DNA from: an uncultured Oscillospiraceae bacterium | Lineage (GTDB): Bacteria > Bacillota > Clostridia > Oscillospirales > Acutalibacteraceae | Reading direction: 5' to 3' | Assembly: GCA_949295415.1 (NCBI GenBank) | Contig: CASFLA010000055.1 | Location: 1-46,101, forward strand | DNA: 46,101 bases | Shown here: in pieces, positions 1 to 46,101 of the stretch | Position numbering within the stretch: position 1 is the first letter of the stretch | How the letters are laid out: every line of letters starts with the position of its first letter | The notes under the pieces: model-generated | Databases searched by the model: none | What the model was told of the DNA's origin: nothing | Seen by the model: only the letters and a program-made list of their open reading frames with translations | Position numbers and translations under genes: made by a program

Positions 1-9
1 TATGTTTAT

Positions 10-234
10 GTCGAAATAAGGCAAAGTCTTATTTCGACTGCGAATTCAAAGAATTCGCAAACAATTACCAACGGTAATTGAACATATTCATTGAAATGAC
101 ATCGAAGTTACAAACGACGTTTTAAGACGTTGTTTGTAACACAAAGCCGATTTTTATCGGCTTTGTCGAGAAATTTAATCAATTTCTCGACATTCGATAA
201 TCATTATCACGACAAAGAAAAACGATTTTCTTTG
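10..234. repeat. Chain of consecutive perfect hairpins
   Basis: At least seven inverted repeats lie head to tail. Their arms are 10-20/28-38 (11 bp), 39-47/51-59 (9 bp), 62-69/73-80 (8 bp), 107-120/127-140 (14 bp with one G-U), 141-151/156-166 (11 bp), 165-175/181-191 (11 bp) and 213-221/226-234 (9 bp). Loops are 3-7 nt and the arms are unrelated in sequence. No gene is visible here apart from a short remnant at 179-274 on the minus strand; the last palindrome lies inside it. The pattern is seen directly; its function is unknown. Confidence 0.85.
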
Positions 235-274
235 CAAATTCTTTTGCTGTATCTCTTAAAATACTGTCGGCCAT
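179..274 (-). pseudogene. Truncated four-helix-bundle-like gene start
   Basis: The reading frame encodes 31 residues beginning MADSILRDTAKEFAKKIVFL and then stops. An AGAGGT ribosome-binding site lies 7 nt before the ATG, and a TATAAT-like element lies at 294-299 on the same strand. The first 23 or so residues resemble, from memory, the start of 23S rRNA intervening-sequence / four-helix-bundle proteins (usually about 115-125 aa) common in gut Clostridia. After residue 23 the similarity ends and the sequence turns into hairpins, so this looks like a promoter and gene start whose body was lost or replaced. The family assignment is an inference from a short stretch; it could be a chance ORF. 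Confidence 0.45.
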
Positions 275-321
275 TTTTGTTACCTCTGAATTTATTATAT
301 ATAAAACCCGATAGCATTTTA

Positions 322-523
322 AGTTATATTCCGACTTTGTCGGAGTGATATTTTTGATAAATCAAAAGTGATATTAAAACCTTGCGGTTTTAGTGATATT
401 TTATTCGCCCTAAACTCGCAAAGCGAATATAACTTCGGGCTCAGCCCAAATATAACTGCGAAGCAATATAACTCGCCGCAAGGCGAATAAAACTGGGGTT
501 GTGTCCTTAACGGATACAACCCC
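322..523. repeat. Array of hairpins separated by a 9-nt linker
   Basis: Eight copies of one 9-nt linker alternate with eight short, sequence-unrelated hairpins. Linkers: AGTTATATT at 322-330; AGTGATATT at 344-352, 367-375 and 392-400; then the reverse-complement form AATATAACT at 426-434, 449-457 and 465-473, and AATAAAACT at 486-494. Hairpin arms: 331-335/339-343, 352-358/361-367, 376-381/386-391, 403-408/423-428, 437-440/444-447, 457-459/463-465, 473-477/482-486 and 495-506/512-523. The linker flips orientation mid-array, so the array as a whole is roughly palindromic. Two stems close on a GNRA-type tetraloop on one strand or the other. It sits directly upstream of the gene remnant at 179-274. 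Confidence 0.8.
495..523 (-). terminator. Probable terminator of prs
   Basis: A 12-bp stem (495-506 pairing with 512-523, one G-U) lies 21 nt past the prs stop codon. On the minus strand it is followed by AGTTTTATT, a modest T-tract. It is also the last hairpin of the linker array, so it may serve both. Confidence 0.5.
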
Positions 524-528
524 TAACG

Positions 529-543
529 CATCGCTTTTTAAAA
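529..543. repeat. 15-bp direct repeat, copy 1 (flanks prs)
   Basis: CATCGCTTTTTAAAA occurs here, immediately after the prs stop, and again exactly at 1739-1753, upstream of the prs start. The two copies bracket the gene in the same orientation. Confidence 0.7.
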
Positions 544-1671
544 TTATTTTTCGTTATATTTATTGATAATGTTGTTGATGCGGTCAATCGGATTGAGCAG
601 CTTGCTAATAGAGTTATCATAGTTAATGGTATCAATAAGATATGCAACATATTTTGACATATCAACGCGCTGATACCATTCCTTAGTCATAAGTTCGTCC
701 TCACCGTAAACTAAATTGGTAGTGAAGACTTTATCAATAAGACCGTCCTTATAATACTGGTCAAACTTATCGTAGCCCTCAACAAACAGACCGAAGGTTG
801 TAAATGCAAATACGCGGTTGCAATTCTTCTGCTTTAATTTTGCGGCAATATCGAGTAAGGAATCGCCCGAGGAAATCATATCGTCAACAATAATCAGGTC
901 CTTGCCGGTAACATCGGCACCTAAAAACTCATGAGCAACAATCGGGTTGCGGCCGTTTTCAATAACGGCATAGTTGCGGCGCTTATAGAACATACCGAGG
1001 TCAACACCGAGAACAGAGGAGTAATACATACATCTTGACATTGCGCCCTCGTCAGGAGAAACAATCATAAGATGGTCCTTATCAAGCTTAAGGTCGGGAA
1101 CGGTTTTGAGCAGTGATTTAATCATCTGATAGGTCGGCTGAACATTATCAAAGCCGCCCAAAGGAATTGCGTTACAAATTCTCGGGTCATGAGCATCAAA
1201 GGTAAGAATATTTTTAACGCCTAAAGAAACCAACTCCTGCAAAGCCATTGCACAGTCAAGTGATTCACGCGTTGAACGGCGATGCTGTCTGCCTTCATAG
1301 AGCATCGGCATAATAACATTGATTCTTCTTGCCTTACCGCCGAGAGCAGCGATAACACGCTTTAAATCTTGAAAATGGTCATCAGGACTCATAGGAACGA
1401 TGCGGCCAAACATTTTATAGGTTGCGCCCCAATTGAAGCAATCGCAGATGATAAAAGCATCAAGGCCTCTTGCCGTATGGTTGATAAGACCTTTTGCTTC
1501 ACCTGTTCCGAAGCGGGGACATTGGGGAGTTATAACATAAGTATGCTCATCGGGCATACCGCGCCACTGCTGAAGGTAATAATCAACCTTCGCGGCGAAC
1601 TCCTCGCAGCCTTTCATTGCAATAATGGCCATATCTCCGTATGGTAGGTGCTTATTGTGTGACATTTGCAT
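544..1671 (-). CDS. prs: Ribose-phosphate pyrophosphokinase (PRPP synthetase)
   Basis: It transfers pyrophosphate from ATP to ribose 5-phosphate, giving PRPP for nucleotide, histidine, tryptophan and NAD synthesis in the cytoplasm. The PRPP-binding loop is plain near residues 275-285 (LIIVDDMISSGDSL), in the expected C-terminal phosphoribosyltransferase half; the N-terminal half carries PMSPDDHFQDLKRVI, in the ATP/oligomer region. The protein is 375 aa, longer than the usual 310-320 aa enzyme, so it belongs to an extended clade seen in Clostridia. The frame is open upstream to 1734, but GGAGGG lies 6 nt before the ATG at 1671, so that start is chosen. It stands alone, divergent from thyX, and ends at the hairpin at 495-523. 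Family assignment is firm; the effect of the extra length is unknown. Confidence 0.9.
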   Translation of the reverse strand: MQMSHNKHLPYGDMAIIAMKGCEEFAAKVDYYLQQWRGMPDEHTYVITPQCPRFGTGEAKGLINHTARGLDAFIICDCFNWGATYKMFGRIVPMSPDDHFQDLKRVIAALGGKARRINVIMPMLYEGRQHRRSTRESLDCAMALQELVSLGVKNILTFDAHDPRICNAIPLGGFDNVQPTYQMIKSLLKTVPDLKLDKDHLMIVSPDEGAMSRCMYYSSVLGVDLGMFYKRRNYAVIENGRNPIVAHEFLGADVTGKDLIIVDDMISSGDSLLDIAAKLKQKNCNRVFAFTTFGLFVEGYDKFDQYYKDGLIDKVFTTNLVYGEDELMTKEWYQRVDMSKYVAYLIDTINYDNSISKLLNPIDRINNIINKYNEK

Positions 1672-1738
1672 AATTTTCCCTCCGAGTTCAACCCCAATAA
1701 AACATTGTATTTCGATATAGTAAAATAATATCACAAAA

Positions 1739-1753
1739 CATCGCTTTTTAAAA
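1739..1753. repeat. 15-bp direct repeat, copy 2 (flanks prs)
   Basis: Exact second copy of CATCGCTTTTTAAAA (first at 529-543), located in the prs/thyX divergent intergenic region. Confidence 0.7.
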
Positions 1754-1831
1754 GAGGTATTTTAATATTTTTACAATTTTTTTATAACTTTTGAGAAATA
1801 TAAAGAAATTTGTCAAAATATAGATTTATGA

Positions 1832-1860
1832 TTGCGAAATTTAAGTCTATTTGATATAAT
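1832..1860 (+). promoter_or_regulatory. Promoter of the thyX operon
   Basis: TTGCGA (1832-1837), a 17-nt spacer and TATAAT (1855-1860), with TG at 1852-1853 forming an extended -10. It lies 36 nt before the thyX start codon. Confidence 0.7.
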
Positions 1861-1896
1861 AAACCAAGTATAACTATTTTTAAGCAGGTGGATGTT

Positions 1897-2652
1897 ATGA
1901 ATGTAACTCTTTTAGCCCATACTCCCAACCCCGAGCTTACCGTTGCTTCAGCGGCAAGACTTTGCTATTCGGGGGCTACAATCGATGATGTCAGAGAAAA
2001 GTTGACCCCTGAAAAAACTGCTCAGTTTGTTGATATGCTTTCGGAGATAGGTCATGAAAGTCCTATCGAGCATGCAACCTTTACATTTGGAATTGAGGGC
2101 GTTTCAAGAGCATTGTTGGCTCAAATAACAAGGCACAGAATCGCCTCTTTCTCGGTTCAGAGTCAAAGATATGTTAAAGAGGCTCAGTTTGAATATGTTT
2201 TGCCGCCTGAAATTGAAAAGGATGAGCAGGCAAAAGCTTTATTTATTGAGGCTATGGAGAAGGACCAGGAATATTATGACCGTCTTACCGATATGCTTAA
2301 AACTCGCCATAAGGCTGAGCTTTTAGCAGAGGGCATGGAGGAAAAGGCTGCCGATAGAGCCGCAGAGAAAAAAGCGATTGAGGATGCAAGATTTGTTCTT
2401 CCCAATGCCTGTGATACTAAAATGATAGTAACTATGAACGCAAGAAGCCTTCATAACTTCTTCCGCCATCGTTGTTGCAACAGAGCACAGTGGGAAATCA
2501 GAGAGCTTGCAACCAAGATGCTTTATCTTTGCAGAGAGGCTGCTCCAAATCTCTTTAAGAATGCCGGTCCTGCTTGTCTTACAGGCCCTTGCCCCGAGGG
2601 TAAGATGACCTGCGGCGAGCTTATTAAAATGAGAGAAAAATTCAAGGCTTAA
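1897..2652 (+). CDS. thyX: Flavin-dependent thymidylate synthase ThyX
   Basis: It methylates dUMP to dTMP using methylene-THF as carbon donor and NAD(P)H/FAD as reductant, leaving THF rather than dihydrofolate. The ThyX signature is present at residues 79-91 (RHRIASFSVQSQR), and RCCNRAQWEIRELA near the C-terminus is the second conserved block. At 251 aa it is slightly longer than the family's usual 210-250. A GTG at 1888 could also open the frame, but AGGTGG at 1886-1891 sits 5 nt before the ATG at 1897, which fixes that start. First gene of a rightward run with tmk 28 nt downstream, giving consecutive steps of dTTP synthesis. No thyA is visible in the window. Confidence 0.95.
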   Translation: MNVTLLAHTPNPELTVASAARLCYSGATIDDVREKLTPEKTAQFVDMLSEIGHESPIEHATFTFGIEGVSRALLAQITRHRIASFSVQSQRYVKEAQFEYVLPPEIEKDEQAKALFIEAMEKDQEYYDRLTDMLKTRHKAELLAEGMEEKAADRAAEKKAIEDARFVLPNACDTKMIVTMNARSLHNFFRHRCCNRAQWEIRELATKMLYLCREAAPNLFKNAGPACLTGPCPEGKMTCGELIKMREKFKA

Positions 2653-2680
2653 TGCTTTTTTGCCGAAAGGATAAAGGTTA

Positions 2681-3343
2681 ATGGGTAAACTTATTGTTAT
2701 TGAGGGACTTGATGGTTGCGGAAAATCAACTCAGTTAGCACTTGTCCCTGAGAAATTGTCAGAGCTTGGCTTTGATTCAAAGGTTATCGCATTCCCTGAT
2801 TATGAGGACCCGTCTAGCACTCTTGTCAGAATGTATCTCGGCGGCGAATTTGGGGATAAGCCGGATTCAGTCAATGCCTATGCCGCATCGCTTTTCTATG
2901 CGGTTGACAGGTATGCAAGCTATAAGCGCCATTGGTCAGATTATTACAACAACGGCGGAATAGTAGTTTCGGGAAGATATGTTGAATCAAACGCCTATCA
3001 TCAGATGGCAAAGTTGCCTGATGATAAGTGGGAAGAGTATTTGGGTTGGCTATATGAAACCGAATATGAGAGAACTGCAATTCCTCGTCCTGATATGGTA
3101 ATCTTCCTTGATATGCCACTTGAGGTTGCTTCAAAAATGATGACCTCGCGCTATAAGGGCGATGAGTCAAAACGCGATATTCACGAAAAAGATAAGGAAT
3201 ATTTGGCTAAATGCCGTGCCGCCGCTTCCTTTGCGGCTAAAAAATGCGGTTGGAATATAATTGACTGCTCAAAAAACGGCGAACCCAGAACCATAGAGGA
3301 TATTTCGAACGAAATAATGAGTTTTGTAAAATCGATATTGTAA
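2681..3343 (+). CDS. tmk: Thymidylate kinase (dTMP kinase)
   Basis: It phosphorylates dTMP to dTDP with ATP, the step after ThyX. The P-loop is GLDGCGKST at residues 9-17. DRYASY around residue 76, SGRYVESNAYHQ near residue 98 and a basic lid region near KMMTSRYKGDESKRDIH follow the family order. The length of 220 aa is normal (200-225). A purine-rich GAAAGGATAAAGG stretch precedes the ATG. Cotranscribed with thyX by position. Assignment is secure. Confidence 0.93.
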   Translation: MGKLIVIEGLDGCGKSTQLALVPEKLSELGFDSKVIAFPDYEDPSSTLVRMYLGGEFGDKPDSVNAYAASLFYAVDRYASYKRHWSDYYNNGGIVVSGRYVESNAYHQMAKLPDDKWEEYLGWLYETEYERTAIPRPDMVIFLDMPLEVASKMMTSRYKGDESKRDIHEKDKEYLAKCRAAASFAAKKCGWNIIDCSKNGEPRTIEDISNEIMSFVKSIL

Positions 3344-3360
3344 AATTTTAGGAGTAACAG

Positions 3361-3906
3361 ATGTATTACTTATTTTTGGCAGACGGCTTTGAGGAAACCG
3401 AGGCTATTGCTCCTCTCGATATAATGAGAAGAGCAGACCTTGAGGTTTATACTGTCGGAGTCGGTGCAAAGGTTATAACAGGTGCCCACGGTATTCCTGT
3501 TGTTTGTGATGTTATTGATTGTGAAGTCGGTCCCGATAGCGATGTTGAGGGAATTATTCTTCCGGGAGGTATGCCGGGGACCCTTAATTTAGAAAAAGCT
3601 GCTTCGGTTTCTAAATTTATTGAATATGCAAATGATAACGGCCTATTGATAGCCGCTATTTGTGCCGCACCCTCAATATTAGGTCATAAAGGATTGTTAA
3701 AGGATAAAAAGGCTACCTGCTTCCCGGGCTTTGAGGAACAGTTGCTAGAGGCAAAGGTTCAACATGCTTCAGTTGTTACTGACGGTAATATTATTACTGC
3801 TATGGGTGCAGGAATTGCTTTAAAATTCGGCCTTGAGATAGTTAAATATGTAAAAGGCGAGGGTGAAGCAAATCACCTTGAAGGCGCAATGGTATGCGAC
3901 CGTTAA
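3361..3906 (+). CDS. DJ-1/PfpI family protein
   Basis: A cytoplasmic class I glutamine-amidotransferase-like fold protein, 181 aa. The nucleophile elbow is AAICAAPSIL with Cys101, and the conserved acidic residue lies in FEETEAIAPLD near residues 11-20, which together mark the DJ-1/YajL subgroup (glyoxalase III / protein deglycase or chaperone activity claimed for members). LPGGMPG at residues 68-74 is the usual oxyanion loop. It starts 17 nt after tmk with GGAG as ribosome-binding site, and its last 13 nt overlap the next gene, so it belongs to this operon. The exact substrate cannot be read from sequence. Confidence 0.88.
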   Translation: MYYLFLADGFEETEAIAPLDIMRRADLEVYTVGVGAKVITGAHGIPVVCDVIDCEVGPDSDVEGIILPGGMPGTLNLEKAASVSKFIEYANDNGLLIAAICAAPSILGHKGLLKDKKATCFPGFEEQLLEAKVQHASVVTDGNIITAMGAGIALKFGLEIVKYVKGEGEANHLEGAMVCDR

Positions 3907-4514
3907 ATATAAGACAGTATAAGAACGAGCTGAGAGCCTCAATAAAGCAATGGCGAAACGAATTGCCGATGCAAGAAAAAGCAGAATTGGATAGTGGTGT
4001 TACCAGAAATGTTTTCCGCCTTTATCAGTATCGTTCGGCAAAAACGCTGCTTATATATGTATCTACCGCTATTGAGGTTGATACTTTTAAGATAATAGAA
4101 GGTGCTTTAAAGGATGGCAAAAAGATTGCCGTTCCGCGTTGCATTCCCAATACAAGATTTATGGAGTTCCATTATATTGACTCTATAGAGCAGTTGAAAC
4201 CGGGAACATTTGGAGTTTTAGAGCCGGAAGAAACCCTGCCTATCGTTGAGGATTTTGAGGGTTGCTTAATGCTGTTGCCTGCATTGGCACTTGATTATTC
4301 AGGTTATAGATTGGGCTATGGCAAAGGGTATTATGACCGTTATTTATCGAGATTTACGGGTGCTTGTGCCGGTATGTGCTATTCCTATAATTTAAGAAGA
4401 CATATGTATCACGGCAGATTTGACAGACCGGTTGATGTTATCGTTACCGAAAAAGCTATAAAGACGGTTTCAAACAAGCAAAGGCAAATAAGAGGAAGGT
4501 TTCAAAACAGATAA
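3894..4514 (+). CDS. fau: 5-formyltetrahydrofolate cyclo-ligase
   Basis: It converts 5-formyl-THF to 5,10-methenyl-THF with ATP, returning a storage/inhibitory folate to the active one-carbon pool. The family signature GYRLGYGKGYYDRYL lies near residues 139-153, and KKIAVPRCIPN in the middle is the usual substrate-pocket strand. At 206 aa it is slightly above the common 180-200, with a basic C-terminal tail. The start codon overlaps the end of the DJ-1 gene by 13 nt, implying translational coupling. Its position in the thyX operon fits: ThyX draws on methylene-THF. Confidence 0.9.
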   Translation: MRPLNIRQYKNELRASIKQWRNELPMQEKAELDSGVTRNVFRLYQYRSAKTLLIYVSTAIEVDTFKIIEGALKDGKKIAVPRCIPNTRFMEFHYIDSIEQLKPGTFGVLEPEETLPIVEDFEGCLMLLPALALDYSGYRLGYGKGYYDRYLSRFTGACAGMCYSYNLRRHMYHGRFDRPVDVIVTEKAIKTVSNKQRQIRGRFQNR

Positions 4515-4543
4515 AGGTTCAATCTTTAGAAAGGAATGGAAAA

Positions 4544-5773
4544 ATGGAAGATAAGAATATAAATACTCCGATTGAGGCCGAAAGCGACCTTGACCATTCA
4601 AATTTATCTGATGATTTTATTCTTGGAAAAGATTTTTTTATAAATGATGAAATGCCCGAAGAAGAAGATAGCACCAAAAATCGTCCTGTTCGCAAAAAGA
4701 AAAAGCAGTCGGTAGGAAGCGGTTGCTTAAAATCGGTTGTATGGATGGCGGCAATCTTGGTTATTGCTATTTCTGCGGCGGGAGTTTTGTTGTTTTTAGG
4801 CAGTGACTATCTTGGAGTTAGCTTTGCAAGCGATGCCACCGAGCAAAGAGAAATAGTTGTTGAAAAAGGTTCATCGGCAGGGCAGGTTGCAAAGCTTCTT
4901 GAAAAGCAGGGAGTTATCAAAAGCTCGCTCTTCTTCCGCGTTTATGCTAAAGTCGGTGGCCATGATTCAAAGTTCCAATACGGAATTTATTATTTCTGCA
5001 AGCAGGATAGCTATGAGGATATAGCAGAGGCGCTCACTGAACAGGGTGCTAAAAAGGAGGAGGTTAATGTTTTAATTCCTCCGAGAGTTACTGTTGATGA
5101 TATTGCAAAAAGGCTTGAAGAAGCAGGCGTTTGCAAAGCAAGCGATTTTAAAGCGGAGATTAACAAGGCAAGCAAATCGCTTTATAACTATGAGTTTATG
5201 GATACTGTAAAAACGGAGTCCTTTGGTGTTCATTATAGATTAGAGGGTTACCTGTATCCTGAAACCTATCGCTTCTATATTGCCGAGGATGAGGAAGGTA
5301 TAAGAGCCGTTATCAATAAAATACTCGGTGAGCTTGATAAGCAGTTAAAGGAAAACGGAATTTATGAGGCTGCAAAAGCTCAGAACAAATCAATTCACGA
5401 TATTTTAACCATGGCTTCGCTTATCGAGCTTGAGGCAAGTAACGCCGATTATGCTGATAAACAAAAGGTTTCGGCAGTTTTCTGGAACAGAATAGAAGAC
5501 TGGGGCGACAGAGCGTATCTGCAGTCTGACCCAACCAAGAACTACAAATATAACAAAGATTTTTATGACACCTATAAGTCGGTAGGCTTAGCGCCGGGAG
5601 CATATTGCTCGCCGAGCATTGATTCTATCAAGGCGGCGCTCAATCCTGATGCGGCTTGCAATGCTTATTATTTCGTTACTGATAAGAATATGAAATATTA
5701 TTATAACGAGGATTACAGTGGTCATAAATCAATTATCAATCAACTTAAAAGAAACGGACTTTGGGCATCATAA
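4544..5773 (+). CDS. mltG: Endolytic transglycosylase MltG (YceG-like)
   Basis: A membrane-anchored lytic transglycosylase that cleaves nascent glycan strands and is thought to set peptidoglycan chain length. Order: acidic cytoplasmic tail (residues 1-47), basic patch KKKKQ, one transmembrane helix about residues 64-86, a LysM-like subdomain beginning REIVVEKGSSAGQVAKLLEK, then the YceG catalytic domain with LEGYLYPETYRF, the catalytic-glutamate segment ASLIELEAS (about residues 290-298), YLQSDPTKNY and APGAYCSPSIDSIKAALNPD. The length of 409 aa is slightly long because of the tail. The AAAGGAA ribosome-binding site is good. Its stop codon overlaps the next start (TAATG). MltG and U32 neighbours occur together in many Firmicutes. 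Confidence 0.92.
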   Translation: MEDKNINTPIEAESDLDHSNLSDDFILGKDFFINDEMPEEEDSTKNRPVRKKKKQSVGSGCLKSVVWMAAILVIAISAAGVLLFLGSDYLGVSFASDATEQREIVVEKGSSAGQVAKLLEKQGVIKSSLFFRVYAKVGGHDSKFQYGIYYFCKQDSYEDIAEALTEQGAKKEEVNVLIPPRVTVDDIAKRLEEAGVCKASDFKAEINKASKSLYNYEFMDTVKTESFGVHYRLEGYLYPETYRFYIAEDEEGIRAVINKILGELDKQLKENGIYEAAKAQNKSIHDILTMASLIELEASNADYADKQKVSAVFWNRIEDWGDRAYLQSDPTKNYKYNKDFYDTYKSVGLAPGAYCSPSIDSIKAALNPDAACNAYYFVTDKNMKYYYNEDYSGHKSIINQLKRNGLWAS

Positions 5774-7005
5774 TGGAATTTGAAAAAACTATAAAAAAGC
5801 CCGAGCTTCTTTGCCCTGCAGGTGATTTAGTAAGGCTGAAAGCAGCAGTTGATTTTGGTGCTGATGCGGTTTATCTTGCAGGCGAGGAATTTGGTATGCG
5901 AACTGCCGCAACCAATTTTGGCGAAGAGGATTTAAAGCTCGGAATAGAATATGCTCATAAGAATAATGCCAAGGTTTTTATAACCTGCAACACTCTGCCT
6001 CATAACGAGGAAATGCCGAGACTTCCTGCATTTTTAGAGATGCTGAATGATATGGGTGCAGACGGAATTATTGCCTCTGATATAGGCACAATGGGACTTG
6101 TTAAAAAATATGCTCCCAAAGCCGAGCTTCATGTTTCGGTGCAGTCAGGCATAGTGAATTTTGTTACCGCAAACGCCTTTTATGATATGGGCGCAAAAAG
6201 AATAGTGGTTGCAAGAGAACTGTCACTGGAGGAAATTGCTGAGATAAGAGCCAAAACTCCAAAGGAGTTGGATATCGAAGCCTTTGTTCACGGCGCTATG
6301 TGTGTTTCATTCTCCGCAAGATGCCTTTTGTCTTCTTATATGACAGGAAGAGACGCCAACCGCGGTGACTGCGCGCAGTCTTGCCGTTGGAGTTATTCAT
6401 TAGTTGAGCAAACTCGTCCCGGACAGTATTTTGATATAACCGAAACCGATAAGGGAACCTATATCCTTAATGCCGATGATTTGTGTATGGCGGAGCATAT
6501 AAAGGACCTTTGCGATGCCGGAGTTTACAGCTTTAAGATAGAGGGCAGAGCAAAATCGCATTATTATACTGCGGTTACCGCAAATGCTTATAGGGGCGCT
6601 ATTGATGCATATTTAAAAGCCCCTGATTCCAAGACTCCCGATTGGGTAATGGATGAGCTCTCCAAAATTAGCCATAGAAATTATTCAACCGGCTTTTATT
6701 ATGGAAGACCCGAAAAATCGCAGACTTATCAGTCTGCAGGCTATGTCAGAGATTATTCGGTTGCAGGAATTGTAACGGGATATGAAAATGGAATGGTGCT
6801 GTTAGAGCTGAAAAACAAGTTCTTAAAGGGTCAGGAGCTTGATTGCCTTGAGCCCAAAGCCGAGCCGTTTATAATAAAAGCAGATAAAATGTTTGATAAG
6901 GATAACAATGAGATTGAATCGGCGCCGCATCCTACTATGACGGTTAAAATTCCGTTTGAAAGGCCGATTAAAACAGGCTCATTATTAAGAATGAAAGCAG
7001 AATAA
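5773..7005 (+). CDS. trhP: U32 family protein, probable tRNA 5-hydroxyuridine synthase TrhP
   Basis: Members of this U32 group (YegQ/TrhP, Bacillus YrrO) make 5-hydroxyuridine at tRNA wobble position 34 in a prephenate-dependent reaction; older annotation as peptidases or collagenases is misleading. The U32 signature lies near residues 170-200: VHGAMCVSFSARCLLSS, then TGRDANRGDCAQSCRW, with cysteines that in the family hold an iron-sulfur cluster. The small C-terminal U32 beta-barrel (about residues 335-410) is present, as in TrhP. A TTG at 5761 would give four more residues, but the ATG at 5773 overlaps the mltG stop by one base and is preferred. Last gene of the thyX run. The TrhP subgroup is inferred from length, domain order and mltG linkage. 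Confidence 0.8.
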   Translation: MEFEKTIKKPELLCPAGDLVRLKAAVDFGADAVYLAGEEFGMRTAATNFGEEDLKLGIEYAHKNNAKVFITCNTLPHNEEMPRLPAFLEMLNDMGADGIIASDIGTMGLVKKYAPKAELHVSVQSGIVNFVTANAFYDMGAKRIVVARELSLEEIAEIRAKTPKELDIEAFVHGAMCVSFSARCLLSSYMTGRDANRGDCAQSCRWSYSLVEQTRPGQYFDITETDKGTYILNADDLCMAEHIKDLCDAGVYSFKIEGRAKSHYYTAVTANAYRGAIDAYLKAPDSKTPDWVMDELSKISHRNYSTGFYYGRPEKSQTYQSAGYVRDYSVAGIVTGYENGMVLLELKNKFLKGQELDCLEPKAEPFIIKADKMFDKDNNEIESAPHPTMTVKIPFERPIKTGSLLRMKAE

Positions 7006-7015
7006 TATGATTAAA

Positions 7016-7054
7016 CCACCGCTTTTAGTTTCAAAATAAAAGCGGTGATTTTTT
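7016..7054 (+). terminator. Terminator overlapping the next gene's ribosome-binding site
   Basis: Stem CACCGCTTTTA pairs with TAAAAGCGGTG across a 9-nt loop and is followed by ATTTTTTT, a textbook intrinsic terminator 10 nt after the trhP stop. The right arm also contains GCGGTGAT, an extended Shine-Dalgarno match, 8-9 nt before the ATG of the penicillin-binding protein at 7056. Terminator and start region therefore share sequence. Confidence 0.85.
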
Positions 7055-7055
7055 T

Positions 7056-8639
7056 ATGTCTTCATTTTTTAAAAGAGCGGTTGCAGGCTTTATTGCAACT
7101 TTAACCTTAATGCTGCTTTGCGGAATAAGGGTTGCAACGGTTGCAACCGATGAAAAACTTATGGCGGCGGGCTTGAACCAATCAAAAAGAAAGGTCGTTA
7201 TCTCACAAAGGCGGGGAAGCATTTTAGATTGCTTTGGCCGTCCGATTACCGATGAAATATTAGAGAGTGTAACGCTCGTTTTTCCCAACGAACAAGGTCC
7301 GATGGTGCTATCTGAGTTGCTGACGGGAGATGAACTTATGACCGCGCTTAACAAGCTTAAAAACGGAAACGCAGTCAGGGTTAATAAAGCGTATAAGAAA
7401 GAAACAGAGGGCGCGGTATCTATAGAAATTCCTAAAAGGTATAGCGGAACCTTGACCCATATTATCGGCTATACCGATAGTTCCAATAACGGCGTTGCGG
7501 GACTTGAAAAAGGAATGAACAGCATTCTTAAAAGCGATAATGCGATTATCGTTTCCTATGAAATCGATTCAACGGGAAGAATGCTGTCAGGTGCCGGCTA
7601 TAGCATCGATTACGGGCAAACCGATACCTTTGTGAAATTAACTGTTGATAGAGAAATACAAATAATTTTAGAAAATGCAATGTCGGTAGTTGAGTCGGGC
7701 GCGGCAGTTATAATAGACGCTGAAAACGGCAAAATCAAAGCAACTGTAAGCCGCCCCGATTATGACCCTTATAATATTGCTGACGCTCTTAATGATGAAG
7801 CAGCACCGCTTATAAACAGGGCACTTTATTCTTATAATGTGGGCTCGGTTTTTAAGCCCTGCCTTGCCGCCGCCGCTGTTGAAAACGGCAAAGCCGATTA
7901 CCGATACAACTGCAGAGGCGTTTTTGAACACTCAGGGTTAAGCTTTAAATGCCATAAAAGCAGTGGACATTCTGTATTGGACTTAAAATCTGCAATTTCA
8001 CAGTCCTGTAACACATATTTTTACACCTTGGGATTGGAACTGGGCGCCGATGCGGTTTATAAAACGGCAGGGAGCTTCAGGTTCTCAAAACCGCTCGATT
8101 TGGGTGGAGGAATAATATCCTCAGCAGGCTCATTGCCCAGTAAAGAGGCGCTTTTGGCATCACCTGCGGCACTTATAAATTTATCAATAGGGCAGGGTGA
8201 TTTAATGCTATCTCCTGTCGCGATTTCGCTTATGTATTGTGCTATAGTAAACAACGGAAAATACTATATGCCGAGCATAATTGAGGGCGTTTCTAAAAAC
8301 GGAGTTTATGCTCCTAACGAGTCCCTGCCGCCTACTTTGGCAATAAATGCCGATACCGCTCAGAGCCTGAAAGAATATCTTAAAAATACCCTTAAGGAAG
8401 GAACGGGAAATGCTGCTTACATCGAAGGTATCTCGGCGGGCGGAAAAACAGGAACGGCACAAACGGGTTGGATAAAAGACGGCCGAAATATATTGAACGG
8501 CTGGTTTTGCGGCTTTTATGAGGGTATGAATACTAACTATGTTATAGTCATTTTAAAGGAGGACGTTCGCTCGGGCTCATACGATTGTGCACCGATATTT
8601 AAAGAGGTTACAGAACGCTTAAATGGTGAGGGATATTGA
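7056..8639 (+). CDS. Class B penicillin-binding protein (transpeptidase)
   Basis: A DD-transpeptidase that cross-links peptidoglycan outside the membrane. One transmembrane helix at about residues 8-30 anchors it. The three active-site motifs are in order: SVFK with the catalytic Ser near residue 264, SCN near 315-317, and KTG in GGKTGTAQTG near 462. RRGSILDCFGRPI near residue 50 is the usual start of the pedestal domain. At 527 aa it is short for class B (commonly 580-720) and has no PASTA domain. No ftsW/rodA partner is adjacent, so whether it serves division, elongation or sporulation (SpoVD-like) is open. The next in-frame Met (residue 19) would delete half the membrane helix, so the ATG just behind the terminator hairpin is kept. 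Confidence 0.88.
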   Translation: MSSFFKRAVAGFIATLTLMLLCGIRVATVATDEKLMAAGLNQSKRKVVISQRRGSILDCFGRPITDEILESVTLVFPNEQGPMVLSELLTGDELMTALNKLKNGNAVRVNKAYKKETEGAVSIEIPKRYSGTLTHIIGYTDSSNNGVAGLEKGMNSILKSDNAIIVSYEIDSTGRMLSGAGYSIDYGQTDTFVKLTVDREIQIILENAMSVVESGAAVIIDAENGKIKATVSRPDYDPYNIADALNDEAAPLINRALYSYNVGSVFKPCLAAAAVENGKADYRYNCRGVFEHSGLSFKCHKSSGHSVLDLKSAISQSCNTYFYTLGLELGADAVYKTAGSFRFSKPLDLGGGIISSAGSLPSKEALLASPAALINLSIGQGDLMLSPVAISLMYCAIVNNGKYYMPSIIEGVSKNGVYAPNESLPPTLAINADTAQSLKEYLKNTLKEGTGNAAYIEGISAGGKTGTAQTGWIKDGRNILNGWFCGFYEGMNTNYVIVILKEDVRSGSYDCAPIFKEVTERLNGEGY

Positions 8640-8668
8640 TTGACAATTAAACTTTTTAGGAGTATAAT
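8640..8668 (+). promoter_or_regulatory. Consensus promoter of the esterase gene
   Basis: TTGACA (8640-8645), 17-nt spacer, TATAAT (8663-8668): a perfect sigma-A match. The -35 element begins at the base after the stop codon of the penicillin-binding protein gene. Confidence 0.88.
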
Positions 8669-8690
8669 TACCTTTAAGGGAAGTGATGTT

Positions 8691-9368
8691 ATGAGTTTTG
8701 AAGAAAAAGAATTTAAAGGAATAAAATATTTAATAAAATATCCGGAGGGCTTTGATGAATCAAAAACTTATCCTGCTTTAATGTTTTTACATGGAACAGG
8801 AACAAGAGGGGATACAACCGAAAGCCTTAGAAATCATGCGTTTTTTAGAATCACAGCCCCGATGAACCTACCATTCGTTATTTTCGCACCGCTATGCCTA
8901 ACTGAAACCTTATGGCTTGACTGTTGGGAGAGGCTAGAGGCATTCGCGGAATATATAACCGAGCTACCCTTTGTTGATAAAACAAGATTTTATTTAACAG
9001 GTGCTTCAATGGGCGGATATGCAACCTGGTCACTTGCAATGTGCAAGCCGCATCTTTTTGCCGCTATTGCTCCCGTTTGCGGCGGCGGTATGTGCTTCCA
9101 TGCCATGCATCTTAAAAACGTTCCTGTCTGGGCTTTCCACGGAACTGCCGACCCCGTTGTTTCGGTAACCGAAAGCATAAACCTTGTTGAGCGCGTTAAT
9201 AAGCATGGCGGTAATGCAAAGCTGACTCTTTATGAGGGCGCAACCCATGATGCTTGGACTCCTGCATATAAAACAAAAGAATTATATGATTGGTTTTTAT
9301 CGCACAGTCTGTCTTCTGATGCTTGTGATAAGGTTGATGACGGTTTAAAGGGTGCAAGGTTCGGCTAA
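8691..9368 (+). CDS. Alpha/beta-hydrolase, predicted esterase
   Basis: A 225-aa cytoplasmic serine hydrolase with no signal peptide or membrane segment. The nucleophile elbow is GASMGGYATW with the serine near residue 107, the acid is in HGTADPVVSV, and the histidine is in GATHDAWTPAY. LMFLHGTGTRGD near residue 30 is the oxyanion-hole strand. This layout fits the dienelactone hydrolase / PHB-depolymerase-like esterase or predicted-peptidase group; the substrate is unknown. The frame is open from 8640, but that stretch is the promoter, and GGGAAGTGAT lies just before the ATG at 8691. Monocistronic, with its own terminator. Confidence 0.85.
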   Translation: MSFEEKEFKGIKYLIKYPEGFDESKTYPALMFLHGTGTRGDTTESLRNHAFFRITAPMNLPFVIFAPLCLTETLWLDCWERLEAFAEYITELPFVDKTRFYLTGASMGGYATWSLAMCKPHLFAAIAPVCGGGMCFHAMHLKNVPVWAFHGTADPVVSVTESINLVERVNKHGGNAKLTLYEGATHDAWTPAYKTKELYDWFLSHSLSSDACDKVDDGLKGARFG

Positions 9369-9378
9369 AAAGCAGCAA

Positions 9379-9415
9379 AAAGTCGCAAGTAAAAAGCACT
9401 TGCGGCTTTTTTATT
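9379..9415 (+). terminator. Intrinsic terminator after the esterase gene
   Basis: Stem of about 11 bp (9380-9390 with 9398-9408, AAGTCGCAAGT / ACTTGCGGCTT with one G-U) followed by TTTTTTATTTT. Confidence 0.88.
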
Positions 9416-9431
9416 TTAGTGCCAATATTCG

Positions 9432-9460
9432 TTGACAAAATATTATAAAAATAGTATAAT
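9432..9460 (+). promoter_or_regulatory. Consensus promoter of alaS
   Basis: TTGACA (9432-9437), 17-nt spacer, TATAAT (9455-9460). The leader to the ATG is only about 50 nt. It holds a small hairpin GCCGC-aaaaa-GCGGC at 9481-9495 just before the ribosome-binding site, and has no room for a T-box. Confidence 0.88.
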
Positions 9461-9515
9461 TATATCGACTTTGGACAAATGCCGCAAAAAGCGGCCGATA
9501 GGAGTTTTTTTCTTT

Positions 9516-12128
9516 ATGAAATGGATGTCATTAAATACTTTACGAGAAAGATATCTTTCGTTTTTTGAGAGCAAGGGCCATCTGCGCTTAGGCAGCTTTT
9601 CGCTCGTTCCGAATAACGATAAATCTCTTTTACTTATAAACTCGGGTATGGCACCGATGAAAAAGTATTTCACAGGGGAGGTAACCCCTCCGCGTAACCG
9701 CGTTACCACCTGTCAGAAATGTATCAGAACGCCTGACTTAGAGCGTGTTGGCCATACCGCCCGTCATGGTACATATTTTGAAATGCTCGGCAACTTCTCG
9801 TTCGGCGATTATTTCAAAAACGAGGCAATTGAATGGGCTTGGGAATTTTTAACTAAGGATTTAGAGATCCCCGAGGAATTACTTTGGCCCTCAATCTATG
9901 AGCAGGACGATGAGGCCTACGATATCTGGGTTAATAAAATCGGTGTTCCAAAAGAGCATGTTGTTCGCTTAGGCAAGGCTGATAACTTCTGGGAGCATGG
10001 TTCAGGTCCTTGCGGCCCCTGCTCTGAGATTTATTTTGACCGTGGCATTAAATATGGTTGCGGTAAACCTGATTGCAAGCCCGGCTGTGATTGTGACAGA
10101 TATATGGAAATCTGGAACAATGTTTTCTCTCAGTTTAATAATGACGGTAACGGAAACTATACCGAACTTAAACATAAAAATATTGATACAGGTATGGGCC
10201 TTGAGCGCTTGGCTTGTGTTATGCAGGGCGTTGATAATCTTTTTGAAGTTGATACCGTTCGCAATATTCTCAACGAGGTTTGCGCAATCTCGGGTAAAGA
10301 GTATGGCAAGGATGCTAAGAATGATGTTTCAATCCGTGTTGTTACCGACCATGTTCGCGGCGCAACCTTTATGATTTGCGATGGCGTTATGCCTTCAAAT
10401 GAGGGTAGAGGCTATGTTCTCCGCCGTTTGCTCCGCCGTGCTGCCCGTCATGGAAAATTGCTCGGCATTGACAGAATGTTCCTTTGCGATATCTGCGATA
10501 AGGTTATCGGCGAGAATAAGGATGCTTATCCCGAGGTCCTTGAAAAAGCCGATTATATCAAAAAGATTATCTCGGTTGAGGAAGAAAACTTCGGCAAGAC
10601 TATTGATTTAGGTCTTAAAATGCTTGAGGATATTACTGCAGTGGGCGATACGAAGGTGCTTTCGGGTGCAGACGCATTCAAGCTCAATGATACTTATGGT
10701 TTCCCCCTTGATTTAACTAAAGATATCCTTGAGGAAAAGGGCTGGACGGTTGATGAAGATGAGTTCCAACGCTTGATGAAAGAACAGAAGGACCGTGCCC
10801 GTGGTGCTCGCAAAGCGGCTGACGGCGAAAGCTGGAAGAGCGCTGAGCTTTCGTTTGATGGAATCGATGCAACCGAATTTTTAGGCTACTCTGATGATAT
10901 TTGTGAAGCAACCGTTAAGGCTATTGTTGTTGACGGCGAGCAGGTTGATTCGGCTAAAAATGTAAAGGCTATCGTTGTGCTTGATAAAACCGTTCTTTAT
11001 GCAGAAAGCGGCGGTCAGGTCGGCGATATGGGTGTTATCGGCTCATCGGTTGTAGAGGATGTTAAGAAAAACGCAAGCGGAATCTTTATGCATTACGTTG
11101 ATGTTGGTGATGCTATCTCGGTTGGCGATAAGGTTAATGTTACCGTCGATGTCCAGCGCAGAACCGCTATCCGCCGTAATCATACTGCTGCTCACTTGTT
11201 GCAGGCTGCTTTAAGAAAGGTTCTCGGAACCCATGTTGAGCAGGCAGGTCAGTTGGTAAACGATACTGCCGTCCGTTTTGACTTTACTCATTTCTCGGCT
11301 CTTACCTCTGATGAGTTAAGAACCGTTGAGGCTCTCGTTAACGAGGCTATTTTCGATGCTATTGATGTTGAAAACAAGGAAATGCCTATTGATGAAGCAA
11401 AGGCACTCGGCGCAATGGCTCTGTTCGGCGAGAAATACGGTGACGTTGTCAGAGTTGTAAATATTCCCGGCTTCTCGGTTGAGCTTTGCGGCGGAACCCA
11501 TATCAGCAATACCGCAAAATTAGGTCTTTTCAAAATTGTTTCCGAATCCTCAGTAGCTTCAGGTGTCAGAAGAATTGAGGCAGTAACCGGCCGCGGCGTT
11601 TATGAGCTTATTCACAAGATGAACGACGATATTAACTTAGCCGCTGCTGCATTAAAGCTTAATAATCCTAATGAATTAGCCGCCAAGTGCGAGCAGCTTG
11701 CCGCTGAACTCAAAGCAAGTGCTAAAGAGATTGAAGCTTTAAATTCAAAGCTTGCATGCTTTAGAGTTGATGAGCTTATTTCTAACGCTAAGGATTTAGG
11801 CAAGGTTAAGCTTATATCTGAAATATTCCAGAACACAGGCAGTAATACTCTTCGCAGTATGGCTGATAAAATCCGCGATAAAGAGCCCTCTGCCGTTGCA
11901 GTATTTGCTGATGTTAAGGGTGAGTCTGTAACTTTCGCAGTTACTGCGGGTAAAGATGCTCAAAGTGCAGGTATAATGTCGGGCAAGCTTGTTTCTGCTG
12001 TTGCAGCAGTAGCAGGCGGTAAAGGCGGCGGACGTCCCGATTTTGCGATGGCAGGCGCAAAGGATTCCTCAAAGGCAAAAGAGGCAATCGATTTTGCTTT
12101 AGAGGCAATTAAAGAAATTGTTGGTTAG
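9516..12128 (+). CDS. alaS: Alanyl-tRNA synthetase
   Basis: It charges tRNA-Ala and edits mischarged Ser/Gly-tRNA-Ala. The class II catalytic core is N-terminal (NSGMAPMKKYF, TCQKCIRTPDLE, GHTARHGTYFEMLGNFSFGD). The editing domain carries zinc-binding HTAAH near residue 558 and CGGTH near 658. The DHHA1 tail ends with GGKGGGRPDFAMAG. A cysteine-rich insertion CGKPDCKPGCDCD near residue 185 occurs in a subset of bacterial AlaRS. At 870 aa it has normal length. The frame is open from the promoter, but GGAG at 9501-9504 points to the ATG at 9516. Followed 11 nt later by the HIT gene. Confidence 0.96.
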   Translation: MKWMSLNTLRERYLSFFESKGHLRLGSFSLVPNNDKSLLLINSGMAPMKKYFTGEVTPPRNRVTTCQKCIRTPDLERVGHTARHGTYFEMLGNFSFGDYFKNEAIEWAWEFLTKDLEIPEELLWPSIYEQDDEAYDIWVNKIGVPKEHVVRLGKADNFWEHGSGPCGPCSEIYFDRGIKYGCGKPDCKPGCDCDRYMEIWNNVFSQFNNDGNGNYTELKHKNIDTGMGLERLACVMQGVDNLFEVDTVRNILNEVCAISGKEYGKDAKNDVSIRVVTDHVRGATFMICDGVMPSNEGRGYVLRRLLRRAARHGKLLGIDRMFLCDICDKVIGENKDAYPEVLEKADYIKKIISVEEENFGKTIDLGLKMLEDITAVGDTKVLSGADAFKLNDTYGFPLDLTKDILEEKGWTVDEDEFQRLMKEQKDRARGARKAADGESWKSAELSFDGIDATEFLGYSDDICEATVKAIVVDGEQVDSAKNVKAIVVLDKTVLYAESGGQVGDMGVIGSSVVEDVKKNASGIFMHYVDVGDAISVGDKVNVTVDVQRRTAIRRNHTAAHLLQAALRKVLGTHVEQAGQLVNDTAVRFDFTHFSALTSDELRTVEALVNEAIFDAIDVENKEMPIDEAKALGAMALFGEKYGDVVRVVNIPGFSVELCGGTHISNTAKLGLFKIVSESSVASGVRRIEAVTGRGVYELIHKMNDDINLAAAALKLNNPNELAAKCEQLAAELKASAKEIEALNSKLACFRVDELISNAKDLGKVKLISEIFQNTGSNTLRSMADKIRDKEPSAVAVFADVKGESVTFAVTAGKDAQSAGIMSGKLVSAVAAVAGGKGGGRPDFAMAGAKDSSKAKEAIDFALEAIKEIVG

Positions 12129-12139
12129 GAGAAAGAACA

Positions 12140-12478
12140 ATGGACTGTTTGTTTTGTAAAATAGTGGCAGGCGAGATTCCTTCAACCCGAATTTATGAAG
12201 ATGAATATGTATATGCTTTTGCGGATATTGACCCTAAGGCACCTTTTCATGCAATAGTTATTCCAAAGCAGCATATTGCATCGGCAAACGAAATAAATAA
12301 TGATAACAGTGCTTTAATAGCAAAGGTTTTTGAGGCAATTGCCGTAATCGCAAAAGAACAGAGTTTAGAAAACGGATACCGCGTTGTTAACAACTGCGGG
12401 GAGGATGGCGGTCAGACGGTTGGGCATATCCATTTCCATTTGCTTGCTCGCCGCAATCTTGCTTGGCCTCCGGGTTGA
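12140..12478 (+). CDS. HIT family nucleotide-binding protein
   Basis: A 112-aa histidine-triad protein of the HinT type, which hydrolyses phosphoramidates such as adenosine 5'-monophosphoramidate. The signature is HIHFHLLAR at residues 98-106, with the central histidine catalytic, and the N-terminal CLFCKIVAGEIPS block is typical. Length is that of the family. It starts 11 nt after alaS with GGAG as ribosome-binding site, so it is cotranscribed with alaS. Confidence 0.92.
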   Translation: MDCLFCKIVAGEIPSTRIYEDEYVYAFADIDPKAPFHAIVIPKQHIASANEINNDNSALIAKVFEAIAVIAKEQSLENGYRVVNNCGEDGGQTVGHIHFHLLARRNLAWPPG

Positions 12479-12515
12479 TTATGATTTTTGAAATTACATA
12501 TTGGGGGAAATAAAT

Positions 12516-13055
12516 ATGAGTAATTTTTATGAAATGAACATTGCAGGCTTAAAGCGTCAGCTACCGATTTGCAGTGTTAACGAGCATCTTGATATCGCTG
12601 CGTTTATTATTTTTGGTGATGTTGAGCTTACCGTAGCCGCAGCGGCAGAGCTTATTAAAAAGGTTGGCGAGTTTGATGTTATCGCAACTCCCGAGGCAAA
12701 GAGCATTCCTTTGGCTTATGAGCTTTCGCGTCAATCAGGCAAGCCGTATGTTGTTGCAAGAAAAGGCACCAAGGTTTATATGAAGGACCCTATTTCCGTA
12801 AATGTAACCTCCATTACAACCCAGCATGAACAGCATCTTTATTTAGGTCAGGATGAGGTTAAGCTGCTTGACGGCAAAAAAGTTCTTATTGTTGACGATG
12901 TTATCAGCACCGGCGAATCTCTTGATGCTATGAAAACCCTCATTAAAAACGCAGGAGGAAGCATTTCCGATTGCTGCGCAGTTCTCGCTGAGGGTGATGC
13001 CGCGAACCGCGATGATATCGTTTTCTTAGAGCCGCTTCCTTTGTTTTTTAAATAA
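12516..13055 (+). CDS. Type I phosphoribosyltransferase (Apt-like)
   Basis: A cytoplasmic enzyme predicted to join a base to PRPP. The PRPP loop KVLIVDDVISTGESL lies near residues 118-132, and the TPEAKSIPLAYELSRQSGKP stretch near residue 60 matches adenine/xanthine phosphoribosyltransferases. It is 179 aa, close to Apt (about 170). The frame extends to 12501, but TTGGGGGAAA precedes the ATG at 12516, so that start is used. It lies 37 nt after the HIT gene and before a strong terminator, closing the alaS run. The nucleobase cannot be decided from sequence: adenine, xanthine or another purine. Confidence 0.82.
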   Translation: MSNFYEMNIAGLKRQLPICSVNEHLDIAAFIIFGDVELTVAAAAELIKKVGEFDVIATPEAKSIPLAYELSRQSGKPYVVARKGTKVYMKDPISVNVTSITTQHEQHLYLGQDEVKLLDGKKVLIVDDVISTGESLDAMKTLIKNAGGSISDCCAVLAEGDAANRDDIVFLEPLPLFFK

Positions 13056-13063
13056 TTAGTGCT

Positions 13064-13100
13064 ATCCGCAGAGGTTAAAAACTTCTGCGGATTTTTTATT
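13064..13100 (+). terminator. Intrinsic terminator of the alaS run
   Basis: A 13-bp stem (13064-13076 with 13080-13092, one G-U) followed by TTTTTTATT. Confidence 0.88.
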
Positions 13101-13127
13101 AAAAACATATATAAATTTTAATTTATA

Positions 13128-13275
13128 TATGATATAATAACCTCACGAAATAGTTACTAAATCAAAGATTTAGACTATTTCGGAGAACATTGAATGACTA
13201 AAAGTTAAAATGCGTTGCATTTTAATCGGTGCTGTCGCACCTTACAAGGCTTCGCCTTGCTTTTATGATATAATA
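13128..13275. repeat. Hairpin cassette flanked by 12-bp direct repeats
   Basis: TATGATATAATA occurs at 13128-13139 and again at 13264-13275. Between them stand four hairpins: 13146-13154/13174-13182 continuing inward as 13157-13163/13167-13173 (16 bp with a 2-nt bulge), 13207-13213/13217-13223 (7 bp), 13228-13232/13237-13241 (5 bp) and 13245-13250/13254-13259 (6 bp). The style resembles the hairpin chain at the window start, though the arms are unrelated. The repeated 12-mer contains an extended -10 (TGaTATAAT), so each flank can act as the promoter core for the LRR gene downstream. Confidence 0.75.
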
Positions 13276-13304
13276 TTTATATAAACTTTTCGCGGAGGTT
13301 CAAA

Positions 13305-14675
13305 ATGAAAATTTCATTAAAGCCTTATATTTGGCTTGTTATTGCTCTTGTTTTGTGTTTTTCTTGCCTCTCCGGTTGTAGAAAAAAGGGAGAAATGATA
13401 TCACAGGAGAATGACGGCAATTTTAAATACGGAATTTATGAGGACCGCGTTGAGATTATCGGTTATATTGGCAACGGCGGTGATGTTTTGTTGCCCACTA
13501 CCTTTGACGAGCAAGCGGTAACTGCTGTTGCTGAGCGCGCGTTTTTTGGAAATACAAATATAGCCTCTGTCAGTATCCCTGATGGGTATGTTAAGCTGGG
13601 GAACGAGGCGTTCAGCAACTGTATCAGACTAAAAGAAGTTAAGTTCCCGCAGTCACTTACAGAAATCGGAAAGGATGCCTTTAGCTTCTGCACCGCGCTC
13701 GAAAGTGTTACATTGCCGAGCAATCTTAAAAATCTGCCCGAGAATATGTTTTACCGCTGCAGAGAACTGAAATTTGTCAAACTGACTGACACGCTCGAAA
13801 CAATAGGCAAATCGGCATTTTTTGGTTGCAAGGAATTAGGTGATGTTGAATTTGATGCCTCGCTTAAAAAAATCGATGATGAGGCGTTTTCGGGCTGTGA
13901 AAAGCTTACATATATAAAGTTGTCCGATTCGGTTGAGCATATTGGCAACAAAGCTTTCGAGGCCTGCCGTTCAATCACAGGATTTGAGGCAGGCAAGGGG
14001 CTTAAATTCATTGGTGAAAACGCATTTGGCCTTTGTCATTCGTTAGCCACCATAACCCTTAATGACGGGCTTGAAACCATTAAAAAAGGCGCCTTTAGAG
14101 AAACGGTTATAACCGAAATTGCGGTTCCGCAATCGGTCAAGAATCTGGAGGGCTGCTTTATAGGCTGTGAATCGCTTTTAACTGCAACCTTGCCGCAAAA
14201 TCTTACCGCAATACCCGAGGAATTATTCTCAGGTTGCAAAAATCTCGCGGCATTTGAAATATCTGCAGCGGTTAAAACAATAGGTGCAAAAGCCTTTTAT
14301 GACTGCGAGAGTCTCTTGGAAATAAAACTGCCCGAGGGCTTACAAACGGTTGGCGCTTATGCTTTCTCTCAGTGTATCAGACTTAATAAAATCAATTTTC
14401 CTTCGAGCCTTAAAATCTTGGATGAGGGTGCACTTTCAAACTGCATCAGCCTATCAAATATCAAGCTTAATGATGGAATAGAAACCTTGGGCAAGGGAGC
14501 ATTTTCCTCCTGCCTGAAGTTGAAATATATAACCATTCCTTCAACAGTAAAGTCGGCAGGAGATGGGTTGTTTGACTCCTGCTCATATTTAAAAACCGTT
14601 ACCATTTGCAAGGAAAAGGGAACTCTTGATACTTCAAAATGGGGAACAGGCTTCAGAATCAAATGGGCTCCCTAA
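13305..14675 (+). CDS. BspA-like leucine-rich-repeat lipoprotein (first copy)
   Basis: A 456-aa predicted surface lipoprotein. The type II signal peptide ends in a lipobox LSGC near residue 25, so the mature protein would be lipidated by Lgt (encoded at 23525-24574). From about residue 45 to the end there are roughly fourteen LRR_5 units of 23 aa with the pattern IGxxAFxxCxxLxxIxLPxxL. Such proteins mediate adhesion or binding in some bacteria, but no ligand is predictable. GCGGAGG precedes the ATG. The only promoter element seen is the extended -10 TATAAT at 13269-13274, at the edge of the hairpin cassette. A paralogue lies at 33661-35181. Confidence 0.88.
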   Translation: MKISLKPYIWLVIALVLCFSCLSGCRKKGEMISQENDGNFKYGIYEDRVEIIGYIGNGGDVLLPTTFDEQAVTAVAERAFFGNTNIASVSIPDGYVKLGNEAFSNCIRLKEVKFPQSLTEIGKDAFSFCTALESVTLPSNLKNLPENMFYRCRELKFVKLTDTLETIGKSAFFGCKELGDVEFDASLKKIDDEAFSGCEKLTYIKLSDSVEHIGNKAFEACRSITGFEAGKGLKFIGENAFGLCHSLATITLNDGLETIKKGAFRETVITEIAVPQSVKNLEGCFIGCESLLTATLPQNLTAIPEELFSGCKNLAAFEISAAVKTIGAKAFYDCESLLEIKLPEGLQTVGAYAFSQCIRLNKINFPSSLKILDEGALSNCISLSNIKLNDGIETLGKGAFSSCLKLKYITIPSTVKSAGDGLFDSCSYLKTVTICKEKGTLDTSKWGTGFRIKWAP

Positions 14676-14700
14676 TGCTTTTTAAAACGGAGAGATAATT

Positions 14701-15339
14701 TTGAAAATAAATGATAAAAAGGCGATAGCAGAAAAAGCGGTTGAACTTTTTAAAGCAGAATACCCCAATGCTATTTGCTCTTTAGATTATAGCGATGCTT
14801 TTCAGCTTCTTATAGCAACGCGGCTTTCGGCACAATGCACCGATGCGAGAGTCAATATCGTAACTCCCGCACTTTTTAAAAGATTCCCAACCGCCGCAGA
14901 TATGGCAGTAGCAGAGCTAAGCCAGGTTGAAGAGCTTATAAAAACCTGCGGTCTTTATAAAACCAAGGCAAAGGACCTTATCGGCATTGCTAAAATGATA
15001 TGCTCCGACTATGAGGGCAAGGTCCCTGATACTATCGAGGAGCTGACAAAGCTGCCCGGTGTTGGCAGAAAAACCGCAAATTTAGTTGTTGGCGATATTT
15101 ATAATAAGCCTGCCGTTGTTACCGATACTCATTTTATCCGCCTGTGCAACCGCTTAGGTTTTGTTAACACAACCGATCCCTTAAAGGTTGAAAATGCGAT
15201 GCGGGATATATTGCCGCCTTTAGAATCCAACGCGTTTTGTCATCGCGCCGTGCTTCACGGCAGGGCGGTTTGCACCGCAAGAAAAGCATTTTGCGAAAGA
15301 TGTTGTTTCAATGAGATTTGCCAAAAAAATATTAAGTAA
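14701..15339 (+). CDS. nth: Endonuclease III
   Basis: A DNA glycosylase/AP lyase that removes oxidised pyrimidines. The helix-hairpin-helix is LPGVGRKTANLV near residues 117-128 with its catalytic lysine, followed by the catalytic aspartate in VTDTHFIRLCNRLG. The 4Fe-4S cluster motif C-x6-C-x2-C-x5-C closes the protein (CTARKAFCERCCFNEIC). At 212 aa it has family length. The start is TTG, supported by GGAGA about 8 nt upstream; no in-frame ATG lies close by. It begins a DNA-repair run with the SbcD/SbcC-like pair. Confidence 0.94.
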   Translation: MKINDKKAIAEKAVELFKAEYPNAICSLDYSDAFQLLIATRLSAQCTDARVNIVTPALFKRFPTAADMAVAELSQVEELIKTCGLYKTKAKDLIGIAKMICSDYEGKVPDTIEELTKLPGVGRKTANLVVGDIYNKPAVVTDTHFIRLCNRLGFVNTTDPLKVENAMRDILPPLESNAFCHRAVLHGRAVCTARKAFCERCCFNEICQKNIK

Positions 15340-15357
15340 TTTTCCAGGGAGTAAAAA

Positions 15358-16425
15358 ATGAAGATAATTCATACTGCCGATATTCATCTCGATTCAAAAA
15401 TGGAATCAAATTTACCCACTAAGGCTTCAAGCAAGCGCAAAAGTGAGATTTTGCTTTCGTTTTTAGAGATGATTGATTATGCTGTAAACAATAAAGTGAC
15501 CGCAGTTATAATTGCGGGTGACCTCTTTGATACAAGCCGAATTTCAAACAATACTGCTGAAGCAGTTTTAGGTAAAATAAAAGAGGCAAGCGGTGTTGAG
15601 TTTTTGTATCTTGCGGGAAATCATGATAACGGGAAAAACCTTTTATCACATGATGTTCCAAAGAATCTGAAGTTCTTTTCAAATGAATGGACAAGCTTTT
15701 CTTACGGAAATGTTGTTATATCAGGTGCAGAGCTTACTAATGATAACTATATGAGCATTTACAGAAGTCTGTTGCTCGATTCTGATAAGTTTAACATTGT
15801 AACTATGCATGGTGGCATTTCAACCTCTTTCGGCGAGGACCTTATAAATGTTAAGGAGCTTGCCAATAAGGGCATTGATTATTTGGCACTCGGCCATTAT
15901 CATTCATATTCCGAGGGCGAAATTGATAAGCGCGGAAAATGGTGCTATTCGGGCTGCTTAGAGGGCAGGGGCTTTGACGAATGCGGAGACAAGGGCTTTG
16001 TAGTTTTAAATATTGATGAAAATGGGTTTGACAAGGAGTTTATTAAGACCTCACATCGCGATATATTAACCGTTACTGTTGATATTTCGGGTCTTGATAA
16101 TGCTGCAGAAATTTTGAAAAAGGTTGAGCAATCGGTTGAGAATATCAATGAAACCGCAATGGTTAAGGTTGTTTTAGCGGGAAATATTCCGTTTAATGCC
16201 AGAAAGGATTTAGAGCTTATAAAAGAGGTTCTTGACCGCAAATTTTTCTTCTCAAAGGTTGCGGATAAAACGAGAATTGCCATCAATTCCGATGATTTTA
16301 AAAATGATATTTCTTTAAAGGGCGAGTTTATAAGACTCTGCCTTGAAAGCGATATGGCCGAAAAAGAGCGCGATCGCGTTATCGAATGCGGAATTGCGGC
16401 ACTTAGCTCAATGGAGGTGCTGTAA
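15358..16425 (+). CDS. SbcD/YhaO-like DNA repair exonuclease (metallophosphoesterase)
   Basis: A calcineurin-like phosphoesterase, 355 aa, expected to work with the ATPase encoded directly downstream as an Mre11/Rad50-type nuclease. The metal-binding motifs are in order: TADIHLDS (residues 6-13), GDLFD near 59, GNHDN near 86, MHGG near 149 and LGHYHSY near 181. The C-terminal third lacks motifs I can name and probably caps the nuclease or contacts the ATPase. The length fits YhaO-like proteins, shorter than E. coli SbcD (400). GGGAG precedes the ATG. The stop is immediately adjacent to the next start. Confidence 0.88.
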   Translation: MKIIHTADIHLDSKMESNLPTKASSKRKSEILLSFLEMIDYAVNNKVTAVIIAGDLFDTSRISNNTAEAVLGKIKEASGVEFLYLAGNHDNGKNLLSHDVPKNLKFFSNEWTSFSYGNVVISGAELTNDNYMSIYRSLLLDSDKFNIVTMHGGISTSFGEDLINVKELANKGIDYLALGHYHSYSEGEIDKRGKWCYSGCLEGRGFDECGDKGFVVLNIDENGFDKEFIKTSHRDILTVTVDISGLDNAAEILKKVEQSVENINETAMVKVVLAGNIPFNARKDLELIKEVLDRKFFFSKVADKTRIAINSDDFKNDISLKGEFIRLCLESDMAEKERDRVIECGIAALSSMEVL

Positions 16426-18690
16426 ATGAAGCTTTTATCGGTAAATGTTAAAAATTTTGGCACCTTAGAAAACTATTCTGTCAACTTTTCTGATGGACTT
16501 AACACCATCAAAGAAGAAAACGGGTTTGGAAAATCAACCCTTGCCGCTTTTATAAAGGCGATGTTTTATTCATTTTCGGGAAGCAATCATCAGAGCCTTA
16601 AGGATAATGAACGAAAGAAATATTATCCTTGGCAGCAGGGCGCTTTCGGCGGCAGCCTTGATTTTGAGGCAGACGGCAGAAAATACCGCATTGAGAGATT
16701 CTTTGGCGCAAGACCAAAAGACGATACCTTCCGCCTTTTAGATTTGGATAAAGGAACCGAGTCTAATGATTTTTCAGAGAATATCGGCGAGGAGCTTTTT
16801 GGAATAAACGCAGAAGGTATGGAGAAGAGCGTTTATATGCCGCAGATGCAGTTGGATTCATCTATGACAACCTCGCTTTCTGCCAAGCTGACCGGTCTTT
16901 TAGAGGATAGCAACGACCTTGGAAATTTTGATGACGCTATAAAGAAACTCAACACAAGAAGAACCTATTATGCCACCCAAAGAGGTAACAAGGGTTTTAT
17001 TGCAGATTTAGAGAGCAAATATAGGGAAACCGAGAGAAAAATCGCCGAAGCAAAAAATGCAAACGAAACCTTGTTAAAATTAGAGAAATTAAAATCCGAT
17101 TGCGCGGCAAATAATAATGAACTTTCAATAAAGCTTGATGCTTTGAGAAAGCAGATTGCAGCAGCAGCTTCAAATGATGCAATTATTGCTGAAAACAAAC
17201 GCAGAGAAGAAATTACAGCCGAAATCAGAGCAATAGAAAGTTCAATCAACCAACTGAACAATAAATATAAAAACGGATTCCCTAAAGAAGCAAAAATTGA
17301 TGAAATATCAAATCGTGCTTATGCTTTTGACGGGATAATGAGCAAAATTAAGGTTTTAGAGGCTCAAACGGCTGATGCCGTAAAGCTTGATAGCCTTAAG
17401 CAAAAGTATTCGGCAAATTTAAGCGTTGATGAGCTTATAAAAATAAAGGAATCTCTAAATGAAGTTGCCGTTTGTAAGGCGGCATTACAGGGTGTAAGTC
17501 CCAACCTTAACAATAAAAAAAGCAAGTTGCCAATTATAATGCTAATTTTGGCAGCGGCTCTGGTTTGTGTTGGTGTTGTAGGCATTTTACATTCTCTTAT
17601 TTTGGGAATAATTTTACTTGTTTTGGGCTTTATCGCTGCTATGGCAGGCGGATTTTTATTGCTCAAAGGTATGATTGCCGGTGGTGGAGTCAATACGGCA
17701 AAGACTGCCGACTATGCAGAAAAATTAGCAAAAACCGCCTTAATGGAGAAGGAAGTCGCGGCGCGATTAGAAGCACTTTCGTTAAATCCTCAAATATCCT
17801 TAAAAGAGCTTGAAGCAGTTATTTATGAGGCAAGGGAAATTGAGCGCCTGAGCAGCGAGGAGAAAGCAAGGATAGCCGAAATAAAAACTAATAAATCGGC
17901 GGCAGACTGCGAAAAGAACTTAATTGATGAGTTCTTTATATCGGTGTTGGGCGAATCAGTTTTAAAAACAGTTGAAGTTATTCAGAACATTAAAAACGAT
18001 AAATCAACCCTATTGAAGCTTAATGATGAGCTTAACAGTAAAAGAGAGAAGCTCGAGGCTATTCCTAAAAATGAGGCTGTAGTAATCATTAGCGAAAAAT
18101 CGCGTGAGGAGCTCATCAATGAGGAAAAGCAGGTGCTAAAGGAAATAGATGAGCTTTCTAATCGTATTTCAGAATATGATGCGAGAATCAACTCTTATGA
18201 GGCCATAGCCTTGGAGCTTCCTGACCTTCAAGCAGAGCTTGAGGCTATAAAATCTGATATAGATACTTCAAATGAGCGCCTGTTTGCGATAGATAAAGCA
18301 ATCGAGCTTCTGAAGCAGGCAAAAACTAACCTTTCATCGCGCTATTTAACGGTTATGAGAGATAGAATGAAGGAGTATTCCAAGCTCGTTTACGGCGAAG
18401 ATGTTGGCGAAATGTTGCTAGATGATTCGCTGTCTATTGAGTTATCGCGCGAGGGTGCCGCAAGAGATAAAGATTATTTCAGTTCGGGTTATAAGGATAT
18501 GCTTAATATTTGCATGAGATTATCCTTGGCCGATGCTCTTTATGACGGCGAAGCCCCTATGCTCATTTTAGATGACCCCTTTGTAAACCTTGATGATACA
18601 AGGCTTACTAATGCTATGGAATTACTTAAAAAGTTAGCAAAAAGAAGGCAGATTATTTATCTTACCTGCCATAGCAGTCGCGTTTTGTAG
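16426..18690 (+). CDS. SbcC/YhaN-like AAA ATPase with a membrane hairpin
   Basis: A Rad50-type ATPase of 754 aa, partner of the nuclease before it (stop and start codons abut; GGAGGTG serves as ribosome-binding site). Walker A is NGFGKST at residues 32-38. Coiled coil runs from about 190 to 300 and again from about 420 to 640. The C-terminal head has a signature FSSGYKDMLNICMRLSLA and Walker B MLILDDPFVNLDD near residue 710. Residues about 367-415 form two long hydrophobic helices, so the coiled-coil tip probably inserts in the membrane. Some YhaN-type proteins share this, while true SbcC carries a zinc hook instead. It is shorter than SbcC (about 1000 aa). Ends at a strong terminator. Confidence 0.86.
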   Translation: MKLLSVNVKNFGTLENYSVNFSDGLNTIKEENGFGKSTLAAFIKAMFYSFSGSNHQSLKDNERKKYYPWQQGAFGGSLDFEADGRKYRIERFFGARPKDDTFRLLDLDKGTESNDFSENIGEELFGINAEGMEKSVYMPQMQLDSSMTTSLSAKLTGLLEDSNDLGNFDDAIKKLNTRRTYYATQRGNKGFIADLESKYRETERKIAEAKNANETLLKLEKLKSDCAANNNELSIKLDALRKQIAAAASNDAIIAENKRREEITAEIRAIESSINQLNNKYKNGFPKEAKIDEISNRAYAFDGIMSKIKVLEAQTADAVKLDSLKQKYSANLSVDELIKIKESLNEVAVCKAALQGVSPNLNNKKSKLPIIMLILAAALVCVGVVGILHSLILGIILLVLGFIAAMAGGFLLLKGMIAGGGVNTAKTADYAEKLAKTALMEKEVAARLEALSLNPQISLKELEAVIYEAREIERLSSEEKARIAEIKTNKSAADCEKNLIDEFFISVLGESVLKTVEVIQNIKNDKSTLLKLNDELNSKREKLEAIPKNEAVVIISEKSREELINEEKQVLKEIDELSNRISEYDARINSYEAIALELPDLQAELEAIKSDIDTSNERLFAIDKAIELLKQAKTNLSSRYLTVMRDRMKEYSKLVYGEDVGEMLLDDSLSIELSREGAARDKDYFSSGYKDMLNICMRLSLADALYDGEAPMLILDDPFVNLDDTRLTNAMELLKKLAKRRQIIYLTCHSSRVL

Positions 18691-18691
18691 A

Positions 18692-18732
18692 ATAAAAAGT
18701 CCAAGGCTAGATGTCTTGGACTTTTTATTTTG
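18692..18732 (+). terminator. Intrinsic terminator after the SbcC-like gene
   Basis: AAAAAGTCCAAG pairs with CTTGGACTTTTT across a 9-nt loop and is followed by ATTTT. The symmetry would allow function on both strands. Confidence 0.88.
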
Positions 18733-18745
18733 GCAAAATTTTCAC

Positions 18746-18774
18746 TTTACAAGTTCGAACAAATGTTCTATAAT
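18746..18774 (+). promoter_or_regulatory. dinB promoter with an embedded LexA (SOS) box
   Basis: TTTACA (18746-18751), 17-nt spacer, TATAAT (18769-18774). The spacer holds CGAACAAATGTTC (18756-18768), with T as the next base; this matches the Bacillus-type LexA consensus CGAACRNRYGTTYC at 13 of 14 positions. LexA bound here would block RNA polymerase directly, so dinB should be induced by DNA damage. Confidence 0.87.
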
Positions 18775-18812
18775 AAATAGGCAAGATTTTTAAAGAAGGG
18801 TGGTGTTCTTTT

Positions 18813-20054
18813 ATGCGAACTATTTTGCATTGTGACCTTAATAACTTTTATGTTTCGGTTGCTATGCGTGATAATCCTGAGCTTCAGGGTAAAACGGTTG
18901 CAGTTGGCGGAAGTGTAGAAGAGCGCCACGGAATCATATTAGCCAAAAATGAGGCCGCTAAAAAATTCGGCATAAAAACGGGTGAGCCTATCCGGCAGGC
19001 AAAGCAGAAATGTCCAAACCTCGTAGTTGTTCCGCCCGAATTTAAGAGATACACTTATTTTTCAGGTCTTGTTCGTAAAATTTATGAGCGTTATACCGAT
19101 TTGGTTGAGCCCTTTGGCATTGATGAATGCTGGCTTGATGTTACGGGAAGCCATAGGCTTTTCGGAACAGGCGTGGAGATAGCTGACCGCATAAGAAAAG
19201 AGGTTAAGGAGCAATTGGGGCTTACTATTTCGGCAGGCGTCAGCTTTAACAAGATTTTTGCAAAGTTGGGTTCTGACCTTAAAAAACCCGATGCCGTAAG
19301 CAGTATTCCCTATGATAGTTTTAAAGAGATTGTTTGGCCTATGGAGGTTGAATGCTTGCTCGGCGTCGGCCCTTCAACCAAGAAAAAACTGAATGACCTT
19401 GCTATTTACACCGTTCGCGATTTAGCAACTGTTGACCCCGAAATTTTAGATTTAAGGCTTGGCAAAAACGGCGTTTTGTTATGGAATTATGCCAATGGAA
19501 ACGAAAATTCACCCGTAATGAAAAGCGATTTTAAATATAAGCCGCAGAGCATTGGGCGCTCAACAACCTGCCCCAAGGATATTATTGATTTTAATGAGGC
19601 ATACAGGGTTATGATCAGGCTTTCCGAGGAGGTTGCCAAGGAGCTGCGCAAGGAAAATATGGAGGCCTTTGGAATATCCGTTCATATAAGGGATACGAAG
19701 CTTAAAACCGCCGAGTTTACAAAGCAACTAAATGATTCAATCCAGTCCTCAATTTTTATAGCTGAGGAGGGCATAAAGCTGCTTAAGGAAAACTATGATT
19801 TTGAGTTGCCTTTGAGGTCGTTAGGCGTCAGGGCGGTTCGGCTTTTCCCTTATGCAGAAAAGGGGCAGTTATCCCTTTTTGATGACGGGCGTCATTTAAA
19901 GCGCGATATTTTAGAAAGCGCGCAGGATAAAATCAATGAAAAATATGGAACGGCTTCGGTTGTTCGCGCTTCATCTCTCATTTTTAAAGACGGAGAAACC
20001 GCATTTAAAGAACAATCTCCCGCAACGCTCGGTCACGGGAGATTATCAAGATAG
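18813..20054 (+). CDS. dinB: DNA polymerase IV (Y-family translesion polymerase)
   Basis: An error-prone polymerase that copies past DNA lesions. Palm motifs: HCDLNNFYVSV at residues 5-15 supplies the first metal-binding aspartate, and GIDECWLDVTG near residue 107 the catalytic D-E pair. SAGVSFNKIFAKLGSDLKKPD follows, then a helix-hairpin-helix thumb (CLLGVGPSTKKKL). The little-finger domain occupies about residues 245-360. Near the C-terminus QLSLFDD resembles the beta-clamp-binding peptide QLxLF. At 413 aa it has normal length. GAAGGGTGGTG precedes the ATG. Controlled by the LexA box upstream. It converges with the ABC gene only 3 nt away. Confidence 0.93.
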   Translation: MRTILHCDLNNFYVSVAMRDNPELQGKTVAVGGSVEERHGIILAKNEAAKKFGIKTGEPIRQAKQKCPNLVVVPPEFKRYTYFSGLVRKIYERYTDLVEPFGIDECWLDVTGSHRLFGTGVEIADRIRKEVKEQLGLTISAGVSFNKIFAKLGSDLKKPDAVSSIPYDSFKEIVWPMEVECLLGVGPSTKKKLNDLAIYTVRDLATVDPEILDLRLGKNGVLLWNYANGNENSPVMKSDFKYKPQSIGRSTTCPKDIIDFNEAYRVMIRLSEEVAKELRKENMEAFGISVHIRDTKLKTAEFTKQLNDSIQSSIFIAEEGIKLLKENYDFELPLRSLGVRAVRLFPYAEKGQLSLFDDGRHLKRDILESAQDKINEKYGTASVVRASSLIFKDGETAFKEQSPATLGHGRLSR

Positions 20055-20057
20055 TAT

Positions 20058-21947
20058 TTAGTTTTCTTTGTAGCGCTTAGCCTGTGTTTCGAACATTTTG
20101 CGGTAGTGGCCGTTTTGTTCGATAAGTTCGCGGTGGTTGCCAATTTCGATAACCTTGCCGTTTTCTAAAACGATGATTTTGTCTGCGATGGTTGCGCTCG
20201 ATAATCTGTGAGAAACGAAAATGCTTGTTTTATCTTTTCTTAATTCATCAAACTGGTTGAAAATCTGTTGTTCTGCCATCGGGTCAAGCGAGGCGGTTGG
20301 TTCATCAAGAATGAGAATATCCGAGTCGCTGTAAAAGGCTCTTGCTATTGAGAGCTTCTGCCATTGACCGATTGATAACTCAATTCCGTTATCCTCAAAC
20401 CAGCGCATAAGCGGAGTATTATAACTATCGGGCAGGGATTTAATAAACATTTCGGCATCGGCTTGCTTTGCGGCAAGCTCGATGTCTTTTTCTTTTATGC
20501 CCTTATCAATCTGGCCGAGCGCAATATTTTCGGCTACAGTCATAGCGTATTTTCCGAAATCCTGGAAGATGATACCGAATATCTTGTAAAGCTCATTAAC
20601 ATCATAAGATTTAATGTCCTTGCCGTCCAATAAAATCTCACCGATTGTTGGATCATAAAGCCTGATAAGAAGCTTGATAAGCGTAGTTTTACCTGAGCCG
20701 TTAAAGCCAACCAAAACAACGGTCTGACCGGGTTCGATTGTAAAGCTGACATCCTTTAAAACAAAGTCCTCGGTGCCGGGATAGCAGAAGGATACATTTT
20801 TAAATTCAATGGTATGAGCAATATGTCTTTCAACCGCTTCAGGCTTTGAAACATTAGGAACGATTGATTTAGGTTGTTCCATATAGGAAATCATATTGTT
20901 TATAAACAAGGTTCCCTCGTAAACAATAGCTGAGGTTGAAATTATGGTTGCAACACCTGCAATAATACTGTTCAATGCGCCTGCATAAAGGGTATAATCG
21001 CCAATTTCTATTTTACCGTCAAATACGCCTTTTGCAATGAAAATAAGCAGGAGGCAATTAGCGGCGGTAGTAACAACGGTAGTCAAGATTTTCCAGAAGC
21101 TTTCGCTTACAACGAGCTTTTTAATTCCGCTGAAATACTTCGAGAAAACGGATTTGTATTTATCAATCAAATGGTCGGATATGCCGAGAATTTTAACCTC
21201 TTTAACCATATCCTTATTAACCAAAACGCTTGAGTAATAATTCATTTGCCTGCGCTCTTTTGAATGGAACCACATATAATCGACTGTTTTCCTGCGATAT
21301 ACAAAGCTCACAATAGCGGTTGGCAAAGAGAGCAGAATTATAAAAATCGGCGCCCACCAGCTAACGCTTATAAGGATTAGAACGAAGCTAAGCATACTTA
21401 TAAGCCTGCTTATAACGGTAAAGGTTGAGCGCATTATTTCTATGGGGCGATGACCTGCTTCGCGATTGGCGTTTTCTAATTTAGAATAAAAATCGGGTAA
21501 GTCATAGCAGCCCAAATCAATATTTTTTGATTTATTCATTATCTTGAGCTTGATATGGTTGCTTACCAGTTCACCTGCCAAGCGCAAAATAATGGTTTCA
21601 GAATGGGTTATAACCGAGCGGACAACGAGGTATAGCCCTTGTAAGATAAGCAACAAGTAAACGGCTGAAAACTCGGTTATCTCATGGGTTACAACACCTG
21701 CCAAGGTGTTGATAAGCGCGGCAGAAATCGCGGCGCCGGCAACGGGAAGAACACCATCTACGAGCGCCATAAAACTCATAGCTAAGAGCATTGACTTCTT
21801 GGCTTCCCAAACGAGCTTATAAATATAAAAAAGTCTTTTTAAAAATGAGCCAACTACTTCTTTTAAGTATTTGGGAACTTCTTTAATGCTTTTAGGCGGA
21901 GGAACTCTATACTGTTCATTAACCTTTATTTTTTTTATCGAGCGCAC
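20058..21947 (-). CDS. ABC exporter, fused permease and ATPase
   Basis: A half-transporter of 629 aa: six transmembrane helices in about residues 45-335, then the nucleotide-binding domain. Walker A is GFNGSGKTT near residue 412, the signature is LSIGQ rather than LSGGQ near 520, Walker B is ILILDEPTASLD near 545, and the switch histidine is in FVSHRLSS. It probably works as a homodimer; export of a peptide, lipid or drug is possible but not decidable. The start is GTG at 21947, because GGGGGT sits 5 nt upstream. It follows the membrane-protein gene by 39 nt and is probably cotranscribed with it. Confidence 0.88.
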   Translation of the reverse strand: MRSIKKIKVNEQYRVPPPKSIKEVPKYLKEVVGSFLKRLFYIYKLVWEAKKSMLLAMSFMALVDGVLPVAGAAISAALINTLAGVVTHEITEFSAVYLLLILQGLYLVVRSVITHSETIILRLAGELVSNHIKLKIMNKSKNIDLGCYDLPDFYSKLENANREAGHRPIEIMRSTFTVISRLISMLSFVLILISVSWWAPIFIILLSLPTAIVSFVYRRKTVDYMWFHSKERRQMNYYSSVLVNKDMVKEVKILGISDHLIDKYKSVFSKYFSGIKKLVVSESFWKILTTVVTTAANCLLLIFIAKGVFDGKIEIGDYTLYAGALNSIIAGVATIISTSAIVYEGTLFINNMISYMEQPKSIVPNVSKPEAVERHIAHTIEFKNVSFCYPGTEDFVLKDVSFTIEPGQTVVLVGFNGSGKTTLIKLLIRLYDPTIGEILLDGKDIKSYDVNELYKIFGIIFQDFGKYAMTVAENIALGQIDKGIKEKDIELAAKQADAEMFIKSLPDSYNTPLMRWFEDNGIELSIGQWQKLSIARAFYSDSDILILDEPTASLDPMAEQQIFNQFDELRKDKTSIFVSHRLSSATIADKIIVLENGKVIEIGNHRELIEQNGHYRKMFETQAKRYKEN

Positions 21948-21986
21948 GGTTTACCCCCAAAAAAAACTTTAATTTATATAAAGGGT

Positions 21987-22646
21987 TTAATACTTTCTTC
22001 TTTTAATTTTGATATACTGGCTAACGATATTTTCACTGGTTTCCATTTTATGCCTGTTATAATCATTTACAAATGAGCGGATAAGCAGATAAAGGAATGC
22101 TAATGCCGCTAAAATAAATATTATGAGCACAGCAACAATAGCAACCTTTATTTTTGATGCCGCTAAAGCAGGGAAGGAAACACCACTCATAAATTTTCCG
22201 ATTTTTGAAGCATCGTTTCCAAAATAACTAAAGGTGTAAAGTTTTTTACCGTAAACGGTTACATAAATAACGGTGCCGCTATTTGAAACATTCTTAATGT
22301 AAACCATATTGTTGAAGGTAACAATATCATAGTTGTCCTCAAACAATGATTTTGCAACGGGGATAACCATACTATGTTCAACGCCGTAGAAGCTGCCCGT
22401 TTCATTTGAGAATTGAGTAGTGGTGCAGCGAAGCTGAATCTGATGCTTTTCATCCTTAGAAATTGCGGCAAACTCAAAGCCGTTTATAACATTCTGAGGT
22501 GAAACATCTTCTTTTTTATAAACCTTGTATTCATCAGAAACTGTAAATGTTACATCAAGCACCTTATGCTCTTTAGCTGCGGCAAAGGCAGGGCTAACGG
22601 TGAAAACAGATATAATTATAATGAGCAAAACAAGAGCCTTTTTCAC
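21987..22646 (-). CDS. Membrane-anchored exported protein of unknown function
   Basis: A 219-aa protein I do not recognise. A signal peptide (about residues 1-23, ending AFAAA) is followed by an extracellular domain of roughly 145 residues rich in beta-strand and aromatic residues. One C-terminal transmembrane helix (about residues 170-192) and a short basic tail NRHKMETSENIVSQYIKIKR facing the cytoplasm complete it. The start is GTG with AAGGAGGG 6 nt upstream. It lies between folD and the ABC exporter gene on the same strand (gaps 31 and 39 nt), so it could be an accessory or sensor for that transporter; this is inference from position only. Confidence 0.75.
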   Translation of the reverse strand: MKKALVLLIIIISVFTVSPAFAAAKEHKVLDVTFTVSDEYKVYKKEDVSPQNVINGFEFAAISKDEKHQIQLRCTTTQFSNETGSFYGVEHSMVIPVAKSLFEDNYDIVTFNNMVYIKNVSNSGTVIYVTVYGKKLYTFSYFGNDASKIGKFMSGVSFPALAASKIKVAIVAVLIIFILAALAFLYLLIRSFVNDYNRHKMETSENIVSQYIKIKRRKY

Positions 22647-22677
22647 CTTTATCCCTCCTTGAATTTTTTCTAGTTAG

Positions 22678-23523
22678 TTACTTTAATTTAAGTCTTGCGG
22701 CCGCAAGGGTGTTTTGCATAAGCATAGAAATTGTCATCGGGCCAACGCCGCCGGGGACAGGGGTTATAGCCGAGGCAATCGGCTCAACCTCTGAGAAATT
22801 AACATCTCCGCAAAGCTTTCCGTTGGGTCTGTTCATTCCAACGTCAATAACAACTGCGCCTGGCTTTACCATATCGGCAGTAACAAAGTTTGCTCTGCCG
22901 ACTGCGGCAACAAGGATATCTGCCTGCTTGGTAATTTCTTTAAGATTTGTTGTTTTTGAATGGCAGATGGTTACAGTTGCGTTTGCATGAAGCATAAGCA
23001 TAGCCATAGGCTTGCCAACAATATTTGACCTTCCGATAACAACGCAATGCTTACCTGAGGGGTCAATATAAGAGTATTTAAGCATCTCCATAATTCCTGC
23101 AGGGGTGCAGGGGAGGAAATCATAATCGCCAATCATTATTTTTCCAACATTCTGCGGATGAAAGGCGTCAACATCCTTTAACGGAGAAATTGCATCAAGA
23201 ATTGTTTTTTCGTTTATGTGCTTAGGTAATGGCAGCTGGCATAATATCCCGTGAATCTCATCGCGGTTGTTTAACTCATTAACAAGCTTTAAAAGATCTT
23301 CCTCGGTTGTTTGCTCGGGAAGAGCATATTTTTCTGAATACATCGAAAGCTCCGCACAAGCGCGCTCTTTAGATGCCACATAGACCTCGGATGCCGGGTC
23401 ATTGCCAACGATTATAACTGCAAGACCGGGAGTTATGCCCTTTTGTTTTAATTCTTGAACCTCTGCCTTAATTCTATCCTTTACAGCGGCAGAAATGACT
23501 TTTCCGCTAATAATCTGAGCCAT
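22678..23523 (-). CDS. folD: Methylene-THF dehydrogenase / methenyl-THF cyclohydrolase
   Basis: A bifunctional enzyme that interconverts 5,10-methylene-, 5,10-methenyl- and 10-formyl-THF. Catalytic lysine region VYVASKERACAELSM near residues 49-63, QLPLPKHI, DVDAFHPQN, PCTPAGIMEML, the Rossmann segment GRSNIVGKPMAML near residue 164, and PGGVGPMTISMLMQNT near the C-terminus are all in order. It is 281 aa, normal. The frame runs back to 23679 inside lgt, but the ATG at 23523, two bases after the lgt stop, begins the true MAQIISGK start and is preceded by AGAGGA. Coupled to lgt by position. It supplies the methylene-THF used by ThyX. Confidence 0.95.
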   Translation of the reverse strand: MAQIISGKVISAAVKDRIKAEVQELKQKGITPGLAVIIVGNDPASEVYVASKERACAELSMYSEKYALPEQTTEEDLLKLVNELNNRDEIHGILCQLPLPKHINEKTILDAISPLKDVDAFHPQNVGKIMIGDYDFLPCTPAGIMEMLKYSYIDPSGKHCVVIGRSNIVGKPMAMLMLHANATVTICHSKTTNLKEITKQADILVAAVGRANFVTADMVKPGAVVIDVGMNRPNGKLCGDVNFSEVEPIASAITPVPGGVGPMTISMLMQNTLAAARLKLK

Positions 23524-23524
23524 G

Positions 23525-24574
23525 TTATTCCTCTTCCTTCTCGGGTTCGTTTTGTTCTTCTGAAACAGTTTCGCTTTCGGCTTGCTCGACCGCTTCTGCT
23601 TCCTCGCCCTCATAATAGGCAACACCTTTAACTGTTGCCGAATCGACCTCATTAAATACCGATTCATAGGTAAGGTCATTTTTCTTTTGGCGGAGCTTAT
23701 AAAGATTATAAATAATTAAAACGGAGCAGATAACGAGCAATAAACCCGAAAGCCATTGAGAAACCTTTAAAGGTCCTAAATAGAGGCTATCGGTTCTAAG
23801 CCCCTCAATAAACATTCTGCCTAAGCCATACCAAGCGCCATAGGTTAATGCCAACTGACCTTTGAACTTTCTGTTCTTGCCAAGGAAATGTAAGAGGACA
23901 AAGCCTAAGATGCACCAAATTGATTCATAAAGAAAGGTTGGATGAACAAAAAGGCCGTTTTGTTCGAGATAAATCAACATCTCGCTTTTTGAAACCTCAC
24001 CAAGACCGAAAGAAATCTTATGGTCGGCAATAAAGCTTGCAACGCCGTTGGACATCATACCGAAGTTGGTCAATGAGCCAAAGGCTTCCTGATTAAAAAA
24101 GTTGCCCCAACGGCCAATAGCCTGACCGATAAAGAAGCCTGAGGCAGCGAGGTCAAACGCGTCGAGAATGTTAACCTTGCGGATTTTACACATTATGGCG
24201 CCGAAAACGGCAGCACCGATAACGCCGCCCAAAATAGCAAGTCCTGCAACACCTGAGCCGCTTGAAACACCAAGGAAATCCCAAATCGATTTTATCTCAA
24301 GCTTGCCGGGATAAAAAATAACATAGTAAGCCCTTGCGCAAAGAATTGCCAAAGGAGTTGTTACAAGGGCAACATCGGTAAGCGCATCAACATCAACATT
24401 GTATTTTTTGGCGCGGATAAAACAGTAGATAATGGCTAGCAAAAAGCCTAAAGCAATACATATGCCATACCAATAAATATCCCAACCGTCGCCAATAGGG
24501 ATGGTAAAAGCAACCGAATCAAAGGTCATCTTTATACCGAACAGATTAACATCATAGGTGGTCAGTAGCTGCAT
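23525..24574 (-). CDS. lgt: Prolipoprotein diacylglyceryl transferase
   Basis: An integral membrane enzyme that transfers diacylglycerol from phosphatidylglycerol to the lipobox cysteine of prelipoproteins. The Lgt signature GRWGNFFNQEAFG lies near residues 152-164; MFIEGLRTDSLYLG is the second conserved block, with its essential arginine. About seven transmembrane helices are visible. At 349 aa it is longer than typical (260-290) because of an acidic cytoplasmic tail (about residues 305-349) of unknown role. GGAG lies 8-9 nt before the ATG, and TATAAT-like sequence at 24606-24611 may be its promoter. It heads a run with folD, the membrane protein and the ABC exporter. Confidence 0.94.
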   Translation of the reverse strand: MQLLTTYDVNLFGIKMTFDSVAFTIPIGDGWDIYWYGICIALGFLLAIIYCFIRAKKYNVDVDALTDVALVTTPLAILCARAYYVIFYPGKLEIKSIWDFLGVSSGSGVAGLAILGGVIGAAVFGAIMCKIRKVNILDAFDLAASGFFIGQAIGRWGNFFNQEAFGSLTNFGMMSNGVASFIADHKISFGLGEVSKSEMLIYLEQNGLFVHPTFLYESIWCILGFVLLHFLGKNRKFKGQLALTYGAWYGLGRMFIEGLRTDSLYLGPLKVSQWLSGLLLVICSVLIIYNLYKLRQKKNDLTYESVFNEVDSATVKGVAYYEGEEAEAVEQAESETVSEEQNEPEKEEE

Positions 24575-24643
24575 AGTTTTTCTCCAAAAGTTTTATATTA
24601 AGTCTATTATATAATAAATCTTATATTTAAAAAAGAGGGAATT

Positions 24644-25924
24644 TTAATTTTTTGCAGGTAAAATAACAGAAAGTGCAAAATTTTCTGCTTTTAACTGATT
24701 GGCAAATGCTTTGATATCCTCTAATGAGACACTTTCGAGAGCAGTCAATGACTCGAAGGGCTCAAAATCCTCCATAATGCAACCTATCATTTCGTCAACC
24801 GAACCCTCAGCATCGGAATAGGCGCGAATTTTTTTACCGTATAGCTTACGCTTTAAATCCCCGAACAAAGATTCATCGGTGCCGTTTTGCTTAATTTCTT
24901 CTATGGCCGCTAAAATTCGTTCTTGAACAAGCCTTGCATTGTTTGATTCGCCCTCAAAAAGCAGAGCAGAATATCCGTTTCCGTAAAAATACTCGGTTGA
25001 GAAATTGTTGTTTATAAGTCCCTCTGATAAAAGCTCGTTATATAGAGGGGAGGTTTTGCCTGCAACAAGCTCAAGGAAAAGGTTGGCGGTTTCAATATTC
25101 TTTGAGGTTCTTTTAATTGTCCATTCAGTATCCTTTATGCCTGCAACAAACAGCGGCATGGAAACCTCCATTTTCTCCTCAATATAAGCGTTTACGATGG
25201 TATCGGGTTCACTATGAGTTGAGCGGATAATCTCGGTTTTGCCCTTATCTTCAATTTTTTCATCTATCATATCTAAAACCCTTTGGACTTCGAAGTTTCC
25301 GCAAATGCAAACAAACATATTTGAAGGGTTATAAAAGGTTTTATAACAGTCATAAAGGGTTTTATCGGTTATTTTGGCAATAGATTCTTTTGTTCCCGCA
25401 ATCTCGATATTAACAGGGTGGTTGTGATACATTGCGCGAAGCAGATTAAACAAAACTCTCCAACCTGCAACATCCTCATACATGCGGATTTCCTGACCGA
25501 TAATGCCCTGTTCCTTTTGAACTGTTTCAGGGGTAAAATAAGGTGAGCTTACAAAGGAAAGGAGAATATCCAGATTCTCATAAAATTTACCCGAACAGCT
25601 AAAAAGATAGCAGGTTCTGTTAAATGAAGTATAAGCGTTTGCCGAAGCGCCGGTTACGGCATATTTTGTAAACGCATCGCCGTACTCGCCTTCAAAGAGT
25701 TTATGCTCCAAGAAATGGGCGATGCCCTCGGGAACGCTTATCATTTCTCCGCCGTTTACGGCGAATTCAGTGTCAATAGAACCGTAATGGGTTCCAAAAA
25801 CGGCATAGTTATTAGTAAAGCTTTCCTTAGTGCTCAAATATACTTTAAGGCCCGATGAATGAACGGCAACTGTGCATTCTTCATCGGCTTTTTTTGTGCG
25901 AAGCGTTTTAATTGTAAAACTCAT
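24644..25924 (-). CDS. ymfH: M16 family peptidase, YmfH-like
   Basis: A 426-aa pitrilysin-family zinc protease. The inverted zinc motif HFLEH lies at residues 70-74, and the downstream glutamate is in EQGIIGQEI, so this subunit keeps the catalytic residues. In Bacillus subtilis YmfF and YmfH have been linked genetically to the 5-aminopentanol modification of elongation factor P. The gene sits 12 nt after its M16 partner, with AAAGGAG before the ATG. No signal peptide is seen, so it acts in the cytoplasm. No efp gene is visible here. The role in EF-P maturation rests on homology only. Confidence 0.85.
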   Translation of the reverse strand: MSFTIKTLRTKKADEECTVAVHSSGLKVYLSTKESFTNNYAVFGTHYGSIDTEFAVNGGEMISVPEGIAHFLEHKLFEGEYGDAFTKYAVTGASANAYTSFNRTCYLFSCSGKFYENLDILLSFVSSPYFTPETVQKEQGIIGQEIRMYEDVAGWRVLFNLLRAMYHNHPVNIEIAGTKESIAKITDKTLYDCYKTFYNPSNMFVCICGNFEVQRVLDMIDEKIEDKGKTEIIRSTHSEPDTIVNAYIEEKMEVSMPLFVAGIKDTEWTIKRTSKNIETANLFLELVAGKTSPLYNELLSEGLINNNFSTEYFYGNGYSALLFEGESNNARLVQERILAAIEEIKQNGTDESLFGDLKRKLYGKKIRAYSDAEGSVDEMIGCIMEDFEPFESLTALESVSLEDIKAFANQLKAENFALSVILPAKN

Positions 25925-25936
25925 TGTCGTTCTCCT

Positions 25937-27208
25937 TTATTTTTCTTCGGGGATAAGGGTGTAAACTGTATCAAGCAGGAAGCTTTTTGCCGCAGCTACA
26001 ATATCCTCTTTAGTTATAGAGTCAATAATAGCCAAAGCTTCATGGGGAGTTACTATTTCTCCCTCTCTAATGCGCTCTTTATAAAAGTTGGCTAATTGGA
26101 ATTGGTCGGATAACAAGGACATTATCGTATCTTTCATAGCAAGTTTGGAAAAGCCAATATCATTATCTTCAAAATTGCCGTTTTTCATATTATCAAACTC
26201 TTTTAAAATGGCATCCTTAGCCGCGGAAATATTAGAGCTTTCAACTCCGCTGTCAATAAGAATGATTCCTTTTTTCCAAACGCCCGAAGCTCTGCAGTAG
26301 TAGCAAAGACTTAGCTTTTCGCGAACATTGCAGAAAAGCTTGGAATAAGGGCCGCCACCAAAAATATCGCACATAATTCTCGCGGCAACCGAGTTTTTAT
26401 ACAAGGGGAGTGCTTTACCTCTGAGTCCTAAAACAAGCTTACCTTGGTTAACCTGCATTTTATCGATAGCGGTTTTAATGGGATTTGAAGCAGTGCATTC
26501 AATTTGCAAGGGTAATTCCTTATAATTTCTTTCAACCTTTTTAAAGTTATCTAATAGCTGCTCTTTAAAACCGAGCGGCTCTATAGCACCAACAACCATA
26601 ACCGATATAAATGCAGTTTTAATAAGACCTTCTATAGCAAGGCTAATATCATCGGAGCCGAGCGCAGCAACGCTTTCAACAGTTCCGTCTGCCGATAGTC
26701 CAAATGGTTCGCCCTCGCACATTTTTTCAACGCAGCGGTTTCTTGCATATATTCTTTTATCGTTAAGATTGCCCTCGATTTTTTCTGTAAGCAAGCGCTT
26801 TTCGCGCTCGATTGCCGAAGTTGAAAAGGCTTTTTTGGAAAAATATCGGTTTAAAACCATATCGTTTAAAAGCTTTGCGGCTTCGGCTACAGTGTCCTCA
26901 TTATCGAGAGAAAAACGGCTATCATTAACCAGCATTCCTATAGTTATTTCCTGCCAGTCGCCCGATTTTGATGCCCAACTAAATGCGGTAGCGCCATAAA
27001 GAGAGGCTAACTTACGGTTTAAAGAATAAAGGTCGGGATATTCTAAGGTTTCGCTTTTCATAAGCGCTGCGGCTAAAGCATTAGCGGCCGCTGTTTCTTT
27101 CTTTAAAGGTGTTAAGATATTGAACGCGATATATGTCGTCTTAAAGCAATCGGAGGGGATAAATGTGTAATTTACTCCTTTTACCAAGTTGATACTTTCT
27201 AAAGCCAT
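25937..27208 (-). CDS. ymfF: Catalytically degenerate M16 family protein, YmfF-like
   Basis: A 423-aa paralogue of the downstream M16 peptidase. The position of the HxxEH motif is occupied by sequence without histidines (ETAAANALAAALMKSETLEY near residues 37-56), so zinc and activity should be absent. The C-terminal M16 half retains the R/Y-type block FGGGPYSKLFCNVREKLSLCYYC near residue 290, split here between domains. Active/inactive M16 pairs usually work as heterodimers, and this pair matches YmfF/YmfH in order and spacing. AAAGGAGACC precedes the ATG. A terminator just upstream leaves little room for a promoter, so readthrough from the PrsA-like gene may contribute. Confidence 0.82.
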   Translation of the reverse strand: MALESINLVKGVNYTFIPSDCFKTTYIAFNILTPLKKETAAANALAAALMKSETLEYPDLYSLNRKLASLYGATAFSWASKSGDWQEITIGMLVNDSRFSLDNEDTVAEAAKLLNDMVLNRYFSKKAFSTSAIEREKRLLTEKIEGNLNDKRIYARNRCVEKMCEGEPFGLSADGTVESVAALGSDDISLAIEGLIKTAFISVMVVGAIEPLGFKEQLLDNFKKVERNYKELPLQIECTASNPIKTAIDKMQVNQGKLVLGLRGKALPLYKNSVAARIMCDIFGGGPYSKLFCNVREKLSLCYYCRASGVWKKGIILIDSGVESSNISAAKDAILKEFDNMKNGNFEDNDIGFSKLAMKDTIMSLLSDQFQLANFYKERIREGEIVTPHEALAIIDSITKEDIVAAAKSFLLDTVYTLIPEEK

Positions 27209-27239
27209 AAAAGGTCTCCTTTATAAATTTTAAGGCTAA

Positions 27240-27272
27240 AAAATTCTCCGAGACAATTCCCGGAGAATTTTT
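27240..27272 (-). terminator. Intrinsic terminator of the PrsA-like gene
   Basis: AAAATTCTCCG pairs with CGGAGAATTTT across a loop of about 8 nt and is followed on the minus strand by TTTTTTAG. It sits between the PrsA-like gene (27285) and ymfF (27208). Confidence 0.85.
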
Positions 27273-27284
27273 AAGTTTGGTTTT

Positions 27285-28523
27285 TTAGTCGAATTTAATC
27301 TTTTCAACGGTGAAGGGCTTTAATGCAAATTCGTCAGCAGTAACCGAAACATCAGTGGTTTTATCTGCAAGAGTCTTATCAAACTCATCCTGTCTTAAGG
27401 TGAAGGTGATGCTGGATCGGAAGTTTTTCAGCCAATATTCTTCCTTTAAGATATCGCGGCGAGCAACAACCTTATAGCATAAAGCATCCTTATCCTCTAA
27501 GATAGCAAATTCATCAAGCTTTAATTTGTAAACCTCATCGAAAAGGTCATTCTCATAGGTGGTTTCCTTATCGCCGAAAACATTTACATAAGCCTCGGGA
27601 GTATATTCCTTTTCGCCCGATGAAGTTGCGGCAGAGGAGGTAGCAGTGCTCGAAGCGCTTGAGGTTTCGGAAGAAGTTGTTGTTGAAGAGGAAGAGGAGG
27701 TGGTCTTCAAAGACTCCTGATAATCGTTATAAACCTTATCAAACTTTTCACCCTTTTTAAGCTCCTCTAAAAGCTTATCTGCTTTTTCCTTAACCTCTTT
27801 TTTCTTCTCATCGGAAAGAGCCTTGCCTTCGCTGTCTGCAGTTGAAAGGTCTATAGAATCGGCAATAGCATAATGCTTGTTGAGATACTCGGTAAGTTCG
27901 GTCTTAGGAACTTCCTTTTCACCCTTCTCACCGTAAATCTTATCAAAGAGGAAGTTGTATTTATACTCGTTAACCATATATTTTTCATAGGTTGAAAATC
28001 CAACACCGTTTTTCTCAAAGAAGGTAGCATAGGGGGAGAAATAACCTGAGGGGTCAACACCGTTGGCGGCATAGTATTCATAGGTGCTGTAATCGCAACC
28101 AACATACCAATAATAGCTTGCCTGAACCTTGGCTTGCTCAATATAATCAGCATCAACAGTGAGCTTCTTTTCACTTAGAAGCTCTTCAACTGCAACATAC
28201 TGCTTTAAGGTGGTCATTGTTTTATTGAGAATATAATCCTTATAAGAAACGGTTCCGTCCTTGCTGACTTCGCCTTTATCGTTGAACTTATATTCATCAT
28301 ACTTGATGTCTTTGGTGCTTTTGCCCTCATTTGAAACAAATTCTGAAATTGCCGAACGGGCATCAGAGGCCGAAACACTGAGCACACAGCTATACATAGC
28401 AGAGGTGAACTCATAATCGCCGATTTTATAGGCAATCTCATCTTTTTTATGGCAGCCGATTGCAACCGAAGCGATAAGAACGATTGCAAGAACCAAAGCC
28501 GCTATTCTTGAAATTTTCCTCAT
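27285..28523 (-). CDS. PrsA/SurA-like lipoprotein
   Basis: A 412-aa predicted extracytoplasmic lipoprotein: signal peptide with lipobox AIGC at residues 21-24. The helical N-terminal part resembles SurA/PrsA foldase chaperone arms, and the EVPKTELTEYLNKHYAIAD segment resembles the start of the foldase core. A Ser/Thr-rich linker of about 30 residues near 280-310 follows, then a C-terminal region. No clear parvulin PPIase motif is visible, so it may be a chaperone-only member. Position supports the call: a PrsA-like gene after mfd is common in Clostridia. AGGAG precedes the ATG, and a hairpin (28547-28554/28558-28565) lies in its leader. Confidence 0.68.
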   Translation of the reverse strand: MRKISRIAALVLAIVLIASVAIGCHKKDEIAYKIGDYEFTSAMYSCVLSVSASDARSAISEFVSNEGKSTKDIKYDEYKFNDKGEVSKDGTVSYKDYILNKTMTTLKQYVAVEELLSEKKLTVDADYIEQAKVQASYYWYVGCDYSTYEYYAANGVDPSGYFSPYATFFEKNGVGFSTYEKYMVNEYKYNFLFDKIYGEKGEKEVPKTELTEYLNKHYAIADSIDLSTADSEGKALSDEKKKEVKEKADKLLEELKKGEKFDKVYNDYQESLKTTSSSSSTTTSSETSSASSTATSSAATSSGEKEYTPEAYVNVFGDKETTYENDLFDEVYKLKLDEFAILEDKDALCYKVVARRDILKEEYWLKNFRSSITFTLRQDEFDKTLADKTTDVSVTADEFALKPFTVEKIKFD

Positions 28524-28585
28524 TTTTAATAACTCCTATTCATTCGCTTTAACTTATAGTTAAAGAAGAAATTAAACACAAATTT

Positions 28586-28614
28586 AGTATATCCTAATAC
28601 TAATAAAAAGTCCA
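28586..28614 (-). promoter_or_regulatory. Putative promoter of the PrsA-like gene
   Basis: On the minus strand TGGACT (28609-28614), 17-nt spacer, TATACT (28586-28591), between mfd and the PrsA-like gene. Confidence 0.55.
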
Positions 28615-28643
28615 GCACTATTTTATTGCGTTTTGTAAAGCAC

Positions 28644-31600
28644 TTATGAACAACTACTGTCCCTCATAGCGTCGAGCGCTTGCTTTAAGGTTTCTATCAT
28701 ATTTTCTTTACCCTCGGGTTTTACCGCAAGATAGGGTTTTGTTCCTGCACTAAAGAGAACACGCTTTTTAAGGCTAGAGGTTATAAGCCTTGAAACAGGT
28801 TCGGTCAAACCCTCAACATAGAGTAAAAGGCGGTCATTTCTTTCGCTGATTTCAGTAATCCCTAATGATGCCGCAATATTCTTAAGGAACGAAACGCTTA
28901 TAAGGTCCTCTACTTGACGCGGCAGGTCGCCGTAGCGGTCTAAAAGCTCATCGGTAACATCTAAAACATCTTCATTGGTTCTGATTGACGCAATTCTACG
29001 ATAAGCGGCGAGACGCTGGGGTAAAGAAGAAATATATTGTTCGGGAATATGGGCGCTTATTCTTATATCAACAAGACATTCCTTTATTGTATCGATAACA
29101 GTTTCGCCCTTTTCTTCGGCAATGGCGTCGGATAACATTTTCAGATACATATCGTAGCCAACGGCTTCCATATGCCCGTGCTGTTCGCCGCCTAAAATAC
29201 TTCCTGCTCCTCTGATTTCAAGGTCGCGCATTGCGATTTTAAAGCCTGAACCGAACTCGGTAAAGCGGCGGATAGCATCAAGTCGCTTTTGGGATATTTC
29301 ACTAAGCGCCTTTTGGGGAGTAAACATAAGATAAGCGTATGCCGAGCGATGCGAGCGGCCAACTCTGCCTCTTAACTGATGCAACTGAGCCAAACCAAAA
29401 CGGTCAGCATTTTCAATTATTAGAGTATTGCAGTTTGGAACGTCAACACCCGTTTCGATAATGGTTGTGCAAACGAGGATATCAATTTCATGCTCAATAA
29501 GCTGTTTCCAAACCTTAGAAAGTTCTTCCTCGCCCATTTTGCCATGAGCGACCGCAACCTTTGCATCAGGGTGGCGCTCGGAAATTTTAAAGGCACAGGA
29601 GTCAATACTTTCAGTTCTGTTGTGCAGGTAGTAAACTTGACCGTCTCGGCGAAGCTCCTTGTTGATTGCCTCAGTAATAACGGCTGTGTTTTGCTCTAAA
29701 ACATAGGTCTGAACGGGGCGGCGGTCTTGCGGCGCTTCTTCGATTGATGACATATCGCGAAGTCCGGATAGCGCCATATTAAGTGTTCTGGGTATTGGTG
29801 TTGCAGAAAGGGTCAGAGCATCAACAGAGGGGAAAAGCTCCTTTAGTTTTTCCTTTTGGGCAACGCCAAAGCGCTGCTCCTCGTCAACAATTATAAGTCC
29901 TAAATCCTTGAATTTAACGTCCTTTGAAATTATGGCGTGGGTTCCGATAATAAGGTCAATATTGCCAACCGCTAAATTTTTCTTAATCTTCTCCTGCTCG
30001 CCCTTTGTTCTGAAGCGCGAAAGCATTTCGATTTCAACCGCCATATTGGAAAAACGTTCCAAAGCGGTGTTGTAATGCTGCCATGCAAGAATGGTTGTCG
30101 GAACTAAGATTGCGCATTGCTTGCCTTCGGCAATACATTTAAATGCGGCTCTTAATGCAACCTCGGTTTTGCCCAAACCAACATCTCCGCATAAAAGCCT
30201 ATCCATAGGAACGGCACGCTCCATATCGCGCTTTATTTCGTCGGCGCAACGAAGCTGGTCCTCGGTTTCGTCAAAAGCAAAGCGGCTTTCAAAATCGGAT
30301 TGCAGGTCACCGTCAGGAGAGAAGGCAAAGCCTTTTTGGGACATTCTTTTGGCGTAAAGCGCGGTCAACTGCTTAGCCATATCCTTAACCGCTTTTTTAA
30401 CGCGGCTTCTCGTTTTAGTCCAATCGGTTGAGCCTAATTTATTTATTTTAACGGTGCCGTCTTCGCTGTTGCCTATATATTTGGAAACTAAGTCAAGAGA
30501 GGTTACGGGAACATAAAGAGCATCGTTGCCTTTATATGAGATTTTAATATAATCCCTTGTCATGCCGTGGGCGGTTATTTGCTGAACACCGCTGAATATA
30601 CCGATGCCGTGTGTTGCATGAACAACATAGTCGCCACGCGATAACTCCTCTAATGAGCCAACGGCGGTGCCCTTATTCCATTTTTTGCGGCGTGTGGTAG
30701 TTATGCTTCTGCCAAAGGCTATAACCGAAAGACCCAATGATGAAATATTAAGTCCGGAGGATAGAATGCCTGTTGTAACATATATGCCTTCGGTGCCTAT
30801 TTTCTCGGGCTCTGCAAATATAGCGCTAACTCCATTTTCGGACAATTCTTTTTGTAAAACCAAGGCGGATTTTTCTCCGCCTGCTAAAATAACGGTTAGC
30901 TTTTTATGGGTGTCCAAAAGGTCCTCGGCCAACATTTTTGCGGTTCTTGAAGATAGTCCTGTTTGGTCATATTTAAAGGAAATAAGCTTGTTGGGGCTGG
31001 GATTATAAGAGGTTTTGCTGAAGCTATCGCAAAAAACAGTATTCTCGTTTGTCAGTAACGAAGAAAACTGCGTGCCGTCAAGGTAAACCGATTTAAAGCC
31101 GGGAGGTAAAACCCCCTCCTCTAAAAGTGCCTTTATTTGCTCAAAATGAAGTTGTAAAAATGAATTTATACTATCGTTAACTGCGTTTGTATCAAAAACG
31201 AAAAATGCGGTTGTATCGCCCGAATTTTGAAGTTCCTTAAAATAATCGAAAACTGTTGCAGTTTCGCTAAAGCAGAGGTCCAAATATGCATCATAAGCAA
31301 TGGTAGCACCGTTTTTTGCGCGTTCTAAATCCTCTAGAATGCGTTTTTTAGCCGTTACGGAAATATTCTTTTTGTTGGATAATTTCTCCAAATTATTTAA
31401 AAACTGCTCCATATTTTCGGGAGCGTTTTCAATAGTGGGGAATATTTTTATTGCTTTAATTTCTTCCGTTCTGCGCTGAGTTAAAGCGTCAAAATAGGAA
31501 ATACTGTCAATCTCATCGCCAAAAAAGTCAATTCGACAGGGGAAAGGCATATTTGGGCTGAAAACATCGAGAATACTGCCGCGAACAGAGAACTGACCTG

Positions 31601-32111
31601 CGCCGTCAACCTGCTCGCTTCTTGTATATCCCGAGTTTATGAGCAGTTCGGCAATATCTTCTACTGCTTTTTCTTGACCGACTTCAAGAGTCCGGCAGCG
31701 TTGCTTTAAAACAGCAGGGGGAACAGTTTTGGAAAGAGCCGCTTCTGCCGAAGCCACTACAACGCCAAAATCCCTCTCTAAAATTTTAGAGAGGGTGCCT
31801 ATTCTTTTATGTTCATACTCGTGGGAGCTGGAAGCCGAGCTTAAAAAGCAATAATCTCTCGATGGTAAAACCGAGCAATCAAGGCCTAAAGAGCTTAAAT
31901 CTTCAAAAACGCGTTCGCTATCCGCGTCAGATGGGGTGATTATAAGCGGTTTTATTTTGAGCGCCTCGGCCGCCGCCGCTACAGTAACAACTCTTAAAAT
32001 ATGCGAGAGGCCAAAAGCGGCAACGGGGAATGAGTCCTCCTTAAAACTGCTTAAAAGCTCTTTGAAATCCTTTTGCTTTTTAAGATTTTCAAGCAAAAAG
32101 GGGTATTTCAT
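28644..32111 (-). CDS. mfd: Transcription-repair coupling factor
   Basis: A DNA translocase that removes stalled RNA polymerase at lesions and recruits UvrA. Domains in order: UvrB-homology region (about residues 1-330), RNA-polymerase-interaction domain beginning GDYVVHATHGIGIFSG near residue 485, then the RecG-like translocase with GDVGLGKTEVALRAAFK (Walker A, near 645), DEEQRFGV (near 740), TLSATPIPRTL and QLRGRVGRS, followed by the TRCF C-terminal domain. At 1155 aa it has family length. GGTGAT precedes the ATG, 14 nt after pth, and the pth-mfd order is widespread in Firmicutes. Confidence 0.96.
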   Translation of the reverse strand: MKYPFLLENLKKQKDFKELLSSFKEDSFPVAAFGLSHILRVVTVAAAAEALKIKPLIITPSDADSERVFEDLSSLGLDCSVLPSRDYCFLSSASSSHEYEHKRIGTLSKILERDFGVVVASAEAALSKTVPPAVLKQRCRTLEVGQEKAVEDIAELLINSGYTRSEQVDGAGQFSVRGSILDVFSPNMPFPCRIDFFGDEIDSISYFDALTQRRTEEIKAIKIFPTIENAPENMEQFLNNLEKLSNKKNISVTAKKRILEDLERAKNGATIAYDAYLDLCFSETATVFDYFKELQNSGDTTAFFVFDTNAVNDSINSFLQLHFEQIKALLEEGVLPPGFKSVYLDGTQFSSLLTNENTVFCDSFSKTSYNPSPNKLISFKYDQTGLSSRTAKMLAEDLLDTHKKLTVILAGGEKSALVLQKELSENGVSAIFAEPEKIGTEGIYVTTGILSSGLNISSLGLSVIAFGRSITTTRRKKWNKGTAVGSLEELSRGDYVVHATHGIGIFSGVQQITAHGMTRDYIKISYKGNDALYVPVTSLDLVSKYIGNSEDGTVKINKLGSTDWTKTRSRVKKAVKDMAKQLTALYAKRMSQKGFAFSPDGDLQSDFESRFAFDETEDQLRCADEIKRDMERAVPMDRLLCGDVGLGKTEVALRAAFKCIAEGKQCAILVPTTILAWQHYNTALERFSNMAVEIEMLSRFRTKGEQEKIKKNLAVGNIDLIIGTHAIISKDVKFKDLGLIIVDEEQRFGVAQKEKLKELFPSVDALTLSATPIPRTLNMALSGLRDMSSIEEAPQDRRPVQTYVLEQNTAVITEAINKELRRDGQVYYLHNRTESIDSCAFKISERHPDAKVAVAHGKMGEEELSKVWKQLIEHEIDILVCTTIIETGVDVPNCNTLIIENADRFGLAQLHQLRGRVGRSHRSAYAYLMFTPQKALSEISQKRLDAIRRFTEFGSGFKIAMRDLEIRGAGSILGGEQHGHMEAVGYDMYLKMLSDAIAEEKGETVIDTIKECLVDIRISAHIPEQYISSLPQRLAAYRRIASIRTNEDVLDVTDELLDRYGDLPRQVEDLISVSFLKNIAASLGITEISERNDRLLLYVEGLTEPVSRLITSSLKKRVLFSAGTKPYLAVKPEGKENMIETLKQALDAMRDSSCS

Positions 32112-32125
32112 TTAAAATCACCGTT

Positions 32126-32716
32126 TTATTTGTTAAACCGATTCATAGCAGCAGAAATGCCGCTTTTTAAGATAACCTTAATAGCGTCTGCCGCCGAATC
32201 CTCGGCTTTTTCAATAAGTAAAGTATCCTCTTTTGAGGGGACGGAAAGCACCCAATCGGCAAGGTCATAATCGGGATAAGGCTTTTGGCCCATACCTACT
32301 TTTATTCTTGCAATATTATCGGTGCCAAGAAGCTCGATTATATCCTTTAAACCGTTGTGCCCGCCGTGGCTTCCGTTTGCCCTGATGCGCAGTCTGCCCG
32401 CGGGTAAGGAAATATCATCAGATATAACAATGATATTATCGGTTGGGATTTTATAGAATCGAACAACCTCGCTTACTGCACTGCCCGAATTGTTCATATA
32501 GGTAAGAGGCTTAAAAAGCATAACTTTTTTATCCTCAATATCGCAATCGGTATATAGTGCCTGGAATTTATTTTTAAAGGTTTTGGCGTTATATTTTTCT
32601 GCTAATTTATCGATTACGCGGAAGCCGACATTATGCCTGGTTTTTTCATATTTATCTCCCGGATTCCCAAGGCCGACAATTAAATAATCATACTTTGATT
32701 TTGACTTAAAGAGCAT
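32126..32716 (-). CDS. pth: Peptidyl-tRNA hydrolase
   Basis: It releases tRNA from peptidyl-tRNAs dropped by ribosomes. The family start LIVGLGNPG at residues 12-20 and the catalytic histidine in TRHNVGF (His28) are clear. LTYMNNSG, SDDISLPAGRLRI and GSHGGHNGLKDI follow in order. At 196 aa it has normal length. GGAG lies about 10 nt before the ATG. It overlaps the 3' end of the upstream membrane-protein gene by 11 nt and is followed by mfd, so the three form one unit. Confidence 0.95.
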   Translation of the reverse strand: MLFKSKSKYDYLIVGLGNPGDKYEKTRHNVGFRVIDKLAEKYNAKTFKNKFQALYTDCDIEDKKVMLFKPLTYMNNSGSAVSEVVRFYKIPTDNIIVISDDISLPAGRLRIRANGSHGGHNGLKDIIELLGTDNIARIKVGMGQKPYPDYDLADWVLSVPSKEDTLLIEKAEDSAADAIKVILKSGISAAMNRFNK

Positions 32717-33488
32717 TTTTGATTTTCTCCGTTTTAATGAAAAGGTTTATATAATATGTAGCGGCAAAAACAAAGCTTAATGAAGCAAGGAGATAATATG
32801 CCGCTGCGGCATAACCGCTACCGAAAAGAACAGTTATATCGGGGGTTACTAAAACATTAAAGAATTTCAAAACGATGCTTGCAGTAACAGTAAGCGAGCA
32901 AATCGCCAGAATCAAACAAACAATAAAGAGTAATAATGAACAAAAGCCAAAGGCTCGGTTCTTGCGGATAACGGCTCTTATTGAAACAACATTAAAGCCA
33001 CCCAACAGGGTTAGGACTGCAAACAAGGGATTCAGGTATATCCCTAAAGTTCCCAAAGCTCCCAGGTCTATAGGAATAAGCGATAAAGCGTTGGCACTTA
33101 AAGTATTTATAACTGCCTTTATGGGTTCGATGAATTTTAGGTAATCGGCAACAAGTATTGCAACGATTATTAAGACCAAAATGATTAAGAAGAAAGCATT
33201 TCTGCTTAAGCCTTTAAGGTTAGCTAAGGGGTGTTTAAAGGAAAGGGCAGAGTTTATAGAAATTGCCGCTAAAAGAACAAAAACCGAAAGAATGAAATAT
33301 AATGCGCCGATATATCCGTTTAAAGTAAAAAGCGCTAACGAGCCAACTAAGCCAAGAATTAACGCCGCAGTTTTAAAGCCGTTAAGAGCAGCTTTTCTTG
33401 CCGCTGAAATAAGCGGAGTATCCGGGGCTATTTTATTAGAGTTTAAGCTGTTTTGGCTTTCATTAATCCCGGATTTTATTTCTTCCAT
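32706..33488 (-). CDS. Polytopic membrane protein of unknown function
   Basis: A 260-aa protein with about six hydrophobic helices and a polar 35-residue N-terminus; I recognise no family. The frame is open from 33563, but that stretch covers the promoter, and GGGGGAG lies 7 nt before the ATG at 33488, so that start is used. First gene of the run with pth and mfd; its last 11 nt overlap pth. Nothing in the sequence ties it to translation or repair beyond this arrangement. Confidence 0.75.
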   Translation of the reverse strand: MEEIKSGINESQNSLNSNKIAPDTPLISAARKAALNGFKTAALILGLVGSLALFTLNGYIGALYFILSVFVLLAAISINSALSFKHPLANLKGLSRNAFFLIILVLIIVAILVADYLKFIEPIKAVINTLSANALSLIPIDLGALGTLGIYLNPLFAVLTLLGGFNVVSIRAVIRKNRAFGFCSLLLFIVCLILAICSLTVTASIVLKFFNVLVTPDITVLFGSGYAAAAYYLLASLSFVFAATYYINLFIKTEKIKNAL

Positions 33489-33534
33489 AAATTCACTCCC
33501 CCAAAATGCCATAAGAACACAAATATACAGTTTA

Positions 33535-33563
33535 ATTATACATAATTTAGTAGGATTCGTCAA
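33535..33563 (-). promoter_or_regulatory. Promoter of the pth-mfd run
   Basis: On the minus strand TTGACG (33558-33563), 17-nt spacer, TATAAT (33535-33540). It is divergent from the LRR promoter, the two -35 elements being 10 nt apart. Confidence 0.82.
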
Positions 33564-33573
33564 CTCTAAAAGA

Positions 33574-33603
33574 TTGACTTGAAAGGGGGGTTAATGGTAT
33601 AAT
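33574..33603 (+). promoter_or_regulatory. Promoter of the second LRR lipoprotein gene
   Basis: TTGACT (33574-33579), 18-nt spacer, TATAAT (33598-33603), 57 nt before the start codon. The spacer contains a run of six G. Confidence 0.75.
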
Positions 33604-33660
33604 ATATCTAATTAGTTAATATGGGTCATTGCGCTTAATTATTTGAGAGGTTTAATATAG

Positions 33661-35181
33661 ATGAGGAAATTGAGCTTTTTGTTATGCTTTTTGCTGATTT
33701 TAATTTGCTTTGTTGGTTGTAACGAGCAAAACAAGGAAATAATTAAAAGAGATTATGACTTTTCCTTATCGCCCATTAAAACAGGCGTTAAGGACGGTTT
33801 TTCTTACATACTTTATGAGGACCATTCTGAAATTGTATCCTATGAAAAAGCAACAACTGCTTATGAGGTTGCGATTCCCTTAGAGTTTGAGGGCAAGCCG
33901 GTTGCAGTTCTGGGTGCTGACTTATTTATGGGAAATGACAATTTAAAGAAGATTACCATTCCTGATACCGTTACTGATATTGGTAATTACGCGTTTTTTA
34001 TGTGCTCAGCCTTAGAGCAGGTTGTTATTCCGACCTCGGTTGAAAGAATCGGTTGCGATGCCTTTTTGAAAACGCCTTGGTTTAATAAACTCAACAAGGA
34101 GTTCGAGGTTGTTGGCAACGGAGTCTTGATTAAATATAACGGCGATGATGAAACAGTTACAATACCGAAATCGGTTAAATATATTTCCTCAGCCTTTAAG
34201 GATAACGTCATAGTTTCTGAGATTATGTTTCATTCTGAGATTGCAGGCATTTCGGATAACGCGTTTTATGGCTGCGGCTCAATAACTGAGGATATTTTGC
34301 CCGATTATATCAAGAACATCGGCATTTATGCCTTCCATAATACAGGTTGGCATTTAGGCAGTGTTGATGAATTTTTAATAGCGGGCGATAATGTTCTCGT
34401 TGAATGGACGGGCGATGATGAAAACGTTATAATCCCCGAGGGTGTTAAAAGTATCTCCGGCGCGTTTTACGAGAATACAACAATTAAGAATATTGTTCTT
34501 CCCCGTTCGCTTGAATCGGTTTCAAATAATGCGTTTTTTAATTGCACCGCTTTAGAAAGGGTTGAGTTTTTAGGCGAAAACACTGTCCTCGGTGTAGGCT
34601 GCTTTATGGGCTGCGGTAATCTTAATTATATTGCTTTACCCTCAAAGCTTGAGCGCATTCCCGATAATGCATTTTCTGCCGCAAAGAAATTGGTTGGTAT
34701 AAGCTTACCGAAAACGCTCAGATACTTAGGCGCATCCGCCTTTTATGGCTGCGTTGCATTAAAGGATATTGAGCTTATGCAAAGCGTTGATTTTATAGGA
34801 GATTATGCATTTTTCGGTTGCGAAGCTTTATTGAATGTTAAGATGCCGCAAGAGGTTTCGTTTATGGGCATAGCAGTCTTTGGTTGTTGCTATGATTTAA
34901 AGACGGTTGAGTTGCCAAACAATTTAACCGTTCTGCCTGAGGCAACTTTTTCATGCTGCTTTGGCCTTAGAAATCTTACTATTGAGGAAAACATTAAAGT
35001 TGTCAGCAAATTCAGTTTTGAAAAATGCGAAAATATTGAAATAACCGTTAAAGGAATGGAAACCAACTTTGAGGTTAATTCCTTTAGTGAAATGGGAAAG
35101 GGAGTTAAATTCAAGGTTAATAAAGGCTCAAAAGCCGAAACCTTTGCCAAGCAATCAAAAATCGAGTATTCATATTTTTAA
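33661..35181 (+). CDS. BspA-like leucine-rich-repeat lipoprotein (second copy)
   Basis: A 506-aa predicted surface lipoprotein with a type II signal peptide and lipobox FVGC near residue 20. Residues 75 to about 490 hold LRR_5 units of the IGxYAFxxCxxLxxVxIPxSV type. Two units are interrupted by an insert reading TPWFNKLNKEFEVVGNGVLI and, about 95 residues later, TGWHLGSVDEFLIAGDNVLV; such GVL inserts are typical of BspA-type proteins. Role in surface binding is only inferred from the family. The gene stands before mnmE (12 nt), so readthrough could place it in the tRNA-modification run. Paralogue of 13305-14675. Confidence 0.87.
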   Translation: MRKLSFLLCFLLILICFVGCNEQNKEIIKRDYDFSLSPIKTGVKDGFSYILYEDHSEIVSYEKATTAYEVAIPLEFEGKPVAVLGADLFMGNDNLKKITIPDTVTDIGNYAFFMCSALEQVVIPTSVERIGCDAFLKTPWFNKLNKEFEVVGNGVLIKYNGDDETVTIPKSVKYISSAFKDNVIVSEIMFHSEIAGISDNAFYGCGSITEDILPDYIKNIGIYAFHNTGWHLGSVDEFLIAGDNVLVEWTGDDENVIIPEGVKSISGAFYENTTIKNIVLPRSLESVSNNAFFNCTALERVEFLGENTVLGVGCFMGCGNLNYIALPSKLERIPDNAFSAAKKLVGISLPKTLRYLGASAFYGCVALKDIELMQSVDFIGDYAFFGCEALLNVKMPQEVSFMGIAVFGCCYDLKTVELPNNLTVLPEATFSCCFGLRNLTIEENIKVVSKFSFEKCENIEITVKGMETNFEVNSFSEMGKGVKFKVNKGSKAETFAKQSKIEYSYF

Positions 35182-35193
35182 AGGAGAAAAATT

Positions 35194-36555
35194 ATGGCCG
35201 CAACTATTGCCGCTGTTGCCACCCCCGAGGGCGAGGGTTCGATAGGTGTTGTTCGTTTATCGGGTGAAAATGCCGTCAAAATTGCTGATAAAATATTTAA
35301 GGCTCGTTCAGGTAAACGTTTGTCTCAGCTGAAAGGCTATTCTGCACTTTTCGGCGATGTTTGGACTGAAAATGAAATTATAGACCAGGCAGTTGCTCTC
35401 GTTTTTAAAGCACCGATGAGCTTTACCGGCGAGGATGTTGTTGAAATATCCTGTCACGGCGGAGAATTCGTTGTTAATAAGGTTTTGCGCTTGGCTTTAG
35501 ATAACGGCGCGGCTTTAGCACAACGCGGTGAGTTTTCAAGACGAGCCTTTATAAACGGCAAGATTGACCTTAGCCAAGCCGAAGCAATTATGGATATTAT
35601 TTCTGCCGATAACGAGCAGGCGTTAAGAGCTTCATCAGAGGCGCTATCGGGCGCGGTTAGTAAAAAATGCTTAGAAATTAAGGATGACCTTACCTTTGCC
35701 GCCGCAACAATAGCGGCATTCTCCGATTTTCCTGATGAAGAGCCTGAGTTTAGCGGAATTGATAAATTGGGCGATATGCTCAAAAAAGCTAATGCCGAGT
35801 TGCAGAAGCTGATTGATGATTATGATAAAGGCAGAATTATCAAAAACGGCATAAAAACCGTTATTATAGGACCGCCAAACGCGGGCAAATCAACATTGAT
35901 GAACCTGCTTTCAGGCTATGACCGCTCAATTGTTACTGAGATTGCGGGAACAACCCGTGACGTTATAGAAGAAAGCATAAATTTTGGTGGAATAAGGCTT
36001 CGCCTTTTTGATACTGCCGGTATTCATAAAACCGATGATGCAGTTGAAAAAATCGGCGTTGGCAGAACATTAGAGCATATTTCGTCTGCTGATTTAGTGC
36101 TACTACTCCTCGATAGCACAGGCGATGTTTTAGCGCAGGCAAGTGAGATTTTGAAAAATGCCGATAACAAAAATATAATTATCGTTCTTAATAAAAGCGA
36201 TATTAAAGTCGCGGCGTTAGATGCAAAGGAATACCCCAATATTCCAAAGGTTTCAATCTCTGCCAAAGAGGGTACAGGGCTTGAGGAACTTTTGGCCGAA
36301 ATAAAGAAAGTTGTTAATTTGGAAAACCTTAGCGGAAAATCGGCAGTATATCTTAATGAAAGACAAAGAAACTGCGCTATCAGAGCTTTAGAGGCATCAA
36401 AAGAGGCAAAGGCGGCGTTAGAATCAGGCGTTACTATGGATGCCGTAGGTGTTTGTCTTGATGATGCCTTGGCCGCACTAATGGAAATTACGGGCGAAAG
36501 AGTAACCGTTGAGGTTGCAAACAAAGTATTTGAACACTTTTGTGTTGGGAAATAA
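35194..36555 (+). CDS. mnmE: tRNA-modification GTPase MnmE
   Basis: With MnmG it installs the (carboxymethyl)aminomethyl group on wobble U34 of tRNAs. The N-terminal folate-binding domain begins TIAAVATPEGEGSIGVVRLS; the embedded G domain has GPPNAGKST near residue 226, DTAGIH near 272 and NKSD near 336; the protein ends with the catalytic CVGK (Cys450). At 453 aa it has normal length. GGAG precedes the ATG. It is followed 10 nt later by mnmG, its obligate partner, a classic pairing. Confidence 0.97.
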   Translation: MAATIAAVATPEGEGSIGVVRLSGENAVKIADKIFKARSGKRLSQLKGYSALFGDVWTENEIIDQAVALVFKAPMSFTGEDVVEISCHGGEFVVNKVLRLALDNGAALAQRGEFSRRAFINGKIDLSQAEAIMDIISADNEQALRASSEALSGAVSKKCLEIKDDLTFAAATIAAFSDFPDEEPEFSGIDKLGDMLKKANAELQKLIDDYDKGRIIKNGIKTVIIGPPNAGKSTLMNLLSGYDRSIVTEIAGTTRDVIEESINFGGIRLRLFDTAGIHKTDDAVEKIGVGRTLEHISSADLVLLLLDSTGDVLAQASEILKNADNKNIIIVLNKSDIKVAALDAKEYPNIPKVSISAKEGTGLEELLAEIKKVVNLENLSGKSAVYLNERQRNCAIRALEASKEAKAALESGVTMDAVGVCLDDALAALMEITGERVTVEVANKVFEHFCVGK

Positions 36556-36565
36556 GGGATTTTAA

Positions 36566-38440
36566 ATGAGTTATTTTGCAGGTAATTATGATGTTTTGGT
36601 CATCGGCGCGGGTCACGCGGGCATAGAAGCTTGTCTTGCCGCCGCGCGCCTTGGCTGTAAAACGGCAATATTTACTATCAATATGGACGCTGTCGGCAAT
36701 ATGCCCTGCAACCCATCGATTGGCGGAACTGCAAAGGGTCATCTTGTTCGCGAGATTGATGCTTTGGGCGGTGAGATGGGTAAGGCGGCAGATGCAACCA
36801 CCATTCAGAATAGAATGCTTAATCGCGGAAAAGGCCCTGCCGTTCATAGCCTTCGCGCACAGATTGACAGAAGGGCTTATGCCACGTATATGAAGCATAC
36901 TTTGGAGCTGCAGGAGAATTTGCATCTTCGTCAGGCAGAAATAACAAAAATTGAAAAAAGCCAAGACGGTTGGCATTGCTTTACAATGCTTGGCGCCGAA
37001 TATATTTCAAAAACTGTTATTTTGGCAACAGGAACCTATTTAAAGGGTAAGATTTATGTTGGCGATGTTAATTTCAGTAGCGGTCCTGACGGAATGTTCC
37101 CATCTAATGAGTTAGAGGACTCGCTTTTATCTTTAGGCCTTCCGCTTCGTAGATTTAAAACAGGAACTCCTGCGAGAGTGCTTAAAAGCAGTATTGATTT
37201 TTCGGAATTAGAGGTTCAGCCGGGCGATGATGAAATAACGCCTTTTAGCTATAGCACTGACCCAAAAACCATAAATAACAGTTCGGTTTGCTATATTTCC
37301 TATACTAACGATAAAACAAAAGAGGTAATATTGCAAAACCTGCATCGCTCACCGCTTTTCAGTGGAGTGATTGAGGGTGTTGGTCCGAGATATTGCCCCA
37401 GTTTAGAGGATAAAATTGTCCGTTTTGCCGATAAGGAGCGCCATCAGTTGTTTATTGAGCCTTGCGGACTTGATACTGAGGAGATGTATCTTCAGGGAAT
37501 GTCATCATCATTGCCTGAGGATGTTCAGATAAAGTTCTATAAAACCATAAAGGGACTTGAGAATCTTCAGGTTATGAGAAACGCCTATGCGATTGAATAT
37601 TCCTGCATTGACCCCTTAGCATTGAATTTGAGCCTTGAGCTTAAAGAACATGAGGGCCTTTACGGAGCAGGTCAGTTCAATGGCTCTTCAGGTTATGAGG
37701 AGGCGGCGGCTCAGGGTCTTTTGGCGGGTATAAATGCCGCCAGAAAATGCAAAGGTCAAGAGCCGATTGTTCTTTCACGCGGCAGCTCATATATTGGAAC
37801 ACTGATTGATGACCTTTGCACCAAGGGTTGCTCGGACCCCTATAGAATGATGACCTCGCGTTCGGAGTATAGATTGCTTTTAAGGCAGGATAATGCCGAT
37901 GAGAGAATGACTCCAATAGGTTTTGAAATCGGCCTTGTCGGTAACAAGGAGTATCAGGCGTTTTTAATGAGAAAAGAGTTAAAAACCGCCGAAATCGAGC
38001 GCTTGGAGGCTACACATTTAGGCCCGACAGATGACCTTAATAAAATGCTCTTAGAAAACGATACCGCCGCATTGAAATCAGGCGCATCAATAGCCGATTT
38101 AATAAGGCGTCCGCAGATAAGCTATGAGATGCTAAAGCCATTTGATAAGGAACGCCGGGAATTATCCGCGGAAATCAAGCAAAAGGTTGAAACCGAAATA
38201 AAATATGCAGGATATATCGAAAAGCAGGCGGCTCAGGTTAAAGAAACTATCCGCTTAGAGAGCAAGGTTTTGCCTGAGGATATAAATTATGATGATATCA
38301 AGGGACTAAGGCTTGAGGCTATAGAAAAGCTTAAGAAAATAGCTCCTAAAAGCGTTGGTCAGGCATCGAGAATTTCGGGTGTAAGCCCTGCCGATATTTC
38401 GGTTTTACTCATCTATTTAGAGAAGAGGGAACAAAAATGA
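36566..38440 (+). CDS. mnmG: tRNA uridine-5-carboxymethylaminomethyl synthase MnmG
   Basis: The FAD-dependent partner of MnmE. The dinucleotide-binding loop is VIGAGHAGIEACLAAARLG at residues 12-30. The conserved blocks NMPCNPSIGGTAKGHLVREI, ATGTYLKGKIYVG and SRSEYRLLLRQDNAD follow in order, and the C-terminal helical domain that contacts tRNA and MnmE is complete. At 624 aa it has normal length. The stop overlaps the next start (ATGA). The rsmG gene that often follows is absent; an SDR gene is there instead. Confidence 0.97.
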   Translation: MSYFAGNYDVLVIGAGHAGIEACLAAARLGCKTAIFTINMDAVGNMPCNPSIGGTAKGHLVREIDALGGEMGKAADATTIQNRMLNRGKGPAVHSLRAQIDRRAYATYMKHTLELQENLHLRQAEITKIEKSQDGWHCFTMLGAEYISKTVILATGTYLKGKIYVGDVNFSSGPDGMFPSNELEDSLLSLGLPLRRFKTGTPARVLKSSIDFSELEVQPGDDEITPFSYSTDPKTINNSSVCYISYTNDKTKEVILQNLHRSPLFSGVIEGVGPRYCPSLEDKIVRFADKERHQLFIEPCGLDTEEMYLQGMSSSLPEDVQIKFYKTIKGLENLQVMRNAYAIEYSCIDPLALNLSLELKEHEGLYGAGQFNGSSGYEEAAAQGLLAGINAARKCKGQEPIVLSRGSSYIGTLIDDLCTKGCSDPYRMMTSRSEYRLLLRQDNADERMTPIGFEIGLVGNKEYQAFLMRKELKTAEIERLEATHLGPTDDLNKMLLENDTAALKSGASIADLIRRPQISYEMLKPFDKERRELSAEIKQKVETEIKYAGYIEKQAAQVKETIRLESKVLPEDINYDDIKGLRLEAIEKLKKIAPKSVGQASRISGVSPADISVLLIYLEKREQK

Positions 38441-39201
38441 AAATAGCAGTTGTAACAGGTGCATCAAGCGGAATGGGAAGAGAGTTTGCCATTCGCCTTT
38501 GCAAAGAAGAGCAGTTTGACGAGCTTTGGGTTATCGCTCGCAGAAAAGAACGTCTTGAATCAATAAAAGACGAGGTTTCAATACCCGTTAAAGCAATATC
38601 TCTTGACCTTACTAAAATGGAAGCAATCAAGGAATACGAGGAAATGCTTAAAGAGTCGGGTGCAGAGGTTAAGGTGCTCGTTAATGCAAGCGGCTTCGGA
38701 AAGTTCGGCGCATTTTGCGACCTCTCGTTAGATGACCAGCTTGAGATGATAGATTTGAATGATAAGGCGCTTGTGGCTATGACCTATGTGACCTTGCCGT
38801 TTATGAATAAGGGTTCAAAAATCTATCAGATAGATTCGCTTTCCTCCTTCCAGCCCGTTCCTTATATTGGAGTTTACGGCGCAACAAAGGCGTTTGTGCT
38901 TAGCTTCTCAAGAGCACTCGGAGCAGAACTTAAAAACAGAGGAATAAGAGTTCTCGCCGTTTGTCCCGGTTGGGTTAAAACCGAGTTTTTCAATAGAGCC
39001 GTTGTTGATGACAGTGTTATTACATATTACAACAAATTTGTTACCTCTGAACAGGTTGTAACAAGAGCGTTTAAGGATATGAAAAGAGGTAAGGATGTTT
39101 CGGTTTGCGCATTTTCAATTCGCGCTCAGGTGCTGTTAACCAAGCTCCTGCCTCACCGCCTTGTAATGTATATCTGGCTTAAACAGCAGAAGAAGATATA
39201 A
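38437..39201 (+). CDS. Short-chain dehydrogenase/reductase
   Basis: A classical SDR of 254 aa. The cofactor loop is TGASSGMG at residues 7-14, the NAG-equivalent motif is NASGFG near 88, and the catalytic YGATK lies at 147-151 with a serine (IDSLSSF) upstream. ARRKERL near residue 35 suggests NADP(H) preference. The C-terminal 25 residues are hydrophobic-basic (LLTKLLPHRLVMYIWLKQQ) and may touch the membrane. Its start overlaps the mnmG stop by 4 nt, so it is translationally coupled; its substrate is unknown. Last gene of the mnmE run. Confidence 0.88.
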   Translation: MKIAVVTGASSGMGREFAIRLCKEEQFDELWVIARRKERLESIKDEVSIPVKAISLDLTKMEAIKEYEEMLKESGAEVKVLVNASGFGKFGAFCDLSLDDQLEMIDLNDKALVAMTYVTLPFMNKGSKIYQIDSLSSFQPVPYIGVYGATKAFVLSFSRALGAELKNRGIRVLAVCPGWVKTEFFNRAVVDDSVITYYNKFVTSEQVVTRAFKDMKRGKDVSVCAFSIRAQVLLTKLLPHRLVMYIWLKQQKKI

Positions 39202-39205
39202 GAAA

Positions 39206-39286
39206 TGCCTCCCCTTTTGGGAGCCGGAGAGGGAATAGCCTCTATTCAACTGAGAGGTGGCACGCATAGCGTGACGGAGAGGGCAA
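39206..39286. repeat. MITE-like intergenic repeat
   Basis: An 80-bp element bounded by imperfect inverted ends (GCCTCCCC on the left, GGAGAGGGC on the right), with an internal hairpin CACGC-ata-GCGTG (39261-39273) and GGAGAGGG repeated twice inside. I recall near-identical GGCACGC...GCGTGACGGAGAGGG intergenic elements from gut Clostridia genomes, but could not check. Only one copy lies in this window. Confidence 0.6.
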
Positions 39287-39312
39287 AATTTAGTTTAATA
39301 AGCAAAAAATCA

Positions 39313-39350
39313 ACCCCGACGGATTTTTAGTCTGTCGGGGTGTCATTATT
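39313..39350. terminator. Bidirectional terminator between the mnmE run and the XRE gene
   Basis: An 11-bp stem (39313-39323 with 39331-39341, one G-U). T-rich sequence follows on both strands (ATTATTTTA on plus, TTGATTTTTT on minus), serving the SDR gene and the leftward XRE gene. Confidence 0.75.
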
Positions 39351-39383
39351 TTATCAGAGGCGTGGGCGACTGCCCGTCATTTT

Positions 39384-39599
39384 TTATTTGTAAGGTTTCG
39401 ATTCGTTAGTCAATCCTAAGATGTAATCGGTTGAGGTTTTATAGTGCTTTGCAAGTATAACTACAAATCTGGTCGGGATTTCGCGCTTTCCTGTTTCATA
39501 ATTACTGTAAACTCGTTGGTCAATTCCAAGAATAGCGGCAACCTGCTTTTGAACTAAATCATGGTCTTCTCTTAAATCTCTTAATCGCGGATAGAACAT
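39384..39599 (-). CDS. XRE-family helix-turn-helix regulator
   Basis: A 71-aa one-domain DNA-binding protein. The HTH covers about residues 6-62: LREDHDLVQKQVAAILGIDQ as the first helices and QRVYSNYETGKREIPT as the recognition region, followed by the YKTSTDYILGLT tail common to Cro/CI-type repressors in Firmicutes. GAGGTGAT lies before the ATG. It is divergent from the SLOG-type gene at 39691, and the 92-nt gap holds an inverted repeat suited to binding by this protein, so it probably regulates itself and the neighbour. Confidence 0.87.
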   Translation of the reverse strand: MFYPRLRDLREDHDLVQKQVAAILGIDQRVYSNYETGKREIPTRFVVILAKHYKTSTDYILGLTNESKPYK

Positions 39600-39630
39600 A
39601 AACTCATCACCTCATAAATAAGTATATGTT

Positions 39631-39660
39631 CTATCAAAAGATAGTATTGCGTTTACTATC
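39631..39660. promoter_or_regulatory. Operator-like inverted repeats between the XRE and SLOG genes
   Basis: GATAGTA (39640-39646) and TACTATC (39654-39660) form a perfect 7-bp inverted repeat with a 7-nt centre. CTATC at 39631-39635 forms a second repeat with the same left arm. A further AtAGTA-like half site follows at 39667-39671. The spacing suits a small HTH dimer; the binder is inferred. Confidence 0.6.
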
Positions 39661-39690
39661 GTAATATAGTAAAATATTCCGGGTGATATT

Positions 39691-40074
39691 GTGATTAAGA
39701 GGATAGTTGTGGCAGGGAGCAAGAATTATAATAATTATCAGCAAGCGGAAAGATATATAGAATTTTATATAAAAGGAATAAAAGAAAAATACACATTAGT
39801 ATTTTTATCGTGTGGTTGCCAAGGGGCTGATAAGCTAGGAGAAAAATATGCCAAAATAAAAGGCTATGAAATACAAATCATCCCTGCTGAATGGGATAAA
39901 TACGGATTAAAAGCAGGACCGATAAGGAATGAAATAATGGCACAAATCGCTGATTATGTAATATGCTTTTGGGATGGGGAAAGTAGGGGAACAAAAAACA
40001 TGATAAACAATGCAATTAAATACAAAAAACCGTATAGAATTGTGAGAATTACCGATGATGATTTAATTTGTTAA
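39691..40074 (+). CDS. SLOG-fold protein (DUF2493/YspA-like)
   Basis: A 127-aa soluble protein resembling the YspA/YpsA-related SLOG group, whose members bind nucleotides or nucleotide-derived ligands and often occur in phage, plasmid and defence contexts. Visible motifs: IVVAGSKNYNNY at residues 5-16, SCGCQGADKLGEKYA near 40-54 and GPIRNEIMAQIADYVICFWD near 77-96. This order fits the Rossmann-like SLOG core. The start is GTG with GGTGAT close upstream. Base composition is more AT-rich than the flanking core genes, suggesting acquisition. Its last 26 nt overlap the convergent AraC-type gene. No enzymatic role can be assigned. Confidence 0.75.
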   Translation: MIKRIVVAGSKNYNNYQQAERYIEFYIKGIKEKYTLVFLSCGCQGADKLGEKYAKIKGYEIQIIPAEWDKYGLKAGPIRNEIMAQIADYVICFWDGESRGTKNMINNAIKYKKPYRIVRITDDDLIC

Positions 40075-40963
40075 TAAGTTTAAATTTCCTATATTTCAGA
40101 GGTGAAACCTTATAATGCTTTTTGAAAACGGTGCAGAAGTAGTCGGAGTTAGTAAAGCCTGAGGAATAGGCAATATCCTTTATCTGCCTATCGGTTGATA
40201 CAAGCAGTGTCTTTGCATACTGCAGCCGCTCTCTTATAATTTCCTCGTTTATGCCGTGGCCGCGATATTTTGAGAAAATATGCTGTAAATAGGAGGGGCT
40301 GACGAAGCAGATATCGGCAACATCCTTTATGGTTATATTTTTGATGCAATTCTGTTTTATAAAGTTGGTTGCTTTTAAAAGGTGCTGGTTCTGTGGCTCG
40401 TCTTTATTTGTATATTTCTCAGCTTCGGGCAAGGCGTTAAGATAGTCTTTAAGCATATCAGCTAAAACTGAAAGGTAGATTTTGAACTTTTCTTTGTCAC
40501 TGGTGTAATTCGGGTTAAGCGCGGATTCTCTGAGCGCATAAAATTCGCTTTCTGTGATGTTTAATCTGTGGCAAACAGCCAAAGCGGTTTTGGGATTTAT
40601 ATTTCCCATATATCCACTGGCAGAAACGGTGCATATATGGGTGTTATTAACCTTTATCGGAACAATATACTCTCTGACTCCCAAATAGCAGTTAAGCTCA
40701 TAAATATCATCGCATTTTTCTAATAAATCTATAAGGTTAGACCATTTTAAATTAACGCAACGCCTGTGTAGGTGGCGGTCACTTTTAATGGTCAGGCAAT
40801 AGTCATTAACTCTCCAGGCATCAATATTTTTAAAATCGGCAAAATTATTATGCTTTAAAATGTCATAAAGGTCATCAATAATGATTATAAATTGGAAATC
40901 ATTTTCTAAGCGCTCAATATAGTTTTTAATACTCTCGGCTTTGGATTTCAATGAATTATCCAT
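40049..40963 (-). CDS. AraC-family regulator with PocR-type sensor domain
   Basis: A 304-aa regulator. Residues about 20-145 resemble the PocR ligand-binding domain (cysteines near RRCVNLKW, then ELNCYLGVREYIVPIKVNN), known to sense small molecules in PocR of propanediol metabolism. The last 100 residues are an AraC double HTH: IKDVADICFVSPSYLQHIF and IKDIAYSSGFTNSDYFCTVF. The frame starts with a TTG at 40966, but GAGGTG lies 5 nt before the ATG at 40963, which is chosen. It is divergent from the FAD oxidoreductase gene, its likely target. Its 3' end overlaps the SLOG gene. Confidence 0.85.
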   Translation of the reverse strand: MDNSLKSKAESIKNYIERLENDFQFIIIIDDLYDILKHNNFADFKNIDAWRVNDYCLTIKSDRHLHRRCVNLKWSNLIDLLEKCDDIYELNCYLGVREYIVPIKVNNTHICTVSASGYMGNINPKTALAVCHRLNITESEFYALRESALNPNYTSDKEKFKIYLSVLADMLKDYLNALPEAEKYTNKDEPQNQHLLKATNFIKQNCIKNITIKDVADICFVSPSYLQHIFSKYRGHGINEEIIRERLQYAKTLLVSTDRQIKDIAYSSGFTNSDYFCTVFKKHYKVSPLKYRKFKLINKLNHHR

Positions 40964-41092
40964 CAAAACACCTCACATAGAAAAAGAAATAGAGCATAAA
41001 ATGAAAGTTTTTATTAAATTATAGTGTTAAAATGATAAAAAAGCAACAAAATATCGAAAAATATTTTGAAATTGTGCTTTTGAGGTGATTAT

Positions 41093-43351
41093 ATGCAGAA
41101 AATATGGATTGACGCTATAGAATTTGAGTTTTTCGGCGGTTGGGTAATTGATTCTCAGTTCGTTCGCGAGATGGGTCAGTCATATCTTATTGCAAACGAT
41201 ATTCCCGGCGAGCCTGTTTGCGATGCAGTAACCAAATTTTCGGTTGATGAGGACGGATACTACAGAGTTTTTATCAGAACTAAAAACTGGAAAATACCTT
41301 ATAATCCCGGTCAGCTAAAGCTTGTTGTTGATGGAATTGACTTGCCTGCAACAATAGGCTTGATGCCGAGCCAGAAATGGTATTGGGAAATAGCGGGCGA
41401 TATTGAACTTAAAAAGGGCGAGCATACTTTGGCTGCCAAGGATTTAACCGGTTGGCTATCGCGCTTTGCTGCCGTTGTAATCACTAACGATTTTGATTTC
41501 ACTCCTTCTAACGAAACATCTCGCCTTTTAAAACAAAGAGCAGAAATTAAAAATATTGATACTAAGGTTAAAGAAGCGGGCGAGTGGGACCTTATTGTTG
41601 TCGGTGCAGGCCCCGGCGGTGTTCCGACTGCACTTTCTGCCGCAAGAGCAGGGCTTAAGGTTGCGCTTATCTCGGGCAGAGAATTTGTTGGCGGAAACGC
41701 AAGTGATGAGGGAACTGTTGGCCTTGATGGTGCAGGCGCTAAAAACTTCGGTATGCACGAAACAGGCATTTCTAATGAAATCAAGTGCACAAAAGAACAT
41801 TTTGGCCTTACCTGGCAGGGCGCTATGGAAAAGCTTGTGGCTGAAGAAAAGAATATCACCCTTTTCAGAAATGAGCTTTGCATTGATGCCGAAACCGAAA
41901 ACGGTTTGATTAAATCAATCGAGTGCGTTAACAATATAACCCTTGAAAAGCATAAGTTTACTGCGCCGCTTTTTGCCGATTGCACCGGTGACGGTTGGCT
42001 TGGCTACTATGCAGGTGCGGCTTACAGAATAGGCCGCGAGGCAAAGCATGAGATGAATGAGGAGTTAGCACCTCTTTCTCCCGATACATATACAATGAGC
42101 GGTTGCCTTTGTGCGACTGTCGGCAAAGAGGGGATGAGAGCCTTCTTTGCAGAGGATACCGGTTCGCCTTACGAGTTTAAATTACCCGAATGGGCAACCA
42201 AGCTGCCTGAGGGAAAGGAACTTTACAGAACCGCTAAAAGAATTTATACGGCTGAATGGTGGATGGAAAACTCAAACGACTACGATGACCTTTTTGAAAC
42301 CGAGTTTTCAAGAGACCAGTTGGTCTGCTTGGCGGTTGGCTATTTCGATTGGCTTAAAAATTCGAGCGATTTAAAAGAGGAAGCGGCAAATTATAAATTA
42401 AAGCATCTCTGCCTCCATAACTCAAAGCGCGAAAACCGCAGACTTATGGGAGATTATGTTATGAATCAGAACGATTTTGTCCCCGATAAAGTTTTCCCTG
42501 ATACAATTTCTTATTGCGGTTGGTCCTTAGATATTCATCATATAAAAGGTATGTTTTCGGGTAAGGAGGGACCGTTTTTCTCGGATAAGCATATCGGAAT
42601 TGTTTCGATACCCTACAGATGCCTTTATTCCAGAAATATAAATAACTTGTTTATGGCATCGCGTTGCTCATCATTCTCACATATTGCCCTTGGTTCAACC
42701 AGAGTTGAAAGCACTCTTGCAACCTTGGGTCAGGCGGCAGGAACTGCGGCAGCCTTCTGCAAGAAATATAATTGCTTGCCGAGAGATATTTATACCGGAC
42801 ATATTGTAGAGCTTCAGCAGCAGCTTATTAAGGATGACCAGACTATTTTTGGCGTTCCTAACCTTGATGAAAATGATAAGGCAAGAACTGCAACTGTTTC
42901 AGTAAGCCATAGTTCTGCGGTTGAAACTGTTCAAAGAGCTACTGAAACCGAGGAGCTTACAATCGATTATAATAATGTTATAAACGGAATTATAAGAGAT
43001 TTGCCTGAGCAATCTAATGCATGGTATTCCGATAACGGTAATCCTCAAAGTATCACCTTAACCTTAAAAGAACCCGGCAAAATTCATTTGGTTCAGGTTA
43101 CTACTGCAACCGATTTAGCTCATCCGCGGTATTCATTCCAGGCGGTTCCTGAGTTTAACCTGACTGCAGAAGATGTAACAGTCAGTGCGCTTGTAAACGG
43201 CGAATGGCAAAAGGTTGGTGAATATAAGGGCAATTATTTGAGACAAATGAGAATAACTTTCCCCGAAATTGTTGCAACTGCAGTTAAGGTAACGGTTGAA
43301 AAAACAAAAAATTGCAACATTGCCAAGATATTTGAAATAAGAGTTTATTAA
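41093..43351 (+). CDS. Large FAD-dependent oxidoreductase
   Basis: A 752-aa protein of three parts: a beta-rich N-terminal domain (about residues 1-155), an FAD-dependent oxidoreductase domain with the dinucleotide loop DLIVVGAGPGGVPTALSAA near residues 165-183 and GGNASDEGTVGL after it, and a C-terminal domain (about 640-752) resembling a discoidin/F5-8C-type carbohydrate-binding fold. No signal peptide is evident, so it should be cytoplasmic. GAGGTGAT precedes the ATG. The divergent PocR-AraC gene suggests induction by a metabolite. Proteins of this FAD family occur beside sugar-degradation genes, but no glycosidase is here; the substrate is unknown. Confidence 0.8.
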   Translation: MQKIWIDAIEFEFFGGWVIDSQFVREMGQSYLIANDIPGEPVCDAVTKFSVDEDGYYRVFIRTKNWKIPYNPGQLKLVVDGIDLPATIGLMPSQKWYWEIAGDIELKKGEHTLAAKDLTGWLSRFAAVVITNDFDFTPSNETSRLLKQRAEIKNIDTKVKEAGEWDLIVVGAGPGGVPTALSAARAGLKVALISGREFVGGNASDEGTVGLDGAGAKNFGMHETGISNEIKCTKEHFGLTWQGAMEKLVAEEKNITLFRNELCIDAETENGLIKSIECVNNITLEKHKFTAPLFADCTGDGWLGYYAGAAYRIGREAKHEMNEELAPLSPDTYTMSGCLCATVGKEGMRAFFAEDTGSPYEFKLPEWATKLPEGKELYRTAKRIYTAEWWMENSNDYDDLFETEFSRDQLVCLAVGYFDWLKNSSDLKEEAANYKLKHLCLHNSKRENRRLMGDYVMNQNDFVPDKVFPDTISYCGWSLDIHHIKGMFSGKEGPFFSDKHIGIVSIPYRCLYSRNINNLFMASRCSSFSHIALGSTRVESTLATLGQAAGTAAAFCKKYNCLPRDIYTGHIVELQQQLIKDDQTIFGVPNLDENDKARTATVSVSHSSAVETVQRATETEELTIDYNNVINGIIRDLPEQSNAWYSDNGNPQSITLTLKEPGKIHLVQVTTATDLAHPRYSFQAVPEFNLTAEDVTVSALVNGEWQKVGEYKGNYLRQMRITFPEIVATAVKVTVEKTKNCNIAKIFEIRVY

Positions 43352-43356
43352 AAAAC

Positions 43357-43392
43357 AAAATCAACCCACTGCAATCAGTGGGTTGATTTTTT
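43357..43392. terminator. Perfect 15-bp terminator shared by the oxidoreductase and the old tRNA
   Basis: 43357-43371 pairs without mismatch with 43376-43390 (AAAATCAACCCACTG on the left), followed by TTTT on plus and by A-rich/T-rich sequence on minus. It abuts the displaced tRNA 3' copy at 43392, so before the island arrived it probably terminated tRNA-Arg from the other side. Confidence 0.85.
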
Positions 43393-43436
43393 GGCGTTCC
43401 CGAGGGGATTCGAACCTCCGACCTACCGCTTAGGAG
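43392..43436 (-). pseudogene. Displaced 3' part of tRNA-Arg(CCU), attachment-site duplicate
   Basis: 45 nt matching the 3' end of the tRNA at 45961-46037 from the anticodon loop (CTCCTAA) to the CCA end. The 19 nt nearest the anticodon and the 14 nt at the 3' end are identical; differences lie only in the T arm, which still forms a correct stem-loop here (GGAGG/CCCCT with TTCGAAT). The 5' half of the tRNA is missing, and similarity stops at 43437. Confidence 0.9.
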
Positions 43437-43700
43437 TGACCTCGAAACTCGGTTGTAGAGTCACTTCCTGTACCCGATAATCCCGTATTTTCAAGGCTTT
43501 TTCGCACTTTGAGTGTTAAGCTGTGTTACGGAATTACTGCTAATTTTACCCCGTTTTTAGCGGTCTGATTAGATAGGAATTAGCAAGGGGTTCGGATTTA
43601 GGGAAACGGTTATATTCCCACAAGATACCTTTATTTAATCGCTTTTCACTCGGTCTGTTACCGAGTTTTATTTAATTAACTCGCTTCGCTAAATTGGAAT
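43437..43700. other. Gene-free left end of the island
   Basis: 264 nt with no plausible ORF. It holds a 7-bp hairpin with T-tract on the plus strand (43648-43654/43660-43666 then TTTATTT). Arm-type integrase binding sites would be expected in such a place, but none can be identified by eye. Confidence 0.5.
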
Positions 43701-43702
43701 TT
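43687..43702. repeat. 16-bp direct repeat, copy 1
   Basis: CGCTAAATTGGAATTT, covering the stop-codon region of the XRE/zinc-ribbon gene. An exact copy lies at 44413-44428, just past the stop of the next minus-strand frame. Confidence 0.75.
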
Positions 43703-44309
43703 ACTTCTTCAATACTTTCTTGCACCAAGTACGCTTGTTGCATTTCGGACACTTTAAATACCGTGTCGTTCCCCTATGCATCGCATTAAGTGCCTGCTTA
43801 TAGGTAGGTACGATCTCGTAGCCGCAATTTTTGCACTTATAAGCCCCCACGTTGACTTCAAGCTTTAACGCATAGAAACACGGTATAAGGAACACCACGC
43901 ACAGTGAAAGTATTGCAACGAGCATCCATGGCCCCTCAGGCATAAAAAAGGCGATGATCGCGAGACCTCCGATCAATCCAAGGATACTCACTGTCATGAT
44001 TATCCACATTGCATTCCAAATAGTTTTGTTTTTCTTCTCTAATTCTTTCGCCATATCAAGCAAAAGTTGTTCGTTTTTCTGATTATTGTTTTCCATATTG
44101 ATTTTCTCCCCACTTAATAATTCGTTTACACTGATGCAAAGAATATCACAGAGTTCAAGCATTATCGAAGTATCGGGCATTGCCAAGCCGCGTTCCCACT
44201 TGGATATTGCTTTATCGGTGATGCCCAGTTTTTCTGCCAACTGCATTTGCGTTAAGTTTGCCTTATTTCTGCACTCGGCAATAAATCTTCCGATTTTAAT
44301 TTGGTTCAT
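43701..44309 (-). CDS. XRE regulator with membrane helices and zinc ribbon
   Basis: A 202-aa protein: HTH_3 domain at residues 5-60 (IGRFIAECRNKANLTQMQLA, then GITDKAISKWERG), a linker with a short coiled coil, two transmembrane helices (about residues 100-122 and 127-148), and a C-terminal zinc ribbon with CKNCGY and CPKCNKRTWC. This architecture is common in Clostridia as a membrane-tethered regulator of unknown signal. The frame runs back to 44360, but AAAGGAGG lies 6 nt before the ATG at 44309. It is the last gene of the island's leftward cluster and is framed by the 16-bp repeats. Confidence 0.87.
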   Translation of the reverse strand: MNQIKIGRFIAECRNKANLTQMQLAEKLGITDKAISKWERGLAMPDTSIMLELCDILCISVNELLSGEKINMENNNQKNEQLLLDMAKELEKKNKTIWNAMWIIMTVSILGLIGGLAIIAFFMPEGPWMLVAILSLCVVFLIPCFYALKLEVNVGAYKCKNCGYEIVPTYKQALNAMHRGTTRYLKCPKCNKRTWCKKVLKK

Positions 44310-44412
44310 AGACTGCCTCCTTTCGCATTCAGTATAGATAATTATGAGGAGAAAACACACCCACCATTGGTTTAGTGAGGAGAAGTAAACCGTTGGTAGA
44401 GTGAAAATTGAC

Positions 44413-44428
44413 CGCTAAATTGGAATTT
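44413..44428. repeat. 16-bp direct repeat, copy 2
   Basis: Exact copy of CGCTAAATTGGAATTT (first at 43687-43702). The 726-nt unit between them contains the complete XRE/zinc-ribbon gene. Confidence 0.75.
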
Positions 44429-44430
44429 GT

Positions 44431-44784
44431 TTATCGGTTTTCAGAAATCCATTTCTTTGACCAAGCAAACAATGTTTGGGACATCAAATTGAAATCTACC
44501 GTTCCGCCATTTTTCAAATTCAAAAAGGTTTCGACAATGCCCCGTTCATCGGAAGATATAACTTGGAGCAATTCTTTTTGATGGCTGATATAGTTTCCGG
44601 TTTGCTTGAAAGCAATTGCCTGTACAACGAAAGAGGCAGATTTATACAGTTCCCGCAAAATATCTTCGCTCTTTTCGTGTAGCATATTGTGAACGCAGCC
44701 ATGATAGATGTTGCTGCCGTGGCGGTAATTCCCATTGGTAATGCAAGCATCATAAGCATTATTGCTACAATTATGGATACTGTT
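44431..44784 (-). pseudogene. C-terminal fragment of a truncated gene
   Basis: A frame of about 117 codons is open from just after a stop at 44785-44787 to the stop at 44431. Its protein-like character (GNYRHGSNIYHGC, then helical ILRELYKSASFVVQAIAFKQ) begins before the first Met at 44685, which has no ribosome-binding site. It therefore looks like the tail of a longer protein whose N-terminal part is missing. I have a weak recollection of such tails in nucleotidyltransferase-type proteins but cannot support it. A second frame, 44520-44798, overlaps it: it starts on the stop codon of the DUF2971 gene and reads a signal-peptide-like MKQIKTVSIIVAIMLMMLAL, and could be the real translated product instead. 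Confidence 0.5.
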
Positions 44785-44794
44785 TTAATTTGTT

Positions 44795-45646
44795 TCATGA
44801 TTTATTCCTTCCTTCGTGATTACAGTTGTCGCAGGGGATGGATGCAATTCTATCAAAAAATAGACTTGCGCCGTTAGGGATAGCTTTCTTAAGTTCATTT
44901 TCAATAGCTTTTTGCAAATCACCATTAAATCGAGGGCCTTTTATTATTGTAATAGCATCAATTACTTCTTCTGTTAATTTTATTGCCACAGCCTCACATT
45001 CGATATTACGATCTATGTCAATTCGCAATCTAACTTCTTTCTCATAATCCCATGCATCGTTTTTTATGTATCCGGCAAGTGTTGGAACACCAGTAGCAAC
45101 CTTTAACGCATCGTTCTTCGCTCCGCCTACATGAATATGTTCCGTAGTCGATTCGTTGTGTGATTCAAAATCGGAGTATGCTACTGCAGCATATTTGATT
45201 TTGGCATTTTCTCCAACGGTGAATGCAACGTTTTCGTACACTTCAAATGTTTCGGGATTAGCTTTATAAATTGTTTTGGTGTTTTTTATCCAATTTTTAA
45301 ACGCTTTGGCATCAATAGATACTTTGACTCCGGTAGTCCATGGCTGTGCATATAAGCTCCACATACCAATATTTTCTTTTTGTTCCGACATGAAGCTTAT
45401 GAAAAATATATTTTTCCAATCACTTTCATCCCAATTTTGATATTCAAAACTGTCATTCATGCCTTTGGGAGAACGCACGATCCAATAACCACTTTTAATA
45501 ATACTTAAAATGGATGCTAATCGTGTGTAGTGATAGACTTGCTTTGATGAATCTACTCTATCGTTTGAAGAAAGATAGGATATGAGTTCTTGTGGTGTGG
45601 AAACTTTGCTTAAATTGGTCGATTCTTTGTTTTCAGTGTTAATCAT
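44795..45646 (-). CDS. DUF2971 domain protein
   Basis: A 283-aa soluble protein with the DUF2971 pattern: VYHYTRLASILSIIKSGYW near residues 36-54, SPKGMNDSFEYQNWD just after, IFFISFMSEQKENIGMWSLYA near 77-97, GVKVSIDAKAF, and WDYEKEVRLRI towards the C-terminus. The biochemical role of this domain is not established as far as I know. The frame is open from 45928, but GGAGG sits 4 nt before the ATG at 45646; an ATG at 45766 in the same frame could instead start a leader peptide or an N-terminal extension. It is the main cargo gene of the island and has its own promoter and structured leader. Confidence 0.78.
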   Translation of the reverse strand: MINTENKESTNLSKVSTPQELISYLSSNDRVDSSKQVYHYTRLASILSIIKSGYWIVRSPKGMNDSFEYQNWDESDWKNIFFISFMSEQKENIGMWSLYAQPWTTGVKVSIDAKAFKNWIKNTKTIYKANPETFEVYENVAFTVGENAKIKYAAVAYSDFESHNESTTEHIHVGGAKNDALKVATGVPTLAGYIKNDAWDYEKEVRLRIDIDRNIECEAVAIKLTEEVIDAITIIKGPRFNGDLQKAIENELKKAIPNGASLFFDRIASIPCDNCNHEGRNKS

Positions 45647-45821
45647 AGTGCCTCCAAAATCAAAAAGTGCGCCGACCGGAGCAGACGCACAAAAAACGCA
45701 CCTCCAATTGTTGCTAAACAAATCTTTGCTACTTTCATAAGAGAACGCAGAAAAGTGAGTATGCATTTTTACCACAAGTAAAAATGCGCACTCTTCATGA
45801 AAGTTATGCGATTCGTGTAGC
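45647..45821 (-). promoter_or_regulatory. Structured, attenuator-like leader of the DUF2971 gene
   Basis: About 175 nt of transcribed leader. Outer arms 45731-45743 and 45791-45804 (ACTTTCATAAGAG / CTCTTCATGAAAGT) and inner arms 45762-45771 and 45779-45788 form one long stem-loop. Nearer the gene, a 7-bp stem (45665-45690 region, GTGCGTC/GGCGCAC on the minus strand) is followed by TTTTTGATTTT, an intrinsic-terminator shape, 12 nt before the GGAGG of the gene. An in-frame ATG at 45766 opens a short peptide of about 40 codons running into the gene. This layout resembles attenuators before ribosome-protection or ABC-F resistance genes. Confidence 0.6.
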
Positions 45822-45827
45822 GAATAC

Positions 45828-45856
45828 AGTATATCACATTTAGGGTTAAATGTCAA
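45828..45856 (-). promoter_or_regulatory. Promoter of the DUF2971 gene
   Basis: On the minus strand TTGACA (45851-45856), 17-nt spacer, TATACT (45828-45833), placing the transcript start near 45821, about 175 nt before the start codon. Confidence 0.83.
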
Positions 45857-45912
45857 TAAATTCCCTAAAACATAGGACACAGGGAACTTTTCAACATTCA
45901 TTTTCATTGTAG

Positions 45913-45950
45913 CTTCTTTGAAAGACAAAAGGCGGTCAGTTTGACCGCCT
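45913..45950 (-). terminator. Terminator after tRNA-Arg
   Basis: AGGCGGTCA (45930-45938) and TGACCGCCT (45942-45950) form a perfect 9-bp stem with a 3-nt loop. On the minus strand it is followed by TTTTGTCTTT, 10 nt after the tRNA end. Confidence 0.85.
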
Positions 45951-45960
45951 GAACTGTTTC

Positions 45961-46037
45961 TGGCGTTCCCGAGGTGACTTGAACACCCGACCTACCGCTT
46001 AGGAGGCGGTCGCTCTATCCAACTGAGCTACGGAAAC
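45961..46037 (-). tRNA. tRNA-Arg (anticodon CCU)
   Basis: 77 nt with CCA encoded. Acceptor GTTTCCG pairs with CGGGAAC (one G-U); D arm GCTC/GAGC; anticodon stem ACCGC/GCGGT with loop CTCCTAA, giving CCU, which reads AGG; 5-nt variable loop AGGTC; T arm GGGTG/CACCT with loop TTCAAGT; discriminator G. Its 3' half from the anticodon loop is supplied by the island; the original 3' half is left at 43392-43436. Confidence 0.95.
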
Positions 46038-46063
46038 ATACACCGTTTCGAGGAAGGCAAGAA

Positions 46064-46092
46064 CTTATATCCCACGATATTCAAAATAACAA
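46064..46092 (-). promoter_or_regulatory. Putative promoter of tRNA-Arg
   Basis: On the minus strand TTGTTA (46087-46092), 17-nt spacer, TATAAG (46064-46069), about 27 nt before the tRNA 5' end. Spacing is right; the hexamers are imperfect. Confidence 0.4.
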
Positions 46093-46101
46093 AGATTTAT
46101 C

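What the first reader, a model, noticed from the sequence alone, without database searches (positions are those of the whole stretch)
322..523. Linker-hairpin array that flips orientation in its middle
Eight copies of a 9-nt linker (AGTkATATT or its reverse complement) alternate with eight hairpins that share no sequence. The constant part is the unpaired linker and the variable part is the palindrome, the opposite of REP or CRISPR logic. The linker inverts about halfway (after 400), so the array could fold as independent hairpins or as one long cruciform in which linkers pair. Hairpins of changing sequence with fixed linkers suggest a templated or recombination-driven origin, or a protein that reads the linkers.
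Basis: partly seen in the sequence, partly recalled or inferred. Interest (0 to 1): 0.72.

Follow-up and report, generated by a model that had tools for sequence, protein, structure and literature searches.

The report
Two-armed Gut-1 hairpin mobile element
The odd hairpin array belongs to a large family of small, apparently mobile elements that sit at the ends of bacterial genes and often carry a gene for a four-helix-bundle protein; one half of the array is the orphan 'Gut-1 RNA' of the databases, which gives that unexplained RNA a home and a testable partner protein.

Summary
The array is real: all 7 exact AGTKATATT in the 46-kb window lie in 322-473 (about 1 expected). It is one copy of a dispersed element with a fixed plan: terminal hairpin, 4 linkers, centre, 4 inverted linkers, and a long-range helix (P1) closing one half. 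In 151 non-redundant relatives the stems change sequence but stay paired, and P1 covaries. Each arm resembles Rfam's orphan Gut-1 RNA (RF01706); canonical Gut-1 loci have the same two-armed plan with linker GTGAAAT. Full-length copies carry a PF05635 gene (23S-rRNA intervening-sequence protein, relative of DGR Avd) just past arm B. 76 of 80 proteins of this clade have such an array upstream, and linker type follows the protein tree. Copies lie next to or inside intrinsic terminators; three same-genus genomes have the prs terminator without it. In the window the protein gene is broken by an unrelated MITE. Best reading: a small mobile element whose hairpins act as structure and whose linkers are read by the PF05635 protein. 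Linker pairing between arms is not supported. No recombinase is encoded, and 11 of 16 array-rich genomes lack a detectable RT. Shown: anatomy, covariation, gene association. Inferred: protein binding and transposition chemistry.

The parts
524..539 (-). 5' half of the prs gene's intrinsic terminator (minus: AAAAAGCGATGCGTTA), interrupted by the element
   Evidence: sequence; same-genus genomes have an uninterrupted terminator here
495..523 (-). terminal hairpin of the element (GGGGTTGTATCCGTTAAGGACACAACCCC)
   Evidence: sequence; same tip type (TAAGGA) in other copies
482..494 (-). linker F1 and 5' strand of long-range helix P1 (AGTTTTATTCGCC)
   Evidence: P1 covariation: variable pair is Watson-Crick in 142 of 151 elements, three pair types
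426..485 (-). arm A: hp1 474-485, linkers F2 465-473, F3 449-457, F4 426-434 (AGTTATATT on minus), hairpins hp2 458-464 and hp3 435-448
   Evidence: Gut-1 match window 495-422 minus, 31.7 bits, E 4.5e-4, below gathering 50
399..425 (-). centre: hairpin hp4 415-425 and 3' strand of P1 399-409 (GGCGAATAAAA on minus)
322..400 (-). arm B: linkers R1 392-400, R2 367-375, R3 344-352, R4 322-330 (AATATMACT on minus) with hairpins hp5 376-391, hp6 353-366, hp7 331-343
   Evidence: Gut-1 match window 321-404 plus, 36.9 bits, E 2.2e-5, below gathering 50
294..322 (-). promoter-like sequence directly after arm B (-35 TTAAAA 317-322, spacer 17, -10 TATAAT 294-299)
   Evidence: sequence; full-length relatives have the same arrangement, e.g. 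TTGAAA-17-TATAAT in L081
206..274 (-). remnant of a PF05635 (23S rRNA IVP / four-helix bundle) gene: ATG and 23 codons MADSILRDTAKEFAKKIVFLCRD, then interrupted
   Evidence: translation; intact homologues in L081, L083, L084, L073, L075; family assignment of the homologues
1..209 (-). unrelated hairpin-rich MITE (98-99% identical copies in own genome) inserted in the PF05635 gene; not part of the element

Best explanation
The array is the conserved noncoding part of a small, transposon-like element (about 0.35 kb without, about 0.9 kb with its gene) that settles at the 3' ends of genes, next to or inside intrinsic terminators. The full element is: terminal hairpin, arm A, centre, arm B, promoter, PF05635 protein gene, right end. 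Within the array the stems are kept as structure and the 7-9 nt linkers are kept as sequence. I propose that the PF05635 protein (homologous to the DGR accessory protein Avd; a relative's solved entry has five chains) recognises the linker-flanked hairpins of its own family, that this complex is what is copied or moved, and that gene-less copies are mobilised in trans. Shown: plan, covariation, gene association, linker-protein co-inheritance, terminator location, empty orthologous sites, one class with Gut-1. Inferred: protein-linker binding, that the array is the mobility signal, that the moving form is single-stranded DNA or RNA. The breaking and joining enzyme is unknown. The window's copy has a broken gene and is a relic.
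For: A dozen dispersed DNA relatives in the own genome. Fixed 4+4 plan with arm A spacing about 20-21/16/20-23 and arm B 22-25. Within-element stem pairing 91-99% against 46-59% when arms are swapped between elements. P1 covaries, 142/151. 76 of 80 PF05635 proteins of the clade (72 of 76 without the four found through their arrays) have an array within 330 bp upstream; linkers AGTKATATT, GTTATGA, AGCTAAAT and others follow the protein tree: 8 label changes against 25 shuffled, 0 of 200 shuffles as low. Canonical Gut-1 (GTGAAAT) loci are two-armed, and two of the loci read carry a PF05635 gene after arm B. Host terminator halves flank the element in 21 of 93 elements against 1.3% of cross pairs, observed mean above 5000 permutations. 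Empty prs terminators in three same-genus genomes. Nested insertion (L091) and tandem copies (L366). Wobble bias: arm B G-T 27 against A-C 4 (p 3e-5), arm A 6 against 12, Fisher 3e-4, so a specific strand is folded in arm B.
Against: No recombinase, transposase or RT is encoded or recurrently adjacent. No binding data. Linker-protein co-inheritance is also expected if the two simply travel together. Most copies, including all AGTKATATT copies seen in the own genome, have no intact matching gene. Target duplications and exact ends are not firmly defined. More distant PF05635 genes lack such arrays.
Confidence: 0.6

Rival explanations
1. Gut-1-type arrays are expressed trans-acting noncoding RNAs (the Rfam reading); dispersal and the PF05635 gene are secondary.
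For: Gut-1 was called 'certainly RNA' by Weinberg et al. 2010 (PMC2864571). Strand-biased wobble pairs in arm B. Strong fold, z -7.15.
Against: In the window the two arms match Gut-1 on opposite strands. A consensus promoter sits after the array, so the protein's mRNA excludes it. Up to 28 copies per genome. Arm A lacks the wobble bias of arm B.
Confidence: 0.15
2. It is a retroelement: PF05635 acts like Avd and a reverse transcriptase in trans copies the array RNA into hairpin targets, as in DGR or group IIC intron homing.
For: PF05635 is homologous to Avd (PMC10053308; weak NF033474 hit in one member). DGR homing needs a target hairpin whose stem structure, not sequence, matters (PMC3240598). 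Terminator targeting resembles group IIC introns (same paper).
Against: The own genome (97% complete) and G179 (99% complete, 22 hp2 matches) have no PF00078 match; 11 of 16 array-rich genomes have none, against 9 of 16 comparison genomes chosen for lack of arrays. No recurrent RT in the 3-kb flanks of 80 loci.
Confidence: 0.08
3. Passive REP/BIME-like or terminator-like palindromic repeats with a role at mRNA 3' ends or in nucleoid structure, spread by a host transposase.
For: Intergenic, at gene 3' ends, palindromic, multicopy; the terminal hairpin with its T run can itself terminate transcription.
Against: The palindromes are not conserved in sequence, the linkers are; fixed 4+4 plan; 76 of 80 association with one protein clade; P1 covariation.
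Confidence: 0.08
4. A site-specific tyrosine or serine recombinase of the host or of another element integrates these units at tRNA and guaA 3' ends, with the linkers as arm-type binding sites.
For: Many copies directly after tRNA 3' ends and, for GTTATGA elements, after guaA; directly repeated linkers resemble arm sites.
Against: No recurrent integrase gene nearby; diverse targets, including terminator loops after prs and many other genes; arm sites would not need covarying hairpins.
Confidence: 0.06

Closest known systems
Gut-1 RNA (Rfam RF01706)
   Same: three short hairpins of free sequence between constant 7-nt linkers (GUGAAAU); corresponds to one arm of the present element; canonical Gut-1 loci here have the same two-armed plan and sometimes a PF05635 gene
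   Different: Rfam models 77 nt of one arm on one strand; the window has another linker (AGTKATATT) and scores below the gathering cut-off; the full element has a second inverted arm, a terminal hairpin and a gene
23S rRNA intervening sequences (IVS) encoding S23/IVP (PF05635)
   Same: small selfish-looking element with a PF05635 gene, bordered by complementary sequence and sitting in the loop of a host hairpin (PMC4990558)
   Different: the host hairpin is a transcription terminator, not an rRNA helix; a two-armed linker-hairpin array is not part of the IVS description read; high copy number here
Diversity-generating retroelement (Avd + RT)
   Same: PF05635-type accessory protein; a hairpin whose structure but not stem sequence matters (PMC3240598)
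   Different: no RT and no template/variable repeat pair seen
REP/BIME and RAYT (from own knowledge)
   Same: multicopy intergenic palindromes with inverted partners
   Different: the conserved part is the linker rather than the palindrome; PF05635 in place of a Y1 transposase
Group IIC introns
   Same: located at intrinsic terminators
   Different: no RT, no intron core found by Rfam

Membership tests
Gut-1 RNA RF01706 | score above Rfam gathering threshold (50 bits) | tested here: not met
   window 36.9 and 31.7 bits; a relative, L083, 51.6 and 52.1 bits
Gut-1 RNA RF01706 | three hairpins separated by a constant linker | tested here: met
   both arms align over positions 1-77 of the model, with a different linker
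Gut-1 RNA RF01706 | expressed as RNA | not testable with these tools
   no transcript data
23S rRNA IVS | contains a PF05635 gene | tested here: met
   homologues in full-length relatives 97.2 bits against cut-off 33.8; in the window only a 23-codon remnant
23S rRNA IVS | inserted in a 23S rRNA helix | tested here: not met
   inserted at the prs terminator
DGR | reverse transcriptase of the element | tested here: not met
   no PF00078 in own genome; no recurrent RT in the flanks of 80 loci
REP/BIME | conserved palindrome sequence | tested here: not met
   stems differ between elements (12-24 distinct 5' arms for hp3 and hp5-hp7)
CRISPR | constant direct repeat with unrelated non-palindromic spacers | tested here: not met
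   variable units are palindromes of about 7-17 nt; array is 4+4 and inverted
MITE / DNA transposon | terminal inverted repeats and target site duplication | tested here: inconclusive
   right-side copy of the terminal hairpin in 7 of 93 against 0.8% cross; no clear target duplication
Group IIC intron | group II ribozyme core and intron RT | tested here: not met
   no Rfam group II match; no RT in own genome

The most novel reading that the evidence does not exclude
PF05635 proteins of this clade read a linker code: each protein lineage recognises its own 7-9 nt linker between sequence-free hairpins folded from one strand, and this, with host enzymes only, drives a class of recombinase-less mobile elements aimed at transcription terminators. 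Gut-1 RNA is the footprint of one of its lineages.
Probability: 0.35. Interest if true: 0.9.

Novelty: new variant of a known kind. Interest (0 to 1): 0.77.

Why it matters
Gut-1 has been an orphan since 2010, and the PMC4990558 authors describe S23/IVP proteins as having no known function. Joining them gives both a context and a direct test: does the protein bind its own linker-hairpin array? It also suggests that the PF05635/Avd family may share a habit, acting on hairpins whose structure rather than sequence matters, in rRNA intervening sequences, DGRs and these elements. The elements are very common in uncultured gut and rumen Clostridia, where they break assemblies and sit on terminators.

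Tried and rejected
Linker-linker cruciform between arms: rejected, no covariation of the variable base. Strand-neutral DNA palindromes only: disfavoured by the arm B wobble bias (held-out elements 6:1, same direction, not significant alone). Phage origin: only two viral contigs have the signature. RT in trans: most array-rich genomes have none. Conserved partner gene: none except guaA as neighbour of type B elements. Defence system: no PADLOC hit. Distant PF05635 genes: no such arrays seen, though for about half of those loci the script did not locate the reading frame. Literature searches for PF05635 with hairpin arrays, or for Gut-1, found no paper in the library that makes the link. A first guess that direct repeats near tRNA-adjacent copies were target duplications was weakened: the L104 repeat is a conserved right end of the elements themselves; L100 remains open.

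Full report
OBSERVATION. The array is in the sequence as described. All seven exact AGTKATATT of the window lie at 322-473, four on the plus and three on the minus strand (1.13 expected, none of 100 shuffles reaches seven). The eighth linker is degenerate. Read on the minus strand the order is: terminal hairpin 523-495, F1, hp1, F2, hp2, F3, hp3, F4, centre, R1, hp5, R2, hp6, R3, hp7, R4. The strand folds with z -7.15 into a terminal hairpin, a helix of about 15 pairs closing arm A as a multibranch, and three hairpins of arm B.

COPIES. The own genome (1.4 Mb, 84 contigs) holds a dozen related places. In the order, 74 of 295 genomes have the exact linker pair at hairpin spacing, with near-zero counts for the backward control; 78 of 394 have the hp2 signature. 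I parsed 179 copies, 151 non-redundant; 102 of these have exactly four inverted linkers. Spacing is almost fixed: about 20/16/21 in arm A, 22-25 in arm B. This is a fixed unit, not an open array.

COVARIATION. Stem arms pair 98.7, 91, 95 and 92% (hp3, hp5, hp6, hp7) within an element, against 46-59% after exchanging arms between elements, although there are 12-24 distinct 5' arms per hairpin. The consensus fold of 12 diverse arm B sequences finds 9 pairs, all with double changes. The long-range helix P1 (TATTCGCC with GGCGAATA) has a variable flanking pair: A/T 63, T/A 53, C/G 26, 9 others. The 5' strand CGCC has two partners, the local hairpin and the centre, so two folds compete. Linker edges (T9-A1) also change to G-C together, while the next position is an invariant T-G in arm A and C-A in arm B. 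Linkers of the two arms do not covary.

STRAND. Among distinct hairpins, non-Watson-Crick pairs in arm B are G-T 27 times and A-C 4 times on the strand reading AATATMACT (p 3e-5); in arm A 6 and 12; Fisher 3e-4. In held-out elements alone the direction is the same (6:1 and 3:5) but not significant. So arm B seems to be selected as a folded single strand of this polarity; arm A is not, or is so on the other strand. This argues against purely double-stranded recognition but does not tell RNA from single-stranded DNA.

GUT-1. With relaxed thresholds Rfam reports RF01706 Gut-1 on both arms of the window, on opposite strands (36.9 and 31.7 bits, gathering 50), and above gathering in a relative. Gut-1 was described in 2010 as a noncoding RNA found only in human gut sequences, not cis-regulatory (PMC2864571). 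In this order 52 of 147 genomes have Gut-1 above threshold, up to 28 copies at the E-value used. Canonical Gut-1 loci (linker GTGAAAT) show the second, inverted arm and their own P1 (AAATCCACCC/GGGTGGATTTA; L363, L366, L367). Gut-1 is therefore one arm of a two-armed element.

PROTEIN. Directly after arm B full-length copies have a promoter, ribosome site and a gene of 116-120 codons (L081, L083, L084, L073, L075) matching PF05635 and TIGR02436; the nearest solved structure by sequence, 2rld, has five chains. In the window the gene survives as 23 codons at 274-206 minus and is then cut by another MITE. A scan of species genomes with these proteins gave 80 loci, almost all uncultured gut or rumen Clostridia, with Ruminococcus bromii 5AMG among them. 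In the tree set of 80 proteins (78 different) 76 have at least three linkers of one type within 330 bp upstream: 53 AGTKATATT, 19 GTTATGA, 2 AGCTAAAT (perfect 4+4 in L227), one each of two others; leaving out four that were found through their arrays it is 72 of 76. The GTTATGA proteins lie in one supported clade (99/94) together with the four array-less ones; over the tree 8 label changes are needed against 25 for shuffled labels. Gut-1 loci L379 and L380 carry yet another PF05635 lineage. More distant PF05635 genes show no arrays in the loci read; one lies in 23S rRNA, the classical IVS situation.

LOCATION. Many copies follow a tRNA or other gene directly and bring a terminator-like hairpin that is the same after different tRNAs in different genomes (L363, L366, L367), so this hairpin belongs to the element. 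Others have a shorter terminal hairpin and lie in the loop of the host terminator: the reverse complement of the host sequence before the element recurs, often with a T run, about 130-270 bp after the array, in 21 of 93 cases against 1.3% of cross comparisons. In the window the 5' half of the prs terminator (AAAAAGCGATGCG) precedes the element; the other half would lie beyond the contig end and was not found elsewhere as an exact match. Three same-genus genomes have an ordinary short-loop terminator after prs. One type A element sits inside another array element with linker AACTTCACT (L091), and L366 shows three elements in tandem with two linker types. These facts make mobility the economical reading; no insertion event was observed.

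MECHANISM. Shown: plan, covariation, gene association, target type. Inferred: PF05635 binds linker-flanked hairpins of its own family and the array is the signal for movement. Support by analogy: Avd, the DGR accessory protein, is homologous to PF05635 (PMC10053308), and DGR homing needs a target hairpin whose stem structure, not sequence, counts (PMC3240598); IVSs with PF05635 genes replace loops of rRNA helices and have been suspected to be mobile with the help of their protein (PMC4990558). Against a retro-mechanism: the own genome and 10 other array-rich genomes of 16 tested lack PF00078. No recombinase accompanies the gene. The joining enzyme is open.

VERDICT. The novelty lies in joining Gut-1, PF05635 and terminators into one element class; the window's copy itself is a degenerate member.

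Noticed in passing
window 1-209: A hairpin-rich MITE of about 195 bp (ends ATAATGATTATC .. ATAGTCATTAT), 98-99% identical in several copies at contig ends of the own genome; it interrupts the PF05635 gene after codon 23. Contig C79 (L273) starts with the same MITE followed by codons 24 onward of such a gene, probably the other half.
   Followed up: yes
L019 (G000:C76:3101-3147): The terminal hairpin alone (AGGGGTTGTGTCCTTAACGGATACAACCCCT), without array, nested in the loop of a perfect terminator ACACGGTGGGT..ACCCACCGTGTTTTT: a possible solo end left by excision or recombination.
   Followed up: no
L091: A type A element lies inside an array element with linker AACTTCACT/AGTGAAGTT, a further linker family.
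   Followed up: partly
L206-L238 (type B, linker GTTATGA): These elements often follow guaA, and the junction hairpin includes the last codons of the host gene (21 bp in L238), as if the gene end had been copied in inverted orientation.
   Followed up: partly
L064, L085, L161, L162: Extra genes (GNAT acetyltransferase, methyltransferase-like, ion-channel-like) directly after the array or the PF05635 gene, possibly cargo.
   Followed up: no
L260: A PF05635 gene inside what reads as 23S rRNA sequence, a classical IVS, found in the phylum-wide sample.
   Followed up: no
G000:C44 (L078): The only intact PF05635 gene found in the own genome has an array with yet another linker (AACATCATT/AACGATGTT) and the same tip hairpin TCCGTAAGGA.
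   Followed up: partly
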